Assembly: GCF_000711215.1 (NCBI RefSeq)
Contig: NZ_JOMF01000009.1
Coordinates: 1 to 64,000 of the forward strand
Direction of reading: 5' to 3'
DNA: 64,000 nt
Source: Methanomicrobium mobile BP
GTDB taxonomy: Archaea > Halobacteriota > Methanomicrobia > Methanomicrobiales > Methanomicrobiaceae
Part shown: piece after piece, positions 1-64,000 of the stretch
Position numbering within the stretch: the stretch's first letter is position 1
How the letters are laid out: every line of letters begins with the position of its first letter
The notes under the pieces: model-generated
What the model saw: the letters and a program-made list of their open reading frames with translations, nothing else
The model's database searches: none
Told to the model about the DNA's origin: nothing
Translations under genes and position numbers: made by a program

Positions 1-141
1 TGAAAAAAAGATTGTTCCTCATTTAATTATATGATTTTTTGTCGTAATATGATGACATGCCGATTAACAGATAACGTAAATCGATAATCTCAAAATACCC
101 CGACAAAACCAATATCATCCCGCAACCTTAAACTAATTACA

Positions 142-411
142 ATGAACGCCTTCAAGAAAGCCTCCGATATCCCCGCAGATCGGCATCCCGAGTTTCCTCC
201 CGAGGTACAGGATGTAATCCTCCGTCATATAAGGACATTCGGAGCACCCGTCACGGTAACTAGTTCGCTTGTCGAGCTCAATAAACACAGGCTCAATCCG
301 TCGCGATCGGCGATAAAAGGCGTTCTCGATAAGCTTGCAAAAGCCGGTGTCGTAAAGGCCGTCAAAAACGGCAATGTCTGGGAGTATTATCCGGTAAATG
401 AATCCGAATAA
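142..411 (+). CDS. small winged-helix-like hypothetical protein
   Basis: This 89-residue protein reads like a compact winged-helix DNA-binding domain. A helix near residues 18-30 (VQDVILRHIRTFG) is followed by a serine/threonine-rich turn, a probable recognition helix around residues 50-68 (SRSAIKGVLDKLAKAG) and a short beta wing ending in VWEYYPV. No extra domain, signal peptide or membrane segment is visible. It lies just upstream of a DUF5714 gene on the same strand, separated by an 11-bp tandem repeat. A regulatory role is inferred from the fold pattern only; I do not recognise a named family. Confidence 0.6.
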   Translation: MNAFKKASDIPADRHPEFPPEVQDVILRHIRTFGAPVTVTSSLVELNKHRLNPSRSAIKGVLDKLAKAGVVKAVKNGNVWEYYPVNESE

Positions 412-419
412 ATTACGTT

Positions 420-506
420 TGAATAATCCTATAATAATCCTTGAATAATCCGTGAAAAATCCGTAAAGAATACGTGAAGAGTCCGTGAAGAATCCATGAA
501 TAAAGA
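420..506 (+). repeat. 11-bp tandem repeat before and into the DUF5714 start
   Basis: At least seven consecutive 11-bp units related to TGAANAATCCG run from 420 to 496, and a partial eighth carries on into the coding region. The ATG of the next gene lies at the junction of the last two units. The period is exactly 11 bp with scattered substitutions, as expected from old slippage duplications. Confidence 0.8.
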
Positions 507-1203
507 ATGCACAAACGGCGAGTGTCTCATCTGCAAAGCACCTCTGGAATATTTCGAGAAAGACGAAGAGATGGAGTGTGCACTCTGCCATAAGAAGGAA
601 TTAGGCAAAACGCGGTGCATAAACGGTCACTACGTCTGCAATGACTGTCATACAAAGGGTATTGACCGGATAATCGGCATATGCATGAGCACGGATTCCG
701 CGGATCCGATAGAGATAATCCGCATCTTGATGGCACAGCCGTTTTGTCACATGCACGGACCCGAGCATCATATAATGGTAGGATCCGCACTTCTGACCGC
801 ATATAAGAACGCCGGCGGCGATATCGACCTGAAAGAGGCGTTGACCGAGATGCAGAGCCGCGGCAGAGGTGTCCCGGGCGGTGTCTGCGGATTCTGGGGT
901 GCCTGCGGAGCCGCGATAAGTGCCGGAATGTTCATCTCGATAATCTCAAAGGCAAGCCCGCTTACCGGAGAGTCGTGGGGACTGTCCAATCTTATGACCG
1001 CAAAGGCACTCGGCGACATCGGAAAAACAGGCGGTCCGAGATGCTGCAAAAGGGATTCATATCTCTCGATTTTAGCGGCAATCGATCTCGTAAGGGAGTA
1101 CTTCGGCATTTCTATGAAGAAGAAAATGCCGGTCTGCACCCATTCGGCGATGAATAATCAGTGCATAGGATGCCGTTGCCCGTTTTTCGTGAGCAGGGAT
1201 TGA
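496..1203 (+). CDS. DUF5714 domain protein with Cys-rich N-terminus
   Basis: The 235-residue protein starts with a cysteine-rich segment (CLICKAPLEYF, then MECALCHKKE and CINGHYVCNDCH), which looks like one or two zinc- or iron-binding knuckles. The C-terminal three quarters match my memory of the DUF5714 family of methanogens and anaerobic bacteria: a conserved HGPEHH element near residues 95-100, the Gly/Cys-rich GVCGFWGACGAA, and GGPRCCKR. Another cysteine cluster closes the protein (CIGCRC). The function is unknown; the cysteines suggest a metal centre or redox role. The start ATG lies inside a tandem repeat and no clear ribosome-binding site is visible. Confidence 0.75.
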   Translation: MNKECTNGECLICKAPLEYFEKDEEMECALCHKKELGKTRCINGHYVCNDCHTKGIDRIIGICMSTDSADPIEIIRILMAQPFCHMHGPEHHIMVGSALLTAYKNAGGDIDLKEALTEMQSRGRGVPGGVCGFWGACGAAISAGMFISIISKASPLTGESWGLSNLMTAKALGDIGKTGGPRCCKRDSYLSILAAIDLVREYFGISMKKKMPVCTHSAMNNQCIGCRCPFFVSRD

Positions 1204-1245
1204 CGGGTTCGGACGGATCATGCGTATTGACGCGTGAAGCGGGTT

Positions 1246-2169
1246 TTACGAACGGCGTTGCGGTCGCTTGTTCATGCAGGGAACTTTGACCTGACATTTT
1301 CCGCAGCCGTATCGCGGGTAATACATCTCTTCGGAGAGATCCACGTAATCCGAGCATTTTTGAATATCTTTGAGGCTGACGCCGTATTCAACTTCAGCCG
1401 TATTACCCGCATTACCCGCACTGCCCGTGCAGGGCTTTATTCCCGTCATCTCCGTATCTGATTTCGTGCCGTAAATCGCATTTACCGGGCAGTTCTTCAG
1501 GCAGAGTCCGCACCTTATGCAGTATTCGTAGATATCCGTGTATTCCCGCGGTGTCGGTTCGAGCTTTAAGTCCGTGACTATGCTTATGAATCTACCCGCG
1601 GTCCCCTCCTTTGTGATAAGGCACGTGGAAAGCCCGAATGTCCCGAGCCCGCTTATGAATGCGATATGACGTTCGGACCATACCGAGTTCACATGGGTCT
1701 CGCCGAGTCGGGTATCCGGCATCGTGTATCTGAAGCGGCTGTCAAGCGAAGGTATGACGGCAACGCCGCCAAGCGCCTCGATTCTCTCTTTTACACGGAC
1801 GCCGACGGCGTTTAAGAGCGTCTGTCCCTCGTTTCTTGCATGCATCCAGCCGTAAGAGAAGGTTGAGATATCCTTTGAGTTGTCCGTGCAGACTTCGTTT
1901 GAAAACGGCAGAAAAATGCTGATTACGCTCTCCGCTCCGCTGACCCAGTCGGACGGCAGGCAGTGAAAGTTTCCGATGACGCTTTTATCCCTAAGTCGGG
2001 GGTATAACGGGTCGGATGCCGCGGAGATGCCGACGAGCACCGGCGTTCTGAAGATGGGCATACCTGCGTATTCCTTCGACATTGCCTCGGATTCGGCAAT
2101 TGTGTTACGCTCTCCCTTAAAGAGGAAGTCTTCCGCTGTTTTTCGGAGGTCGCAGGCGCCCGGGTGCAT
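1246..2169 (-). CDS. QueG-like 4Fe-4S double-cluster protein
   Basis: The 307-residue protein resembles the catalytic part of epoxyqueuosine reductase and related cobalamin/4Fe-4S proteins. An N-terminal DUF1730-like domain (GISAASDPLYPRL, HARNEGQTLLNAVG, SVWSERHIAFISGLGTFG) is followed by ferredoxin motif CIRCGLCLKNCP and a second cysteine set (CSDY, YGCGKCQVKVPC). Methanogens are not known to use queuosine, so the substrate is probably different; many archaeal homologs are annotated only by family. It is the last of three consecutive minus-strand iron-sulfur genes and is probably cytoplasmic. Confidence 0.75.
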   Translation of the reverse strand: MHPGACDLRKTAEDFLFKGERNTIAESEAMSKEYAGMPIFRTPVLVGISAASDPLYPRLRDKSVIGNFHCLPSDWVSGAESVISIFLPFSNEVCTDNSKDISTFSYGWMHARNEGQTLLNAVGVRVKERIEALGGVAVIPSLDSRFRYTMPDTRLGETHVNSVWSERHIAFISGLGTFGLSTCLITKEGTAGRFISIVTDLKLEPTPREYTDIYEYCIRCGLCLKNCPVNAIYGTKSDTEMTGIKPCTGSAGNAGNTAEVEYGVSLKDIQKCSDYVDLSEEMYYPRYGCGKCQVKVPCMNKRPQRRS

Positions 2170-2219
2170 ATTATCTTCGTTCCTGAAAATATCTGCTTAG
2201 ATTTTCACTTATTTATCGC

Positions 2220-2951
2220 TTAAATTTTACCCTTGAACCCGTATCGCAGAGCACCCTTCTTGCAGTTATAACTGCATGCGCCGCAGTTTATGCAGTTTGA
2301 GTCATAGGTGTCTCCCGATCGGACCATCTTAGAGACCTCAATTCCCATGGGACATGAGCGTGTGCATCTGTTGCATCCGATACAGTTCCCCGCATTCGGG
2401 ATAAGGCCAAGTTGCGGTATCTTGCAGACTTTACCTATCTTTCTGCCGATTATAAAGAATACACACATCGGGCAGAGATAGCGGCAGAACGTTCGTGAAC
2501 CTAAGATGGCGGTAAGGACGAACAATGCCGCAAACATAGCCCACGACAGATAAAGCATGGCAGGATAGAGTCCGCCGATGCCGTTATCAAGATTGTAAAG
2601 GACATTAATACTGTGTATTCCGCCGGCGGTTGCAAAAAAGAGCACAATTGCTCCGAACCAGAATATAAAGAAGATATATTTCAGGTAATCTAGAGGACTC
2701 TTCTTTGTCTTCTTCTCAAAGCCCATGCCGATTATATCCTGCATACCGCCGCAGGGACAGATCCAGCCGCACCAGAATCTGCCGATAACGAGGGAGAGGA
2801 TGAAAAGAATCAGGAATGTGAGTGTGCAAGCCGCAATCGTGCCTTCACCTGCCGCCATAACGATGATTATCGGCGACATGAAAAACATCAGAATCGGCAT
2901 AAAGATTGCCGTTGTTGAAAGAATTATTCTCCGCAGGTTTTCGCGTTTCAT
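2220..2951 (-). CDS. NapH/MauN-type membrane ferredoxin
   Basis: The 243-residue protein has about five hydrophobic segments. The motifs WCGWICPCGGMQDIIG and FCRYLCPMC are the CxxxCP pairs of the NapH/RdxA/PceC family of membrane electron-transfer proteins. Two ferredoxin motifs follow at the C-terminus (CIGCNRCTRSCPMGIEV and CINCGACSYNCKKGAL). It probably moves electrons across or along the membrane. A paralog of nearly equal length lies directly upstream with the same motif order, so this is a tandem duplication. The electron donor and acceptor cannot be read from the sequence. Confidence 0.8.
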   Translation of the reverse strand: MKRENLRRIILSTTAIFMPILMFFMSPIIIVMAAGEGTIAACTLTFLILFILSLVIGRFWCGWICPCGGMQDIIGMGFEKKTKKSPLDYLKYIFFIFWFGAIVLFFATAGGIHSINVLYNLDNGIGGLYPAMLYLSWAMFAALFVLTAILGSRTFCRYLCPMCVFFIIGRKIGKVCKIPQLGLIPNAGNCIGCNRCTRSCPMGIEVSKMVRSGDTYDSNCINCGACSYNCKKGALRYGFKGKI

Positions 2952-3016
2952 ATTGGGGTATTTGTATTCGGGCAGTATAATATTATGTGTATTATTGTTT
3001 ATTTTTAATTCCGAGA

Positions 3017-3754
3017 TTATCCGCCTTTCCGAAATCCGAGTTTTAACGCCCCAAATTCACATTTATCGCAGCAGGCACCGCAGATTATGCAGTTTTCATA
3101 ATATGTGCCGTTTGACTTTGCCGTCTTCGAGACATTTATTCCCATGGGGCATGATTGCGTACATCCGCCGCAATCGTTGCATTTCTTTGAATCATATATC
3201 AGATCAATCTGCGTCAAAGCATTCATCCTGCCGAAATTTCTGCCGAGTATCAATAAGGCACCAATCGGGCAGAAATACCGGCAGAACGAGCGTGAACCGA
3301 AGATTGCGGTAATGACCGAGAGTCCGGCAATTACAATCAGCACAATCAGCGCGGGATAAATCATCACGGAGATGAGTCCGCCGATGCCGTAATCCGGACT
3401 GTAATACGGATTTATGCCCGCGATTGCGCCAGCGTTTACGGACAGATACACGATTGCCCCCAGCCATAAAAATAAGATTATGAATTTTGCGGCATCCAAA
3501 CGGCTCTTTTTCGGTTTTTTCTTAAAACCGATGCCGATTATGTCCTGCATGCCGCCGCAGGGGCAGATCCAGCCGCACCAGAGTCTGCCTATGAAGACTG
3601 ATGATATGAATAGAACCGCAAAAAAGATTGTGCAGACCGCTATCGCGTCCGCCGCCGGTGTCCGAACAAGAACCGGAGCGCTGAATATTATGAGAAGCGG
3701 CACAATGATCGCCGATATTGTAAGAATTATTCTGCGCAGGGTCTCGCGTTTCAT
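3017..3754 (-). CDS. NapH/MauN-type membrane ferredoxin, paralog
   Basis: This 245-residue protein is a close paralog of the gene at 2220-2951. It has the same start (MKRE.LRRIIL), the same WCGWICPCGGMQDIIG and FCRYFCPIG motifs, and two C-terminal ferredoxin motifs (CNDCGGCTQSCPMGI and CIICGACCDKCEFGAL). The membrane segments are comparable, but the residues between them have diverged. The gap between the copies is about 65 bp, consistent with one transcript. The role is inferred to be electron transfer between a membrane partner and a soluble iron-sulfur protein, perhaps the QueG-like protein downstream. Confidence 0.8.
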   Translation of the reverse strand: MKRETLRRIILTISAIIVPLLIIFSAPVLVRTPAADAIAVCTIFFAVLFISSVFIGRLWCGWICPCGGMQDIIGIGFKKKPKKSRLDAAKFIILFLWLGAIVYLSVNAGAIAGINPYYSPDYGIGGLISVMIYPALIVLIVIAGLSVITAIFGSRSFCRYFCPIGALLILGRNFGRMNALTQIDLIYDSKKCNDCGGCTQSCPMGINVSKTAKSNGTYYENCIICGACCDKCEFGALKLGFRKGG

Positions 3755-3930
3755 ATGTGATTATTTTTCCTTGATATGTATAATGATATTTATTGATGTT
3801 CTTTGAGGTGTCCGAAGGGTCGATGTCAACGCTAAAGTTTGAAAACGGCAAAATGATTCCTCACAAATCCGTGGGGACGGCTGCTGCGGAAATCAGACAA
3901 ATATAAATCAGATACATATAAAGCGTCCGC

Positions 3931-3990
3931 AATAAATGTCGTAATAAATGTCGTAATAAATGTCGTAATAAATTTCGTAATAAATTTCGC
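3931..3990. repeat. 12-bp tandem repeat, five units
   Basis: Five head-to-tail 12-bp units follow the pattern AATAAATGTCGT; the last two have TTTC in place of TGTC. They lie in the 361-bp gap between the divergently transcribed ferredoxin gene and proC. The rest of the gap (3755-4115) is AT-rich and must hold both promoters, but I could not assign the boxes with confidence. Confidence 0.85.
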
Positions 3991-4115
3991 CAAAATATTG
4001 TCTCTCTTAAAACCGGATTATAAGACGGAATCGAACCCTTTGAGTATCCCCTTCAAGTATAGGATCTATTATGACAGGTAATTTCTATATCTCCACCCAA
4101 CAAAACTGATCAAAC

Positions 4116-4973
4116 ATGAAAACTGTCGGAATAATCGGAACGGGGCATATCGGAAGTCTGCTGGCAAAGAAGTTGATTGAGACTGCGGTTGTCGGACCGC
4201 GGGAACTCTGCGCCGCAAACCGAAGTCCGGAAAAGCTGAATAAACTTGCCGGAGAGCTTGGAATAACGCCGTGCAAAGACAATATCGGCGTTGCTGAAGC
4301 CTCCGACATAATCTTTGTCTGTGTCAGACCCGCGGAAGCAAAAGCCGTGATTGCGGAGATAAAACCTGCACTGACTCCGCAAAAGCTGATAATCTCGACA
4401 GTTTCGGATGTAAAGCTTGCCGACCTTAAAGCGTGGTCGGGAATCGACTGCGTCCGCATAATCCCCTCCGTGACCTCGGAATACGACCGCGGCGTCATGG
4501 TAATCTCATTTCCCGACGGCATCGGCGATGCTGTGAAAGAATCAGTAATGCGGCTCTTTGAGGGATTCAGCACGCCGTATGTGGCCGCGGAAGAGAACAT
4601 CTCCGCATTATCCGACCTTACGAGCAGTTCGCCGGCGATAATCGCCGCGGTTATTCAGGAGTTCGCAAAAGCCGCCGCGGAGAAGAGCAACGGCAGAATA
4701 CCGCTCTCCGATGCCGAAGAACTCATCCGCGAGACCCTCTTCGGCACCGCCGTTCTTCTCGATAAACTCTCTCAGCGCAGTACCTTGCAATCCGGCAATA
4801 CTGCGGATGCAAGATCACCCTTTGACGTCCTCATCGGGAGCGTAGCCACAAAGGGCGGCATTACCGCCGAAGGTGTCATTGCCGTAAGGGAAACGGCTCC
4901 CGAACTCTACGAAAAAGTTCTCACGAATATGCAGAACAAACATAAAAAAGTTGAGCGGTCATTCAAAGAATAA
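4116..4973 (+). CDS. proC: pyrroline-5-carboxylate reductase family protein
   Basis: The 285-residue protein opens with a Rossmann nucleotide-binding motif (VGIIGTGHIGSLLAKKL) and continues with the ProC pattern: a basic NRSPEKL loop for NADPH, FVCVRPAEAKAVIAEI, and an all-alpha C-terminal dimer domain. In that domain the sequence DVLIGSVATKGGITAEGV matches the conserved substrate-binding and dimer motif (usually SPGGTT). It probably reduces pyrroline-5-carboxylate to proline with NAD(P)H in the cytoplasm. No other proline gene is adjacent, so the related methanogen coenzyme-binding paralogs of this fold cannot be excluded. A T-run just after the stop may end transcription. Confidence 0.8.
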   Translation: MKTVGIIGTGHIGSLLAKKLIETAVVGPRELCAANRSPEKLNKLAGELGITPCKDNIGVAEASDIIFVCVRPAEAKAVIAEIKPALTPQKLIISTVSDVKLADLKAWSGIDCVRIIPSVTSEYDRGVMVISFPDGIGDAVKESVMRLFEGFSTPYVAAEENISALSDLTSSSPAIIAAVIQEFAKAAAEKSNGRIPLSDAEELIRETLFGTAVLLDKLSQRSTLQSGNTADARSPFDVLIGSVATKGGITAEGVIAVRETAPELYEKVLTNMQNKHKKVERSFKE

Positions 4974-4975
4974 CC

Positions 4976-4983
4976 CTTTTTTT
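4976..4983 (+). terminator. T-run after proC
   Basis: A run of Ts immediately follows the proC stop codon and fits an archaeal U-tract terminator. The next gene converges from the other strand. Confidence 0.4.
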
Positions 4984-5011
4984 ACTCAATATTTTCTCAC
5001 TCAATATTTCC

Positions 5012-5914
5012 TTACTCGAAATAATTGTCAGAGACCGCATTGTCCGCCGTAAGATACCCGACAACGCAGTCAATCGCCTCTCGGTTCGTCGGAAGCAGGA
5101 TATGGCAGTAACTCCCCGGCTTCTCACTGAAATAATCCGCGTCTTTCGGAAGAAGCGAATAACCCGCACCTTTCAATGCCGATTCGCAAAGGGCCACGAT
5201 GCCGTCGCCGTCGTATGTGAGAACCGGCGCATTCGCTGGATTGCCGTCGGGGAAAACCCATGTTTTGCCCTCGAAAAGTCTGAAGAAATCGGGGTTGCGT
5301 GTCCTGTTGACCGCGACTATGAACCGGTAATCGATATCGTCACGTTTTGTCGCATCGCTCAGATCTGCGACGAGCTTCCCGCCGAATCTGACACCCTGAA
5401 CCAGCACATCCTCCGCCGCCGAGAACTCCTTCGGCACGAAAACGCCGACAAGCGTCTTTAATATTTCGGGGGCGTATCTGCCGTCGTTGAACAGCTCAGC
5501 CAGCGTGCTCGCACGGTTCACGGGTCCGATTCCGATAAATCTGCGGACTTTAAACCGCCGCTTTTTATCCTCGACCTCAAGCAGATATCTTGTAATCGTA
5601 GTACCCAGAGAATGCGATACTATGTCGACCGCACCCGGACAGCCCGCCCGCGATTGTATCTCCGCGATAAATTCGCCCAGTTCATCGGCGATGAGCAAAG
5701 AATCGGAGTAGTTCTTCTTCGAGTAATCGAAGAGATAATATTCGATACCCGACTCCTCAAGCCGCGGAATCAGCCTGCTCCAGATATGCGGACTGCTCTT
5801 CCAGCCGTGCACAAGAACCACGGGACACTTGTTTTTCCGCACATTCCCCTGTACGGTATCCTGCACATTATCCTCTACATTACCCTGCACTGTATTCTGC
5901 TCTGTATTCTGCAC
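5012..5914 (-). CDS. lipase-like alpha/beta hydrolase
   Basis: The 300-residue protein has the features of a serine alpha/beta hydrolase: PVVLVHGWKSSPHIW with the oxyanion HG, the nucleophile elbow VSHSLGTT near residue 100, a likely acid in LTYDGDGIV and a late histidine (YCHILL). It most resembles triacylglycerol lipases and acylhydrolases of the PGAP1/lipase group. About 30 N-terminal residues form a low-complexity stretch rich in Q, N, V and D made of repeated units (NVQGNVEDNV type), encoded by a short tandem DNA repeat. They may be an expansion, or the true start may lie further inside. There is no signal peptide, so it is probably cytoplasmic. The substrate is unknown. Confidence 0.7.
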   Translation of the reverse strand: MQNTEQNTVQGNVEDNVQDTVQGNVRKNKCPVVLVHGWKSSPHIWSRLIPRLEESGIEYYLFDYSKKNYSDSLLIADELGEFIAEIQSRAGCPGAVDIVSHSLGTTITRYLLEVEDKKRRFKVRRFIGIGPVNRASTLAELFNDGRYAPEILKTLVGVFVPKEFSAAEDVLVQGVRFGGKLVADLSDATKRDDIDYRFIVAVNRTRNPDFFRLFEGKTWVFPDGNPANAPVLTYDGDGIVALCESALKGAGYSLLPKDADYFSEKPGSYCHILLPTNREAIDCVVGYLTADNAVSDNYFE

Positions 5915-5983
5915 GATAATAATTTGGCGGCGTAAAAAAAGAAGATTGCTTTTTGCGGCAGCGGGTATTCTATAAGGTATTCT

Positions 5984-6667
5984 CTAATATTCAAAAAGCG
6001 TTATATCCAGCAGATCCGTGAAAATGCGGAAGTTATACGGAAAACAGGAATCCCCTATAATCTTCTTTTCGGTGCCGTCCGTGAACGTGATTGTGAGAGC
6101 CCAATCGGTAAGTCGTTCAGACTCGTCGAAACAAAAGTATTCGGGTTTCCACCTGCCTATGCGGATATCGCGCAGCTCCTCCAAAATTTCGGATTTTGTC
6201 ATATTTTTGAGGGTATCACGACCGTATTCTATACCGCCTGAGGGATAGTACGGATAATAAATCACGACCACAACGTATTCGCCGCCGAAATCGATTCTCC
6301 GCCTCACATCATCAAGCAGGATGCCGGGGTTTAAAAGGTCAAAATCAATATATCTTATCCGTTCAACCATGTCGTTGAACTCTTTCTCCCGTATATCTTC
6401 CTCGGTATCCTCATACTCCCATCCCTGCGTCTTAAAATATTCTTTTGCGGCTTCGATAAAGTCATAGTATGCACTTATCCTGACGGAGGCGTGCGGACGC
6501 CATTTCCATTCATCGGAGCGTTCTTCTCCCTCGACCGCATCTCTTAGCTGTTTGATCCTTCCCCTAAGCTCTTCTATCTTTTTCAGAGCCGCTTCCCTTG
6601 TCTTTCCCCGAATGTTCTCGGCGATGTAACCCGCGGGCGTTATCAGCATGCCTTCCCGTATCTTCAT
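5984..6667 (-). CDS. unknown protein, paralog A of a tandem pair
   Basis: This 227-residue protein belongs to no family I recognise. It has a predicted amphipathic helix or coiled coil near the N-terminus (TREAALKKIEELRGRIKQL), a conserved segment VRISAYYDFIEAAKEYF, then GWEYEDTEEDIRE, and a C-terminal half with beta-rich segments ending in FPYNFRIFTDLLDI. The start was moved to the ATG at 6667 because a GGGGAG ribosome-binding site lies 8 nt upstream. It shares these blocks in the same order with the next gene upstream. It is soluble, with no signal or membrane segment. Confidence 0.65.
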   Translation of the reverse strand: MKIREGMLITPAGYIAENIRGKTREAALKKIEELRGRIKQLRDAVEGEERSDEWKWRPHASVRISAYYDFIEAAKEYFKTQGWEYEDTEEDIREKEFNDMVERIRYIDFDLLNPGILLDDVRRRIDFGGEYVVVVIYYPYYPSGGIEYGRDTLKNMTKSEILEELRDIRIGRWKPEYFCFDESERLTDWALTITFTDGTEKKIIGDSCFPYNFRIFTDLLDITLFEY

Positions 6668-6802
6668 AATGAATTCTCCCCTCTTCATATCAATATGAGG
6701 ACCGACTAAAAAAAGATTGTTTCTGACGCGGCAACGGCGGCGGCATCGGATGATTATATGTTATGATTTAGCCGGCACTCACTCTGCCTCGTCAAACACC
6801 TC

Positions 6803-7459
6803 TTACCAATCTATCTTCATCAATTCGAGGAAACCGGCAAAGTTAAACGGATAACTGTTTATTCCGCTAAACATCGTTGTTTTACCGTCGGAATATCTGA
6901 TTTTGACAGACCACTCAGTCCCGTCAAGAACAAAGCCATGAATGATCCTGTTTTTGTGCTTCCATCTCCCCATATGAATCTCACGCAATTCATCAATAAT
7001 CTCCGATTTAGTCCTTTCTTCGATGATCTTAAGACTGACATCCTCGATGACGGGCGGCTTCAGACTAAAGAAAGGTCTGACCTCCACTTCTTCACCGTTA
7101 AACATGAATCTGCGGGCAACACTTCCCCGCAGGGATGTCGGTGCGCTAATCGCGATATCAATACTTTTGATAAGTTCCAGCCTCTCATTGAACTCCGTAT
7201 CCCTTATCTCTTCCCGCGACGGCTCGTACTCCCATCCCTGCTCTTTGAAATATTCTTTGGCGGCATCGATGTAATCATAATAAACGCTTATTCTGACATC
7301 CGGTGAAGGGGAATGTCTCCACTCCGCGGAGTGCACTTCTTCCTCAATTGCCGCTCTCAACCGTTTAATCTCCTTTCGGAGTTCTTTTATCTCATTCAGT
7401 GCTTCTTCCTTTGTCTTTCCCTTTAAACCCGCAACATAAGAATACGGTGCCATCATCAT
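6803..7459 (-). CDS. unknown protein, paralog B of a tandem pair
   Basis: This 218-residue protein is clearly related to the gene at 5984-6667. Both have the KT+EAL..I.EL+..IK+LR helix, VRIS.YYD.I.AAKEYF, GWEYE....EIR, KSEI..ELR.I..GRWK and a C-terminal YPFNF. The start at 7459 is the first of three consecutive ATG codons, with an excellent AGGAGGG site 7 nt upstream. The coiled-coil-like N-terminus suggests oligomerisation. The function is unknown. The repeated GRWK.....F element may be part of a binding site, but this is inference. Confidence 0.65.
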   Translation of the reverse strand: MMMAPYSYVAGLKGKTKEEALNEIKELRKEIKRLRAAIEEEVHSAEWRHSPSPDVRISVYYDYIDAAKEYFKEQGWEYEPSREEIRDTEFNERLELIKSIDIAISAPTSLRGSVARRFMFNGEEVEVRPFFSLKPPVIEDVSLKIIEERTKSEIIDELREIHMGRWKHKNRIIHGFVLDGTEWSVKIRYSDGKTTMFSGINSYPFNFAGFLELMKIDW

Positions 7460-7754
7460 GCTGTTTCCCTCCTTTAAGTCCCAAACTGTCAAAACCTTTG
7501 CTTCGCTTCGATCTCTGATTTCGCTTCGTTATTTCATTATTTCGTCAATTTGAAAATTTGAAACTTCGAAAATTCGAAACTTCGTTAAATTATCCCGCAC
7601 TCAAAACAGTAGGGGTTTTGTAATCCCTTTCGCAATGCAAGGCGCATATCCCTATTTTTCCCGTCCCCTGCGGGATTTGCGCCGACCCCCTCAATATTCC
7701 CATTCAAACGCGATTAAAGTAAATCTATTCTCTGTAAAATAATAAATCTTGCCG

Positions 7755-8552
7755 CTACCACTCAAACGTCGCCCAGCGATCGTTCATATTCGGTAGAAGA
7801 AGAGCGAAGAGCTTGCCGCGGATGCTGTATTTCCGCATCTCTTCGTTAAAGCTGTGCTCTTCAATGAGACGCAGTCCCGGGACAAGATCGGCTATCTCCT
7901 GCCCAGAGTCGGTGCCGGACATGAAATGTGCCTTCGTGTTCTTCACGGTATCGTGGTATTTCTCGTTCTTTGCCATGAGTTTGCTGTTCTGCTCGGCAAT
8001 CAGCAGACCGCCGTAGGGGAAATTATCCTTTAAAACGGTCAGAAAAGTCCGTATCTGTTCCATGGTCAGATACATGAAGAGACCTTCGGCAATGAAAACC
8101 GGACGCGTCCGTTTCTGCGAGACCGCATCCTTTACGGGCTGACACCATTGTGCATCCAGTGCGTTGCCGGCTATCATGGTCACCCGTTCCCTCTCGGCAA
8201 ACGCTTTTCTTCTTGCCGTGATTGCGTCGGGAAGGTCAAGATCGAACCAGAGTATACTGCCGTTGTCGACACGCGAGAATCTGTCGTCGAAGCCGGCGCC
8301 GACATTCACCACAACGGTATCGGGAGCGTTCTTAATTATCTCCTTCAACTGCCTGTCAAGCATTATGGTGCGTGCCACTACGCCCTCGTGCGAGAGGAAT
8401 TTGTCATACCGCGATGTATCGATGCCGATTGCATTGATGATATCCACGGCTTTGTTGTCCCTTACTCTCGGATTGCTGCGCTTTGTCTCGCTTGCCTTAA
8501 TTGCAAGCGGAATCAGCGCCGTTGTCTGTACATCGCCTAATTGAAGTTCCAT
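7755..8552 (-). CDS. leucine carboxyl methyltransferase (LCM)-family SAM methyltransferase
   Basis: The 265-residue protein carries the class I methyltransferase core in the LCM/PPM1 arrangement: VVVNVGAGFDDRFSRV as motif I, WFDLDLPDAI as motif II, MIAGNALDAQW, then FIAEGLFMYLTMEQI and LLIAEQNSK. Related bacterial enzymes act on polyketide or small-molecule carboxylates and O-methyl acceptors. The substrate here is not evident and no biosynthetic genes are adjacent. It is soluble and monocistronic. The family assignment is firm; the reaction beyond SAM-dependent methyl transfer is not. Confidence 0.8.
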   Translation of the reverse strand: MELQLGDVQTTALIPLAIKASETKRSNPRVRDNKAVDIINAIGIDTSRYDKFLSHEGVVARTIMLDRQLKEIIKNAPDTVVVNVGAGFDDRFSRVDNGSILWFDLDLPDAITARRKAFAERERVTMIAGNALDAQWCQPVKDAVSQKRTRPVFIAEGLFMYLTMEQIRTFLTVLKDNFPYGGLLIAEQNSKLMAKNEKYHDTVKNTKAHFMSGTDSGQEIADLVPGLRLIEEHSFNEEMRKYSIRGKLFALLLPNMNDRWATFEW

Positions 8553-8982
8553 TCAATCATCTCCCGAATTTTTGATTTCAGATTGTATCATGTGTATTTA
8601 TCCGTATTTCTCGGATCAGGGTCACAGCGTGCCCTATCGTTTATTCGTATTTCTCATCAAAACGCAATTGTTTAGGAATTATGAAAAAAACCTAAAATTG
8701 ACCTCTAATTTAAATTTTAAGCAATTTGCGTGGATATATTATGATCGCGGATCTGATAAATGTATCTCATGACATATCCCCGGACCCGCCACATGACAGG
8801 CTAAGTGACAGAGATCAAATTATGCGGCTTTGAGAAAAGTTTGAAAGCGGTATCCGCAGAATGCGTCGTCTACAGTATATTCCGCATCGACGGATCTGAA
8901 AAAAAGTATTTATTACGGGTCGATCTTTACCTCAGCAGGTATTTAATCTTTAACTCGGTCGGTCTTTAACCCGGTCTGCCTT
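8553..8982. other. 430-bp intergenic region
   Basis: This AT-rich region separates two minus-strand genes. It contains short open frames without good starts or conserved features. Close to the downstream gene is a degenerate repeat of the type CTCGGTCG.CTTTAAC (about 8930-9000), and an A-run at about 8898-8905 would read as a terminator on the minus strand. I see no RNA gene. Confidence 0.5.
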
Positions 8983-9915
8983 TTACTCGGTCGCCTTTAA
9001 CTTAATCACTTTCATGAAATGACGGAGTCTCAGACCGTTTACAAGAAGGACAAGCCCCAGAACAAAGACAATCGCCGAGACTGTCAGCATCATGAAATAG
9101 ACCAGCGAATACGGGATATAAATCGTGCATATCACAAACGCAAGCGAAATAACGCCTATGACAAGGCGGCTGACGAATCCTTCCGGAACGGCTTTGCGCC
9201 CTCTTCCGACGCGAATCAGAAGGAAAATCGCGCTTGCAAACATCCAGATCATCAGAATAATCGTAAGTATTCTCACCCATGTCATAAGATCGATATCCAT
9301 GACAAAGATACCGACTGCCACGATAACGATGCCCCACGGAATCTCGCCCCTTTTCACCTGATTAATGCCGGTTTCCACATTTTCGGGTTTTCTCTTAAGG
9401 AGATTCCAGATGCCGTCCGCGATTACCAGAATACCGAAACCGACCATAATCCACGGAAGTCCTATATTAAATGCCCCCGAGAAAGCCGCAATCGGGTCGT
9501 CGAAGATAAAAATGCCGAGCAGAATCATGAATATGCCGGCAATCACCTGAAAATGCCAGGACTGCTTCTGATCTTTCAGGTTCTCCTCTATATCCTTATT
9601 GTCCTTCGGATTCAGAGTCGAGAAGAGTGTCACAAAGGTATCGCCGATCATGAGGAGCAGCGGAGCATCATCTACCAGATGCAAAATCGGGTGTTTTTTC
9701 GGGTCGTATCTGTCCAGATGCACCTTCCACTGATCCCTGGTCTCGTGGACATGATACTGCCCCTTCCTGTAACTGCATATCGTCCCGGGTGTGGGCACAT
9801 TAAGCGCGGACATCTCCCAATCGGCGCCGAGCGGCTCGGTGACCTCGGTTTTGTCCACGGAAACTTCCCAGACTCCTTTACTCAGCGGACCCAAAAAATC
9901 TTCCAGTTTTGACAT
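8983..9915 (-). CDS. DUF308/HdeD-like membrane protein
   Basis: The 310-residue protein has a soluble N-terminal part of about 125 residues (containing LYRKGQYHVHET-like and HLDRYDPKKH segments). Six hydrophobic helices follow, arranged as three two-helix units, beginning with FQVIAGIFMILLGIFIF. Each unit has the small-residue pattern of the DUF308 repeats found in HdeD-type proteins (GI..IL.GI..., ..P..A......G......G...). Its role may be in membrane or acid stress as in HdeD, but that is inference. It is followed on the same strand by an unrelated secreted protein gene upstream at 9976. Confidence 0.7.
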   Translation of the reverse strand: MSKLEDFLGPLSKGVWEVSVDKTEVTEPLGADWEMSALNVPTPGTICSYRKGQYHVHETRDQWKVHLDRYDPKKHPILHLVDDAPLLLMIGDTFVTLFSTLNPKDNKDIEENLKDQKQSWHFQVIAGIFMILLGIFIFDDPIAAFSGAFNIGLPWIMVGFGILVIADGIWNLLKRKPENVETGINQVKRGEIPWGIVIVAVGIFVMDIDLMTWVRILTIILMIWMFASAIFLLIRVGRGRKAVPEGFVSRLVIGVISLAFVICTIYIPYSLVYFMMLTVSAIVFVLGLVLLVNGLRLRHFMKVIKLKATE

Positions 9916-9975
9916 TATAGCGACCCAAATTATCAGTATGATCTGCGGCAGAATAATATTTTGCCTGCTTACAGA

Positions 9976-10752
9976 TCAATCCTTCATTGTATTGAGGAAA
10001 GTGAGCAGATCGGCAATCTCGGGGCGGATATTTACCTGATCGTACATCACATGCGGCGTCTCGAGCGAGAACTCGTAGGACTCGACGTTCGATGCCTCAA
10101 TCATGAGATAGTACTTGTGATTCGCAAGCTCGACCTTCTTGAGCATCGGATTGTCCGGCAGGACTTCGCCGCCGGTGATAACGTCGCCGGTTGACGAGTC
10201 GACAAGAACCCAGTTCATGCGGACATAAGCGAGGTTGCCCTTGGGGACAATCGTTGCCTTGATTCTCCAGAGATCGTAGGGAACGCCGAAGATCTCCGAG
10301 AATCCCGATTTGGAGTCTTTCAGAACCGCAAACTGCGTCGTCAGGTTCTTGCCCCAGATGGTGTCCTGGAAAAGATCGGACGAGGCATATCCCGTGCTTC
10401 GTATATAGTATGTATTGTCGTCGACCGGCTCCACATCACCCGTTGATGTCTTCATTCCCGTCGGGAAACTTATTCGCGGATATCCTTTGGCGCCGAGAGC
10501 GTATATCGTGTTGAGATCGTTGTTGAGCCGAATCGTCTTGACGCCCGTAACCGGCTGGAAATCATATATGTAATGCGGTTTGGGCTGGCAGCAGCTGCCG
10601 TCCGTGCACGTGTCGTAGACATACGCCGTGGCGTTCCCCGACGTATTCGAGGCGGGTCCGGGTGCCGTTATCTTCGGCAGATTCACGACTAAAGCTATGC
10701 CCATGACGATTATGATTGCGGCAATAAAAGTTAACCAGTCGGCTCTTTTCAC
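9976..10752 (-). CDS. membrane-anchored extracytoplasmic hypothetical protein
   Basis: The 258-residue protein has an N-terminal signal anchor (WLTFIAAIIIVMGIALVV, residues about 5-22) followed by a Ser/Gly/Thr/Asn-rich linker and a CTDGSCCQPK cysteine cluster. The remaining 200 residues look beta-rich, without a known motif. It is probably anchored in the membrane with its bulk outside the cell. It lies 60 bp upstream of the DUF308 gene on the same strand, so the two may share a transcript. The cluster of three cysteines just outside the membrane could bind metal or form disulfides. Confidence 0.6.
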   Translation of the reverse strand: MKRADWLTFIAAIIIVMGIALVVNLPKITAPGPASNTSGNATAYVYDTCTDGSCCQPKPHYIYDFQPVTGVKTIRLNNDLNTIYALGAKGYPRISFPTGMKTSTGDVEPVDDNTYYIRSTGYASSDLFQDTIWGKNLTTQFAVLKDSKSGFSEIFGVPYDLWRIKATIVPKGNLAYVRMNWVLVDSSTGDVITGGEVLPDNPMLKKVELANHKYYLMIEASNVESYEFSLETPHVMYDQVNIRPEIADLLTFLNTMKD

Positions 10753-10994
10753 ATGAATTTATCTGTTATGCTTACAAATAAAGATTCTTTTTTTTGGCTG
10801 AACGCGATTGTCGTTTATCCCCTGTTTCGGCACGGCGTGTCGATTCACGGCGTTATGCGTTCAAAGTTACAAATCAATAATTTTGGAAATATTCTTTCCT
10901 TTGGTACGTTTCACTGAAATTTTTTGAACACGATATTGTTGTCTGTTGAATAAATTTGATATAGTTCCAATCAAAAGATTAGAATAGTGTTAGT

Positions 10995-11261
10995 ATGAAC
11001 GCCGATGAAATACAGACATGGATTATCTTCTATCTGCTCTCGTTTGTAGTGCTGCTCCTCACCCTGTTTTTTACGACACAGGGAATTCTCCTCGGAATAG
11101 GGCTGATTCTGATAATCCTCGTCATCGGCGTCAATTTCTATCTCATCTGGAACGAGCTTAAGAAGACCGGCGAGAGGAAAGAACTGATGAGGCGCCTCTC
11201 GAAGCGTCAGGACGGCACGACCGAGGACGGAAAGCCGATTGACGATCTCATTGTCCAGTAA
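10995..11261 (+). CDS. small membrane protein with two helices
   Basis: The 88-residue protein contains two adjacent hydrophobic helices (WIIFYLLSFVVLLLTLFF and ILLGIGLILIILVIGVNFYL) and a charged cytoplasmic tail (ELKKTGERKELMRRLSKRQ). It stands alone between divergent or distant neighbours. No family is recognisable. The coding potential is supported by the clean hydrophobic hairpin and the absence of a competing frame. Confidence 0.6.
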   Translation: MNADEIQTWIIFYLLSFVVLLLTLFFTTQGILLGIGLILIILVIGVNFYLIWNELKKTGERKELMRRLSKRQDGTTEDGKPIDDLIVQ

Positions 11262-11517
11262 CCGGTCGATTGCATAATATTTCAAAAACCACACTTTTTC
11301 AGAAATATTCAATATCTTATATTAAAATTTTTCAGCAATTTTCACGGAATTATTCACCGGCAATCTTTGATGGCATATTAATGTCATGTTTGCGGCAATC
11401 TCAAAGCACGGCAACCCGCACTGTCACAATCCGCATTGCACATTTCACATAGCACATAGCACATTGCACAATTACGCATCGCCGCACTTACGCACTGCGG
11501 TAATCTGAAAATAAGCA

Positions 11518-11567
11518 GATATCTGCCGATATATGCCGATATATGCTGATATAAGCCGAAATACGCT
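11518..11567. repeat. 10-bp tandem repeat (GATATATGCC type)
   Basis: Five successive 10-bp units (GATATCTGCC, GATATATGCC, GATATATGCT, GATATAAGCC, GAAATACGCT) lie in the 483-bp gap between the small membrane protein and a lipoprotein gene. A nearby segment (about 11430-11470) repeats the motif CACAT(A/T)GCACA. Nothing else is recognisable in 11262-11744 apart from the 11-bp repeat listed separately. Confidence 0.8.
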
Positions 11568-11692
11568 GATCCGAGTTTAACCGGCTGAACCAAACCGAAC
11601 TTGGGAAGGCTTTCAAATGCCGAAAAAAGGATGTTTTCAATTATTTGTTCAATTCAAATATCCGACAGTTCAATCAGTCAATTTTGTTCATC

Positions 11693-11736
11693 ACTCAATA
11701 TACACTTAATATACACTTAATATACACTCAATATAT
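11693..11736. repeat. 11-bp tandem repeat (ACTTAATATAC)
   Basis: Four perfect or near-perfect 11-bp units end only a few bases before the stop codon of the convergent-side lipoprotein gene. The period equals about one helical turn. Confidence 0.85.
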
Positions 11737-11744
11737 TTGCATAT

Positions 11745-12368
11745 TTACTTGAGTGCGGTTGCGAACTCTTCGGCAAGGTTGTTCATGACAATCTTCATCT
11801 GATCGATTCTGACCTTAAGCCCGGTAACCTCGCCCTGCATGTCCAGAGGGACCATGTTCGTGTTTATTCCCGAAAGCCTGTATTCCGCGGAATAAAGGTT
11901 GTTCCTTGCCGAGACCAGCGCATCGTCGGCATTTCTCACCGAGATCTCCCAGTTCGTCGAATCGTACATCGCCGCGTAATACTCTGCGTTATTGTTCTGT
12001 TCGAGGACATTTGTGAGATCCATCATCGCCGCTATCATATCGATATAGGTGCAGTCGATGGTACGCATTGTATAGATTGTATAACTCTCGTATTCCGATC
12101 CAGGGGATTTCGCCGAGAGTATATCGAAGATATTCTTGAAATCGGTCTCGGACGCCATAAGCTGGGAGCGGATATTGCCCGGATGCTCCGCATTCCAGTT
12201 GATGGAGAACAGTCTGTCCTCCGCAAGAGCATTGAGTGCCTTAAGCTCCGGAATCGTCGCATCTTTTTTCTGTGTCCCAGACTGCGTGCAGCCCGCCGAG
12301 AACAGCGCCGCCGACAACACGCAGAGACATAACAGAGCCGTCAGAACATTTCTCTGGTTATCTATCAT
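11745..12368 (-). CDS. lipoprotein of unknown function
   Basis: The 207-residue protein has a typical lipoprotein signal: a short positively charged start, hydrophobic LTALLCLCVLSAALF and the lipobox SAGC at about residues 24-27. The mature part is soluble and mostly helical, with segments such as LNALAEDRLFSINWN, TIYTMRTIDCTYIDMIAAMM and a C-terminal helix VRIDQMKIVMNNLAEEF. This could be a helical-bundle sensor or binding domain on the outer face of the membrane. No specific family is recognised. Confidence 0.65.
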   Translation of the reverse strand: MIDNQRNVLTALLCLCVLSAALFSAGCTQSGTQKKDATIPELKALNALAEDRLFSINWNAEHPGNIRSQLMASETDFKNIFDILSAKSPGSEYESYTIYTMRTIDCTYIDMIAAMMDLTNVLEQNNNAEYYAAMYDSTNWEISVRNADDALVSARNNLYSAEYRLSGINTNMVPLDMQGEVTGLKVRIDQMKIVMNNLAEEFATALK

Positions 12369-12474
12369 TAAAACTCCGTATAAAACCGCGGTCTGAATAA
12401 CAGCCCGTATATTACTTACGTTATCTTATGAATCTGTCAATATATTAATTTTGCATATTCTGACATCAACCGCG

Positions 12475-12690
12475 TCATTCGACGGTCTCGATTGTTATCT
12501 TTATCTTCTCGCCCTGTCTGAACTGATGACCCTTGGGGACATCGATATTGAACCACAGAGCGTGCGGATTTTCTTTTGTCTGCGACGGCGAATCCTGATG
12601 CGTGCTCTGATTCATGATGCAGTCCTTTTCCTCGTCGACATTGGCAATGAACTCAATATCGGATATAAATTCGATCTTCTTTACAGACAT
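12475..12690 (-). CDS. small hypothetical protein
   Basis: This 71-residue protein has a start MSVKKIEFISDIEFIANVDE and a C-terminal part with GHQFRQGEKIKITIETVE, which looks like a strand pair in a small beta barrel. A polar middle segment (NQSTHQDSPSQTKEN) is probably a loop. No membrane segment or catalytic motif is visible. It is flanked by a lipoprotein gene and a winged-helix gene, with no clear operon. Confidence 0.5.
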   Translation of the reverse strand: MSVKKIEFISDIEFIANVDEEKDCIMNQSTHQDSPSQTKENPHALWFNIDVPKGHQFRQGEKIKITIETVE

Positions 12691-12937
12691 ACAGTAAAAT
12701 CGGTCAGATTGTTATATTTAACTTACGAAAACGTCCGCAAAGCAGATCGGATATCGGGCATTGAACTGATAAAAATATGTATTTTCAAAGTTGAATTTTG
12801 AATTTCAAAAGAAGAATCCTAAAGAAGAATCCTAAAGAAGAATTTCAAAATGAGAAATATTGTAATTTGGAATGGTTTAAATGATAAATTATTGATTATT
12901 GAAAAGTCGCATCACGCGTGTAATGCCTGCTGCCGGC

Positions 12938-13189
12938 TTATGCGGCGCGGGGTGTGACCTTCCATGTGGTGCTGTTTGAGTAGCTCCAGCGCAGAATCTC
13001 CAGTTCCGAACAGGTATCTGCGAGTATTGCAAGGTTTGTTCCTACTTCCTTCGGAGACAGACCAAGATCCTTTGCTATATACTTTGACTTGAAGTAGCGC
13101 TTTCCGGCTTCAAGACCCGACTTGAGGTAGTGAAGAATTTTGACCTGTGTTGAAGCGCTTCCTGTTTCCGTTGAACCATTTAAGCTCAT
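12938..13189 (-). CDS. DUF7123-like winged-helix protein
   Basis: The 83-residue protein has the pattern of a small archaeal winged-helix family (I recall it as DUF7123): ILHYLKSGLEAGKRYFKSKY, then IAKDLGLSPKEVGTNLAILA as helix-turn-helix, and a basic wing WSYSNSTTWKVTP. It probably binds DNA as a regulator. Its start ATG lies 4 nt after a purine-rich stretch. It is located downstream of the RecJ-like gene on the same strand, separated by a 300-bp gap with marked inverted repeats. Confidence 0.65.
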   Translation of the reverse strand: MSLNGSTETGSASTQVKILHYLKSGLEAGKRYFKSKYIAKDLGLSPKEVGTNLAILADTCSELEILRWSYSNSTTWKVTPRAA

Positions 13190-13264
13190 ATGATCCCTCT
13201 TTTATGCTTATGATTTATTCGTATCCGATGTTCACACAAAAGCGGCGTGAAAACGATTCACGGC

Positions 13265-13444
13265 GGTTTTGCGACATACGATGACATGTATGCACCCGTC
13301 GCAAAACCTGTAAAACAGATGAAAAACCGTTCCGATCCGACCCCTAGACTTCATTTCCCAAAGAAGTAAGGGATTTGCAGACCGATTTTCCCAATCTTGC
13401 AGATATACGAGCAGGTTTGACGCATACCACGCCATGCCTGCTCT
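13265..13444 (-). other. structured intergenic region with strong inverted repeats
   Basis: A perfect 11-bp inverted repeat (GGTTTTGCGAC at 13265-13275, matched at 13298-13308) encloses a second 5-bp pair (CATAC/GTATG). Further along, GAGCAGG and CCTGCTC on the minus strand form another stem at about 13410-13444, and a CCCT..CTTC / GAAG..AGGG pair lies between. The region separates the stop of the RecJ-like gene from the DUF7123-like gene. It could be a read-through leader, a terminator or a small structured RNA. No known RNA family was recognised. Confidence 0.45.
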
Positions 13445-13489
13445 CTTTTTACGATTTACTACTATATATATCTAGCTGATACTTCGGGT

Positions 13490-15322
13490 TTATTCAACCG
13501 GAAATTCGCCTATCTTTCTGACGAGTTCATCGACAACGACGTCTTTCATGCCTTCGACGAACTTTATGGAACCTACGACGAGGTGACCGCCGCCGCTGAC
13601 ACCGCCGCCCTCGATATCGTCACGCATCTCACGCACCATCTTGGGGATGTTCATGAGAACGCCTCTGGACCTGATGACCGCAAAGTCGGGACCCAGACCG
13701 AGTGTGACGACCGGCTTTCCTTCGTTTCTCTTACAGAGGATATCGTGTATCTCGCCCGAGGTCTTGCCCGGCGGCGGGAAGGTGAAGCGGTGCGCAAATA
13801 TCTCGACATCGATTGTGAAGAGATGAGCGCCGTTCTGAAGTTTGGTGTCCTTTACATGCGGCATCGAGGCTTTGAGCTGGTCCTCGATTGCGGCGTTGGC
13901 TTCGGAGACAAGGAGTTTCACGAGCCTTCTGTGCCTGTCCTCGTTGCCGTTGATGTTTAAGATGTCCTTGATAATCTCTTTGCCGTCGTTGAACCTGAGC
14001 CAGAACTGCTCGTAATCGAGTGCAAGAGCGATATCCTTGCATTCGTCCTCGGTGTATTTGTCGGCAACGAGTTCAAGGTATTTTGCACGTTCGGGGGCTT
14101 CGCTGCGGTCGCCCACGGCGGCAACGGCGGGGAAGTGCATAATCTCCTTCTCGATTCCCGGGTGTATCATGCGGGCAAGCTCGGCTCCGAGCATTCCGGC
14201 GGTAACTCCGAAGTCGCCGCCGACGTGATACGGGTTTACGTGCGCAACAAGATACTGGTCGGTCGACTCGTCGGGGTGGTGGTGATCGACGACGACAATC
14301 GGGAGGTCGTAGATCTTTGCGACCTTATAGGAGGGTTCGTCCTCCTCGGTAGAGCCGTTATCCATCATCAGGATGAGCGGAAGTTTCTGACCGAATCTGA
14401 CGTTGTCGCGGAGTGCGAAGTCCAGATCGCGGGTTACGTCCTCAATCTCGTAGAACGGCGCCTTTGAGGGAGCGCGTTTGAAGAGGTGACTCTCGGTATC
14501 CATGTCCCCGCCTTCGTCGCGGATGAGTGCCAGAATTGCCTTTTCGACTGAGACTGCCGCCACGATTCCGTCAGCATCGGCATGGTGACGAAGGACAATG
14601 GGCTGATTGGTAAAGATTGCTTTTCTTATAATCTGGGCAACCTTCTGCATCTCGGGCTTTAACCTGTCGAGGACCTCGCTTTCGATGAGGAAGGGCATGT
14701 CCTTGGGCTTTGCTCTCTCTTCGGTAGCCTCCGCAATGCGCTTTCTGACAATCTCCTTCTCTTCTTCGGTCAGGACCTCCATGTGGCTGACCTCAATCTG
14801 GAGCTGTCCGTTCCTCATCATGACCTCGCCGGAGACCGAGACCATGTCGCCGAGCTCAACCTCGGGATACGAGCGTTTGCCGGCTTCCGTGAATGCCGCG
14901 GCATTCTCCGAGCCCGTCTCGTCGACGAGGGTGAATATTGTCGGACCCGATGTCTGCTTTATCTGGGCAACCTCGACATCGAGCATCACGTTTCTGCCGA
15001 CCTTGTTCTTGAGGTCGCAGAGGCGCAGGGGCACTGCTTTGCGGGAGACCGTTTTGATTTCGAAATCGGAGGGCGCTCTGACCTCTTCCAGGTCGATGTT
15101 GCCGTTATCTCTGATATTTTTCACATATACGTAGAGTGTGTCTCCCTCTTTGTGATCGGTTTTTACGTTGCTTATGTGAATAAGACCTTTAATGCGGTTG
15201 TTAAGATAAACGAAAGTTCCGAATTTTGCAAATCCCTGGACTTTTACCTCGTATGTTTTTCCTACTTCAATATCCTCGAGTTCGCAGTTCTGTCCAAGGC
15301 GGTATACCAAATTTTCTGTCAT
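13490..15322 (-). CDS. RecJ-like DHH phosphoesterase with S1 and OB domains
   Basis: The protein (610 residues from the chosen ATG) begins with an S1 RNA-binding domain (VGKTYEVKVQGFAKFGTFVY, GLIHISNV). An OB-fold follows (VMLDVEVAQIKQTSGPTIFT to NGQLQIEVSHMEV), then the DHH nuclease core (LRHHADADGIVAAV, LPIVVVDHHHPDE) and a C-terminal DHHA1 region (GGGVSGGGHLVVGSI). This is the arrangement of archaeal COG1107 RecJ-like proteins, putative single-strand exonucleases linked to replication or RNA processing. The start at 15322 was preferred because a GGAG site lies 5 nt upstream. The DHH aspartates and histidines are intact, so it should be active with Mn or Mg. Confidence 0.9.
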   Translation of the reverse strand: MTENLVYRLGQNCELEDIEVGKTYEVKVQGFAKFGTFVYLNNRIKGLIHISNVKTDHKEGDTLYVYVKNIRDNGNIDLEEVRAPSDFEIKTVSRKAVPLRLCDLKNKVGRNVMLDVEVAQIKQTSGPTIFTLVDETGSENAAAFTEAGKRSYPEVELGDMVSVSGEVMMRNGQLQIEVSHMEVLTEEEKEIVRKRIAEATEERAKPKDMPFLIESEVLDRLKPEMQKVAQIIRKAIFTNQPIVLRHHADADGIVAAVSVEKAILALIRDEGGDMDTESHLFKRAPSKAPFYEIEDVTRDLDFALRDNVRFGQKLPLILMMDNGSTEEDEPSYKVAKIYDLPIVVVDHHHPDESTDQYLVAHVNPYHVGGDFGVTAGMLGAELARMIHPGIEKEIMHFPAVAAVGDRSEAPERAKYLELVADKYTEDECKDIALALDYEQFWLRFNDGKEIIKDILNINGNEDRHRRLVKLLVSEANAAIEDQLKASMPHVKDTKLQNGAHLFTIDVEIFAHRFTFPPPGKTSGEIHDILCKRNEGKPVVTLGLGPDFAVIRSRGVLMNIPKMVREMRDDIEGGGVSGGGHLVVGSIKFVEGMKDVVVDELVRKIGEFPVE

Positions 15323-15656
15323 TTCTACTCCATGTAACACGTCGTTCGTAATAGCGTAATGAATTTGAGGGCATGAGCATGCCGTCCGGAATCCGACTCC
15401 CCGACGCGATTATGCCGGATATGCCCGATTCGGGCCTGCATCATGCCCGTTTTGATTCGGGTTATGGTTGCTCGATTTAATTATGCTAATTTAAATTCGT
15501 ATTTCTTTAAATTTTTATTCAATTGGTTTTGTGTAATCCGTGTGATTTTGTGATTATGCTGTGCGACAACTCCGTGGACTGTAAGAATGCCCTTTCGGTC
15601 CTTTCTGTCAGTCCTTTCTTTCGGTTTGTCATTCAGTTAGTTCATCAGTTCGTCTT
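15323..15656. other. 334-bp intergenic region with degenerate repeats
   Basis: The region between the RecJ-like and TrkA-C genes contains a short palindrome GCCCGA-T-TCGGGC (15423-15435) and, at about 15590-15670, degenerate repeats of TTTCAGTTCGTC. The AT-rich stretch 15475-15535 probably carries the promoter for the minus-strand RecJ-like gene's neighbourhood, but I cannot place it exactly. Confidence 0.45.
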
Positions 15657-16877
15657 TCAGTTCGTCCTTTCGCACTCGGAATCTTCATCCCTTTGCTTTC
15701 TTCCGGAAAGCCTGTGCAGTCTGCACTCGCCGTCGCGGCGTCCCTTGGCGATGATGATGTCGCCCTGACGGATAACGTCATTCTTGCCCGGGCGGTATTT
15801 CCAGCGTCCGTTGCTGTTTATGGCAAGGACGACCATTCCCGTGACCGTGCCGAGCGAAGCTTCCTTAAGGGTCTTGCCGATAAGCCCCGAATCGCCGCCG
15901 ACCGTGACCCTTGTGATGATCTCGTCGGACTCGCGGACGATTCTCTTGAATACCGGCGGAATCTCGATATCCCTTATGATGACGTCGACAATCGAGGATG
16001 CCGCATTGCTGATGTTCTCGGCAAAGGACGAGAGATAGAGAAGACCTCTCAGATACTCGACATTCGAGATTCTCTTTGCGGCTTCGAGGATCCAGAGATC
16101 GAGTTTATACCTCATGTCATCCATTCTGGAGTCCAGGGCAAGGACTTCGTCGGCAACCTCGCGGTTGTCGAAGAGAAGGGCCGTATAAGCCAGACCGACG
16201 GCAAGCTCGCTCTGATTCTTCATCTCAATCATGAGGGCGACCGCCCTGTCAAGGTCCGAGACGACGGCATCCTCGGGCTCGTCATCGGCATCGCTTACGT
16301 CAATGCCCGCGACCTGATAGAACGGGATAACGCCGCCGTCGAGACCTTTCGCGATGAGAATATCGCCGTCAAGGATTCTCGTGTCCCTGTCTGGATCGTA
16401 GATCCACGAGATGCCGCGCCTTATCGCAATGACACGCATACCCGTGGTGCTCTGAAGTTTCTGGTCGCCCAGAGTCTTGCCGTCGATCCGGCTGTTCTCC
16501 TGCACCTTGACTCTGACCGTGACCTCCTCGGCTTCGGGGAGTTCCTGACGGAGTTTGGCAGGGAATTTAACGTTTTTGAGAATAATGGTGGCTATCTCGG
16601 ATGCCGAATTTGAAATCCTCTCCGCGGCTTCGGCGACCTGAAGCATTCCGCTCATGGATTCGGCTTCGTCAACGCGGCGTGCGCCGAGGATACTCTGAAT
16701 TCTCGCCTGATATACAAGCTGATTCATGCTTTCTTCGAGGTTCAAAACTTCATGCGCAATATCCTTATTCTCAAAAAGAATTGCAGAATATGATAAGTCG
16801 ACCATGAGTTCGGCGATATCCTTCATCTCGATGAGGACATCTTTGAAACTTATCGGCTGATATTCTAATTCCGTCAT
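15657..16877 (-). CDS. duplicated PhoU-like/TrkA-C regulatory protein
   Basis: The 406-residue soluble protein is an internal duplication. Each half has a helical PhoU-like domain (VLIEMKDIAELMVDLSYSAI and, in the second half, LMIEMKNQSELAVGLAYTAL) followed by a TrkA-C domain (VRVKVQENSRIDGKTLGDQK and TRVTVGGDSGLIGKTLKEAS, each ending GDIIIAKG or similar). TrkA-C domains bind small ligands such as cyclic nucleotides and gate ion transporters. The gene directly upstream encodes an SLC41-like membrane transporter, so it probably regulates that protein. This two-gene arrangement is familiar from other archaea. Confidence 0.8.
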   Translation of the reverse strand: MTELEYQPISFKDVLIEMKDIAELMVDLSYSAILFENKDIAHEVLNLEESMNQLVYQARIQSILGARRVDEAESMSGMLQVAEAAERISNSASEIATIILKNVKFPAKLRQELPEAEEVTVRVKVQENSRIDGKTLGDQKLQSTTGMRVIAIRRGISWIYDPDRDTRILDGDILIAKGLDGGVIPFYQVAGIDVSDADDEPEDAVVSDLDRAVALMIEMKNQSELAVGLAYTALLFDNREVADEVLALDSRMDDMRYKLDLWILEAAKRISNVEYLRGLLYLSSFAENISNAASSIVDVIIRDIEIPPVFKRIVRESDEIITRVTVGGDSGLIGKTLKEASLGTVTGMVVLAINSNGRWKYRPGKNDVIRQGDIIIAKGRRDGECRLHRLSGRKQRDEDSECERTN

Positions 16878-16999
16878 TATTAATATTCAGTAAATTGTTT
16901 GCGGGCAAGATAGATATTTGTAAGTATTGGCAGGGTAAGTTTCGGCAGGGTATGTTTTGTCGGGGGTAAGTTTCGTCGGGGTAAGTTTTGACACGGGTG

Positions 17000-18202
17000 T
17001 CATATCATCAGATATATGACGGTGACGAGCATGGTTGCGCCGATGAGGTCTATGAAGCTCGTTATCACGGGTATGCCGAAGTTGTCGGGGTCGTATCCTT
17101 TCCTGAAAGAGATGCTTGCCGTCGTATAGGCGACGAGGTTTACGAATGTGATGACAATCAGACCCGTGATTATGCAGATCATGAGCATTACGGCGGGTCC
17201 CGGGGAGTTCATGCAGAGGATTCCCGCACAGTAATCCGCAAGCAGCGCCAGAAAAGGCATGAGAATGAGGACATAGAGATAACTCAGTATGAAATGACCG
17301 GAAATCTCCCTTGACGGCAGGAGATGCGGGGTTATCTCACCCATATGCATTCCTGTGGCAAGACGCGAGCAGAGTATGCCGCCGATTGAGCCGCAGCAGC
17401 CGGTAAACGGCGTCAGGATTATGAGGAATACCGTAAAGGTCACGAGCATATCGAGATCTTCTGCATAGATTATTCCCGCAAACGTGCATATGACGGCGAG
17501 CGGAATGAGGAGGAGTATCATCTCGCGGCATATCTCGTGTATGTCCTCGTCCGTGCGAAACGCCGTATAAAAGGAGGCGATGAGCAGAACGGCGACGGGG
17601 ATTATCATGAGCATTCGCAGACTCTCATCGATACCGAGGACGAAGAGTGCCGTTATTATGAGAATCGGAATTGTGACGAGGTCGGCAATCGTGGTTACCG
17701 CCGGTGAGCCTATCATGTCCAGATCTATCTCATATCTGTAGCTTATCAGTATGACGAGTATGGTAAAGCCCATGACGACGAGGCTTGAGATAAGCCCGGA
17801 GATTATCGAGATGACCACGAGATCGACGGGAGATATTCCGTAAAATCCGAATGCCGCCGAGATTGCGGAGACGATAATGCCGAGCGCAAACGCAATGATT
17901 ATCGAGATTGCAAGGGATGCACAGATATTCATCCCCATTATGCTCTTCTTTGAAAAAGCGATCTCGAAACCGCCGAGATGCATCGAGGAGGCGAGGCGCG
18001 ATGCGAGTACGCCCGATATACTGCCGCGCATGTTGATTGACGGCGGCACGAGGATTAATAGTGCGGGAAGGTATGCGATTATGTCAGAAGCGCTGCCGAG
18101 ATAGATACCCGCCAGAATTGCGGCAATGCTGCTTATCAGAAGAGCGACAAGACCCGTTGAGAAGATGCGGCACTGATAAACGTCTATTGCCGGAAATTTC
18201 AT
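17000..18202 (-). CDS. SLC41/MgtE-like divalent cation transporter
   Basis: The 400-residue integral membrane protein consists of two related halves of about five helices each. Each half has the MgtE-type signature of small residues around a conserved P-S-I-N-x-R-G-S loop (PPSINMRGSISGVLASRLAS in the first half, GCCGSIGGILCSRLATGMHM in the second). This two-repeat form without a cytoplasmic N domain or CBS domains is typical of archaeal SLC41 homologs, probably Mg2+ transporters. The ATG at 18202 is favoured because AGGTG lies 6 nt upstream; a GTG nine bases earlier is possible. The TrkA-C gene downstream probably encodes its regulator. Confidence 0.8.
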   Translation of the reverse strand: MKFPAIDVYQCRIFSTGLVALLISSIAAILAGIYLGSASDIIAYLPALLILVPPSINMRGSISGVLASRLASSMHLGGFEIAFSKKSIMGMNICASLAISIIIAFALGIIVSAISAAFGFYGISPVDLVVISIISGLISSLVVMGFTILVILISYRYEIDLDMIGSPAVTTIADLVTIPILIITALFVLGIDESLRMLMIIPVAVLLIASFYTAFRTDEDIHEICREMILLLIPLAVICTFAGIIYAEDLDMLVTFTVFLIILTPFTGCCGSIGGILCSRLATGMHMGEITPHLLPSREISGHFILSYLYVLILMPFLALLADYCAGILCMNSPGPAVMLMICIITGLIVITFVNLVAYTTASISFRKGYDPDNFGIPVITSFIDLIGATMLVTVIYLMI

Positions 18203-18275
18203 CAACATCACCTGCCTGCATCGGAATCAACCTGCCTCTTCTGTTGCCTTTTTTAGTCTTTTTTAATTTTTTTTT

Positions 18276-19214
18276 TCAGTCCCTGAACGGAATCTCAATC
18301 ATGTCGAGATCGTTTGGGGCTATGATTTCGCCCTTATAATTTTGCCCTGCATCCCGTATATGGGTTGTCATATTTGTGTAGCGGGAACTGGCATGGACGA
18401 GGGCAAGCTTACGGGCGTTTATCTTTGCGGCTATCTCCCCCGCCTCGCCTGCGGTTGAGTGAAATACCTCTTGTGCTCTCGCTTTTTCCGAGTCGTCGTA
18501 GGTGGCGTCGTGGATGAGCAGGTCGGCATCGGCGCCCCATTTTTCCCAGCCGTCGGGATGCGGGCGCGTATCTCCCGAATAGACGATTTTCCTTCCGGGT
18601 CGCGGCTCGCCCATGACGTCGGAGGGTTTTATCTCGACGGTTTCGCCGTCGCGCTCTATCGTAACGGTCTTTCCCTGCTGGAGTCTGCCGAAGAGCGGTC
18701 CGGGCTTTATTCCCAGTTCAATCGCACGCTGCCGGTTGAACCGACCGGGTCTTTCGTCCTCGCAGAGGATGTATCCGAGCGCGGGCATGCCGTGTCTTAC
18801 CGAGAAGGCACGGACGGTGTATCCGTCGAAGGGAATTACGGTGCCGTCACGGACCTCGCTTGAGTAGATTCGAAATCCTATCTTGGTATGCGAGATGTCC
18901 TCGAGTGCGGCGGCGAACTCGTGAACCCATTTCGGTCCGTAGATTGTGAGCGGCTCTTTTCTGCCGTTGAACGCCATTGTCTGGACAAGTCCGCAGAGTC
19001 CGAGGTAGTGGTCGGCATGCCAGTGCGTGATGAAGACGGCATCGACGGTAAAGCCGGTTCTCGCCCGCATCATCTGCTGCTGTGCGCCTTCGCCGCAGTC
19101 GAAGAGGAGGGTATCCGAGCCGCGTCTTATCATTATGCAGGTCGGATTCCTGTTCGGGGTCGGCAGTGCGGCGGCGGTGCCCAGGAAGTAGACCTGAAGG
19201 GTTTCGCCGCTCAT
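18276..19214 (-). CDS. rnz: ribonuclease Z
   Basis: The 312-residue protein is a metallo-beta-lactamase-fold tRNA 3' endonuclease. The zinc motif THWHADHYLG lies at residues 63-72, and an early FLGTAAALPTPNRNP matches the RNase Z N-terminus. VYSGDTRPHPDG, LIHDATYDDSE and LVHASSRY supply the later metal and phosphate ligands. Its length is that of the standard short form (RNase ZS). It removes 3' trailers from tRNA precursors whose CCA is not encoded, which fits both tRNAs in this window. The start overlaps the stop of the upstream TIM-barrel gene in an ATGA, so the two are translationally coupled. Confidence 0.95.
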   Translation of the reverse strand: MSGETLQVYFLGTAAALPTPNRNPTCIMIRRGSDTLLFDCGEGAQQQMMRARTGFTVDAVFITHWHADHYLGLCGLVQTMAFNGRKEPLTIYGPKWVHEFAAALEDISHTKIGFRIYSSEVRDGTVIPFDGYTVRAFSVRHGMPALGYILCEDERPGRFNRQRAIELGIKPGPLFGRLQQGKTVTIERDGETVEIKPSDVMGEPRPGRKIVYSGDTRPHPDGWEKWGADADLLIHDATYDDSEKARAQEVFHSTAGEAGEIAAKINARKLALVHASSRYTNMTTHIRDAGQNYKGEIIAPNDLDMIEIPFRD

Positions 19215-19984
19215 TGGATGTATCTCCTTATCGTATCCGAGCTTTTCTTTGCCTCTTCGAGGTTTCTGCCCTCGACGACGCAGATACCCGAATAGTTCTT
19301 TTTAATGACGCCGAATACCTTCTCCCAGTCGATGTTGCCGCCGCCTATCGGGAAATGCTCGTCTTTTTTGCCTACATTGTCGTGGATGTGGATATGCTTT
19401 GCACAGCCGATGAGCTTGAGGAAACCGTCGAGTTTGCCGACCGTGTTCGCATGTCCGATATCGATTGTAAGCCCGAAGCCTTCGACGCCGCTGACCATGC
19501 CGCTTATCTCGTCGGGGTCCATGCAGAGGAAATCGGGAAGGTTGGGCATATTCTCGAGGCATGCGGTAACGCCGTATTCGCGGGCGGTTTTGCCTATCTC
19601 GATGAGTGCGTCCTTGTGGAGTTTCCAGATCTTGTCGGGGACGAGTTTTGCCGCGGGCGACAGATAGCCCGGGTGAATTGTTACCCTGTCGGTGATCTCG
19701 GAGGCAAGGCGGACGCATTCCGTGAGTTGTTTTATGGATTCGCGGTATATCGGGTAGTTCATGGAGGCGAGGTTGAGGTCGGCGAAAGGTGCGTGGACGC
19801 TGGCTTTCAGCCCCGTTGTCTCAAGGACCTCCTTTATTGCCGCAAAATTCCGCGGGTTGTCGAGACGGTAGTTTCCTTCCGCGGATATCTCCCATCCGCC
19901 GTATCCGGCATCTTTTATCCCGTATACCCAGTCAATCGAGGACCAGATCTTTGCCGAGGATGCAAAATAAAATTCAACGCTCAT
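19211..19984 (-). CDS. sugar phosphate isomerase/AP endonuclease-like TIM barrel
   Basis: The 257-residue protein has the xylose isomerase-like TIM barrel fold. Visible metal and substrate elements are YGGWEISAEG, SVHAPFADLNLASM, RVTIHPGYLSP, ACLENMPNLPDFLC, LTIDIGHANTVGKL, HIHIHDNVGKKDEHFPIG and ICVVEGRNLEEA. These are the Glu/His/Asp sites expected for this superfamily. The exact reaction (sugar epimerase or endonuclease IV) cannot be decided. Its stop overlaps the RNase Z start by 4 bp. A second protein of this family is encoded at 42660-43823. Confidence 0.85.
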   Translation of the reverse strand: MSVEFYFASSAKIWSSIDWVYGIKDAGYGGWEISAEGNYRLDNPRNFAAIKEVLETTGLKASVHAPFADLNLASMNYPIYRESIKQLTECVRLASEITDRVTIHPGYLSPAAKLVPDKIWKLHKDALIEIGKTAREYGVTACLENMPNLPDFLCMDPDEISGMVSGVEGFGLTIDIGHANTVGKLDGFLKLIGCAKHIHIHDNVGKKDEHFPIGGGNIDWEKVFGVIKKNYSGICVVEGRNLEEAKKSSDTIRRYIQ

Positions 19985-20065
19985 ATTTTCGGTATTGTGC
20001 CTGTTTAGGAATTATCTCCGAATTCTGTTCAACTGTCGGTATTCCGTTCATTCAGTCCTGTTTTT

Positions 20066-20629
20066 TCAGTCCTGTTTCCTTCTTATCTCGTCGAGGAGTT
20101 TCTTTACCGCCGTTTCGAACTCCTCCATGGTGCCTTCGTTGGAGAGCACGTATTCCGCCATTCCGATTGCGGCTTCGAGTCCCCAGCCGCGTTCTCTGTC
20201 GTCGCGGGCTTTGAGACCTTCGGCGGTCGAGTTTGCGCTGTCGTCGCTGCGGCCGCGTGCCTTTAAGCGCTCGAGACGTGTATCGAAGGAGCAGTGAACG
20301 GCGACAAGGTTAAAGTTTTTGAAGTTCTGCTGAAATGTCAGGACCTCGGAGTCGCCGCGGATGCCGTCGACGAGTACGGTCTTTGAGTTTTCGAGTTCGT
20401 CCTCGATTAGCGGAACCGAGAGTTTTGCGAGCGCATCCATGCCCATTCCCTGACGCAGACAGCGTGACATCTCGCCCATGTTTTTGTCGTTCAATGCGAG
20501 ACCCGCGTCGGTCACGGCTTTTCTGACGACGTCGCCCATGTTGACGACGGGGATCTTCATCTCTTTTGCAATCCGCGAAAATTCACCCTTTCCGCTTGCC
20601 GGAAAGCCTACAACACCAATTACCTGCAT
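20066..20629 (-). CDS. UPF0200-type P-loop nucleotide kinase
   Basis: This 187-residue protein begins with a P-loop (IGVVGFPASGKGEFSRIA) and resembles dephospho-CoA kinase and adenylate kinase. It matches the archaeal UPF0200 family by pattern: PVVNMGDVVRKA after the P-loop, LVDGIRGDSEV as a Walker B-like region and a lid DTRLERLKARGRSDD. The physiological substrate has not been established from what I can see. The ATG at 20629 was preferred over a TTG nine bases upstream because the protein starts immediately before the first beta strand. It is cytoplasmic. Confidence 0.8.
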   Translation of the reverse strand: MQVIGVVGFPASGKGEFSRIAKEMKIPVVNMGDVVRKAVTDAGLALNDKNMGEMSRCLRQGMGMDALAKLSVPLIEDELENSKTVLVDGIRGDSEVLTFQQNFKNFNLVAVHCSFDTRLERLKARGRSDDSANSTAEGLKARDDRERGWGLEAAIGMAEYVLSNEGTMEEFETAVKKLLDEIRRKQD

Positions 20630-20717
20630 ATAATCCAATCTCGCTTTGTTCTCTTTAATATGTTCTTTTTAATATGTTCTCTTTATTCTTCTTGATTTTG
20701 TCTGTATATCCCGGACC

Positions 20718-21479
20718 TCAATAGTTGCGCCTTGCCTGCGAGATGTCGTTGACGACCATGGTATCGGCTATGGTTATGCGGTTTCTGTCGTAGACGACCT
20801 CGCCGTCTTCGCGGGTGCGGATTAAGACGGAGCGGTTTATCCTGTCGGCGGCGGCTTTGAGTTCGTCGAAGGAGAGCGGCTGTATCTTTCCGAAGACGCC
20901 CTGCTGGAGCACGAGGGGGAGTCCTTCCGCCTCTTTGGCTATGTAGCCGAGATCGTCTTCGCGGCCGCGAAACATGGTGCAGACTATCTGAAGTTCGGGG
21001 AGCCTGCCGGACGTATACGCATCGCGGCATATGGCAAGGCTCTTCCTGATATCGCCGACCATATCGGGACCGACCTTGAGAAGTTTCTGATAGTGCTCCC
21101 AGCGTGTCTTTATGTCGAGATGGATGAGGTCAACGGCGTTTTCGTCTATCAGCGCCTTTATCGTCTCGGGATAGACGCCGTTTGTCTGGACGCCGACTTT
21201 AAGCCCCATCTTCTTTGCTTTCTTTGCCATGTCGAGAAGGGCGTCTTTCTGCGCCGTTGCTTCTCCCCCCGAGAAGACGACGCCGGAGATGGCTATGCGC
21301 GAATCTTTGATGAGACTTACGACCTCGTCGGTATCGCGCATGTCCTTTCCCGTCTGAAGTGCCCTGTTGTGACAGTAATGGCATCTTACGGGACAGCCGC
21401 GGAGGAAAACGGTGCAGACCGCTCTTCCGCGCCAATCCACCGTGCTCAGCGGCACAAATCCCCCGAAATTGACCTCCAT
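20718..21479 (-). CDS. anaerobic ribonucleotide reductase-activating-type radical SAM protein
   Basis: The 253-residue protein has the radical SAM CxxxCxxC cluster motif (RGCPVRCHYCHN, cysteines 29, 33 and 36) and the GGEAT SAM-binding element (VVFSGGEATAQ). VGVQTNGVYPE and LIHLDIKTRW are also typical of the NrdG-like activating enzyme group. In archaea such proteins are usually named anaerobic ribonucleoside-triphosphate reductase activating protein, although the partner reductase is not in this window. The C-terminal 40 residues (LIRTREDGEVVYDRNRI) are extra relative to the minimal fold. It lies divergently from aroD, sharing a 140-bp promoter gap. Confidence 0.8.
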   Translation of the reverse strand: MEVNFGGFVPLSTVDWRGRAVCTVFLRGCPVRCHYCHNRALQTGKDMRDTDEVVSLIKDSRIAISGVVFSGGEATAQKDALLDMAKKAKKMGLKVGVQTNGVYPETIKALIDENAVDLIHLDIKTRWEHYQKLLKVGPDMVGDIRKSLAICRDAYTSGRLPELQIVCTMFRGREDDLGYIAKEAEGLPLVLQQGVFGKIQPLSFDELKAAADRINRSVLIRTREDGEVVYDRNRITIADTMVVNDISQARRNY

Positions 21480-21621
21480 GATACACTAGTAATTTGTCGC
21501 GCTGAAATTTCAAAGTTGTCAGTCGCAACCTGTCGGTCGGAACCGCCGATGTGTATCCTCATCCGCGGATGCGATAAGATATTTTTGAAGGAAGCGCAAA
21601 ATATGAGGATAGAATACAGCC

Positions 21622-22392
21622 ATGAAGACCGCTCTTTCATTGTCGACGCCGGAAGAATGGGAGACTGCCGGCAGACTCCGTGCCGATTTCAGGGAAGTGA
21701 GGATTGACCTGATTAAGGATGATGCGACCGCATTGCAGCTTCTGAAGCTCTGCAGCGGAGCGGATGGTCACGTTTCCGCAGCGGCATCGCCGGTGTCGTC
21801 ATCGGCATCCGAGCCCGCATCCGCCGACCCGGCATCCCACGCACCTGCATACCGCAGTGTCGGTGCCGATTTTGACGATACGATACAAAACGAAAGGATT
21901 CCGACAATAGCCACGATTCGGAGCCGGAAGGAGGGCGGGGAGTTCGACGGCAATATCGGCGACTGGCACCTTGCTATAAAGCCCTGGCTCAACTCCGCCT
22001 GCGACTATATCGACGTCGAAGAACAGTTTTCGCCGCTTGCGGACGAGATTCATTCCTACGGCAAGAAGATCATAGCTTCGGTTCACATGAACCGTATGCC
22101 CGACCGCGACGAACTCTTTGATATCGAGAAGCGTCTGCGAAGTTACGGCGATATCGTCAAGATTGTCGTCGCTCCGCAGTCCATGTCGGATGCCGCGGAT
22201 TTCGTGAAGTTTACCGCCGAAGCGAAAAAACCGATTATCACGAGCATTATGGGCAGCGAGTTTGCGAAAGTGAGAATAGCGCTCATGATTGCGGGCTCGG
22301 CGCTCATCTACTGCCATTCGGGGGTTAAGGCATCGGCGGGACAGTATCACATCGCCGATGTTCAAAAGATAATAGAGATACTCAAAGGGTAA
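21622..22392 (+). CDS. aroD: type I 3-dehydroquinate dehydratase
   Basis: The 256-residue protein has the landmarks of type I dehydroquinase: IATIRSRKEGGEF, CDYIDVEEQFS, IIASVHMNRMP with the catalytic histidine, DIVKIVVAPQS with the Schiff-base lysine, and ASAGQYHIADVQKII. It converts 3-dehydroquinate to 3-dehydroshikimate in aromatic amino acid synthesis. Between the first strand region and ATIRS is an unusual low-complexity insertion of about 30 Ala/Ser/Pro-rich residues (residues about 52-80). It is encoded by GC-rich simple sequence and probably makes an exposed loop. There are no shikimate neighbours. Confidence 0.85.
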   Translation: MKTALSLSTPEEWETAGRLRADFREVRIDLIKDDATALQLLKLCSGADGHVSAAASPVSSSASEPASADPASHAPAYRSVGADFDDTIQNERIPTIATIRSRKEGGEFDGNIGDWHLAIKPWLNSACDYIDVEEQFSPLADEIHSYGKKIIASVHMNRMPDRDELFDIEKRLRSYGDIVKIVVAPQSMSDAADFVKFTAEAKKPIITSIMGSEFAKVRIALMIAGSALIYCHSGVKASAGQYHIADVQKIIEILKG

Positions 22393-22581
22393 GCAATACT
22401 CAAACGATAATCCCGACACTCTGAATAATCGCGACACTATAATACCGAGAATCAACCGTGTCGGGATTAGGGAGGGCACGGTCACGGTCGTGAACGTCCG
22501 CAAAAAAAGTCCCGATAATCATAAACCAATCGCACTTTCCTTTTTTCCAACCTCGCGGAGTTAACCCGAGTCATCAAAACA

Positions 22582-22592
22582 TTTATATTTTA
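22582..22592 (+). promoter_or_regulatory. TATA box for cdc48
   Basis: The sequence TTTATATTTTA, preceded by an A-rich BRE-like stretch (CAAAACA), lies about 46 nt upstream of the cdc48 ATG. A start site about 25 nt downstream would give a leader of some 20-25 nt. That leader contains AGAGGT as a possible ribosome-binding site. Confidence 0.55.
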
Positions 22593-22637
22593 TAAACACT
22601 ATCTTTAGGTTAATCTACTGGATAGAGGTTCGATAAT

Positions 22638-25142
22638 ATGAACGACAAATATTCATACGAAGTTACCGTTAAAGAGGCAATGCATGAGGATGCGGGAAGG
22701 GGAATAGCACGTCTGAGTCCCGAAGTCATGCAGGATCTCGGTCTTACGAGCGGAGACGTGATAGAAATTGCCGGAGGCAAAAAAGCCGCGGCAATAGTCC
22801 AGCGTGACTACTCCGCAGGCTTTGATCGCAGGGTCATCCGTATCGACGGTAATATACGAAGCGATGCCCAGACCGGTATCGACGAGAAGGTCACAATCCG
22901 CAAGGTCGAGGCGCCGTATGCCGAGAAACTCGTAATCAGCTCCGCACAGCCCGTCGCCGTCAATCTTCAGGGCACGGAGCAGGATATAGCGAGGATACTC
23001 AACGGCAGAGCGTTCACGCAGGGGCAGACGTTCCGTGTCTCGACCGTGATGGGCAATGTCCTGACCTTCATAATCGCGAAGATATCGCCGGGGGAGATAG
23101 CTGTCGTAGGTCCGAATACCAAGGTCGAGATAAGCGATAAGGCGGCGGAGAAAGGATCCGGCAAGAAAGAGATACCCGACGTTCACTACGAGGATATCGG
23201 CGGTCTGGGTCGCGAGGTCGATCAGGTCCGTGAGATGATTGAACTGCCGCTGAGGCACCCGGAGATATTCGAGAAACTGGGAATTCAGCCGCCAAAGGGC
23301 GTTCTTCTCTACGGTCCGCCGGGTACCGGTAAGACGCTTATCGCGAAGGCGGTCGCAAACGAGGTCGATGCGCACTTCATCACACTCTCGGGACCCGAGA
23401 TTATCAGCAAGTTCTACGGCGAAAGTGAGGGCAAACTGAGGGAGGTCTTCGACGAGGCAGCCGAGAATGCGCCGACAATCATATTCATCGATGAGATAGA
23501 CTCGATTGCTCCGAAACGCGAGGAGACTAAGGGCGAGGTCGAGAGAAGGGTAGTGGCTCAGTTGCTGACCCTTATGGACGGACTTAAGGGACGCGGTCAG
23601 GTTATCGTCATCGGCGCAACCAACCTGCCGGATAATATCGATCCCGCACTCAGACGCGGCGGAAGGTTCGACCGTGAGATTGAGATCGGTATACCGGACA
23701 AGAAAGGCAGGCAGGAGATCTTCCTCGTGCACACCCGCGGCGTCCCCATCGATCTCTCGGGCATTGAGGTCAACGGCGAAGAAGGTCTGGAACTCAGCCG
23801 CAAGTTCGCCGAGATGGGCGAGATCGAGGGCAGAAAACAGGAAGAGATCATCAAGAAGAAGAAGTTCCTCGAGCCGTTTGCCGCCGTAACTCACGGATTC
23901 GTCGGTGCCGATATCGCACTTCTCGTCAAAGAGGCGGCGATGCATGCCTTAAGGAAGGAGATCAAGACCCTGAAGAATATCGACGAGATTAACAGCGAGG
24001 TCGTCGAGAGGATTAAGGTCACGAAAGCCGACTTCGAGTATGCGCTGAAACACGTGGAGCCTTCGGCAATGCGTGAGGTCCTTGTCGAGATTCCGGACGT
24101 CTCGTGGGAGGATATCGGCGGTCTCGAGAACGTCAAGAAGGAGCTTACCGAGGCTGTGGAATGGCCTCTCAAATACCCCGAGATATTCAACAAGCTCGGC
24201 ACCAAACCGCCGTCAGGCATCCTGCTCTTCGGACCGCCGGGTACGGGTAAGACCCTGCTTGCGAAGGCGGTGGCAAACAAGAGCGAGTGCAACTTCATCT
24301 CGGTGAAGGGTCCGGAACTGCTCTCGAAGTGGGTCGGCGAGTCCGAGAAGGGTGTCCGCGACATCTTCAAGAAAGCCCGTCAGGCGTCGCCGTCGATAAT
24401 CTTCTTCGACGAAATCGATGCGCTTCTTCCGAAACGCGGCGCATACAACGATTCCTCGCATGTGACCGAGAGCGTTGTGAGTCAGATTCTGACCGAGCTT
24501 GACGGACTTGAGGAACTGACGAACGTGACCGTGCTCGGCGCAACCAACAGGCCCGATATGCTGGATGACGCCCTTATGCGCCCCGGAAGGCTGGACAGGA
24601 TCATCTATGTGCCGCCGCCGGATGCCGCGGGAAGAAAGAAGATCTTCGAGGTTTATCTCAAGGATTCGGACAATCTGCTCGCAAAGGATATCAGTATCGA
24701 CGAGCTTGTCGAGAAGACCGAAGGCTATGTCGGCGCCGATATCGAGCTTGTGGTTAGGGAGGCAAAGCTTCAGGCAATGCGCGAGTTCATCGCGACCATG
24801 GCGGACAAGACCGAGGAGCAGCGTCTTGAGGTGCTTTCCAACGTCAGAGTGACCAGAAAGCATTTCGAGGATGCGATGAAGAAGATTAAGAGTTCACTGG
24901 ATAAGCACGCAATACTGGAATACGATAAGAAGGCATGGAAAGTGCTCTATTCCGCCGAAGAAAACAGCGTTCTCGAGAAGGGCGCATCCGCGGTCATGAG
25001 GCTTTCATACGGCGGCGAGACCGAAGAGAAGACCAAGGTGAAGGACGAACTTGAAAAGGCGGTTTATTCGGTGACGAAAGACTTCGATAAGATCGCCGAC
25101 CTTACCCGAAAGGCAGAGTATATACTCAAAGATGAACAATAA
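22638..25142 (+). CDS. cdc48: Cdc48/VAT-type AAA ATPase
   Basis: The 834-residue protein contains the Cdc48 N domain (residues 1 to about 185, starting [20 protein letters not shown]) and two AAA modules. D1 has Walker A GPPGTGKT at residues 226-233, Walker B IIFIDEID and arginine-finger region [14 protein letters not shown]2 has Walker A at about 532, [15 protein letters not shown] and [15 protein letters not shown]. All catalytic motifs are intact. Cdc48 unfolds proteins, often feeding the proteasome. A modest insertion after D1 ([17 protein letters not shown]) and a 60-residue C-terminal tail are present. A small heat-shock-like gene follows after 12 bp, forming an operon. Confidence 0.97.
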
Positions 25143-25154
25143 TATAATCATAAA

Positions 25155-25763
25155 ATGTCACAGGATGATGACCTCGATAACGAGATAAACGACGCAATCA
25201 AGAAGTTGTTCAAAGAGATGATGAAGGACGGCAGGTTTCCCTTTCAGGGGAAATTTTCCGTCATGATCTCCGGGGGCAGGATTCCTATTGATGTAAATCA
25301 GCCCAAGAAAGAATGCCCGGAGGATTGCGACGATTGCGAGGACGGGTGCCCGCACGCAGGGAACAGCGGACGCTATGTCACGAATCCGCACGGTAAGAAG
25401 GTCCGTTCATATCAGGGTTTATCAAGGATGAACACGGATTTTGTCGAGAAGAAGCCGTATACCGAGTATTACGAGACTGACGGCAAAATTCACGTCTCGG
25501 CGGATATGCCGGGTTCGGATCTTTCGAATACGGCAATCTCCGTGACCGACGATGTGAACGGTAATTACCTGAACATCACGGCGTTTACCGGCGATGTCAG
25601 GTATTCCGCGGTTGTGCACACTTCAAAGGTTAAGAAAGAAACCATGAAGTACATGTCCAGAAACGGTATTCTGGAGATCGCGGCAGATCTTGCGGATACG
25701 GATGACGGGATCGATATTGCAGAGATCTCCGAAGCCGTTCCCGAAGAAAAGAACGAAGAGTAG
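25155..25763 (+). CDS. Hsp20/alpha-crystallin-like protein with Cys cluster
   Basis: The 202-residue protein has a C-terminal alpha-crystallin-like domain (KIHVSADMPGSDLSNTAIS, YLNITAFTGDVRYSAVVHT, MKYMSRNGILEIAADL) preceded by an acidic, helical N-terminus. In the linker is a cysteine group C54-x3-C58-x2-C61-x3-C65 in a very acidic setting, which suggests metal or redox binding and is not part of ordinary Hsp20. The gene begins 12 bp after cdc48 and is almost certainly co-transcribed. The likely role is as a chaperone or adaptor for Cdc48 substrates; this is inferred from context. A T-rich terminator follows. Confidence 0.75.
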   Translation: MSQDDDLDNEINDAIKKLFKEMMKDGRFPFQGKFSVMISGGRIPIDVNQPKKECPEDCDDCEDGCPHAGNSGRYVTNPHGKKVRSYQGLSRMNTDFVEKKPYTEYYETDGKIHVSADMPGSDLSNTAISVTDDVNGNYLNITAFTGDVRYSAVVHTSKVKKETMKYMSRNGILEIAADLADTDDGIDIAEISEAVPEEKNEE

Positions 25764-25799
25764 ATAAACAGCTGAAAAACAACTGATAAACAGCTGATA

Positions 25800-25842
25800 T
25801 TTTATTTATTTTTTTTAATTTTTTTTATTTTTCCGATTTTTT
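25800..25842 (+). terminator. T-rich terminator after the cdc48-Hsp20 operon
   Basis: Several T-runs of 5-8 bases in succession follow the Hsp20-like stop codon by about 40 bp. This is a typical archaeal U-tract terminator. Confidence 0.65.
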
Positions 25843-25868
25843 AAGATTTTAAGTATCCATTCCGTGTA

Positions 25869-26126
25869 TTATTTCCTTTTTTCAATGAGTATTGCCGCAC
25901 AATAAGGGCAGTATCTTTCGTCACCCGCGGTCTGCCAGCCGCATGAGGGGCATTCTTTGATTTTGGGGATTTGCTCTCCGCCGGTCGTATCCCCGTTTCC
26001 GTTGCTCCCGTTGCCGCTTAAGAAGGGTATCAGCGGTATGAACAGGAAAAGGAAGAAGAAGGGCAGTCCCGCGAGGAAGAGGATTGCGCTGAGTCCGAGC
26101 GAGCCGATGAGCAGTATCAGACTCAG
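25869..26126 (-). CDS. membrane zinc-ribbon protein with probable CTG start
   Basis: An 85-codon frame follows mfnF. It encodes two hydrophobic helices (LSLILLIGSLGLSAILFL and LPFFFLFLFIPLIPFL), a Gly/Asn linker and a C-terminal zinc ribbon with CPSC at 59-62 and CPYC at 73-76. No ATG, GTG or TTG exists in frame between the upstream stop and the first helix. The best candidate is CTG at 26126, whose last two bases form the TGA stop of mfnF in a CTGA overlap, analogous to the common ATGA coupling. The function is unknown. The protein pattern strongly supports coding; the start codon is inferred. Confidence 0.6.
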   Translation of the reverse strand: MSLILLIGSLGLSAILFLAGLPFFFLFLFIPLIPFLSGNGSNGNGDTTGGEQIPKIKECPSCGWQTAGDERYCPYCAAILIEKRK

Positions 26127-27079
26127 AAGATACCGGTTCGTTTCGCTGCCTCCATGACGGCATGTGCTGGGAGTGCGTCGGCGAAGATTCCCGCATCGGC
26201 GTTGAGGTCGGTGCAGGGGATGTTCTCACCCGCAAAGAGTTTTGTCAGGATATGCGAGCCTATTCCCGCGGCGATTATGCTCTTTGAGTCCGTATCTTTC
26301 ATTATGCGGCGAACTTCGCCGAGAATGAGGTCGGTCTGTTCTTTTACGAACGCGGCTGCGATCTCCTTCGCACCGCTCTCCCCTATCTCGGAGAGGTCGG
26401 AGCAGACGACTCTGGAGAGCCGCTGGAGCGATGCCGCATATGTCTTTTCGGCACCGTCGGCGGTGGGCACACTGTAGTCGCCGGCGGTTATGTTGCCGAG
26501 GACGAAGTGGGCATCGGCGCTCTGTGCGAAGTATTCGCTGCTGACAAAGGTGTCAAAGCCGTTGACGCGGACCTTTCGCAGGAGAGATGGGATTGTCGAC
26601 CGCAGAGTGCCGGTGTAGACCAGATAGCCATTTCGAAGCCGGTCGAGATCGGTCATGCCCTTTAAGGATTCAAAGCGGTTCAGCGGGATTATGTCGCAGG
26701 TCGTGGTGCCGAAATCGACGAGAACGGCATTGGGATACCGGTCTTTGAGGAAATCGACGGATGCAAGCCAGTTTGCCGCCGCCAGAAGATGCGTGGGGCT
26801 GTCATAGAATCTGCCGTCCATGCCGTAGAACTTCGAGTCGGGGATTGCCTCCTTTACGGCGTTTACTATGAAGGCTATGCCTTCGTCCTTGTTTGCAAAG
26901 CCGTCGGCGAGCTCTCCGCTCATCACGACCGCGGCTTTTCTGCCGGCATACGGTTTTAACAGTTCGGTCAGCGGCGAGTCCTTCCACATCGGGCAGTAAT
27001 GTATCTCAACCGCATTGCCCGTGCAGATCTTCAGGTTTGCGCCGCCGACGTCTATCCCGATTATATCGTTTTTATCCAT
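26123..27079 (-). CDS. mfnF: methanofuran biosynthesis protein MfnF
   Basis: The 318-residue protein (from ATG 27079) has an ASKHA/hydantoinase-like N-terminus, IIGIDVGGANLKICTGN. It continues with AVVMSGELADGFANKDEGI, AVLVDFGTTTCDIIPL and IAAGIGSHILTKLF. These match the methanogen H4MPT-linked C1-transfer family protein identified as MfnF, which joins the aminomethylfuran diphosphate to gamma-glutamyltyramine. The longer upstream frame was rejected because conserved sequence begins at MDKND. The gene lies next to mfnD, supporting the pathway assignment, and its stop overlaps the next gene by 4 bp. Confidence 0.88.
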   Translation of the reverse strand: MDKNDIIGIDVGGANLKICTGNAVEIHYCPMWKDSPLTELLKPYAGRKAAVVMSGELADGFANKDEGIAFIVNAVKEAIPDSKFYGMDGRFYDSPTHLLAAANWLASVDFLKDRYPNAVLVDFGTTTCDIIPLNRFESLKGMTDLDRLRNGYLVYTGTLRSTIPSLLRKVRVNGFDTFVSSEYFAQSADAHFVLGNITAGDYSVPTADGAEKTYAASLQRLSRVVCSDLSEIGESGAKEIAAAFVKEQTDLILGEVRRIMKDTDSKSIIAAGIGSHILTKLFAGENIPCTDLNADAGIFADALPAHAVMEAAKRTGIF

Positions 27080-27245
27080 TTTTTTCTGCCTCAGGTCTGA
27101 TTTATGGTGATTTCTCAGGTGTATTCTCCGGTATATTCTCAATTCTCAAGTGTATTCTCAGGAATAATATCCAAATTCAATGATACTATCAATATTTTGT
27201 AATACATATTGTGTATTGCATTGACAGATTGCATTATCCTCTCAA

Positions 27246-28130
27246 TCAGAGCCGTTTTACGTTGCCGTTTGTGTCAAACGAGACTCTGCCGCTTAAGTGA
27301 ACGCTGTCGGGACCTCTGCCTCTGGAGCATTCGACAAGGATATCGGCGATCTCCTCTTCCATGACGCTGCATATGCCCACAAGGCTTGTTGTGGGCCGCG
27401 GGTTGACATCGACGACGTAGACCTTATCGGCGACGACGACGTCGATACCTGTATATCCCTGACATCCGAGGACATTGAGGGCTTTTACCGCCGTCGATAT
27501 TATCTCGTCCTTTCTCGGATGATCGACGGGGGTTTCGCCGCCGCGATACGCAAACCTGCCGTTCTTCTCCTCGATATACTGCCGGTTGAGCGAGAGAACG
27601 AGCGGCTCTTTGCCGGTATATGACTCGCAGACCTCGCCCGTGACGCGGCTTCCGACAAGGCTTACGCTTAAGTTTTCGCCGACGATGAACTCCTGACCGA
27701 ACTCGCCCTCCTGCGGTTCCTCATCGGCAAGACGCATGTTCTCTCCGTCGACGCCGCTGATCTGCTTTATCAGCCGCACTCCAGAGGATACTTCTTTGGG
27801 AACGGCGATGCCGTGCGACTCGAGGATGGCTCCCGTCCGCCGTTTGTTTGCGCAGAGCGCTATGTTGAGGCTGCCGCAGCCGATATTCCTCGTATTGTCC
27901 TCTATTATCTTTGTAAACCGTCCCAGTATCTTATCGGGGGCGATTACAAGACCTATGTCGCAGAGCGGCGCCAGTCGCTTAAGTTCCTCCGCGAAATCCC
28001 CTTTTTCGGGAGAGAGCACCTCATAACCGCACCTCTCGAAGCTGCCCCGCAGCGTCTCAAGCATTGCCCGCCCCTCCCCCGCAAGGGATGGGTCGTTCGA
28101 TACGGTATATTCGGCAATTAATGCTTTCAT
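27246..28130 (-). CDS. mfnD: tyramine--L-glutamate ligase MfnD (ATP-grasp)
   Basis: The 294-residue protein has an ATP-grasp pattern: a pre-ATP-grasp N domain (MKALIAEYTVSNDPSLAGEG), NIALCANKRRTGAILESHGI, FIVGENLSVSLVGSRV and the metal-binding LGCQGYTGIDVVV...VVDVNPRPTTSLVGI. This is the arrangement of MfnD, which couples tyramine to glutamate as an early step toward methanofuran. mfnF lies downstream on the same strand, with a gap of about 165 bp that contains repeats of TGTATTCTC. The two genes together support methanofuran biosynthesis. Confidence 0.88.
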   Translation of the reverse strand: MKALIAEYTVSNDPSLAGEGRAMLETLRGSFERCGYEVLSPEKGDFAEELKRLAPLCDIGLVIAPDKILGRFTKIIEDNTRNIGCGSLNIALCANKRRTGAILESHGIAVPKEVSSGVRLIKQISGVDGENMRLADEEPQEGEFGQEFIVGENLSVSLVGSRVTGEVCESYTGKEPLVLSLNRQYIEEKNGRFAYRGGETPVDHPRKDEIISTAVKALNVLGCQGYTGIDVVVADKVYVVDVNPRPTTSLVGICSVMEEEIADILVECSRGRGPDSVHLSGRVSFDTNGNVKRL

Positions 28131-28253
28131 CCGCTATATATTTGCTTTAAAATTACTTTAATGATGAGATCCTGTTCCGCGGTATTCGCATCGGCATTCG
28201 GCATTGTCATACGGCAACGGTATCGGGGAATAACATATCGCGGATTGTCCGCC

Positions 28254-28290
28254 GAAAAAAAGGAAAGGAAATGAAAGGAAAGAAAAAATA
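28254..28290 (-). terminator. T-rich terminator of the CARDB gene (minus strand)
   Basis: Read on the minus strand, the segment just after the stop at 28315 is a succession of T-runs (seen as A-runs on the top strand). It fits a U-tract terminator for the CARDB membrane protein. Confidence 0.5.
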
Positions 28291-28314
28291 AATGTTTTAT
28301 CGTATATCGGGTGC

Positions 28315-29769
28315 TTATTTCTTTGCACTCTCGGATTCGTCGCTCTCTTCGGCGTATTCGAATTCGATATCGGCGGAATTATCTTTGTTTCTGCTCTTGT
28401 CCTTATCCGCGTCTTTCCTGTCTTTGGAATCCTTGTCTTTCTTATCCTTGGATTCGGACTTCTTTGCATCGGCATCGTCGGCTTTCTTATCATCGGATTT
28501 CTTGTCATCCTCTTTAGCGCCGTCTTTTTCACCGTCTTTTCCATCGTCCTTCTTATCAGATGCGGATTCGCCGTAGTATTTCTCTATGAATTTCTCGGCG
28601 GCACTGCTGGGTCCGCTGCCGCTACCGCTGTCGGATTCGCCCTTCTCCGCCGCATTGGGATCGGTCGATCTGAGGTAAGATATCTTGGAACGCATCCATG
28701 CCATCTCTTTCGTACAGTTTTTGCTGACGCCGTAGAAGTAGCCGAGTGCAAAGGTGACTGCCGAGAGAAGAATGGCGAGAAGTCCGATTACCGAGCATGT
28801 GAAGATTGAGTTGCAGTTCTGGGTGTATGCCAGACAGGTATCGGCGGATACGACATCGGTCCTGGAACCGCCGGTGCCGGTTGTCGCGCTCTGCGACAGG
28901 CTCTCGGATGTGGGGCCCGCGGTTATCGTCGTAACCGAACTGTCGGCGGGGTTGTCGATGATGGCATCGAAGTAGTTGTTCTCGTGATTTGCCTCATCTA
29001 CGGCCTTGTTTGCGTTGGGAGTGACTTCAATGAGGGATGAGGGACCGTTGTATTTTACATTGACGGGAACGAATACGGTGAGGCTCTTGCCTGCCGGCAG
29101 GAAACCGACTGAGTTTTCGGCAACCTCGGCGCCGTCGATCATTATCTTGGATACGCTTTCTCCGGCGTCGACGTCGCCGACGTTCTTAACGACATAGGTG
29201 ATCTTTGTGATCATGCCGTCTTTGTAGTCGAAATCGGCGGTGACGCCCTCGATGACCAGATCGGGCTTGGGGTCCTCAACTGCCGCGACCGTTATCTCGG
29301 CAACCGGCCAGGTTTCGGGAGGGAAAAACTTGCCTCTGGCGGTTCCGCTTGTGACCGTAAACGAGGGTTTTATCTTCCAGACGCCCGCGATATCGGGGAC
29401 GAAGGAGTCTTTTACGCTGACGTAATCTCCCTGCGATATGGTCTTTCCGACGTAGTTCGAGCCGAGGCGGTATGCCCTGCCTTCGGGGTTGACGATATCA
29501 AAAGTGAGTCCGCCGGGCTGATCGATGATCAACTGGTAGTAGGGTCCCGAGAGATAGCTCATCATCTGCATGACATTTACGGTGTCGCCGACGGAGACCT
29601 CCGGGTTTTCGCCGCTGACCCTGAAACTCTCGAGAGTGAGTCCCTGCGGGGTGGTTACGGGTTCGTTCAGAGTATAATAGTTGACTGTCGCCGCCGATAC
29701 TCCGGCGATTCCGACAAACGCCAGAATAAGCAGGATTAATACGGACTGTCTGAAAATATTCGCTCCCAT
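28315..29769 (-). CDS. CARDB-domain surface protein with charged cytoplasmic tail
   Basis: This 484-residue protein has a signal peptide (VLILLILAFVGIAGVSAA), an N-terminal beta domain of the kind found in methanogen S-layer-related proteins (DUF3821-like), and a CARDB adhesion fold (DLVIEGVTADFDYKDGMITK to NHENNYFDAI). A Ser/Thr-rich stalk, a transmembrane helix (VIGLLAILLSAVTFALGYFYG) and a very charged Lys/Asp/Ser tail of about 110 residues follow. The tail would be cytoplasmic and disordered, which is odd for a surface protein. The ATG at 29769 is preferred to an upstream GTG. It is probably a cell-envelope protein. Confidence 0.75.
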   Translation of the reverse strand: MGANIFRQSVLILLILAFVGIAGVSAATVNYYTLNEPVTTPQGLTLESFRVSGENPEVSVGDTVNVMQMMSYLSGPYYQLIIDQPGGLTFDIVNPEGRAYRLGSNYVGKTISQGDYVSVKDSFVPDIAGVWKIKPSFTVTSGTARGKFFPPETWPVAEITVAAVEDPKPDLVIEGVTADFDYKDGMITKITYVVKNVGDVDAGESVSKIMIDGAEVAENSVGFLPAGKSLTVFVPVNVKYNGPSSLIEVTPNANKAVDEANHENNYFDAIIDNPADSSVTTITAGPTSESLSQSATTGTGGSRTDVVSADTCLAYTQNCNSIFTCSVIGLLAILLSAVTFALGYFYGVSKNCTKEMAWMRSKISYLRSTDPNAAEKGESDSGSGSGPSSAAEKFIEKYYGESASDKKDDGKDGEKDGAKEDDKKSDDKKADDADAKKSESKDKKDKDSKDRKDADKDKSRNKDNSADIEFEYAEESDESESAKK

Positions 29770-29929
29770 TGAAATCACAAATCACTATTATGTATATAGA
29801 GAAAAGGTCTTATACTTGTCTAAACATCGCGATATTTGCGGTCCCGATTCCGCAATCTTCGAATCCGCGTTTCAAACACTTAAAATGCAAAAAGGTTCAT
29901 ATCTAATATCATTCATCCGACGGAGTCGG

Positions 29930-29975
29930 TTTTGCAATATGACATTTTGCAATATGATATGATTTTGCAATATGA
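29930..29975. repeat. three copies of TTTTGCAATATGA before surE
   Basis: The 13-bp sequence is present at 29930, 29945 and 29963, immediately upstream of surE. The spacing is 15 and 18 bp. The copies may be binding sites for a regulator or a slippage duplication in the promoter. Confidence 0.75.
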
Positions 29976-29993
29976 TATAAGACATGGAGACAT

Positions 29994-30773
29994 ATGAGAC
30001 CGAGAATACTTCTTACCAATGACGACGGCGTGACCTCCGAAGGTATCTGGGCGGCATACAATGCTCTTTCTGAGTTTGCCGACGTTACCGTCGTTGCTCC
30101 GTCGACGCAGCAGAGTGCCGTCGGGCGTTCGACCTCCGTTTTTGAGCCGCTTCGGGTTACAAAGGTTCAGATTAAGGGGCATGATGCGTATTCCGTCAGC
30201 GGAAAGCCCACGGACTGCGTCATTATCGGACTTTTTGCGCTTGATCTGAAGCCCGATCTTGTGGTTTCGGGGGTAAACATCGGAGAGAATCTCTCTTTTG
30301 AGTCGGTTATGACCTCCGGCACCGTGGGCGCCGCAATGGAGGCGGCAAATCAGGGGGTTCATGCGATTGCGTTCTCCCAGCAGGTCGACGATCAGAGCGA
30401 GAAGTTCGACGATCCGAGGCAGTCGCGGCTGAACTTCGACGGCGCCGTAAAGGTGATTGCGCATATATGCAGGGCGGTCTTCGATAAGGGTTTTCCGGAG
30501 GGCTGCCACGTTCTTAACGTGAATATCCCGATTGAGATCACCGGCGGCTACGAGGTCACGCATCTCGGCGAGAAGCTCTTCGTTACCGGCGTCGAGAAGA
30601 GGCTTGACCCGCGCGGCAGACCGTATTACTGGATTAACGGTCCGCTTATCGACGAGGCTCCGGAAGGGACGGATACCTATGCGCTGTATCACGGCAATAT
30701 CTCGGTTACGCCGCTTACTCTGGATACGACGGCTTACAAATCGCTGGACGGCGTGAAGGAACTGATAAAATAA
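29994..30773 (+). CDS. surE: 5'/3'-nucleotidase SurE
   Basis: The 259-residue protein starts with the diagnostic ILLTNDDGVTSEGI metal-binding motif. It contains TVVAPSTQQSAVGRS, SVSGKPTDCVIIGL, LVVSGVNIGENL, TSGTVGAAMEAA and the C-terminal TDTYALYHGNISVTPL. These are the standard SurE features, and the length is normal. It removes phosphate from nucleoside 5'- or 3'-monophosphates, possibly acting as a stress-related nucleotidase. A triple repeat lies just upstream. Confidence 0.96.
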   Translation: MRPRILLTNDDGVTSEGIWAAYNALSEFADVTVVAPSTQQSAVGRSTSVFEPLRVTKVQIKGHDAYSVSGKPTDCVIIGLFALDLKPDLVVSGVNIGENLSFESVMTSGTVGAAMEAANQGVHAIAFSQQVDDQSEKFDDPRQSRLNFDGAVKVIAHICRAVFDKGFPEGCHVLNVNIPIEITGGYEVTHLGEKLFVTGVEKRLDPRGRPYYWINGPLIDEAPEGTDTYALYHGNISVTPLTLDTTAYKSLDGVKELIK

Positions 30774-30801
30774 TTATATAATAAAATCGGCGGAAAAAAG
30801 A

Positions 30802-31296
30802 TTATTGGTTTTCTTCGAGTGTGGGTTCTATTCTGCCGATTGACTCAATCATTGCGGCTTTTGCCCTTTCGTCGGTCTCGGTTCCGGCGGCTTTCTTCAG
30901 CGACATGTAGGCGGTTTTTCCGCCGATATTGCCGAGCGATACCGCGGAGATGCGTCTTACATACTCGTTTTCGTCGGAGAGCATGCGGATGAGCGATAAT
31001 GCAAGCTCTTTCTTCTTAAAATTTCCCAGACCTTTTGCCGCCATATACCTCACATGGTCTTTTTCGTCTGTAAGGAGTTTGGTAAGGTGGATGATTGCGG
31101 TCTCGTCGCCTATCAGACCCAGGACTTCGGCGGCACGGTATCGGATTACCCACTCTTTCGAGTCGAGGAGGTTTATCATCGGAAATACCGCTTTTCTGCC
31201 GCACTTTGAGAGTGCAATCGCCGCATCGTTTCTTACGGATTTTTCGGGATTACTCAATTGCGAGATATATTCATTGATTTGACTCTCAGTACACAT
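30802..31296 (-). CDS. HEAT-repeat (PBS lyase-like) protein
   Basis: The 164-residue protein consists of about four HEAT repeats of 30-31 residues. Each has the pattern R..AA..L...G...A...L...L.D....VR..A..ALG..G (AAIALSKCGRKAVFPMINLL, AAEVLGLIGDETAIIHLTKL, AAKGLGNFKKKELALSLIRM, AVSLGNIGGKTAYMSLKKA). Such proteins act as scaffolds or as lyase-like cofactors. No catalytic residues are visible. It converges on surE with only 28 bp between the stops. Confidence 0.88.
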   Translation of the reverse strand: MCTESQINEYISQLSNPEKSVRNDAAIALSKCGRKAVFPMINLLDSKEWVIRYRAAEVLGLIGDETAIIHLTKLLTDEKDHVRYMAAKGLGNFKKKELALSLIRMLSDENEYVRRISAVSLGNIGGKTAYMSLKKAAGTETDERAKAAMIESIGRIEPTLEENQ

Positions 31297-31344
31297 GAAT
31301 AACTCTCTTCTTTTTTGCTTAATAGTTGTATGTTTTCCGACAAA

Positions 31345-32733
31345 TTACGGATTTTCGGATTCGCGGACGAGTCTTTCTTCCATGTCCGCGAGGAGGGCTT
31401 CCACGCGTCCGCGGTCGGTGTTGGCTTCTTCGTATCCGCTGATAAGTGTCATGCTTTCGCCGTATGTCGAGACGATTACTGAGAATCCCGGGGCATGGGA
31501 GATTACCGGCATGAAGAGGGCGTTTTCGAGTCGGATGGGAGTGCGGGTGCCGTCGGAGGCGGAGGACGGGACGGTGTCGTATCTGCGGGTGTCGAGGATG
31601 CCGATATTCGAGAATACGGGGTTGCTTGTGCATTCCGAGAGCCCCTTGTCCATGTGGAAGTTATAGTAGTCGCGGAGTGCCTTCAGTCCCGATTCGCGGA
31701 TTTTTTCAACGCCGCAGATGAATCCCAGACCCATTATGCCGTTCCTGTGCCTGCGCACGGTCTCGGAAATCTTCGGGATTATCGCTTTTACGGGTGTGTT
31801 TTCGTCGCAGACGGCGGTGACCGTGAAGGCTGTCGACATGTTCATGGGGTTGTCTCCGTCAAAGCCGTAGTATCGGCGGATATCGCCGGCGGTAAGCACG
31901 CATTTCGGTGATTTTTCGTCGGAGACACAGCCGCAGGACTTCTGAAGGGAGATGAGGAAGGCGCCGACCGTGAGGTCGTTGATTGTTGCGCCGTTTCTTT
32001 TGCCGAATGCTTTTATCTTCCTGAAATTCTCGGGGGATATCGTGCGCACGGAAAAACGCGGTCCGCCGCGGGGATATTTTCCGGTGTAGTCGAATGTGTT
32101 TCCGCGGCTTACGTCGCCGCAGACAAAAGACCAGTTCGGCTCGAAGGATATTTCGGTTAATTTCGCGGCTTCTTCGCGTTGTTCACGCGTAAAGCGGTCG
32201 GGGATGGATTTTGTGTCGCGGGGATACCAGCCGCGGTATTTCGGAAGATAGGTCGGGTCTTCAGCCAGCCGGATATAGGTCTCCATTACGGCGGATGTGA
32301 CCGAGATATTGCCGTGTGCGTCCGCAAATCCGTGATGCCCGACAAATATCAGTATATCGCCGCGGGGGCCCTCATCCCGATAAAGATCAAGCCTTACCTG
32401 CGGAGCGCTCCTCACGTCAAGGGGCTTGGGAGGGTTTGAAAAGATCTCCGTGATCTCTTTCGGATACTTCTGCATCGTGAAATACGGCTTGAAAGATGAC
32501 TTCGGCATCTTCTCCCAGAAGGCTTCGTCTTCTGTCTCGAGATAGCGGGAAGAGAGATGCGGGTCGGCGTCTATCGTCAGAAGGACGGCTTTTTCGAGGA
32601 GTTTCTCGTCGAGCCTGCCGCCGTATTTCAGCATGTAATACATGGTCGGTTCGTAGAGTTTTTCGAACCAGACATTGACGCTGTCCAATAACGGAGCGTT
32701 TATTCGGGTGTTTTCATTATTTTCGGGCGTCAT
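31345..32733 (-). CDS. condensation-domain-like acyltransferase
   Basis: The 462-residue protein resembles stand-alone condensation/alcohol acetyltransferase-like proteins (COG4908 type). The active-site-like motif GHHGFADAHG fits HHxxxD near residue 130. An N-terminal LDSVNVWFEKLYEPTMYYML and a C-terminal SNIGILDTRRYD...MPVISHAPGFSVIVSTYG match the DFG-like end region of the fold. It may transfer acyl groups to an alcohol or amine in lipid or natural product synthesis. No NRPS or lipid genes are adjacent, so the substrate is unknown. Confidence 0.65.
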   Translation of the reverse strand: MTPENNENTRINAPLLDSVNVWFEKLYEPTMYYMLKYGGRLDEKLLEKAVLLTIDADPHLSSRYLETEDEAFWEKMPKSSFKPYFTMQKYPKEITEIFSNPPKPLDVRSAPQVRLDLYRDEGPRGDILIFVGHHGFADAHGNISVTSAVMETYIRLAEDPTYLPKYRGWYPRDTKSIPDRFTREQREEAAKLTEISFEPNWSFVCGDVSRGNTFDYTGKYPRGGPRFSVRTISPENFRKIKAFGKRNGATINDLTVGAFLISLQKSCGCVSDEKSPKCVLTAGDIRRYYGFDGDNPMNMSTAFTVTAVCDENTPVKAIIPKISETVRRHRNGIMGLGFICGVEKIRESGLKALRDYYNFHMDKGLSECTSNPVFSNIGILDTRRYDTVPSSASDGTRTPIRLENALFMPVISHAPGFSVIVSTYGESMTLISGYEEANTDRGRVEALLADMEERLVRESENP

Positions 32734-32811
32734 GTTTTCTATCTTTGTGTTCCGCGATATTATAGATGACCCATTTCGGCAGACGATCCGTTTCGATCCG
32801 TCCTGCGAGGT

Positions 32812-34020
32812 TCATGGCGAGGTTGCGGCGGGGCAGAGGAGGATGCGGGTCGCAAGTCCGCAGAAGGATACGGCGGCAACGGCGCCGACGACTCCTTTTC
32901 CGCCGCGGATGAAGAGGTTCTCCTTTGCGGCGATATCCGGGATTTCGCTCTCCGCGATTACTCTTTCGCGGACGGAGAATCCGAATCCGCGCAGGGGCTC
33001 GGAGATTACGAAGCCTTCCTTGACGGCGATGCCCCAGTTATCGGAGAGGGATTCGTCCTCGACGAATCTGGCGGCAAGCTCCTTTACTTCGTCCGCAACT
33101 TCAGGCAGAACGGCGAGTTCTATGAAACTGCACGAATTTCCCGCCGTGCATTCCAGCGCGGGGTTGAGCATGACGACGCGGTGCGATATGGGTATGACGC
33201 CGTTCATCTTGCCGAGATACTGGAGAAGTCCGAGAGCGAGCGCGAAGGTGGCGCCGCCTTCTTCGGAGTCGGTATCGTCTATGCCGATGATGAGATGCTT
33301 CATTGCCCGCGTCAGGATTTCGCCGGTGATAATGTCCCTGCCGGACGCTTTTTTGCCGTCCGCGGTCACGCCGGCGCCGTCACGGGACTTTGCACCGCGG
33401 ATTCTTATGTCGCAGACACCTTCGGCGGTCTTCATCATCTCGGTGAGGGAGTAGGCGGGTCCTCCGAAGCAGCGTATCTGCTGCACAATCATATCGCCTT
33501 CACGCCTGACATCGGAGATTCCGACGGCGGAAAGCGGGAACGAGCCTATCTTAACGGCATCGGGGCTTTCGTTGGCGTTGGCGTCGTCACCGCCTTTGCC
33601 GCCGCTGCTTATTCCGCCTTTCAGCGCCGCATACTCAATAAGGAACATGCCCTCGCGGTGTCCGCCGAAGACCGCTCCTTTTGCCAGGGAATGGTGGTAG
33701 GTGCAGAAAGCCGCACAGCCGGCACTGCGGCATTCGTGGTAGATTGCCACGCGGTCTTTGTCGACGGTGGTAAAGATTCTCTTGCATGAGCTTTGAAGCA
33801 TCACGCTCCGCGCCATGTATTTCGCGGGATTTCTGCCGCGTTTCTCCTCTTTTACGAGGACGCATTTCTCATCCGCGAGACGGTTTACCCAGTCCTGAAC
33901 CGTGCTTCGCGGAAGTTTCGTCACGCATTCTATGTCGTGAACGGTAAAAAAGCCGTTTTTGAGGGTGCATTCCCTCATTAAATCGAGAAGTTCGCGCCTT
34001 TTCTCAATTACGCCCGCCAT
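32812..34020 (-). CDS. methanogenesis marker 11 protein with N-terminal HTH
   Basis: The 402-residue protein has an N-terminal helix-turn-helix of about 60 residues (FFTVHDIECVTKLPRSTVQD). A domain with AIYHECRSAGCAAFC follows, then a C-terminal part with LIIGIDDTDSEEGGATFALA and NPALECTAGNSCSFIELAV. The DDTD...GGAT pattern and the cysteines match my memory of methanogenesis marker protein 11, whose role is not known. The N-terminal HTH looks like an added module and would give DNA binding or regulation. Its start overlaps the hom stop by 17 bp, so the two are co-translated. Confidence 0.72.
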   Translation of the reverse strand: MAGVIEKRRELLDLMRECTLKNGFFTVHDIECVTKLPRSTVQDWVNRLADEKCVLVKEEKRGRNPAKYMARSVMLQSSCKRIFTTVDKDRVAIYHECRSAGCAAFCTYHHSLAKGAVFGGHREGMFLIEYAALKGGISSGGKGGDDANANESPDAVKIGSFPLSAVGISDVRREGDMIVQQIRCFGGPAYSLTEMMKTAEGVCDIRIRGAKSRDGAGVTADGKKASGRDIITGEILTRAMKHLIIGIDDTDSEEGGATFALALGLLQYLGKMNGVIPISHRVVMLNPALECTAGNSCSFIELAVLPEVADEVKELAARFVEDESLSDNWGIAVKEGFVISEPLRGFGFSVRERVIAESEIPDIAAKENLFIRGGKGVVGAVAAVSFCGLATRILLCPAATSP

Positions 34021-34999
34021 GATTTTCCTTTATGTAGAGCAGGTCCGAGATGATTGCGCTCGCGGTCTCAAAGGATCCCGCACCCTTTCCGATTAGGGTC
34101 ACGTCCCCTGCCAGATCCGTTCTTGCGGTCACGGCGTTGAGTGTGTCCTTGACGACGAGGATGTGGTTCTTCGGAAGGATTCTGGGCGCTACGCTGAGGG
34201 TTTCCCGCTCGGCATCGATCTCGCCTATGAGGCGGATTGTCTTGCCGTCCTCGAGTGCAAGTCCGATGGCATCCGAGGACATGTTGTCGATTCCGGTTAT
34301 CTCCACGTCGTCGAGGGTCTTGTCGAAGCCGAGGACGGTATTTGCGAGGATCACGAGCTTTATCGCGGCATCTATGCCTTTTATGTCGTATGTGGGGTCG
34401 CTCTCGGCATAACCGAGTTCGCGGGCTTCGAGGAGCGCCTGCTTGTAGGTGAGTTTCTCGTCCGACATCCTCGTGAGGATATAGTTGCAGGTGCCGTTGA
34501 ATACGCCGTAGATCTTCTTTATTTTGTTTCCGGCAAGTCCGTGCTGGAGGGCGTGGATTATCGGGATTGCGCCGCAGACCGTAGCTTCGTATTTCAGAAG
34601 GCAGTTGTTCTCGTCCGCCATCTTCTGAAGGGACTTGAATTCCAGGGCAATCGGACCTTTGTTCGAGGTTACGACGTTCTTTCCGCGCGAGAGTGCCGCT
34701 TTTATGTAGTCGAGCGCCGGCTGTCCGGTCGCGGCGTTTGTCGGCGTTACCTCGACGAGGACGTCGTATTCGGCGGTCTCGATTATCTTCTGCGGCGTTA
34801 TCGAGGTGTCGCCGCAAAGACCGGTCTTCTTCTTCGCCAGAAGGACTTTGGCGACGTTGAGTCCTTTGTTGTCGATGATTCCGCTTTTCGAGTCGGCGAT
34901 TGCGGTTATGATGATGCCGAGGTTTTTGTCGGCAATTATCTTTGCGAGTCCCTTGCCCACCGAGCCGAAACCGAGGATGGCTATCTTCAGTCTGTCCAT
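34004..34999 (-). CDS. hom: homoserine dehydrogenase
   Basis: The 331-residue protein opens with the NADP-binding motif AILGFGSVGKGLAKI. It contains the homoserine dehydrogenase signature region (VVTSNKGPIALEF, YEATVCGAIPIIHAL, GVFNGTCNYILTRM, EARELGYAESDPTYDIKGIDA). It reduces aspartate semialdehyde to homoserine for threonine and methionine synthesis. The upstream gene, with 13 bp overlap, encodes an ACT-domain protein, and the downstream gene encodes the marker 11 protein, so the three form an operon. There is no fused ACT domain; regulation is probably supplied by the separate neighbour. Confidence 0.95.
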   Translation of the reverse strand: MDRLKIAILGFGSVGKGLAKIIADKNLGIIITAIADSKSGIIDNKGLNVAKVLLAKKKTGLCGDTSITPQKIIETAEYDVLVEVTPTNAATGQPALDYIKAALSRGKNVVTSNKGPIALEFKSLQKMADENNCLLKYEATVCGAIPIIHALQHGLAGNKIKKIYGVFNGTCNYILTRMSDEKLTYKQALLEARELGYAESDPTYDIKGIDAAIKLVILANTVLGFDKTLDDVEITGIDNMSSDAIGLALEDGKTIRLIGEIDAERETLSVAPRILPKNHILVVKDTLNAVTARTDLAGDVTLIGKGAGSFETASAIISDLLYIKENHGGRN

Positions 35000-35529
35000 G
35001 TTATATTGTCCCCCGAATCGAAATTGAAGCCTTCTCCCTCCAGAGGCTCGACAATAAGCAGATTCTTTTCTTTGGCGATCTCGCGGAGTTTTATCATGGC
35101 TTCGGTGATTCCCTGTATGCTGTCGGATTTGAGGATCATCTTAGCCGATGTCGGCTCGTTAATTGCCGGCATTATCATGGAGAGTTCGCCTACTTCCGCC
35201 GATCCAGTGGCGTCTATCTGCTCGACGGTGTCGCTCATGTCGGTGTGGATGAGGTGTCCTATGAGGATTACGGATTTTCGTATCAGATAGCGCTCTTCGT
35301 CGATTCTGACTATGGATACGTCGCTTTTTTTGAGTTCTTCCTTAAGCTGTTCGAGTTTTTGTCTTTGTATGTCTAAAGTAATCTCTACGTCGAGCGTCCC
35401 CGACGTGGAGAGCGGATCTCTTTCGTGGATGACCGATCTGATGTTTCCGCCGAGATCCGAGATCGGTTTGAGCGCTTTGACGAGCTGCCCGGGAGAGTCC
35501 GTTACTTCAAGTTTCATTGATATCTGCAT
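34987..35529 (-). CDS. ACT-domain regulatory protein (COG2061 type)
   Basis: The protein of about 180 residues carries two ACT-like domains: an N-terminal one (MKLEVTDSPGQLVKALKPI with the DxPGxL element) and a second after residue 90 (LSMIMPAINEPTSAKMILKS). It lies directly upstream of homoserine dehydrogenase with overlapping reading frames. ACT domains bind amino acids, so it probably mediates feedback by threonine or a related product on the adjacent enzyme. The ATG at 35529 was chosen over a TTG two codons earlier; an ATG 12 bases later is possible. Confidence 0.85.
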   Translation of the reverse strand: MQISMKLEVTDSPGQLVKALKPISDLGGNIRSVIHERDPLSTSGTLDVEITLDIQRQKLEQLKEELKKSDVSIVRIDEERYLIRKSVILIGHLIHTDMSDTVEQIDATGSAEVGELSMIMPAINEPTSAKMILKSDSIQGITEAMIKLREIAKEKNLLIVEPLEGEGFNFDSGDNITWTD

Positions 35530-35679
35530 TATCAATCAGTACCTTTATATGAGTTGTTTCCCTTTCTATAGTTTGTTTCCCTTTCTATGAGTTTGTTTCC
35601 AAGCTGATATGTTTTCCATATTGCTTTCTTTACTGTTATTATGTTTATGAATTATCCATGATTAACGCTGTGAATCGTC

Positions 35680-36504
35680 TCAGAGATTTTTGAGTTTGCT
35701 GTCGACTTTGGCGAAGAAGTTCTTGCCGAGGTTGACGAAGAGCGCAGGTTCCGAGGATTTTTCGAAGGATATCTCGCTGCCGTTGGAGAGTTCGGTGATG
35801 TGCTGACCGTCTAGGACGAGGTCGGCGGGGTTGGGGCTGTCGAATTCGACAACGAGGCGTCTGCGGCTGCTGACCACGTGCGGACGCGACGAGAGATAAT
35901 AGGGCGCAAGCGGGATTATCAGGAAGTTGTCGGTCCACGGGTCGACTATGGGACCGCCGGCGCTCATGGCATAGCCCGTGGAGCCGGTCGGCGTGCTGAC
36001 TATTATTCCGTCGGCACGGAATCTTTCGGCGGGGACGCCGTCTATGTTGATGATGAAGTGGAGGATTTTTGCCGGGCGCGATGTCGCAATAACCGCCTCG
36101 TTTAGGGCATCTCCGGCGTATTCGCCGTCCACGAGGACATGCAGGCGCATACGCTCTTCTATGAAGTATTTCCCCTCCTCGATTTTGCGTATGTAATCCG
36201 TTGCCTCGTCGGGGTCGAGTTCGGTCAGAAATCCGACATGCCCGCGATTTATGCCGACTATGGGGATCTGTTTCCTGAGCTGTCTCACGGTATGAAGGAC
36301 GGTGCCGTCGCCGCCGATTACCACGGCGATGTCGGCGGAGAGTTCGGATATGTCGGATATCGCCGTTCCGCTTATCCCCGCGGCATTGGCGGTGTTCCTT
36401 TCCATGACGGTCTCATGCCCGCGCCCGCTTAAGTATTCGGATACGGTCTTTGCAAGCGTTATTGCTTCTGCGTTGTCGGGTCGTGCCACGATTGCGAATT
36501 TCAT
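35680..36504 (-). CDS. nadK: NAD kinase
   Basis: The 274-residue protein (start ATG 36504) contains the NAD kinase signatures VVIGGDGTVLHTVRQL, GINRGHVGFLTEL, RADGIIVSTPTGSTGYAMS and AGGPIVDP. It phosphorylates NAD to NADP in the cytoplasm. The longer upstream frame includes a Gln/Asn/Lys-rich extension without conservation and was rejected; MKFAIVARP is the natural first strand. It is directly downstream of the inositol monophosphatase-like gene on the same strand, with a gap of about 65 bp, as is common in archaea. Confidence 0.95.
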   Translation of the reverse strand: MKFAIVARPDNAEAITLAKTVSEYLSGRGHETVMERNTANAAGISGTAISDISELSADIAVVIGGDGTVLHTVRQLRKQIPIVGINRGHVGFLTELDPDEATDYIRKIEEGKYFIEERMRLHVLVDGEYAGDALNEAVIATSRPAKILHFIINIDGVPAERFRADGIIVSTPTGSTGYAMSAGGPIVDPWTDNFLIIPLAPYYLSSRPHVVSSRRRLVVEFDSPNPADLVLDGQHITELSNGSEISFEKSSEPALFVNLGKNFFAKVDSKLKNL

Positions 36505-36569
36505 CTTTATCACCCCGTTTTCGTTTTGGGTCTGTTTTTTTGTGTTTGTGTTGTCCGGCGCTTTTTTCT

Positions 36570-37346
36570 TTATCTCAGGTATTCGACGGCTTTGTTGTGA
36601 ATTTTGCCGTTGGTGGCTATGAGGCACTGACCGCGGCTTACGTCGTCGGTGAAGTGCACGGGCTGCCCGTTCTTGTCGGTTACCCTGCCGCCCGCTTCCG
36701 TGCAGAAGAGGATTCCTGCCGCGGCATCGGTCACGCGCAGGGTGTTTCTGAGGTCTATGAAGCCGTCGAGCCTGCCGCAGCCGACATAGCAGAGTTCGAG
36801 TGCGGATGCGCCGTAGAGTCTCCAGCGGCGGATTTTCGTGCCGATTTTAAGGATGGTCTCGGGGTCGAACTTCTTGCAGTAGACGCTGATTGTGCTCTTC
36901 TCGAGGAGGTTTGTCGCGGAGACGTTTACCCGCTTTCCGTCACGGTATGCGCCTTTTCCGAGTTCGGCGTAGAAGGTTTCGCCGTGTGCGAGGTCGCGGA
37001 CATATGCCTTTTTTGTGACTCCCGATTCGGCGTATGCGACCGAGAGTGCGTAGAACGGGTTGCCGGTGACGGCATTGTGCGTTCCGTCGACGGGGTCGAG
37101 GTAGATGGTTCCGGTGCTTCCGCCCATGTCGATGTGCCCTATCTCTTCGCTGATGAGATCTTTGCACGGACAGTCGCGCCTGAAGCATTCTATGACGATT
37201 TCCTCGGCGATTTCGTCGATGGCTTCGGTGGGGGTACCGTCCGCGCCCATTTTGATGACGTTTCCGCCTTCTTCCGTCCCTATTAGCGGCGATATCGCCG
37301 CAGTTACCTTTTCCGCCGCGGTCTCACAACACTCTAAAAATTCCAT
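36570..37346 (-). CDS. inositol monophosphatase/fructose-1,6-bisphosphatase
   Basis: The 258-residue protein belongs to the Mg-dependent IMPase superfamily: MGADGTPTEAIDEIAEEI, LISEEIG, IYLDPVDGTHNAVTG (the DPxDGT metal motif) and RVTDAAAGILFCTEAGG. Archaeal members usually hydrolyse both inositol-1-phosphate and fructose-1,6-bisphosphate. It is probably involved in gluconeogenesis or inositol lipid synthesis. It lies upstream of nadK on the same strand. Archaea and some bacteria carry fusions of these two enzymes, supporting a functional link. Confidence 0.92.
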   Translation of the reverse strand: MEFLECCETAAEKVTAAISPLIGTEEGGNVIKMGADGTPTEAIDEIAEEIVIECFRRDCPCKDLISEEIGHIDMGGSTGTIYLDPVDGTHNAVTGNPFYALSVAYAESGVTKKAYVRDLAHGETFYAELGKGAYRDGKRVNVSATNLLEKSTISVYCKKFDPETILKIGTKIRRWRLYGASALELCYVGCGRLDGFIDLRNTLRVTDAAAGILFCTEAGGRVTDKNGQPVHFTDDVSRGQCLIATNGKIHNKAVEYLR

Positions 37347-37381
37347 TTCGTACTCCGGTTAATGAATCATTATTCGCTTAG

Positions 37382-37390
37382 TTTATTTAA
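37382..37390 (+). promoter_or_regulatory. TATA box for aIF5A
   Basis: TTTATTTAA lies 36-44 nt upstream of the aIF5A ATG. A start site about 25 nt downstream would give a very short leader of roughly 10-15 nt. Confidence 0.5.
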
Positions 37391-37425
37391 GTTGTCAGTA
37401 ATATAATATTAGAGTTTGATCAATC

Positions 37426-37812
37426 ATGAAAGAACAGACTGAAATTGGTAAGCTAAAGGAAGGACGATATGTTGTCGTCGATGATGAGCCGTGTAAGATT
37501 TTGAGCATCGCTATCTCAAAACCGGGTAAGCACGGTGCGGCAAAGTCAAGAATGGATGTTGTAGGTATCTTTGACGGCGTTAAGCGCTCAATCGTCCAGC
37601 CGGTCACGGCAAAGACCTATATCCCCGTCGTTGAACGCTGTATCGCTCAGGTTATCTCGATTGCGGGCACAAGCGTCCAGCTCATGGATGCCAAGACATT
37701 CGATATGTTCGAGCTTCAGGTCAGCGAGGATGTCGCGGCAAAGCTCGTCGCGGGAACCGAGGTTCCGTATATCGCGTCGCTCAACAAGAAGAAGCTTGAT
37801 ATCGACGAGTAA
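37426..37812 (+). CDS. eif5A: translation factor aIF5A
   Basis: The 128-residue protein is archaeal initiation/elongation factor 5A. The hypusine/deoxyhypusine loop KPGKHGAAK is intact, with modifiable Lys35, followed by the KOW-like first domain and an OB-fold second domain (LMDAKTFDMFELQVSED). It helps ribosomes through polyproline and similar stretches. It is monocistronic, with a TATA box at a normal distance and very short leader. Deoxyhypusine synthase is not in this window. Confidence 0.97.
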   Translation: MKEQTEIGKLKEGRYVVVDDEPCKILSIAISKPGKHGAAKSRMDVVGIFDGVKRSIVQPVTAKTYIPVVERCIAQVISIAGTSVQLMDAKTFDMFELQVSEDVAAKLVAGTEVPYIASLNKKKLDIDE

Positions 37813-38019
37813 TCGGTCGGGTTTCGTTATATTAGATATCAGATTAAAAGGACAGCAGTCTTTTATGCGTTGATGCGTTGATGAAATGCTTCTTTTGAGG
37901 CGTTTCGGATACAATATCAATATTATTTCACTTTCTGCCGGATTTTAAGTTTCGGAGTTCGGAGAAGAGTTTTGGTTTAAGTTTTTTTGACTTTTTCAGA
38001 GAGTCGGGTTGCCGCGTTC

Positions 38020-38706
38020 TTATTTGAGGCTGAGAATGCCGGCGAGTTCGCCGAAGTTTTCTATGGTGTAGTCGGGGATGACGTCTTTTGCGGGTATTTT
38101 CATCCAGTCGCCGTATTTTGCGTAGACGCTTGTCATGCCGAGTCTGTTGGCGGGTTCGACCTCGCGGCGGAGGCTGTCGCCGACGACCATGGAAACACCC
38201 GCGGCTGCGCCGAGCTTTTCAAGGGCATAGAGGAAGGTGGGAGGCTCGGGTTTTCTCGCGCCGGATATGTCGGGGGAGACTGCGCAGTCGAAGTATTGCG
38301 CGAGGTTGGTCTTTGTCAGCCGCTTTTTGGCCTGAGAGCTTTCGGCGTCGGTGATGATTGCGGTCTTTATCCCCGCGCTTTTTATCTTTTCGAGTGTGGG
38401 GACAACGTTGTCGTAGAGGACGAGGGAGTTGAGTTTTACGCTCTCGTAGATGCAGACGGCGGTTTCGTAGTCGGCTTCGTTATAGATGCCGTTGTCTTTC
38501 ATGAATTTCTCGATGTTGGCGTGGTTTTCGTAGCCGAGACCGCTGTTTAAGAAGTAGCGCATGAGGTCCCAGTCGGTACCTTTGCCCAGAAATTCGCAGA
38601 TCTTTCCGCACGAGGCAATTTTCGCGGCGGCGAAATCGAAGAGGGTGTTGTCCATGTCGAAGAGTATGGCGGTTATTTCCGTTTTTGCCGCTGTGCAGGT
38701 GTTCAT
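38020..38706 (-). CDS. HAD-superfamily hydrolase
   Basis: The 228-residue protein has HAD motif I (ILFDMDNTLFDFA), motif II (TAIITDAESSQ, with Thr as the conserved hydroxyl residue), motif III lysine (GARKPEPPTF) and motif IV (MVVGDSLRREV with a second Asp environment). It is a small-molecule phosphatase of the subfamily with an alpha-helical cap. The length is typical. The substrate is unknown, and phosphoglycolate phosphatase-like enzymes are the closest in pattern. It is flanked by aIF5A (divergent side) and a tRNA. Confidence 0.88.
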   Translation of the reverse strand: MNTCTAAKTEITAILFDMDNTLFDFAAAKIASCGKICEFLGKGTDWDLMRYFLNSGLGYENHANIEKFMKDNGIYNEADYETAVCIYESVKLNSLVLYDNVVPTLEKIKSAGIKTAIITDAESSQAKKRLTKTNLAQYFDCAVSPDISGARKPEPPTFLYALEKLGAAAGVSMVVGDSLRREVEPANRLGMTSVYAKYGDWMKIPAKDVIPDYTIENFGELAGILSLK

Positions 38707-38892
38707 GATACTTTCTTGTATTTTTCCCTAAATAAATGCGGCGAAGTTGACCAAAATTTATCCTGACCGAAAATCCGCGCCTATTGCACCCGCAGGCGTT
38801 TTGCGGGTTTGCGGACGCAGGCGTATGCGGATAAGAGTTGTCAAAATGCGAAATGAAATTTCAAAGAAAAAATTGGGGTTTTACCCCGCGTA

Positions 38893-39007
38893 TGCCGTCG
38901 ACGGGACCCGAACCCGCGACCTCCAGATATCTCAGATATCAAAGCGCCCCGAAATGTGCTCAAAAACCCTATGAGTCTGGCGCCCTAACCAACTAGGCCA
39001 CGACGGC
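38893..39007 (-). tRNA. tRNA-Met (CAU) with intron
   Basis: Read on the minus strand, the acceptor stem GCCGTCG pairs with CGACGGC, followed by discriminator A. The D arm (GGCCTAGTTGGTTAGGGC), anticodon stem CCAGA/TCTGG and T arm GCGGGTTCGGGTCCCG(C/T) are all present. The anticodon loop reads CTCATA, interrupted after position 37 by a 41-nt intron at about 38929-38969. The CAU anticodon most likely means elongator Met, which often carries an intron in archaea; the modified Ile tRNA with the same anticodon cannot be entirely excluded. CCA is not encoded. Confidence 0.88.
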
Positions 39008-39157
39008 ACTTCAGTTTTTTGCCGTTGGTTTGGTGCACACAAAGTGCATATTTAAAACGACGGATAATTTATTAAAGTTTATGATATTCACCTGCGGCGA
39101 CGGGACCGCAGGGTGCCGATGCGGGTCGGTGACGGGGCAAAGGCGGGTCAACTGCGG

Positions 39158-39949
39158 TCAGTGACGGCGTTTGTCGGGCGAGATCTTCTGTCTGCTCTTT
39201 GTGGGCCGCATCTTGGAGGGTCTTTTTGCGCCGCTCTGCGGGCGGTGTGCGCCGGAGTTCGAGGGTCTGCCCGCGGGGCGCGTGCGTGGTCTGCCGGCAC
39301 CCGGGTTGCGGCGGTTTTCGCCGCGGTCGCCCTGTGAGTCGCGGCATCTGCTTCCGGTATGTCCGGAGTAGGGGTTTCTTCTCTCGCTGTTTATCGAGTT
39401 CTTCGGCATGTAGCCGAGTCTTGAGTCCGAGGCGCCGTATCTCTGCGGCGTGTGAGGGGCAAAGGATCTTGCCGACGCGGACGAACGTCTGCCGCCGAAG
39501 TCCTCACCGCCATAGTCGTCGTAATCGCCGTATCCGCGTGAGGGACGGGCATAGGATGATGGTTTGCCTGCGGAATATGAGGGTTTGCCGGCTGTCTTCG
39601 GTCCCGGGGATTTTGAGGAGCCGGACTTTGAGGGCTTGTGCGCCGGTCTGCTGCTGTTTTGTCCTGCCGCGGCGTCCGTATGGCGCGATGCCGTATCCCT
39701 TCCCCTTGCCAGAACCATGGTCCTGCCGCGTGCCTGAAGGAGGATTGTGCCGCTTTCTTCGGCGACGGCTTTCGGGTCGATGTCGGTGTTCCTGAGCCAT
39801 TTGACCTTGATTATGTCCTCGGTCTTTGTCTGGCGGCGAATCTCTTCGATGATATTGTCGGTGCAGCCCATCTTTCCTATCCACAGGGTTGCTTTCAGCT
39901 CATGCAGGTCTTTGGGGGTATATTTATTGTAAGCCTTGTCGTTACTCAT
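39158..39949 (-). CDS. CRM/YhbY-type RNA-binding protein with long disordered tail
   Basis: The first 90 residues form a CRM (YhbY) domain: YTPKDLHELKATLWIGKMG, TEDIIKVKWLRNTDI, GTILLQARGRTMVLAR. CRM proteins bind ribosomal precursors or tRNA. The remaining 170 residues are rich in Arg, Gly, Ser, Pro and Lys and lack hydrophobic cores, so they are predicted to be disordered and RNA-binding. Archaeal relatives are usually only about 90 residues, making this tail unusual. It overlaps the RNase P subunit gene by 8 bp, which fits the known YhbY/Rpr2 association in archaea. Confidence 0.82.
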   Translation of the reverse strand: MSNDKAYNKYTPKDLHELKATLWIGKMGCTDNIIEEIRRQTKTEDIIKVKWLRNTDIDPKAVAEESGTILLQARGRTMVLARGRDTASRHTDAAAGQNSSRPAHKPSKSGSSKSPGPKTAGKPSYSAGKPSSYARPSRGYGDYDDYGGEDFGGRRSSASARSFAPHTPQRYGASDSRLGYMPKNSINSERRNPYSGHTGSRCRDSQGDRGENRRNPGAGRPRTRPAGRPSNSGAHRPQSGAKRPSKMRPTKSRQKISPDKRRH

Positions 39950-40301
39950 TATTTTTCCTCTCCGGCAGAGGATAACGGCGGATTGCGCCGCAATTCTCGC
40001 ATGTCACGATTACTTTGTTCCTGTATATCCTTGTCTTCACATTGCGCCCGGGCATAAAAAAACTGTTGCACTTGCGGCAGAAATAACGGTTATACGGTTT
40101 TTTAATGCGGATTCTGTACTTCATTGCGAGGGTTCTCGCATGTTTTACGCAGGTTGCGCAGAATGTCCCGTACGCCGTGCCCGTTGCGCCGTTCCCTTCG
40201 GCTCCGGCATTTCCGGCATGCTCTATTGCAAGCTCAAAGAGCCGGTTTATTCTTTCTTCCGCCAGGGAACGCTGTTTTACACGGTCGTTACGTCTTGCCA
40301 T
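39942..40301 (-). CDS. rnp4: ribonuclease P protein component 4 (Rpr2)
   Basis: The 119-residue protein is the Rpr2/Rpp21 homolog: a basic helical N-terminus (RRNDRVKQRSLAEERINRLFELA), then four zinc ligands (FCATCVKHARTLAM; YNRYFCRKCNSFFMPGRN; VTCENCGAIRRYPL). It binds RNase P RNA for 5' tRNA maturation. It precedes the CRM-protein gene with overlapping ends; this pairing is common in Euryarchaeota. Upstream is a region of TACGTCTTA repeats with no gene. Confidence 0.95.
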   Translation of the reverse strand: MARRNDRVKQRSLAEERINRLFELAIEHAGNAGAEGNGATGTAYGTFCATCVKHARTLAMKYRIRIKKPYNRYFCRKCNSFFMPGRNVKTRIYRNKVIVTCENCGAIRRYPLPERKNNE

Positions 40302-40309
40302 ATTCGCTT

Positions 40310-40420
40310 TTTTATGCGTCGTTTACGTTTTATACGTCTTATACGTCTTATGCGTCTTATACGTTTTTTACGCTTTTTACGTCTATTACGTTTTTATGCG
40401 CCTTTTACGCGCTTTTTTGC
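40310..40420. repeat. TACGTYTTA-type degenerate tandem repeat
   Basis: About ten units of 9-10 bp (TACGTCTTA, TGCGTCTTA, TACGTTTTT and variants) run head to tail upstream of rnp4, in the 275-bp gap before purN. The top strand is almost purely T, C and G with few A. Apparent reading frames through it are spurious, since they encode only FYTSYTSY-like simple sequence. Confidence 0.75.
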
Positions 40421-40576
40421 GTCGCTTCTTCCCGATTGTGCGCAGCGGTTATCTCCCGCCGGTGTGCTTCTCTATTGTTTTCAGTTACGCGTCTCTATAT
40501 ATTGCACATGCAAAGGTATAATACACGCGGAAAATCACACGGAAAAAGGTCGGTTATTGAATGTTGTTATTGAGTG

Positions 40577-41182
40577 TTATTCGAGGATTCTTACCCTGCG
40601 GCCTTCGAGGACGAGTCTGTCGTCGCAGAAGAGTGCGAGTGCCTTGGGAAGCGCGATATGCTCTTCTTTGAGGATTCTCTCGGCAAGGGTGTCTTCGTCA
40701 TCGTCGTCGAGGACGGGGACGACGTGCTGGAGGATGATTGCGCCGCTGTCCATGCCTTCGTCGACGAAATGGACGGTGCAGCCCGCGACTTTTACGCCGT
40801 ATTCGACCGCCTGCCGCTGGGCGTGCAGTCCCGTGAATGACGGCAGGAGTGCGGGGTGGATGTTTATCATCCGACCTTTGAAGGCTCTTGCGGTCTCGGT
40901 GTCCAAGAGGCGCATGTAGCCTGCGAGGACGAAGACGTCGGGGTTTACCTCCGCCATCGTGCGGCGGAGCTCGGTGTTGTAGTCGTCGCGGGTCTTAAAG
41001 CTGTTGAAGTCGATGATTTTTACGGGGATTCCCGCTTTTTCCGCACGCTCTATGGCGTATGCATCGGGCTTGTCGGTGATGAGGCAGACGATTTTTCCGT
41101 TGATACTGCCGTCTTTTACCTTTTCGATTACGGACTGAAAGTTTGATCCTCTGCCGGAGGCGAGCACTGCGATGCGTTTCAT
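40577..41182 (-). CDS. purN: phosphoribosylglycinamide formyltransferase
   Basis: The 201-residue protein contains the folate-dependent transformylase features: IAVLASGRGSNFQSVIE (phosphate loop), VFVLAGYMRLL, INIHPALLPSFTGLHAQ with the catalytic Asn and His, and GCTVHFVDEGMDSGAII with the catalytic Asp. It formylates GAR in purine synthesis, probably with a formyl-folate analogue. The length is normal. It is the only purine gene here. Confidence 0.95.
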   Translation of the reverse strand: MKRIAVLASGRGSNFQSVIEKVKDGSINGKIVCLITDKPDAYAIERAEKAGIPVKIIDFNSFKTRDDYNTELRRTMAEVNPDVFVLAGYMRLLDTETARAFKGRMINIHPALLPSFTGLHAQRQAVEYGVKVAGCTVHFVDEGMDSGAIILQHVVPVLDDDDEDTLAERILKEEHIALPKALALFCDDRLVLEGRRVRILE

Positions 41183-41221
41183 GTATACTTATTGGTTTTT
41201 ATCGGAAAAAAAGTGTGTTCT

Positions 41222-42511
41222 TCATTCCCCTTCTTCGTTGTCGTATTCTTCGCAGCCTGCGTCAGTGTCGCATTCCTTCGGGACGGTTACCTGTATCTCG
41301 ACGATCTTTCTGCCGCGCATTCTGAGGACCTGCATGGTTATGCCGTTTTCGAGCGTTATTACCTCGTTGCTCTTCGGTATGTGTCCGAGTCTGTTGGTGA
41401 TGAGTCCGCCCATGGTCTTGTAGGATTCTTCGGTGGGCAGGTTGAGGGAGAGTGCGTCGTTTATCTTGCCAATCGGCGCCACTGCGTTGATTATGTAGAC
41501 GCCTTCGCTTATGTCGCGGATTTCGGGTTCTTCCTCGTCGAATTCGTCCATGATCTCGCCGACAAGCTCCTCGAGGATGTCTTCCATGGTGATGAGTCCC
41601 GCAAACGAGCCGTATTCGTCGGCGACGAGGGCGATCTGCATCTTGCGGTTCTGAAGCTCGTTTAAGAGGTCGTCGATCTTCTTGGTTTCGGGGACGAAAT
41701 AGGGTTCGTAGACGAGGTCGTCGATGGTTGCGCCGGCTTTTTTCTCGTAGATTGCCGAGAATATGTCCTTTACGTTTAAGATGCCGGTGATGTTGTCGGT
41801 CTCTTCGGAGTAGACGGGGAGTCTTGTGAAACCGGTTTCGTTGAACATGGCGACGGCGTCTTCGAGGTTCTTTGTGTGTTCTATCATGCAGACGTCGCCG
41901 CGCGGGGTCATGATTTCGCGGGCTACGGTGTCGGAGAATCTGAAGACGCGGTAGAGCATCTCGTGTTCTTCCTCCTCGATTGTGCCGCTTTCTTCGCCGA
42001 CGTCGATCCACTGCTTGATCTCTTCTTCGGTGACTGTGGGGGCGAGTTCGGCGTCGATCTTGAAGAGTTTTTTGAGTCCGTCATAGATCAGGAAGACGGG
42101 GGTGAGGATGTATGAGAGGATTAGGATGAATTTTGCGGCGAAGAGGGCTACTTTCTCGGGGTTCTTGGCGGAGTAGGTCTTGGGTCCTATCTCGCCGAAG
42201 ATGAGCATGAGTATGGTTACGACTCCGGTTGCTATGCCTACTCCGATGTCGCCGTAGATGTTTAGGGCAACGGCGGTGGCTATCGATGCGGCGCCTATGT
42301 TCGCGATGTTGTTGCCGACGAGGATGGTGATGAGGAGGTGGTCGGTGTTCTGTTTGAGTTTGGCTATCGCTCTTGCGCCGCGTTTTCTGGATTCGAGGAG
42401 TGCTCTGGTCTTGGCGTGGTTTATGGAGACGAGCGCTATCTCCGAGCCGGAGAAGAATGCGGAGAGTCCGAGGCAGATTACAAAAAGAGCGATGTTCAGG
42501 TTGTCAATCAT
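41222..42511 (-). CDS. CNNM/CorC-family transporter (DUF21, CBS pair)
   Basis: The 429-residue protein has the standard order: an N-terminal DUF21 membrane domain with four hydrophobic segments (LFVICLGLSAFFSGSEIALVSINHAKTR split over two, then VGNNIANIGAASIATAVAL), a CBS pair (REIMTPRGDVCMIE and DDLVYEPYFVPETK, with ALVADEYGSFAGLITMED) and a C-terminal CorC/HlyC domain (TMGGLITNRLGHIPKSNEV). Members export Mg2+ or Co2+ in a CBS-regulated manner. All parts are present. It lies downstream of nothing related and is probably transcribed alone. Confidence 0.9.
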   Translation of the reverse strand: MIDNLNIALFVICLGLSAFFSGSEIALVSINHAKTRALLESRKRGARAIAKLKQNTDHLLITILVGNNIANIGAASIATAVALNIYGDIGVGIATGVVTILMLIFGEIGPKTYSAKNPEKVALFAAKFILILSYILTPVFLIYDGLKKLFKIDAELAPTVTEEEIKQWIDVGEESGTIEEEEHEMLYRVFRFSDTVAREIMTPRGDVCMIEHTKNLEDAVAMFNETGFTRLPVYSEETDNITGILNVKDIFSAIYEKKAGATIDDLVYEPYFVPETKKIDDLLNELQNRKMQIALVADEYGSFAGLITMEDILEELVGEIMDEFDEEEPEIRDISEGVYIINAVAPIGKINDALSLNLPTEESYKTMGGLITNRLGHIPKSNEVITLENGITMQVLRMRGRKIVEIQVTVPKECDTDAGCEEYDNEEGE

Positions 42512-42659
42512 TTTTTATTGTATTGTCGGGATGTTTTTCTGCTGTCCTATATATCTTGTAAAGGATAGCTGATAAATTATACGCGGCATTTTACGGGGTT
42601 TGTGTCCGATCTTACAAATTCTGCCTGTGAATCGCCGATTTTTCATGTCAATCGCCGAC

Positions 42660-43823
42660 TTACCCTTCAAAGATTGCCTTGAGCAGACCGATTTCGCCGG
42701 CGATGAACTCTTTCTTTTCTTTGAGTGTGAGGGTCTTTCCGAGGTTGAGGTCGTCGATTTCGAGGGTTATGTGCCGCCTGTATCCGCAATCGGCGAGGTA
42801 TTTAAGGACTTCCTGTGCCGCGGGGCTTTGGGATACGGGGAGATGGACGCGGTTTGATTGGGTTCCGCCGGCGTGGACGTTGACGATTTTGTCGAAGTAC
42901 ATGTCTATGTATCGGATTGCGTCTTCCGTTGTTTTTTCGCCCGCACCCGCCAGCGCATGGGAGATGTCGAAGGTGAAGCAGAGGGGTTCGTTTTCACAGC
43001 CGCGGCTGTCGCTGTCGCTGTTGCCGTTGTTGCCGTTTCCGTTGCCGCCTTTTACGGGGAGCATGTCATTCATTTTGAGGTATCTGAACGCGATGTCGTC
43101 GGGTTTTTCTTCGCATTCGTAGTTGTTGTAGTAGCCGCATACGCCGCCGTCGAGGAAGTATTTCATCTGTTCGGGGTCTGTGAGCAGGGCGTTGACTGCG
43201 GGCTGCATGTTCTCGATTGCGACCATCACGCCCGCACCCGCACCATCATACGCACATGCACCCGCATCCGCACCCGCGGACTGCTCCGGCGATGTCTTCG
43301 CTTTCGCCTTGAGTTCCTTTCTCGCGGCATCTATGCTGTCGAGGAAGCGGCAGAGTTTGAGGTAGTCGTAGACCCCGGGCTGCCGTTTGGCTGTCCTTCG
43401 TCCGGGGTGGAGGGTCAGGACTTCGGCGCCGAGGTTGTGTGCCGTTATCAGTGCCCGCCTTGCCCAGAGTGCGGAGACGCGGGCGATGTCGGGATTGACC
43501 GAGCATGGGTTGAGGTCGAGAACGGGGGTGTGGACGGTTATGGGGGAGAGCTGCGGGAATCTGCCGAAGAGCTCTTTGAGGTATCGGTCGGCGGCGGTGT
43601 CGGGGTTTGACATGTAGTCTTTGGGCATCTCGTTGACCCAGAATACGGGGGTTTCGAGCCAGAATTCGACGGAGTCGCATCCGGCACTCAGGGCACTGCG
43701 CAGGATGTCTTCGAGTGTGTATTCGTGGAAGAACATCGTCGAAACCGAGTATTTGGGATGTTTTCCGGTTCGGGATGCCTTTTCCGGTTCGGGTGCGGGG
43801 GGTTTCGAATCGGCGGCGGACAT
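42660..43823 (-). CDS. xylose isomerase-like TIM-barrel protein with simple-sequence loops
   Basis: The 387-residue protein (start ATG 43823) has a TIM-barrel of the AP endonuclease 2/sugar isomerase superfamily: SVEFWLETPVFW, ITVHTPVLDLNP, VLTLHPGRRTAKR, VAIENMQPAVNALL, CFTFDISHALAG, IVNVHAGGTQSNRVHLP and ITLEIDDLNLGKTL. It includes two low-complexity insertions: an Ala/Gly-rich one at about residues 198-218 and an Asn/Gly/Asp-rich one at about 265-285. Both are encoded by hexamer-like DNA repeats and are absent from the paralog at 19211. The longer upstream frame is not conserved. The reaction is unknown. Confidence 0.78.
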   Translation of the reverse strand: MSAADSKPPAPEPEKASRTGKHPKYSVSTMFFHEYTLEDILRSALSAGCDSVEFWLETPVFWVNEMPKDYMSNPDTAADRYLKELFGRFPQLSPITVHTPVLDLNPCSVNPDIARVSALWARRALITAHNLGAEVLTLHPGRRTAKRQPGVYDYLKLCRFLDSIDAARKELKAKAKTSPEQSAGADAGACAYDGAGAGVMVAIENMQPAVNALLTDPEQMKYFLDGGVCGYYNNYECEEKPDDIAFRYLKMNDMLPVKGGNGNGNNGNSDSDSRGCENEPLCFTFDISHALAGAGEKTTEDAIRYIDMYFDKIVNVHAGGTQSNRVHLPVSQSPAAQEVLKYLADCGYRRHITLEIDDLNLGKTLTLKEKKEFIAGEIGLLKAIFEG

Positions 43824-43879
43824 TTGTATCTTCTGAAAATAGGGTGCGGTATGGGATAATATCTTTGTTTCGAGCAATT

Positions 43880-44770
43880 TCAGAGCAGGTCTTTGAGGGG
43901 TATTCTTTCGTCCGTTTTCCATTCGACATTGCCGTCGAAGGATCTGCCGGTGAGGAACATGCCGGCGGCGCTCGGGGAGTCGAAGGTGAGGTCTTCCATG
44001 AGTATGCCGTCGACGATCTTTCCCTGATGTTCGAGTGTCCGGCGCTGGATGCCGATTTTGTCGTTTATGCTTCTGGATATGTTTGCCGAGAGTTTTGAGC
44101 CTTTTCTGAGGATTACATGCCGCTTTGTCGTTTTGCCGCAGAGGACGGGTATCTCCGCCCAGCCGTAGCAGCTTTTGTCGTTGCGGGTGTAGAAGAAGAT
44201 GTCGGTCAGTTTGTCCGACCACATCCAGTCGTTCTTTGCGGGTGCGGAGAGGTTGGTCCTCGGGAATATCATGTAGGGGAAGCAGCGGAGGTAGGTGATT
44301 ATTTCTCTTTCGTATTCTTCGCATCTGCGCAGCATTTCGGCGTCGAGTTCGTAGTGCTTCCTGCGGTATTGTGCGTTGCAGTCGGATTCTGCGGGTGCGG
44401 GGGAGAGGTTGACGAAGTTTGTCCTCAGGTATATGTCTTCGCAGACGGCGTTTTCAAGGTATCCGAGTTCGCCCGCGGTGATCTCGCGGCTGCACCTGAA
44501 TGCCGCCGCGGTGTGCCACTTTGAGTCGAGTTCGCCGGAGTGGGTGTTTTCGAGGCGGCGGTATATTGTTTCGTGACCGGACTGGTCGACGTAGAGGGAG
44601 TCGGTGCCGATGAGGAGCATGATTATGCCTCTGCCGTCGAGGAAGTCGGCGTATTTTTTGAGGTCTTCTCTTTTTACCCTGAGTGCCCGGAATGCCGGCG
44701 AGCCTTCGAGTTCCATGGTGATGTTGCCGTCGTATGTGCAGTCTTCGAGATGGATATTTACGCCCGACAT
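43880..44770 (-). CDS. GIY-YIG nuclease-like protein with DUF4357 domain
   Basis: The 296-residue protein has a GIY-YIG-like segment around residues 46-75 (RGIIMLLIGTDSLYVDQSG, then RRLENTHSGELDSKW). Helices and LGYLENAVCEDIYLR follow. The C-terminal region HVILRKGSKLSANIS..., GILMEDLTFDSPSAAGMFLTGRSFDG matches the DUF4357 domain often found after GIY-YIG domains. This pairing occurs in putative defence or DNA-processing nucleases. The canonical second tyrosine/arginine residues are partly altered (YVDQSG in place of YVGQSG), so activity is uncertain. It is followed downstream by the TIM-barrel gene after about 55 bp. Confidence 0.72.
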   Translation of the reverse strand: MSGVNIHLEDCTYDGNITMELEGSPAFRALRVKREDLKKYADFLDGRGIIMLLIGTDSLYVDQSGHETIYRRLENTHSGELDSKWHTAAAFRCSREITAGELGYLENAVCEDIYLRTNFVNLSPAPAESDCNAQYRRKHYELDAEMLRRCEEYEREIITYLRCFPYMIFPRTNLSAPAKNDWMWSDKLTDIFFYTRNDKSCYGWAEIPVLCGKTTKRHVILRKGSKLSANISRSINDKIGIQRRTLEHQGKIVDGILMEDLTFDSPSAAGMFLTGRSFDGNVEWKTDERIPLKDLL

Positions 44771-44963
44771 TTGTGGATAGGGTTAGTTTTACCTTTTAAT
44801 ATCATTTGCGATTGTGCGGGTTCATATTGTTGTATCAATTCGCGGATTCGGGGGGATAACGGCGTGATTTCGGGGGTGGCGGGGGCGGTATTATTTAATC
44901 GGATGACCAATGTATATGCAGGTCATGTCCCGCAGGCGGCGGGGATGACCCGGGGAAGTGTGT

Positions 44964-45761
44964 ATGGATCTTTTAACCGAGATGTTTAATCGCCACGGTA
45001 CCGTTTCCGATAGGGTGAAGTCGGTTGAGCAGCCTGACGGCGGGTTTCTGAATCCGGCGCTGATGACCGTTACCGTGCAGGGCGAGGGCGATTGGGTTCT
45101 TAATCGCGATGAGTCGACAAATCCGGATCTTACGGAGACTGCGGTCTACTACCTATGGATGTTCATGCTGGGCAGACCTGCGGAGAAGGCTTTCGGTACC
45201 TGTCTGTATGCGGCGATTATGGATGATCAGGATGATATTGCCCGGGAGATGATCTCGGGCATAAAGAAGCTTGACAGGGATTCGGTTGTCAATGCGGTGA
45301 ATGTCTGCGGGTTTGACGTCTGTTACAAGGCGGATGTTCCTTATACCGAGGTCGACATGATGATGCCGGATGATGCGACGATAGACAACATTATCGTGAT
45401 GGTGAAGCGTGCGCTTGCGTTCTCGGAGGAGCAGGGTCTGGCTTCGATAGGTCCGGTCGGGTTCGACGGGGGTTATTCGGCTACGGTGAGGAACGGGTCG
45501 GGTGATTTCATGACGGTGGATACGATATGGAATTTCAGGACTTCGTGGTCGATGCCGGATGAGAGGGATACTCTGCGTGTGCTTATGTACTGGCGTCTTT
45601 TTATGCATTCGAGCTGTTCCGAGTCCGAGAAGAAGAGGGTTCGGTTTATCGGCATCTTCAATCCCCGGCGCAACGAGGTTTACCGCATTCCCGTTGCGAA
45701 CATTCCCGACGATCTCATAGTGACGCTCGACAGGGATGTTATAGAATACAGGGTTGTGTGA
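44964..45761 (+). CDS. unknown soluble protein, 265 residues
   Basis: This protein belongs to no family I recognise. It begins MDLLTEMFNRHG, has a helical centre (LTETAVYYLWMFMLGRPAEKAF, AAIMDDQDDIAREMISGIKK) and ends in a beta-rich part with WNFRTSWSMPDERDTLRVL and RFIGIFNPRRNEVYRIPV. The latter resembles the core of a nuclease-like fold but no catalytic set can be confirmed. The ATG at 44964 was preferred to a GTG two codons earlier. Composition matches the host, so it appears resident. Confidence 0.55.
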   Translation: MDLLTEMFNRHGTVSDRVKSVEQPDGGFLNPALMTVTVQGEGDWVLNRDESTNPDLTETAVYYLWMFMLGRPAEKAFGTCLYAAIMDDQDDIAREMISGIKKLDRDSVVNAVNVCGFDVCYKADVPYTEVDMMMPDDATIDNIIVMVKRALAFSEEQGLASIGPVGFDGGYSATVRNGSGDFMTVDTIWNFRTSWSMPDERDTLRVLMYWRLFMHSSCSESEKKRVRFIGIFNPRRNEVYRIPVANIPDDLIVTLDRDVIEYRVV

Positions 45762-45847
45762 CGTTGTTCAGAAGCGCGGTTATTAAATCTTTTATTACAT
45801 ATTATCTCCGTTGATGCGGCGGCGGTGATGTTACGGAGAAGAACCGA

Positions 45848-46420
45848 TTGGAGGCTTTCAGCGACGGCGTTCTGGCGATTATAATTACGATTATGATTCT
45901 GGAGCTGAAGATGCCGGGGGGCAGCGGCGTTGAGGATCTGCTGGCGCTGGGTCCGACGATACTTGCTTATGTCCTGAGTTTTTTCTTTATCGCGATTTAC
46001 TGGGTGAATCATCATCTTATTCTGCATGACGTGACGAATGTCAACAGGAAGATTCTGTGGTGCAATATCGGGTGGCTCTTCGTGATGTCGTTTATTCCGT
46101 TCGGCACCGCATGGGTGGGTTCGTATCCCGATTCATGGACGCCGGTTACGCTTTATTTTGCGGATATGTTCCTTGCCTGCATTACTTTCCATCTGATGTA
46201 TTATCTGATTGCCTGCGAGAACTGCAATAACGGCAGGTTCCGCCTGACTCCGCGCAGTATCATCAGTATTCTTACCTACTTCCTTGCCATGCTCCTCGGC
46301 GGCATTAATCCGCCGGCGGCATACGTCGTTGTTGCCGTTGTCTCCGCATGGTGGATCTTCCCCGAGAACGGTAAAGACGAAACGGCAGGCTTCTGCGAGA
46401 GGTGCCAAGTGGGCAAGTGA
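45848..46420 (+). CDS. TMEM175-like (DUF1211) membrane protein, TTG start
   Basis: The 190-residue membrane protein begins with the TMEM175 signature EAFSDGVLAIIITIMILELK, which has the FSDG motif of the potassium-channel family, and contains about six hydrophobic helices with the NHHLILHDV loop. Bacterial and archaeal homologs form tetrameric K+ channels. No ATG lies in frame, so TTG at 45848 is the likely start, with GGAG about 9 nt upstream. Family N-termini usually have a few extra residues (KNRLEAFSDG), which can be read here from an ACG codon instead. Confidence 0.82.
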   Translation: MEAFSDGVLAIIITIMILELKMPGGSGVEDLLALGPTILAYVLSFFFIAIYWVNHHLILHDVTNVNRKILWCNIGWLFVMSFIPFGTAWVGSYPDSWTPVTLYFADMFLACITFHLMYYLIACENCNNGRFRLTPRSIISILTYFLAMLLGGINPPAAYVVVAVVSAWWIFPENGKDETAGFCERCQVGK

Positions 46421-46430
46421 TTGTGAGACG

Positions 46431-46498
46431 ATGGTTGAGGGGTAAAGCATGAGGTTATATTCCTATGGTTAAGGGGTAAAGCATGGGATTATAATCCT
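46431..46498. repeat. 34-bp direct tandem repeat at the edge of the AT-rich island
   Basis: Two adjacent 34-bp units (46431-46464 and 46465-46498) share ATGGTT.AGGGGTAAAGCATG and end in TCCT. A third partial copy (ATGGTGTGAGG) follows. They lie just after the TMEM175-like gene and before the AT-rich helicase unit. Confidence 0.8.
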
Positions 46499-46660
46499 AT
46501 GGTGTGAGGTTGGGGCACTGTACGTACTTTTTTTGGCGGCTTTTCGGCGGCTTCGCCATTTTCCCCGCAATATCACAGGTGTAAAAAATGAACTTAATAT
46601 GCTACCCAAAATAAAATAAATGATTATGCAGATTTGATATTTAGGAGGGAGGCTTAAATA

Positions 46661-46987
46661 ATGAAAATATATAACAAATTAGTCAGGGACAAAATTCCGG
46701 CAATTATTATTGCTGATGACGGAAATACTTGCAAAACGAGAATTCTGGACGACGATGAATATTTGCAGTGTCTTAATACAAAACTGCAAGAAGAATTGAA
46801 AGAGTATCTTGAAAGCGGGGATGTCGAAGAACTTGCGGATTTAGAAGAAGTAGTTAGAGCAATTCTGGATGCGAAAAAAGTAAGTTATGACGAATTTGAA
46901 AGAATAAGATGTGCAAAAGTTGAAAAACGGGGAGCATTTAAAGAAAAAATATTCCTTGAAAGTGTAAGTGAACCCGATGATCGATAA
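46661..46987 (+). CDS. MazG-like house-cleaning NTP pyrophosphohydrolase
   Basis: The 108-residue protein has the all-alpha NTP pyrophosphohydrolase pattern: KIYNKLVRDKIPAII, then KLQEELKEYLES and EELADLEEVVRAILDAKK, giving the EExxE/ExxD magnesium site of the MazG-related group (COG4997 type). It would hydrolyse abnormal or signalling nucleoside triphosphates. A GGAGGG site precedes the ATG by about 11 nt. Its end overlaps the helicase gene by about 11 bp. DNA here is clearly AT-rich compared with neighbours, suggesting horizontal transfer. Together with the helicase it may form a defence unit; that is inference. Confidence 0.82.
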   Translation: MKIYNKLVRDKIPAIIIADDGNTCKTRILDDDEYLQCLNTKLQEELKEYLESGDVEELADLEEVVRAILDAKKVSYDEFERIRCAKVEKRGAFKEKIFLESVSEPDDR

Positions 46988-49469
46988 AGAATATATTTGT
47001 AAACTTGGTCTGGAATTTATTGATGAGTACTCATTTGATGATGCTCATTGCTCTTTTGTGTTTAAGAAAGATGCTACTTGTTTCATCGTTGATGACAATA
47101 TTTGCGCAAATGACAGGAAAGTCGTTTTTGATTATTCAAAGTATTGCGAAATGCAGAATAAATACATGGCTCTTTTCGATAAACTTTACAGAGTTAACAT
47201 AACAAACAGAGATGATTACAGGTATATTGAAGAATGGTTAAGCAAAACTCCAAAAGATATCGAGATAAATGATGATGGGGGGTCATTTGACGTTACTCAT
47301 ACGGATAACACTCCGATTGAAAAAACATTTGAAGATTTGTTTGTGGAAACCTATGGAGATAATGCAACAGAGTATTTGAAGAAAGAGTATGCTGTTTCGT
47401 TAAACAATGGCAGAAATGCCTTTGTAGATTATGTTATAGAAACCAAATCAGGAAACTACGCTATTGAAGAAAACGGAGTTCGCTATCATCACCCCTGTAT
47501 TATCGGCAATAAAGCATATTCAAGACAATTGGAAAAGCAAAATACATTAAACCTGTATAATTTCAAAGTTTTCCGTTTTTCATCACAAAACCTGTCTTTC
47601 AGAGAGCAAACAATAGACAATATCAGGCTTTATCTGGGAAACAAAGATAATTTCATAAATTCCGTTGTAATCAAAGAAGAGAGAAAATTCAAACTTTACG
47701 AGCATCAGGAAGCAATTTTAAACGAGATTAATCAATCCAGAAAAGAGGGAATAAATACCGCACTTGTCGTAATTCCGACAGGTACGGGAAAATCTCAAAT
47801 TGTTATCGAAGATTTGAAAAATCTTGCCGAAAACGGACAGATACATAATGTTCTGATAATGGTACCGTCAATAATGGTCAGGGAAGATTGGCTGCAACGA
47901 TTAAAGATTTTTGACGGCAGACTTCAAATTGATGTTAAATTTTATAACACGGTTTTCCTTGAAAAGAATGCTCTTGAAAAAGAATATTACGATTACATTG
48001 TGTTTGATGAGGCTCATCATGCACAGGCGGCAAATTGTAAAAAGACATTACAGTATTTCACTCCAAAATTCCTGATAGGACTTACGGCAACGCCCGAAAG
48101 ATTGGATAGAAGGAAACTCGATGAAATCTTTGGTCAATATGAAACTAAACTGACATTAAGAGAAGCCATTGAAAAAAAAGTCATCTCAAATATCAGATGT
48201 TATCGCTTAATCAGCAATATCGATTTAAGTGAAGTCAGATACAACGGAAAAGATTACAACTATGCTGACCTTGAAAAAACACTTATCATCGATTCAAGAA
48301 ATGAACTCATAGTAAACACGATTGTCAAGTATTTCGAGCCGCATGATAATTTCTATAAGCAAGGCATTGTTTTTTGTGTAAATGTTCAGCATTGCAAAAA
48401 ACTTGAAAAACTCTTAAATCAAGCAGGAATAACCGCAAGAACTGTTTATGGCGGCAACAAAGAGAATGAGAAAATCGTTGAGAAATACAGGAATAAAGAA
48501 ATCCAATTCATATTAAGTTGTCAGGTAATAAGCGAAGGCTGGGATTGCCCGCAAACAGAAATTGTCGTTATGGCAAGACCTACACTTTCAAAAGTGCTGT
48601 ATCTGCAACAAATCGGTCGCGGTGTCAGAAATTATCCCGGCAAAGAATGTCTTTACGTTGTTGATGTCGTTGATAATTATGAAGGCAAACTTACACCCTG
48701 GAATTTCAATTCATTATTCAAGATTTCAAAATATTCCGATTTTGCGGGAGTAATAAACAATAATTCAGAATATTTGGATATTTTGGGATTGTCCGAACAG
48801 GAAATTTCAATGCAGGAAATTGATGTCTTTACATTTGAAGAAAAATACAAAGATTATCTGTCCTTAGAACAGGCGGCAAGAGAATTGTTTGTCGGAACAA
48901 ATACTCTTGCAAAATGGGCTAAAACCAATCCCGAATTTTCAAGTCTGGCACTCCCTATCGGCAACAAAATAATGCCGTATTTTTCAAGAGATGATTTGGT
49001 TAAAATAAGAGTTGCAAAGGATTTGAAAGAACACAACGAAAATACGATATTACAGGACTTTATTGATTTTATTGATGAAAACACTTTGACCTACTCTTTC
49101 AAGCTTATTTTCATGATAAACATGCTCAGGCTTGCAGACAGCGAAGGCGAAGTCAATATTGACAATTTAATGGATAATTACATCTCTTTCTATCAAGACA
49201 GAATTGACAGAAATTTGCAGGTTGACAGAAGAGGTTGCGTATTTGATTCAGAATATTTGAAAGACAGAACAAAGGTCAAAAAGAGCATACTTGACAATCC
49301 TTTTGAGAAATTTGAAAGGAAAAGATTTGTCTATTTCAGCAAAGACCTGAATGTACTTTCATTTAATCCTGCACTGTGGCAAAATTTAACCAACGAACTC
49401 AAAGAACAGGTAATTGAGAAAGAGCAGGACTTTCTCAGAGAGTATTACAAAAATATGGGCGGATTATAA
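46977..49469 (+). CDS. nuclease-domain SF2 helicase (putative defence)
   Basis: This 830-residue protein has an N-terminal region of about 130 residues of unknown type, then a PD-(D/E)xK/Vsr-like segment (FVDYVIETKSGNYAIEENG). An SF2 helicase core follows: Walker A PTGTGKS, DEAHH, LTATPERLD and QQIGRGVRN. A MerR/excisionase-like helix-turn-helix (LSLEQAARELFVGTNTLAKW) and a C-terminal helical domain complete it. A plausible role is degradation or unwinding of invading DNA. It overlaps the MazG-like gene, indicating a coupled operon. The coding sequence is AT-rich throughout and uses many A/T-ending codons. A GTG 9 bases upstream is an alternative start. Confidence 0.82.
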   Translation: MIDKEYICKLGLEFIDEYSFDDAHCSFVFKKDATCFIVDDNICANDRKVVFDYSKYCEMQNKYMALFDKLYRVNITNRDDYRYIEEWLSKTPKDIEINDDGGSFDVTHTDNTPIEKTFEDLFVETYGDNATEYLKKEYAVSLNNGRNAFVDYVIETKSGNYAIEENGVRYHHPCIIGNKAYSRQLEKQNTLNLYNFKVFRFSSQNLSFREQTIDNIRLYLGNKDNFINSVVIKEERKFKLYEHQEAILNEINQSRKEGINTALVVIPTGTGKSQIVIEDLKNLAENGQIHNVLIMVPSIMVREDWLQRLKIFDGRLQIDVKFYNTVFLEKNALEKEYYDYIVFDEAHHAQAANCKKTLQYFTPKFLIGLTATPERLDRRKLDEIFGQYETKLTLREAIEKKVISNIRCYRLISNIDLSEVRYNGKDYNYADLEKTLIIDSRNELIVNTIVKYFEPHDNFYKQGIVFCVNVQHCKKLEKLLNQAGITARTVYGGNKENEKIVEKYRNKEIQFILSCQVISEGWDCPQTEIVVMARPTLSKVLYLQQIGRGVRNYPGKECLYVVDVVDNYEGKLTPWNFNSLFKISKYSDFAGVINNNSEYLDILGLSEQEISMQEIDVFTFEEKYKDYLSLEQAARELFVGTNTLAKWAKTNPEFSSLALPIGNKIMPYFSRDDLVKIRVAKDLKEHNENTILQDFIDFIDENTLTYSFKLIFMINMLRLADSEGEVNIDNLMDNYISFYQDRIDRNLQVDRRGCVFDSEYLKDRTKVKKSILDNPFEKFERKRFVYFSKDLNVLSFNPALWQNLTNELKEQVIEKEQDFLREYYKNMGGL

Positions 49470-49575
49470 TGCCTATTGTCCCCCCACAAAGTCAGAATTG
49501 AACTTCTTTGAACTTCAATCATCGGGATGACAATTGTCATACATATGTCGGCACACCGTTTTTCCCCAAGATCGC

Positions 49576-49810
49576 TCATTTCTTCCTTCTTTTCCCTTTC
49601 GGCGCCGGAAGCTCTTCGTACATCGCCTTTACGAGTTCGCAAAGGAAGGTTGCGTCGTCGATATTTTCCACTGGAAATGATGGGGTTCCGCCGGTGTAAG
49701 GAAGTTCCTTCACGGCATCCGGCATGGGACATGGGGTATGGGGTATGGGGCATCCGGCATCATGGCGGCGGCTGACTTCACGGGCTTGACAGGAAGGCGG
49801 TCGTCGTAAA
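49576..49810 (-). pseudogene. decayed TfoX-like gene
   Basis: The C-terminal part of the intact TfoX-like gene at 49965-50309 has a second, damaged copy here. VKELPYTGGTPSFPVENIDDA and LVKAMYEELPAPK match the intact end, and DDRLPVKPVKSAAAMMPDA matches the middle in another frame. The frames are broken by an insertion of CATGGGGTATGGGG-like repeats at about 49715-49760. The N-terminal third is missing. It is therefore a truncated, frameshifted duplicate, not a gene. Confidence 0.8.
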
Positions 49811-49964
49811 ACCTGTCGGGATTCCACTGAGTTCTCGGATGTCACTTAATTTTGAACTGCCGAGGATTCCTCGGTAGTTGAAACATGTAGGGTTCCACTG
49901 AGTTCCTTTCAGTTGCGTTTATCCTTTCCGGCGTTCCGATGCATGGTGCCTTTCCCCCCGTCCC

Positions 49965-50309
49965 CTACTTCTTCCCTTTCCCTCGTTTCGTCTTCGGTTT
50001 CGGTTCTGGAAGTTCCTCATACATTGCCCTGACAAGTGCCGTCAGAAAGTCGGCATCATCGACGTTGTCCGCAAGAAGCATCGGCTTTGCTCCCTCGTAG
50101 GGAAGTTCCTTCACGGCATGGGGCATCATGGCGGCGGCTGACTTCACAGGCTTGACAAGAAGGCGGTCGTCGTAGATACCGCCGAAGATCTTACCCTTAT
50201 AATAGAGAATATACTCCCCCATCATAGGTCGGAATGTGATCTCCGGCGACAGATCGGAGAGCTGTTCCAGAACGAAATCGAGATAGGATCTGCTTGACGG
50301 CATCGGCAA
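49965..50309 (-). CDS. TfoX N-terminal domain-like protein
   Basis: The 114-residue protein has the TfoX-N fold pattern: YLDFVLEQLSDLSPEITFRP, MMGEYILYYKGKIFGGIYDD, RLLVKPVKSAAAM and a helical C-terminus with LTALVRAMYEELP, then a basic tail (KPKTKRGKGKK). In bacteria TfoX controls competence, but stand-alone archaeal and bacterial TfoX-N proteins are of unknown function. A decayed duplicate lies 150 bp downstream. Upstream begins the palindrome-rich region. Confidence 0.82.
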   Translation of the reverse strand: MPMPSSRSYLDFVLEQLSDLSPEITFRPMMGEYILYYKGKIFGGIYDDRLLVKPVKSAAAMMPHAVKELPYEGAKPMLLADNVDDADFLTALVRAMYEELPEPKPKTKRGKGKK

Positions 50310-50406
50310 TACGTATAATACTTAATTCTGACCAAAATAAAACTTCTCAAATCGGGCAGGCGGGAATTATGGATATCCCAAGATTTTCCGGACGGTGTCT
50401 CATGAG

Positions 50407-50431
50407 ATTTTCCGGACGGTGTCCGGAAAAT
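50407..50431. repeat. 25-bp palindrome A
   Basis: ATTTTCCGGAC and its exact reverse complement are separated by GGT. The left arm plus spacer also occurs as a direct repeat at 50382-50400. Confidence 0.9.
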
Positions 50432-50577
50432 GTGTAAGCGGGAAGGATGTTCACCCGCGGCAGTGTTTACCGGCGGGTCACGATTAATATTATATATGAT
50501 TGCGAAAAATGCCCCACAGCCCAAATACCGCATATCCCGCATATAATTGCAATTACTCTCCGGTTTGACCACATTCA

Positions 50578-50604
50578 AATTGTGCCGACAGTGTTGGCAC
50601 AATT
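50578..50604. repeat. 27-bp near-palindrome B
   Basis: AATTGTGCC is matched exactly by GGCACAATT, and the 9-base interior can pair further with one G-T wobble, leaving a single central base. Confidence 0.85.
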
Positions 50605-50679
50605 CATTGTATAAAAGATTGATGATGCAATATCCTATAATCTCCTCACTCTCCGACCGACTCTGATTCAGTATCTTAA

Positions 50680-50702
50680 GTTGGTTACAGTTTGTAACCA
50701 AC
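50680..50702. repeat. palindrome C (GGTTACA-N3-TGTAACC)
   Basis: Arms of 10 bp, GTTGGTTACA and TGTAACCAAC, are separated by GTT. Member of the GGTNACA-N3-TGTNACC group. Confidence 0.9.
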
Positions 50703-50712
50703 CGGCATTTGA

Positions 50713-50729
50713 GATCACAAATTGTGATC
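50713..50729. repeat. palindrome D (GATCACA-N3-TGTGATC)
   Basis: GATCACAA and TTGTGATC flank a single A; written with a 3-base spacer it is GATCACA-AAT-TGTGATC, matching the group consensus apart from a G-to-A change that is matched in the other arm. Confidence 0.9.
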
Positions 50730-50738
50730 ACAAACAAA

Positions 50739-50757
50739 CGGTTACAAGTTGTAACCG
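50739..50757. repeat. palindrome E (GGTTACA-N3-TGTAACC)
   Basis: Arms CGGTTACA and TGTAACCG surround AGT. The core equals that of palindrome C, but the outer base and spacer differ. Confidence 0.9.
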
Positions 50758-50835
50758 GTTGAACCCGGTGATCTTCACCTCCTTTGAACCTGCCGGAATT
50801 TCCGGACAACTGCCTGCACCCTCACGAACTCATGA

Positions 50836-51212
50836 GGTGGTCAAAAGAAAAAACAGGTGGTCATAAGGGTTATTTTGCGAAATTACAGGTGGTCAAAAGG
50901 GTTATTTTCATAAAAATGCAGGTGGTCAAAAGACAAAAAAACGGCAATACAGGCTGTTTTCGGGCTGAACAGGTGGTCAATAAGGTGGTCAAAAGAATTT
51001 TACAGGTGGTCAAAAGAAAAAACAGGTGGTCATAAGGGTTATTTTACGAAATTACAGGTGGTCAAAAGGGTTATTTTCATAAAATTGCGGGTGGTCAAAA
51101 GGAAAAACAGGTGGTCATAAGGGTTATTTTGCGAAATTATTGGTGGTCAAAAGGGTTATTTTAAGAAATAACAAGCAATTCCGAGTTTTTTTTCGGAGAC
51201 TTTCAGGTGCTC
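50836..51212. repeat. array of 12 GGTGGTCA(A/T)AAG repeats
   Basis: The sequence GGTGGTCAAAAG or GGTGGTCATAAG, with one inserted-base variant, starts at 50836, 50856, 50888, 50921, 50972, 50984, 51005, 51025, 51057, 51090, 51110 and 51142. A degenerate copy GGTGCTC lies at 51206. Spacings are 20, 32, 33, 51, 12, 21, 20, 32, 33, 20 and 32 bp; most are near two or three helical turns. The intervening sequences GGTTATTTTGCGAAATTAC and similar also repeat, forming higher-order blocks. Spacings are not multiples of three, so it is not a coding repeat. Confidence 0.92.
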
Positions 51213-51224
51213 AAAAGGACATTT

Positions 51225-51251
51225 CAGTTGTTGCAAAAAATGCAACAACTG
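51225..51251. repeat. 27-bp palindrome F
   Basis: CAGTTGTTGCA and TGCAACAACTG (11-bp arms) flank AAAAA. Confidence 0.9.
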
Positions 51252-51280
51252 CCCCGCACTTACACAATATATAAATATCA

Positions 51281-51310
51281 GACATTGTGGGGACGCGTCA
51301 CCACAATGTC
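51281..51310. repeat. 30-bp near-perfect palindrome G
   Basis: Outer arms GACATTGTGG and CCACAATGTC enclose the inner palindrome GACGCGTC (51292-51299). Fourteen of fifteen symmetric base pairs match. Confidence 0.9.
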
Positions 51311-51400
51311 TCATATATAAATGATTCGGCTCATCAGACACGGACATACGACACAATCTAAACGGTTTTACCAATCCGACGACAATATCACGATTTTTTC

Positions 51401-51425
51401 AGTTGGTGACAAATTGTCACCGACT
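51401..51425. repeat. palindrome H (GGTGACA-N3-TGTCACC)
   Basis: The exact core GGTGACA-AAT-TGTCACC is extended outward by AGT/ACT with one mismatch. Lies about 160 bp upstream of xseA. Confidence 0.9.
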
Positions 51426-51503
51426 CAAATCCCCATATCGTGAGTCCATGAATCACCGCATCCCGAAACTTACGCCGCCAGCCCGCCATCATCATGACCG
51501 GAC

Positions 51504-51530
51504 TTTGAGGTCACGGATTGTGACCTCAAA
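51504..51530. repeat. palindrome I upstream of xseA
   Basis: Eleven-base arms TTTGAGGTCAC and GTGACCTCAAA flank GGATT. It ends 55 bp before the xseA ATG, a position where it could overlap promoter elements. Confidence 0.9.
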
Positions 51531-51585
51531 CAGGCACCTCAACCATTCCCCAACCTTAATTTTATCCGAGAACAGATACTCTGTA

Positions 51586-52932
51586 ATGGATTGGTTCGGA
51601 ACCGGCGACGCGGTGGAAAACGGAAAAAAAGAGGCACGATCCAAAACGTCGCGGACGGCAAAAACGAAAACCCCGCTGCAATACGGTGAGCAGTCGAAAG
51701 ACGAACCCGCATACGACCTCACAGACGACCGCGACAGGATAAAGACCGTATCCGAGATATCCTCGGTAATCAGCCGGCTCCTCGACATCGACGAACTCAA
51801 AGACCTCTGGGTCGAAGGCGAAATAACCAACCACCGACCACACCCCTCCGGACACCTCTACTTCTCGCTCGCCGAGATCAAAAAAGGAGAAACCTACGTC
51901 ATACAAGCCGTAATGTGGAAATCCTACGCACGCGAACTCGGCTTCGAACCGAAAAACGGCGACAGGGTAAGACTCTACGGCTCCGTCGAAGTCTACGAGC
52001 CGCACGGCAAATACCAGTTCACAGCCCGCGAGATCGTCCCCTGCGGACAGGGCGACAAACACCTCCTCGTCGCAAAATGGAAGGAACAGCTCTACAGAGA
52101 AGGCATCTTCGACGACGACCATAAAAAACCCATCCCCAAATTCCCCGAAAAAGTAGGCGTGGTCACAGCCGCAGGCGGCGCCGCAAGACGCGACATCGAA
52201 AACATCATCTCAAGACGCTTCCCCGTCGAAATCATCCTCTCCCCCGCCGCCGTACAGGGCGACAACGCACACACCGAAATAGCCCAAGCAATCCGCAGAA
52301 TCGACGGCATGGTCGACGTCATCATAGTCGGACGCGGCGGCGGCAGCTTCGAAGACCTCTTCGAATTCAACCACCCCGAAGTCGTCATGGCAGTCTACAA
52401 CTGCAAAACCCCAATCATCAGCGCCGTCGGACACCAGATAGACACCACCCTCTGCGACTTCGCCGCCGACATCAGCGCACCCACACCCTCCGCCGCCGCC
52501 GAACTCGCCGTCCCCGACATCGCCGAACTCCTCAAAGAACTCGCATACCTTAAGAAAAACCTCGTCAACTCGCTCGAAACCCGATTCGAAAGAGAACACG
52601 CCGAACTTGAAAACCTGAGACTGCGCCTTCGCCCCAACAGACTCGCAAAAATAATCAACACGCGGCAGGAAACCGCCGCACAACTCGCGCTGAGACTCCG
52701 CAACGCCATCACACAGAAACTCAGAAACGAAAGAAACGAACTCAACCTCCTCAAAACCGGACTCGAACTCGGCAACCCCAAACTCCCCATCAAAAAAGGA
52801 TACTGCATGGTAACCGCCGGCGGACACATAATCCGAACCGTCAAAGACCTGAAAATCGACACGGAAATCAGCATCGAGCTCGCCGACGGCACCGCCGACG
52901 CAAAAGTAACAAAAATCACGGAGAAAAAATGA
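51586..52932 (+). CDS. xseA: exodeoxyribonuclease VII large subunit
   Basis: The 448-residue protein has an N-terminal OB-fold (VISRLLDIDELKDLWVEGEI, PSGHLYFSLAEIK), the catalytic core GVVTAAGGAARRDIENIISRR and DVIIVGRGGGSFEDLFEFN, and TPIISAVGHQIDTTLCDFAAD. Coiled coils and a C-terminal strand region complete it. The bacterial XseA motif usually reads TSPTGAAxxD; here it is TAAGGAARRD. The start was placed at ATG 51586 because upstream sequence in frame is not conserved and contains palindromes. xseB follows in an ATGA overlap. It degrades single-stranded DNA; the pair was probably acquired from bacteria in an ancestor. Coding DNA is markedly C-rich. Confidence 0.93.
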   Translation: MDWFGTGDAVENGKKEARSKTSRTAKTKTPLQYGEQSKDEPAYDLTDDRDRIKTVSEISSVISRLLDIDELKDLWVEGEITNHRPHPSGHLYFSLAEIKKGETYVIQAVMWKSYARELGFEPKNGDRVRLYGSVEVYEPHGKYQFTAREIVPCGQGDKHLLVAKWKEQLYREGIFDDDHKKPIPKFPEKVGVVTAAGGAARRDIENIISRRFPVEIILSPAAVQGDNAHTEIAQAIRRIDGMVDVIIVGRGGGSFEDLFEFNHPEVVMAVYNCKTPIISAVGHQIDTTLCDFAADISAPTPSAAAELAVPDIAELLKELAYLKKNLVNSLETRFEREHAELENLRLRLRPNRLAKIINTRQETAAQLALRLRNAITQKLRNERNELNLLKTGLELGNPKLPIKKGYCMVTAGGHIIRTVKDLKIDTEISIELADGTADAKVTKITEKK

Positions 52933-53108
52933 CACGCAAATACGAAGACCTGATAAACGAACTGAAAGAGATCATCGAAAAAATCGAGAACGGCGACGCC
53001 GACCTCGAAGAAAGCATGGCACTCTACGAAAAAGGCATCGCCATCATGAAGAACTGTGAAAAAATTCTCGAAGAGGCGGAACTGAAAGTGACCGAACTTC
53101 AGGATTAA
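52929..53108 (+). CDS. xseB: exodeoxyribonuclease VII small subunit
   Basis: This 59-residue protein begins MTRKYEDLINELKEIIEKIE, continues GDADLEESMALYEKGIAIMK and ends LKVTELQD. It matches the XseB helical-hairpin pattern, including the LEESMALYEKG element. Its ATG overlaps the xseA stop (ATGA), showing translational coupling. Its 3' end overlaps the convergent DUF371 gene by 65 bp. It assembles on the XseA coiled coil to make exonuclease VII. Confidence 0.92.
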   Translation: MTRKYEDLINELKEIIEKIENGDADLEESMALYEKGIAIMKNCEKILEEAELKVTELQD

Positions 53109-53601
53109 ACACCGCCGTCATCGTAACCGTCATAACGCCCCCCTCGCGCAGCAACTCCACAATCCCGCGCGGAATCATCGACGCCGTCGTATCCGAGAAA
53201 ATACCCACCGTCCTCGGGCAGACAAAACCGCTCCTGCGCCAGACAAGATCCGTCGCATTCGTAAACGTCATCTCCGACGACCCGAAAGAATGAATCGTAT
53301 GCGTAAGACCGCCGATTGACAAAACCGTCGTCAGCTCCGCACCGTCGTTCGCAAGCACCCTCTTAAACTCCGGCGAGAGATCCGCCGCACCCTTATCGCT
53401 GCAGACCGCAATAATACAGTCCCCCGCCTTCGTAAGATGCTCCTCCTTCGTAACCTCAAACGTACTCTTATGCCTCGAAAGCACATTCTCATTCCCGCGG
53501 CAGACAAGCCTCTCGCAGGCACTCAAAACACAATCACCGGACACGCTCAGACACACCCGAAGCACCGCACCCGCAGTGCAAACATAGGTAGATAATGTCA
53601 C
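53044..53601 (-). CDS. DUF371 protein
   Basis: The protein of up to 185 residues contains the DUF371 core: GNENVLSRHKSTFEVTKEE, LTKAGDCIIAVCSDKGAADL, LVWRRSGFVCPRTVGIFSD and PRGIVELLREGGVMTVTMTA. The family is archaeal and of unknown function. The GTG at 53601 is only a limit: the first 35 residues are Cys/Val-rich and not part of the family, and an apparent TATA-like sequence lies immediately upstream. The true start is probably one of the GTG or TTG codons at 53525-53565. The 3' end overlaps xseB on the other strand. Confidence 0.75.
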   Translation of the reverse strand: MTLSTYVCTAGAVLRVCLSVSGDCVLSACERLVCRGNENVLSRHKSTFEVTKEEHLTKAGDCIIAVCSDKGAADLSPEFKRVLANDGAELTTVLSIGGLTHTIHSFGSSEMTFTNATDLVWRRSGFVCPRTVGIFSDTTASMIPRGIVELLREGGVMTVTMTAVFNPEVRSLSVPPLREFFHSSS

Positions 53602-53897
53602 TTTATATTACATATATGTACCCCGTCAATTATAACAATCATCACCATCGCGCCGAATGGGATGTTCCCATTAATTTCAAAACAATATCACAAATTTCAG
53701 AAAATCAAACTCTATCAAACGACACTCAGATATTATATATCACGTCTGGAAGGTTTTTCCGTAGAATTATGCTGTTAAAGATTAATTTCTTTTTTACGCG
53801 ATTTGTTTTTTTATATATGAGGAATTATCTCTTGATACACCACAATCAAAGTGTAAAGATTTTTTACCAATATATCACAAATGATGTATGCTAATTC

Positions 53898-55235
53898 ATG
53901 GTCGCCGAAACTAACTCAGGATGTACAAATACTGGGGAGCCTCACTCTTATAAAGAAGAGGATATCACCAGATGTTCTGATAAAAATTCCCCGGTTCGTG
54001 CGTTCATGAACACAGAATATGCTTCTCTGAGAAGCGAAATTAATCAATACAAATCTGGGCAGATAACGCTATTTACCGCAACGGCATCAGCGACCGGAAT
54101 CATGCTTGGCTTGTTTGTAAACCTCATGATAAATCAAAAATCAGATCTATTTTTCAGCGCCATTTTGATATTCTTACCACTGATGGTAATACTGCCATCA
54201 TCTTGGATGTATTTTGAGAAAGCAATCAAGATTAACCGCCTAGAGGCTTATTGCACAGCATATGCTAAAAATATATTATATACCCCGTTAAAAGATTATC
54301 ACTATTTGGGATACTCCGAATACAAAAAAGAATACCTTAAGACATTTGCTACCCGTGAGAGCATATACATCAAGAACGCTCCCAGTTACATTGATAAGTA
54401 TCAAAGATTCGTAAAAGCGGAAAAAGCCCTTACACATTGGATCTTTAGAGATGATCTCCGATATTGGACAAATTCGTTTTGGGCATATCTCGGATTGGAA
54501 ACCATTTGTGTATTGGTGTTCGTTGTATTTGTTTTACAAAATCCGAGCATCATTTTTCAAATGACTCATATGAATAGTTGTATTTATCTGAGTGTCGCTT
54601 TATCGATAATATTTACTTTGTTAATAATTTTCTTAAAAATATATGGAGATATTTTTTCTGACAATGATCAATATTTCATGAGATTGATTAGTCTAGAAGT
54701 AATTTTAATATTCTTCTGGAGTTTGCAGGACATATTACTTTTAGGTCACATTGGATTGGTCAATTACACTGTGAGCATAGTCTCATTTGCAATATTCTGC
54801 TTGTGTCATTATAATGTCGCGACAATGAATTATTTTAGGACACTTACGTCTTCTGAACTCGTATCGAATCATTTTCCATTTGTAAAGTTTGTTTCATCTA
54901 AACTTTCATTGAAAGTTATGTCATTTGTATCATTTATAGTGTCTACGATTATCATATACGGATTCGGCGTAGTTTATACTTGTATAAATGAATCACTTGT
55001 TCCCAATATATGTGGAGTTGCAATAATTTCGATATCAATTATTATCTTATCGATAATATGGAAAATAGTGACTGTATCATCGATTCTTATGGGTAATTCA
55101 TCATATCAAAAATCACTAGATCGCTGGGAATATGTTATTGAAAAACTTATGAAATCGGAAAAACAAGACCCAGACTTCTCAGATGATAAGATTGAAATAT
55201 ATCCGTCTGTGGACATGCCGGATAACAAAAAATAA
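53898..55235 (+). CDS. AT-rich multi-pass membrane protein
   Basis: The 445-residue protein has a soluble N-terminal section with EYASLRSEINQYKSGQITLF. Two closely spaced hydrophobic helices follow, then a polar cytoplasmic-like stretch (about residues 115-190) and about six more membrane segments, ending in a charged tail. The N-terminal part is reminiscent of SLATT-like or RipA-like membrane proteins that start E(Y/F)..LR.EI, but this is weak. The coding DNA is AT-rich, unlike the flanking xse and HVO_0476-type genes, so it was probably acquired. It converges on another AT-rich gene with an 8-bp gap. The function is unknown. Confidence 0.65.
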   Translation: MVAETNSGCTNTGEPHSYKEEDITRCSDKNSPVRAFMNTEYASLRSEINQYKSGQITLFTATASATGIMLGLFVNLMINQKSDLFFSAILIFLPLMVILPSSWMYFEKAIKINRLEAYCTAYAKNILYTPLKDYHYLGYSEYKKEYLKTFATRESIYIKNAPSYIDKYQRFVKAEKALTHWIFRDDLRYWTNSFWAYLGLETICVLVFVVFVLQNPSIIFQMTHMNSCIYLSVALSIIFTLLIIFLKIYGDIFSDNDQYFMRLISLEVILIFFWSLQDILLLGHIGLVNYTVSIVSFAIFCLCHYNVATMNYFRTLTSSELVSNHFPFVKFVSSKLSLKVMSFVSFIVSTIIIYGFGVVYTCINESLVPNICGVAIISISIIILSIIWKIVTVSSILMGNSSYQKSLDRWEYVIEKLMKSEKQDPDFSDDKIEIYPSVDMPDNKK

Positions 55236-55243
55236 AGGATTTT

Positions 55244-55783
55244 TTAATTTAACAGTAATTTTTTGCTTTTCAAAAGATCTACTGTAAATTTGTAAACTTC
55301 ATCAAAGTTAATAACTAAATTACCCTTCTTATTTCTTAGATATTCTTTTACGTCTTCCTCTTTTGTATTATTGGGCTTGTTATGAAGTAAATAATCAACA
55401 GAGGATAAGAATTCAATCCATGCTATTGATTTGTCTTTATATGGGGCATCCACAATACACGAATTTATTTTTTCAGGCACAGAACTCAATTCATTGAACC
55501 TTTTTATTGCGTTATCCATACCATTGGAGGGCTTCAACGAATACCACGTATAATCCATTTCTCCCGCTCTCAAGCAAGCGTCAAGATCATAGTATGTACT
55601 CGTCAGTTCTTTACTATAGGGACCAAAAATGTGCCACCGGTATTGGTAACCCAGATCAATTCCACAACGCTGTATCAAATAGATTTCCTTTTGCAATTTA
55701 ATCCTGTCAGATTGTGTATCAATCTTTGGACTGCATTTTAATAAATCCAATACTAATTTCAATGTTATTGAACTCATCCTCAT
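55244..55783 (-). CDS. Panacea/DUF4065-like protein
   Basis: The protein of about 179 residues has the pattern KLQKEIYLIQRCGIDLGY followed by RWHIFGPYSKELTSTYYDL, which resembles the conserved LQKLLY and W.xGPYS elements of the Panacea (DUF4065) antitoxin domain. The remaining part is helical with a lysine-rich C-terminus. The ATG at 55783 follows a GGTG element; a GTG three codons upstream is possible. The gene is AT-rich and converges on the membrane protein, so the pair may have been acquired together. A toxin-antitoxin relation is possible but the convergent order is unusual. Confidence 0.5.
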   Translation of the reverse strand: MRMSSITLKLVLDLLKCSPKIDTQSDRIKLQKEIYLIQRCGIDLGYQYRWHIFGPYSKELTSTYYDLDACLRAGEMDYTWYSLKPSNGMDNAIKRFNELSSVPEKINSCIVDAPYKDKSIAWIEFLSSVDYLLHNKPNNTKEEDVKEYLRNKKGNLVINFDEVYKFTVDLLKSKKLLLN

Positions 55784-55901
55784 GTGTTTCACCCCCCCAA
55801 CTACTAAATGTATAGTAAATCTACTATTTCTTTCTATAGGATATGATCAGAGTAATATTTATATGTACAACATATACATAAACTTCCTTAACTTCATCAT
55901 G

Positions 55902-56099
55902 CTAGCTATAATATTCGGTCATGAACTCGAGAACATGTTCCCCAGTGAAATATACCAGATACTGCATAAGCCTGATCGCTTTCTTGTCGAAATGATATTC
56001 TGCCATATGGCTCATCTCGGACCGCTCGCCTTGCCAATGTTTGTCGGCGATACTATGGTGTATGCTTCCGTTCCGAGGGTGATGTTTTCGAGAGGTCAT
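55902..56099 (-). CDS. small hypothetical protein or gene fragment
   Basis: A 65-codon frame follows a full GGAGGT ribosome-binding site placed 5 nt before the ATG, which argues for translation. The protein is His/Lys-rich at the start, then EYHFDKKAIRLMQYLVYFTG. No family is recognised. It could be a small protein or the front end of a lost larger gene, since base composition changes abruptly at about 55900. The remainder of 55784-56279 has no other gene that I can support. Confidence 0.4.
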   Translation of the reverse strand: MTSRKHHPRNGSIHHSIADKHWQGERSEMSHMAEYHFDKKAIRLMQYLVYFTGEHVLEFMTEYYS

Positions 56100-56285
56100 A
56101 CACTACCTCCTATATGATTTCAGTCTGGTTTGTATATATCTGGTTGCCGTGTGCGGTGCGAAAGTATTAACGCCTCATAAACGTGATATCTGGAGTTTTT
56201 GGTGACAGTCCTTATGTATTATAGTTTCAAACGGTGCGATATAGTTAAAATTAATTGATTGTATACTTATTACTAAGGAATGAAT

Positions 56286-56876
56286 ATGGAAGAAACCGAA
56301 TTCTTCTGTCCCACCTGCAACGAGGACACGGAACACGAAATACTAAAAGAATCGCCGGGCAAACTGCTCGTAAAATGCCTTGAATGCGGCAGCATCCACA
56401 ACATAACCAGAGAACCCGAACCCAGAGAAATCCGCGTAAAGGCAATCATCAGCATAGAAAGAGACTCGATGAAAGGCACAATAGAACTCACCGAAGACGA
56501 AAGAATCTCCGTAGGCGACCTCCTCATCGCCGAGACCGAAGACGGTGAGTCCCTGGGCGTCGAAGTCTCCTCAATCGAAATCGACGACAAAAGAGTCGGC
56601 AACGCACAGGCATCCGACATCGGCACAATCTGGGCAAGAGTCGTCGACCGCGTCATCCTCAAAGTCTCCTACCACGACGGCAGGGCAACCATACCCCTCT
56701 ACGTCGAATACGGCGGCGAAGACGACATCGTAATCGGCGAAACCTACAAAAGCGGACAGTACAGATACAAAGTCACCCACATCAAACTCAGAAACGGCGC
56801 CATGATGCGCAAAGAAGGCTGGAAAGCCTACGCCAGAAAGATAAAACGCGTCTACGGCACAAAAGCCGTCTACTGA
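56286..56876 (+). CDS. HVO_0476-family zinc finger protein
   Basis: The 196-residue protein starts with a zinc ribbon (FFCPTCNEDTEHEIL, VKCLECGSIHNI). It continues with beta-rich domains containing RVKAIISIERDSMKGTIELT, SVGDLLIAETEDGES and VEVSSIEIDDKRVGNAQASD. This is the pattern of the archaeal HVO_0476 zinc-finger family, of unknown molecular function. The second ATG was preferred because a GGA lies at proper distance from it and abuts the first. A T-run after the stop is a likely terminator. Confidence 0.82.
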   Translation: MEETEFFCPTCNEDTEHEILKESPGKLLVKCLECGSIHNITREPEPREIRVKAIISIERDSMKGTIELTEDERISVGDLLIAETEDGESLGVEVSSIEIDDKRVGNAQASDIGTIWARVVDRVILKVSYHDGRATIPLYVEYGGEDDIVIGETYKSGQYRYKVTHIKLRNGAMMRKEGWKAYARKIKRVYGTKAVY

Positions 56877-56878
56877 CA

Positions 56879-56888
56879 CTTTTTTTTA
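56879..56888 (+). terminator. T-run after the HVO_0476-type gene
   Basis: A run of eight Ts directly follows the stop codon, and the next gene (fdhB) converges from about 160 bp away. Confidence 0.5.
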
Positions 56889-57048
56889 CAAAATCAATTC
56901 ATCACTTCAAAATAACTTACAAATCGCTTTTACAAAAACGCCCCCGCTTACATCGGAATAACGGAAACCGGAGAAACCAAAAAAGAAAATTGGGGGAGGG
57001 ATATTGTTTCGGGCGTAATTTTCAGATATAAAAATAAAATTTGGGTAT

Positions 57049-58293
57049 TTATTCTTCGTTGTCAGTGAAGATATTGAATATCTGGTCGCTGCCGGTATCA
57101 GCAAGGCGCTTCCTCTCGGCTGCTTCCTCGACAAACGCAAGGACAGGTAACTGCATGTCATATCCGGGGACATATCCGAAGAGATTCTGCATCTCAACCT
57201 GAAGCGAATGCATGACCAGTGCATTCGGGATATCCATCGGACATAACTCCTGACACTGACCGCAGTTGACACAGGAGTCCGAAACGTGTGCGAAACGGAT
57301 TAAGTGGAACATAAAGTCCGGCGGAATAAGACCCGGGCGGACAAGGTGAGGCTTCTTCGTCGAACACTCGTTACAGTAACAGATCGGGCACTGCTCGATA
57401 CAGTTGTAACACTTAATGCATCTTGACGCTTCGCCCTTGATGAAACCGAGGCGCTTTGCACCGCTTCCGAGTGAAGCAAACTGCTTCTCCTGGTGCTTCT
57501 TGCCGAGGTTAATCATGACGTTCTCGATCTTGCTTCTGATTGCAAGACCCTTCGCGTCCGGAGCACAGGTATCGATTGCGCCTGCACTTACAGCGCCGTC
57601 AAAGAGCTTTGCACCCTTGGACGAGCAGATCTCGACAAAGGTTGCCTTGCCTGCCTTATCGCCGACAACACCCCAGTTACCGCAGACGATATCCGCCTGA
57701 CGCGGGATCTTTGTCTCGCAGCGCTGGCAGTTCGGACGGCGTCCGAGACCGGCCTCTTCAAGCTCGTCGATTGAGATACCCTTGTGCTGTCCGTCCTTTG
57801 TAATGACAATGAACTGACCCTTGTCAATCTCTTCCTTGACAACGTCGTCGGGGTCGATGCCGTACTTCTCGGCAATCATCTTGCGTGCAACCTGCGGAGA
57901 AACGCTTCCACCGCAGTTCAGACCGATCATGAAGATGTTGTCCATGTTGATCTGGTTACGCTTGCCGAGCTCATACATTGCCTTTGCATCGCAGCCCTTT
58001 ACGGTAACCGCGATCTTCATGTTTCTTGCGCCGTCGAGGTACTTCTTGATAAGCTTCGGGAGAAGCAGGGTACCGCAGTGCAGTGAACCCGCACAGGATG
58101 CAAGCTCTGCAGGGTCCGTAATGAACACCGGTAAGGGATCGTAGATATCCACACCCTTGCGGACCGTAAGAACCATATCGACGATCTTGTTCTCAAGAGC
58201 ATACTTGAGGATGGAGATTACGGCACCGCCGCACTCTCCCTTTATATCGCTGGACTTTGTCCATGCATAAAACGTGTCACCTTTTGCCGACAT
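57049..58293 (-). CDS. fdhB: formate dehydrogenase beta subunit
   Basis: The 414-residue protein matches the FrhB/FdhB family: KGECGGAVISILKYALEN at the start, GLGRRPNCQRCETKIPRQAD, ADIVCGNWGVVGDKAGK for F420/flavin binding, and two C-terminal 4Fe-4S motifs (CIKCYNCIEQCPICYC and CVNCGQCQELCPMDIP). It transfers electrons from the catalytic subunit to coenzyme F420 through FAD. It begins 2 bp after the fdhA stop, showing one transcript. No fdhC transporter or maturation gene is visible in the window. Confidence 0.95.
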   Translation of the reverse strand: MSAKGDTFYAWTKSSDIKGECGGAVISILKYALENKIVDMVLTVRKGVDIYDPLPVFITDPAELASCAGSLHCGTLLLPKLIKKYLDGARNMKIAVTVKGCDAKAMYELGKRNQINMDNIFMIGLNCGGSVSPQVARKMIAEKYGIDPDDVVKEEIDKGQFIVITKDGQHKGISIDELEEAGLGRRPNCQRCETKIPRQADIVCGNWGVVGDKAGKATFVEICSSKGAKLFDGAVSAGAIDTCAPDAKGLAIRSKIENVMINLGKKHQEKQFASLGSGAKRLGFIKGEASRCIKCYNCIEQCPICYCNECSTKKPHLVRPGLIPPDFMFHLIRFAHVSDSCVNCGQCQELCPMDIPNALVMHSLQVEMQNLFGYVPGYDMQLPVLAFVEEAAERKRLADTGSDQIFNIFTDNEE

Positions 58294-58295
58294 GC

Positions 58296-60365
58296 TCAGG
58301 CCTCCATTTTCTTAATGTTGACTGCGCAGACCTTAAACTCAGGGGTCCTCGATACGGGGTCGTATGCCGTGTTCGTAACTAAGTTTGCACGTGCCTCAAT
58401 GAAGTGGAACGGCATGAACAGAACTCCTTCCTTGATGTTGGGAGTAATGCGCACGTTAACGTTAACCTCTCCGCGGCGGCTGTAAAGCGTAACCTTCTCT
58501 TCATCGACCAGGCCGTATTTTGCGGCATCCGCCGGTGAAATCTCAAGCCATGCCGTCGGACAGTCCTTGTCGAGCTGCTTGCATCTGCGTGTCATCGAGC
58601 CGCTCGGCCAGTGCCAGATAGTTGCACCGGTCGTAAGCCACAGCGGGTACTCGCTGTCGACAACTTCCGCGGGAGCACGGTGCTCGATTGCAGCGAGCTG
58701 TGCCTTGCCCTCGGGCATTCCGGCGAACTCCTTGACGTGAAGGATTGCCGTTCCCTTGCTCTCCTCGGTCGGGCACGGCCACTGGATACCGTCACCCTCG
58801 AGTTTTGCATAGGTGATACCCGCATACTGAGGTGTAATCTTACGCATCTCGTCGAATACATCCTCGCTGGTCTGCCAGGTGAAGTATTTGCCGTAGCCCA
58901 TCTTCTCGGCGATCATCTTGATGATCTCCCAGTCAAGCTTGGACTCTCCGGGTGCGTCTGCCGCCTTTCTGAATCTCTGAACACGGCGTTCCGCGTTAGT
59001 CTGTGTTCCGTCTTCCTCTGCGAAGCAGGAGCCGGGTAATACGACATCTGCGTATTTACTGGTCTCGGTCTGGAAGATATCCTGAACCACTAAGAACTCA
59101 CAGTTCTCCATCGACTTCTCGACAGCCTTTGAGTTCGGGTCGGAGATGACCGGGTTCTCACCGAGTAGGTAGAGACACTTTAACTTGTCGGGGTGCTCTT
59201 CGAGAGTCTCGAGCATCTCGGGGATGTGAAGTCCGAGCTTTCCGTTCGGAACCTCGTCAACGCCCCAGTACTCCGCAACCTTCTTTGCCGCAGCGGGGTC
59301 GGTGACCTTGAGGTAACCGGCGTAAACGTTCGGAAGTGCGCCCATGTCGCAGGAACCCTGAACATTGTTCTGACCGCGAAGTGCGTTGACTCCGCAACCG
59401 GGCTTACCGATGTTTCCTAAAATAGTCTGGATGAATGCGATTGATCTTACGTTGTCGACACCGACCGTGTGCTGGGTGATACCGAGACAGTGAACGAATG
59501 CGGTCTTGTGCTGGCACTCGTGGAGCCAGTTGATTGCCTGCATGATGCTCTCTGCCGGGACGCCGCAGACCTTTGCGGTGTTCTCGACGCTGTACTTGTC
59601 CTGTGTGACGCACTTCTTGAGGTCTTCGTAGCCCTTTGTTCTGTTCTCCACGAATTCCTTGTCGATCCAGTCGTGCTCGATGATGTATTTCATCATACAG
59701 TTGAGTAACTGGATATCGGTTCCGGGGAAGTGCTGAATGTGAAGGTCGGCGTGTCTTGCCGTCGGGGTATTACGCGGGTCGCAGACGATAATCTTTGCGC
59801 CTCTCCTCTTACCCTCCATGATTCTGCGTGCGACAATCGGGTGTGCCTCAAAGTTGTTTGAACCGATGATGAAGACAAGGTCCGCGATTGCAAGATCATT
59901 GAATGAGTTCGTTGACGCACCTGATCCGAAGACGGCTGCAAGTCCCGCTACGGTCGGGGCGTGGCAAAGACGTGCACAGTGATCAATGTTCGGAGTGTGG
60001 AGAACTACACGTGCAAACTTCTGCATTGCGTAGTTGTCTTCGTTACAGCAACGTGCCGATGAGATAACCGCCATCTCATCAGGCTTGTATTTCTTGAAGT
60101 TCTCTGCAATAACCGTGAGAGCCTCGTCCCAGGTTGCAGGGCGCTGTTTTCCTGTTGCTTTGTCCTTTACAAGAGGTGTCGTAAGACGGTCCGGGGAAGT
60201 AATGAACTCAAATCCGAAAACTCCCTTCGGACACATCTTACCCTGGTTAACCGGTGAGCGCTGAGACGGCTGTGTGTCAATGATTTTGCCGTCTTTCACT
60301 ACCAGGTTGAACGAACAACCTCCACCGCAGTACGGGCAGGTAGTAGTAACAAACTTAACATCCAT
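58296..60365 (-). CDS. fdhA: formate dehydrogenase alpha subunit
   Basis: The 689-residue molybdopterin oxidoreductase has the N-terminal 4Fe-4S site C10-C13-C17-C45 (CPYCGGGC...MCPKG). The metal-ligand region DHCARLCHAPTV has Cys134 in place of selenocysteine, followed by His135. Bis-MGD binding elements such as VFIIGSNNFEAHPIVARRI, LRGQNNVQGSCDMGALPN and PGSCFAEEDGT are also present. No in-frame TGA is seen. It oxidises formate to CO2 or the reverse; with FdhB it is F420-dependent and may associate with heterodisulfide reductase in methanogens. The promoter lies in the AT-rich region upstream. Confidence 0.96.
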   Translation of the reverse strand: MDVKFVTTTCPYCGGGCSFNLVVKDGKIIDTQPSQRSPVNQGKMCPKGVFGFEFITSPDRLTTPLVKDKATGKQRPATWDEALTVIAENFKKYKPDEMAVISSARCCNEDNYAMQKFARVVLHTPNIDHCARLCHAPTVAGLAAVFGSGASTNSFNDLAIADLVFIIGSNNFEAHPIVARRIMEGKRRGAKIIVCDPRNTPTARHADLHIQHFPGTDIQLLNCMMKYIIEHDWIDKEFVENRTKGYEDLKKCVTQDKYSVENTAKVCGVPAESIMQAINWLHECQHKTAFVHCLGITQHTVGVDNVRSIAFIQTILGNIGKPGCGVNALRGQNNVQGSCDMGALPNVYAGYLKVTDPAAAKKVAEYWGVDEVPNGKLGLHIPEMLETLEEHPDKLKCLYLLGENPVISDPNSKAVEKSMENCEFLVVQDIFQTETSKYADVVLPGSCFAEEDGTQTNAERRVQRFRKAADAPGESKLDWEIIKMIAEKMGYGKYFTWQTSEDVFDEMRKITPQYAGITYAKLEGDGIQWPCPTEESKGTAILHVKEFAGMPEGKAQLAAIEHRAPAEVVDSEYPLWLTTGATIWHWPSGSMTRRCKQLDKDCPTAWLEISPADAAKYGLVDEEKVTLYSRRGEVNVNVRITPNIKEGVLFMPFHFIEARANLVTNTAYDPVSRTPEFKVCAVNIKKMEA

Positions 60366-61084
60366 AATTTTTACCTGTTTCAGTAATGGGTTATTTTGAT
60401 TGAATATAAAATTTGTTATTTAATGTATTTTCTTAACGATTCTTCATTCAAGCCCGCACTAACTGTATTTTACAAAATATATTTGTTAACTTATTGTCAT
60501 TAAAAAATAAGAACATCTATAGAATTCCAAATATAAAATATTTCCTTTATTTATACAGCCTCTGAAATTCTTTACGGATACGACGTAAAATATACCTTAC
60601 AACATATGCAACAAAACATATATTATTAACAGATCTGTTGAACTTGCAATGATCTTACACGAGGTATCATTACATTAATTATATATATTGTACTTTTAGA
60701 TAAAATGAGCAAAACAGATTGATTTTGACAGGCATTTGACAGGCAATTGACAATCAAAAAAGGTTAACAAAGCCGGTAAAGTTAACGTGCCACAGCAAAG
60801 GGTCAAAATCGGACGAAAATCCGGCGGAATTCAGACCGAATCAGACCGAAAGATCATGAATCGGTTAAACAATATTCATGTACGATCGGGTCCGCGGATA
60901 TCGCTTGCGCCCGTGCCTCACGGACGGGGAAGATGATTGGGAGAGGTCGGGACAGGAATGGGAACAGGAATGATCATAATACGAACGCCGTATCATGCCG
61001 CATATCGACACCTGCCATACGCAACAGCGCCGAGAATAAAAGCACGCAACAGTATCACAAAACCGAAAAACGCCGAAAAAACGA
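60366..61084. other. 719-bp intergenic region upstream of fdhA
   Basis: The first 300 bp upstream of fdhA are strongly AT-rich, with several TTTATA/TTATATAT stretches (for example about 60676-60690), and must carry its promoter and any formate- or metal-responsive sites. The remainder is higher in GC, contains a short duplicate AATCAGACCGAA, and has no convincing gene. An apparent frame at 60937-61131 runs into the tRNA and is rejected. Confidence 0.5.
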
Positions 61085-61156
61085 TGGACAAAGCGGGAAT
61101 TGAACCCGCGGCCTCTACCATGCCAAGGTAGCGATCTCCCACTGATCTACTTGCCC
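61085..61156 (-). tRNA. tRNA-Ala (GGC)
   Basis: On the minus strand, GGGCAAG pairs with TTTGTCC in the acceptor (two G-U pairs), followed by discriminator A. The D arm (GATCAGTGGGAGATC), anticodon stem CTACC/GGTAG with loop TTGGCAT, and T arm GCGGGTTCAATTCCCGC are complete. The anticodon GGC reads the Ala codon GCC. There is no intron and no encoded CCA. Confidence 0.93.
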
Positions 61157-61413
61157 GTAAAAGTGTGCTATTATAATTTGACGCTGTAGGATAAAAGAAT
61201 TTGTTTTTGTATTGCCAATCGCGGAGATGAAAACCCGCTTTGACGGCGGGTGAATGGCGTCGGGGATGATAGCGGCGGATGAATACCGCAAACCGATCCG
61301 CGAACCGATAACCGTTAACTCCCGAGAGAACATATAATGAGAGAACATATAATTAAAAACACGGCGTAAATACACGGCGTAAATACACGGCAAACATAAT
61401 CGGGACAGTCAAA

Positions 61414-61968
61414 ATGAGAGAAGAATACAGAAAATCCGCACACATCTTCTTCGGCATAATAATAGCCCTCTTCATATACTTTGCCGACCGCATCACCGCA
61501 ACCGCGGTTCTCGGAACAGTAATTCTACTCTCGCTCTGCATATCCGCGGCAATATACAAAGGAAAATACATCCCCCTCTTCTCCCCCATAGTCGCCGGAC
61601 TCGAACGTGAAGGCGTCTTCCCCGGAAAAGGAACCATACTCTTCTTCATCGGCACCTTCATCTGTCTCCTCCTCTTCCAGAAGGAATACGTCGTCGCCTC
61701 CGTGCTCGTGCTCTCCTTCCTCGACGGCGTCTCGACCATAGTCGGCATAAACTTCGGAAAAACGCGGATTTACAAGCACAAATCGCTGGAAGGCTCACTC
61801 AGCGGCATAATCTGCGGATTCCTCGCACTGTACCTCTTCCTTCCGATACCGCCCGTCACAGCCGCCGTCACAGCCGTAATCGCAGGCATAACCGAGCTCA
61901 TCTCTCCCGTCGACGACAACCTCACCATACCGATAGCCGTCTGCATAGCCCTCACCCTTCTCCCATGA
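61414..61968 (+). CDS. polyprenol/dolichol kinase-like membrane protein
   Basis: The 184-residue membrane protein has the SEC59/DGK1-like pattern: EYRKSAHIFFGIIIALFIYF (the RK.xH start), SFLDGVSTIVGINFGKTRIY with the conserved D..A..G..+GK element, SLEGSLSGIICGFL and ELISPVDDNLTIPI. These CTP-dependent kinases phosphorylate dolichol, diacylglycerol or similar isoprenoid alcohols. Several helices span the membrane. A set of duplicated ACACGGCGTAAAT and GAGAGAACATATAAT units lies directly upstream. Confidence 0.82.
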   Translation: MREEYRKSAHIFFGIIIALFIYFADRITATAVLGTVILLSLCISAAIYKGKYIPLFSPIVAGLEREGVFPGKGTILFFIGTFICLLLFQKEYVVASVLVLSFLDGVSTIVGINFGKTRIYKHKSLEGSLSGIICGFLALYLFLPIPPVTAAVTAVIAGITELISPVDDNLTIPIAVCIALTLLP

Positions 61969-62224
61969 CCCCGCGATTCCGCATCCGACTCCAAAATCCG
62001 ACTCCAATCCCGCGGGCAAAATGACTGTATAATATGAGTTACTTACCTTACTGATAATACAGCGATAATACACAGCCTGCGGAAATACGGACACCGTTAC
62101 CGCACGTTGCCGGCGGATAAACGGCAACAAAGCCCGTTACCGCGGACTCGCGGGACAAAACACAAGAGAAAATGTATATCTCTTTTCAGATCAGTGAATT
62201 ATAGAAGAAACATCGGGGAGAAAC

Positions 62225-62719
62225 ATGGAAGAAGAAGCGAGAAAAATACTGCAACGGCTGATAATTGTCTCCGTAATCCTTGTAATATCAATAATTTTAA
62301 ACGTCCTGCTCTATATGGGAAGCATACAGCCCGTCAGCTGCCCGTCCCCGGACACCGCGGCAGTACAGGGCTACACATCGCAGTCCATGTCATATCTTGA
62401 CTACTCCGGCGTATCGCTCGAAGGCGCCGAACTCGCCAAGATAAACGCATACAAGACGAAATTCGCCGGCGCAGACCTCAGAAGAGCCGACCTCCACGGC
62501 GCAAAGATGACCCTTGCCGACCTCACGGGCGCAGACCTCTCGGGAGCCGACCTCGTCGGCGCCAAACTGGACTACGCCATCCTCAGAAACGCCGACCTCA
62601 CGGGAGCGGACTTAAGCTACGCCGATCTCAAATGCGCAGACCTCACCGGCGCCAACCTCAAGGACGCAATCCTCGAAGGTGCCGACATGAACTACATAAT
62701 CGGCGAATACAAGAGATAA
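62225..62719 (+). CDS. pentapeptide-repeat membrane protein
   Basis: The 164-residue protein has an N-terminal hydrophobic helix (LIIVSVILVISIILNVLLYM), a short linker, then about 16 pentapeptide repeats A(D/N)LXX from roughly residue 70 (GADLRRADLHGAKMTLADLT and onwards). Such repeats fold into a right-handed quadrilateral beta helix. With the anchor it may sit at the membrane; the ligand is unknown. A GGGGAG site lies a few bases before the ATG. Confidence 0.9.
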   Translation: MEEEARKILQRLIIVSVILVISIILNVLLYMGSIQPVSCPSPDTAAVQGYTSQSMSYLDYSGVSLEGAELAKINAYKTKFAGADLRRADLHGAKMTLADLTGADLSGADLVGAKLDYAILRNADLTGADLSYADLKCADLTGANLKDAILEGADMNYIIGEYKR

Positions 62720-62728
62720 ACGGCGAAA

Positions 62729-62822
62729 AATTATTTTTTTTTTATTTTTGTTTTTTTGTTCTTTTTGTTTTTTTGTTTGTTTTTTTGTTTTTTTTGTTCG
62801 TTTTGTTTTTTTTTTGTTTTTC
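62729..62822 (+). terminator. long T-rich tract between converging genes
   Basis: About 95 bp consist almost only of T-runs interrupted by single G or C. It follows the pentapeptide gene and fits a multi-U-tract terminator for it, while the opposite gene ends at 62887. It is also a low-complexity sequence, likely prone to length change. Confidence 0.6.
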
Positions 62823-62886
62823 ATTCAGTTTCAATCATTTCGGCGTCTTCGCGAAAGCGCCCTAAAACGACGGAAAACGCGGAAAC

Positions 62887-64000
62887 TCACACGAATTTAC
62901 CCAGCGTCGAGAGCACTCTGGCGCGTGACTTCTGCATATCGGGAACATTGAGAATCTGACCGCTCTTGATGAAGATACGGGTCATGCACCGCACCTCCTC
63001 CGGCGGCTGCGACGAAAGCGGCAGGAGAATATGGCTGCCGTCCCCATACTCATAGACCTCCTTCGCCCCGCTCTTATTCCCGCAACGCGAGACCGGAATG
63101 CCGTCGATCTCCACGATATCGAACGAAAAGTCAATCGCAGGCGCATTCGCGAGAGCACCGCCGATGCCGAACGCATCCACGCAGTCATTCAGATTCGAGA
63201 CATCCTCGGGGCTCATATCGCCGGAAAGGAAGATGCCGACCTCCGTAAAGCCGTTGATATCCAGTTCCCAGCGGAGTTCCTCGATAAGACGGCGGACACT
63301 GCCGCTGTTCTCCCGCATCTCCAGCCTCACCGCAGCCGCACCCGCCTTTGCCGCCGCAATCGCGTCATGCTTCACATCCCCGACGGTGCCGCAGACCATC
63401 ACCCGCGAGACCTCCGCCGGCATATACCTCTCGAACGCATTTCCGGCATTGTTCAGGTTGGAATGGCACATCACGAAGTTATGCGGCATCACATCGATAT
63501 GCGGAATACCCGCCGGCGCAACTGCGCTGTTAACCCCGTCAAAGCCACCGATCCATGCCGCACGCTCGACAGCGGCGACAATCGCCGGATGAACCCTTCC
63601 CGCACACAGGGAATAGACCGGAACCTTCTCCGCACACAGCTTAATGAACGCCGCCGCCGTCGCCGTTCCCGAAGCCTGACTCAGAAAACCGAGCAATGCC
63701 GTCTCGAACCTTGCGAAATCAAGATAATTGCCCGTAATCCGCATAACCGGCTCTCCCGAATAGAACATGCTCCCTTCGGGCATTGCATAGACATCGATAT
63801 CGATACCCTCCAGAAGATTCAGGGCATCGCCGAGCCCGCAGAAAATTCCCCATTCGTTCGGCAGAACCGATGCCGTAATCTCAACCGTAACCCGCGGATT
63901 GACATTATCCACGGTCAGCATATCCAGACATCTCTTCAGGCAGATATCGCTGCATTCGCCTGCTTTAATCAGTTCTTCACCTGCAATCTGAAAAATACCC
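62887..64000 (-). CDS. nicotinate phosphoribosyltransferase, 5' end outside window
   Basis: The frame remains open to the right edge, so the start is not seen. The visible 370 residues carry the type II PRTase fold of nicotinate phosphoribosyltransferase: GECSDICLKRC near the start, YAMPEGSMFYSGEPVMRITG, QASGTATAAAF, CAGRVHPAIVAAVERAAWIGG, VCGTVGDVKHDAIAA, VRLEMRENSG and FLSGDMSPEDVSNLND. It makes nicotinate mononucleotide in NAD salvage. An internal ATG at 63921 would omit conserved sequence (FQIAGEELIKAG), so it is not the start. Confidence 0.88.
   Translation of the reverse strand, partial: GIFQIAGEELIKAGECSDICLKRCLDMLTVDNVNPRVTVEITASVLPNEWGIFCGLGDALNLLEGIDIDVYAMPEGSMFYSGEPVMRITGNYLDFARFETALLGFLSQASGTATAAAFIKLCAEKVPVYSLCAGRVHPAIVAAVERAAWIGGFDGVNSAVAPAGIPHIDVMPHNFVMCHSNLNNAGNAFERYMPAEVSRVMVCGTVGDVKHDAIAAAKAGAAAVRLEMRENSGSVRRLIEELRWELDINGFTEVGIFLSGDMSPEDVSNLNDCVDAFGIGGALANAPAIDFSFDIVEIDGIPVSRCGNKSGAKEVYEYGDGSHILLPLSSQPPEEVRCMTRIFIKSGQILNVPDMQKSRARVLSTLGKFV

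Follow-up and report, generated by a model that had tools for sequence, protein, structure and literature searches.

A palindrome cluster in the tfoX-xseA gap of Methanomicrobium mobile probably consists of orphan, putative YhcG-type dyad sites in a hotspot for defence genes

The window analysed here, a stretch of 64,000 nucleotides from Methanomicrobium mobile BP, contains a gap between a tfoX-like gene and xseA in which inverted repeats are crowded together with an array of direct repeats (Table 1). Between positions 50407 and 51530 we count nine palindromes, just as originally reported, while 200 dinucleotide shuffles gave a mean of 0.07 and a maximum of one. A tenth is situated at 49851-49883, beyond the range first considered. 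When a strong palindrome is defined by an arm score of at least 9 and a loop of at most 6, the whole genome (12 contigs, 1.71 Mb, scanned except for 91 bases of contig C5) contains 157 of them. Only three separate places of 1.1 kb harbor three or more: the tfoX-xseA gap with nine, C9:147.7k also with nine and C4:148.7k with three. The cluster therefore stands up to comparison with other intergenic regions, as its density is equalled at a single further place, C9:147.7k, and this place, like C4:148.7k, adjoins a gene for a YhcG/DUF1016 nuclease.

The original prediction described arms that differ from site to site. It is indeed symmetry rather than one sequence that is kept, but if one mismatch is allowed, GTNACANNNTGTNAC is common to four of the palindromes (0.6 expected; four or more in 0 of 100 shuffles) and a fifth, GATCACAAATTGTGATC, has the same form. 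What had been taken for a 30-bp near-palindrome at 51281 extends over 42 bp (51275-51316). The palindromes as such were recognized correctly in the first description of the layout, in which the direct-repeat array and the link to YhcG nucleases were overlooked. A scan for terminators yielded two hits with 1.2 expected, which is chance level, and among the palindromes only 50739-50757 has a terminator-like score.

Table 1. Features of the tfoX-xseA gap and its borders (window coordinates)
Feature	Position	Strand	Remarks
tfoX-like gene (TfoX_N)	49965..50309	-	left border of gap
P1 ATTTTCCGGACGGTGTCCGGAAAAT	50407..50431		putative YhcG-type; format as in-gene palindromes of L132 ATTTTCCAGACACCGTCTGGAAAAT and L139 ATTTTCCACACGGTGTGTGGAAAAT; rank 5 with bacterial matrix
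P2 AATTGTGCCGACAGTGTTGGCACAATT	50578..50604		putative YhcG-type; rank 4 with bacterial matrix; 20/27 to in-gene site of sister C64 yhcG
P3 GTTGGTTACAGTTTGTAACCAAC	50680..50702		ACA-NNN-TGT type; conserved in sister species
P4 TTTGAGATCACAAATTGTGATCACAAA	50708..50734		perfect copy 97 nt upstream of yhcG start in sister species
P5 CAAACGGTTACAAGTTGTAACCGGTTG	50735..50761		ACA-NNN-TGT type; conserved in sister species
AGGTGGTCAAAAG array	50835..51217	+	12 same-direction copies, at most 1 mismatch, in 84-85-bp higher-order units
P8 CAGTTGTTGCAAAAAATGCAACAACTG	51225..51251		resembles CAACTTGTGCAATTTTTGCACAAGTTG upstream of C9:146.6k yhcG gene
P9 ATATCAGACATTGTGGGGACGCGTCACCACAATGTCTCATAT	51275..51316		putative YhcG-type; rank 9 with bacterial matrix; conserved, duplicated either side of sister-species yhcG
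P10 TTTCAGTTGGTGACAAATTGTCACCGACTCAAA	51397..51429		duplicated together with P9 in sister species
P11 TTTGAGGTCACGGATTGTGACCTCAAA	51504..51530		about 55 nt upstream of xseA start
xseA (exonuclease VII large subunit)	51586..52932	+	right border; likely ATG at 51586

The AGGTGGTCAAAAG array is unique in the genome and otherwise occurs only in the sister species. Neither the array nor P9 has an exact match in a collection of viral contigs, and a virus origin was rejected on this basis. An inverted motif, TTGACCAC, is found beside several palindromes (window 50564; L072; L073). The full tfoX-like gene is adjoined by a second, partial copy on the minus strand (49576-49845), which alone has no Pfam match. 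The locus is flanked, as in a genomic island, by a ResIII-type helicase gene in DNA of low G+C content (46968-49469, 38-40%) and by a gene for an unidentified protein of 445 amino acids in DNA of 33% G+C (53898-55235). Near position 50000, both GC and AT skew change sign, which tracks a change in gene orientation.

Three YhcG/DUF1016 genes are present in the genome. None of them resides in the window, the nearest on the same contig being that at C9:146.6k (146547-147611, minus strand), and the C9:147.7k cluster is located directly upstream of it. The C4:148.7k cluster flanks another. In the C9 cluster, a gene-free region (C9:147788-148660; L082 3788-4660) contains several palindrome types including GCATGGGATTATAATCC(C/A)ATGC hairpins, which recur at C5:314.4 kb and next to yhcG genes in the sister species.

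In this sister species (G020), which is the closest relative, two contigs each cover part of the gap. On C33, the last features are hsdM, hsdS, a T5orf172 gene, tfoX, a Fic gene, P3-P5 and the direct-repeat array. The other contig, C63, opens with the end of a different gene, after which come a P9-P10 module, yhcG, a P4-like palindrome, a second P9-P10 module, P11 and xseA. The yhcG gene (L073 436-1551, minus strand), which is thus placed between two module copies of about 180 bp, encodes a full member of the YhcG/DUF1016 family, and the Fic, T5orf172 and YhcG proteins all match PADLOC defence candidates. Six of the gap palindromes are kept in the sister species, and identity between the two species amounts to 126/137 (92%) in the palindrome arms versus 218/292 (75%) in the remainder. 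The orthologous gap of the closest relative thus retains the symmetry, while the xseA gaps of the genus members G018, G019 and G022 contain no such cluster.

At four of six yhcG loci in the two species, a flanking palindrome matches a stretch of the gene that it accompanies, at nucleotides 290-400 (20/25, 24/27, 24/25 and 24/25), as compared with only 13-18 matches of the same palindromes to other yhcG genes. Sister P9 and the in-gene site of the yhcG in the same gap are one of these pairs (20/25); window P9 is one base shorter at its centre and, with 14/24 in ungapped alignment, does not match that site. For two of the three yhcG genes of the window's genome, no in-gene copy of the flanking palindrome was found. 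Matching flanking copies are not a general rule either, being absent at most bacterial loci: across 45 mostly bacterial loci, the mean was 8.5 versus 7.6 for permuted pairs, which reached 8.6 at most. Such copies are therefore specific to certain lineages. At two further places, G020:C45 and G020:C64, the sister species has a yhcG gene that is absent from the syntenic position in the window's genome, and at the former the empty allele keeps a palindrome of which the sister gene contains three copies. With presence and absence differing between the sister species at no fewer than three places, yhcG genes evidently come and go, and palindromes can remain.

Palindromes are in fact a feature of yhcG reading frames themselves. 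We surveyed 80 yhcG genes from across the bacteria and one archaeon for in-frame palindromes with a score of at least 8. Such palindromes are present in 66, mostly at one fixed place: they measure 17-35 bp and are located where the codons connect one helix of the ParB-like helix-turn-helix to another, just before the LSWSHY or IPWGHN codons. Over the 90 nt preceding LSWSHY, their density is 6.8 per kb, as opposed to 0.18 per kb in the surrounding DNA. The gene of E. coli K-12 (L128 3828-4995, NC_000913.3) has three of 27-35 bp, which possess a common CAGAC-NNN-GTCTG core and encode repeated QTxSG/A peptides; a fourth palindrome follows 16 nt after the stop codon. Where the linker of YhcG is short, the palindrome coincides with conserved codons (IRDALRHEL) and is therefore not simply an inserted element.

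Randomization of synonymous codons with the peptide kept constant gave p<0.05 for 69 of 86 genes, sequences that are related and tests that are accordingly not independent, and the mean score was 10.0 versus 5.1 after randomization. When 52 in-gene palindromes were aligned, 89% of the cells were paired versus 65% in shuffles, covariation was 0.587 versus 0.174, two-sided changes occurred at 13 of 14 pairs and the pairing collapsed upon a slide by one column. As these 52 had been selected for palindromicity, the randomization of synonymous codons is the cleaner control; what the covariation reveals is the diversity of arms that nonetheless stay complementary. At positions 2-12 from the centre, G-U mismatches (12) are not favoured over A-C mismatches (10), which identifies a DNA dyad and not an RNA hairpin as the conserved entity. 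The binding by dyadic proteins that had been suggested for the gap palindromes fits best with this pattern in their in-gene homologs.

YhcG proteins consist of DUF1016_N and a PD-(D/E)XK domain, and DUF1016_N and YhcG_C are the only Pfam hits. The HTH_ParB profile (PF17762) is matched by 49 of 61 YhcG proteins, with 1.1e-5 as the best value; the match is weak, since the first member scores below the curated cut-off. NucS_C is matched by eight of the 61 (best 1.4e-3). We found no solved YhcG structure by sequence search. Foldseek comparison of an AlphaFold2 model (mean pLDDT 78) related the nuclease domain to NucS/EndoMS and the helix-turn-helix to ParB/Spo0J/Noc, with weak E-values of 0.005-0.2. 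In L130, the palindrome occupies codons 113-122, with a helix at 99-111 on one side and, on the other, the HTH_ParB match, which begins at residue 124. Furthermore, differences between palindromes track those between helix-turn-helix domains when differences between nuclease domains are controlled for (partial r 0.33 vs 0.21). YhcG has been predicted to be a nuclease akin to Holliday-junction resolvases, without conserved neighbours and with unknown role (PMC1189080), and has been listed on mobile elements (PMC4316617). The DUF1016/YhcG literature searched, which included few subscription papers and preprints, mentions no palindromes; within this scope the gap palindromes are undescribed, as originally supposed, and the novelty of YhcG palindromes is provisional.

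How do the sites in the window compare with those inside yhcG genes? P1, P2 and P9 fit a dyad of 25-29 bp with an ATT...AC.CR core and its mirror image. A folded matrix derived from 52 bacterial in-gene palindromes and scanned over the archaeal genome placed three sites of the yhcG at C4:185-187k first, followed by P2, P1, two C5 sites, one site at C4:147k and P9. P2 (8.44) and P1 (7.21) narrowly exceed the maxima of Markov controls, which peaked at 3.6-7.1, whereas P9 (4.22) does not. This ranking is suggestive of YhcG-type sites for P1 and P2, and for P9 taken alone it is weak. P3-P5, P10 and P11 share a second core, ACARNYTGT (ACA-NNN-TGT, type B), which by eye resembles that of IPWGHN-type YhcG sites (L098-L100, L314-L316). 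A type-B matrix, constructed from ten sequences and thus from too few to discriminate, did not single out these five, and no cognate yhcG gene for them was identified in either sister species.

Taken together, gap palindromes of the kind hidden in yhcG genes and a yhcG gene at the same place in the sister species make the gap look like a set of leftover predicted binding sites. We consider it probable, at roughly 0.6, that the gap is an orphan cluster of putative YhcG-type dyad sites at a hotspot for defence genes. On the other hand, the palindromes might be conventional operators through which several unrelated archaeal repressors controlled accessory genes that have since been lost from the gap. 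Dyads of 17-27 bp near likely TATA boxes would suit this, as would the location of P11 and of the sister P4 copy ahead of xseA and yhcG, respectively, and the GTNACANNNTGTNAC core in four palindromes is what one regulator's sites would be expected to share. This explanation is nevertheless unlikely, because length and format equal those of the in-gene yhcG palindromes, both of the other dense clusters in the genome adjoin yhcG genes and the gap is devoid of a regulator gene.

Twelve directional 13-mers beside inverted repeats, together with the change in strand skew near 50 kb, could indicate an iteron-like replication or partition control region, either native or derived from an integrated plasmid. 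Such a function is highly improbable: the hits for both orc1/cdc6 genes are on another contig (C4), which led us to reject an origin of replication at the gap, neither rep nor par genes are present there, the sign change in skew goes with gene orientation and the cluster is absent from other members of the genus. Chances are equally slim for dispersed non-autonomous mobile elements, be they REP- or MITE-like hairpins or multi-repeat ends of the IS21 type. Short palindromes, the duplicated module of the sister species and the accessory-gene hotspot would be in line with them, but the sites differ in sequence and are not dispersed over the genome. Moreover, the AGGTGGTCAAAAG array cannot be equated with IS21 terminal repeats, as IS21 loci of relatives have no GTGGTCA repeats and the genome has no IS21 transposase hit. 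Least probable of all are transcribed hairpins acting as small RNAs or in RNA-level control, for although stems of 10-15 pairs would fold, a scan with Rfam models gave no family match in the gap and the in-gene homologs do not prefer G-U over A-C mismatches.

If the gap is indeed a collection of orphan YhcG-type sites, the following scenario can be put forward. YhcG combines a ParB-like helix-turn-helix with a NucS-like PD-(D/E)XK nuclease, and its dimers are predicted to bind a dyad via the former. Each yhcG lineage has its own palindrome of 25-29 bp, present as a rule in one copy within the gene, where it lies in the codons that separate the predicted recognition helix from the helix after it; some lineages have additional copies on the flanks of the gene. 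Occupancy of the in-gene site could block transcription and thereby serve autoregulation, or could mark the gene for recombination. Site and recognition module, being one piece of DNA, would travel together. The tfoX-xseA gap appears to act as a hotspot for defence-type genes in the pair of sister species, and the window cluster would comprise predicted sites that seem to represent several lineages, and may date from several earlier residents, at a place now without yhcG. The window allele may have arisen by loss of a yhcG gene, with gain versus loss undecided. Homing or transposition is conceivable. More tentatively, and with some doubt on our part, yhcG might be self-addressed, that is the protein's predicted site would form part of the sequence that encodes its DNA-binding domain, the nuclease would control or spread its own gene and clusters would be landing pads or fossils.

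YhcG/DUF1016 (PF17761 and PF06250; PADLOC PDC-S02) is a widespread nuclease family with a representative in E. coli K-12, listed only as a phage-defence candidate and with no known target. The conserved in-gene palindrome provides most members with a predicted binding site, so YhcG function becomes directly testable, in E. coli first. For palindrome clusters of this kind, a reading rule follows: a present or lost yhcG gene should be looked for. The window palindromes share the format of the family's in-gene palindromes, but the window itself has no yhcG gene. ParB/Noc and their parS/NBS sites resemble the YhcG case in that the sites are palindromic and that YhcG has a ParB-like helix-turn-helix by profile and fold; YhcG sites differ in being longer (25-29 bp), lineage-specific and inside the gene, and a nuclease domain is attached to the protein. 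In the REP/RAYT system, too, a nuclease-type gene is associated with its own kind of palindrome. RAYTs belong to the HUH enzymes and act on REP hairpins that are single-stranded and scattered through genomes, whereas YhcG is of the PD-(D/E)XK type and its sites are within the gene and next to it. Palindromes in reading frames are likewise known from the Rickettsia palindromic elements. These elements are insertions in unrelated genes; the yhcG palindrome, by contrast, occurs in one gene family at one fixed place, often overlies conserved codons such as those for IRDALRHEL and has a sequence that is specific to each lineage.
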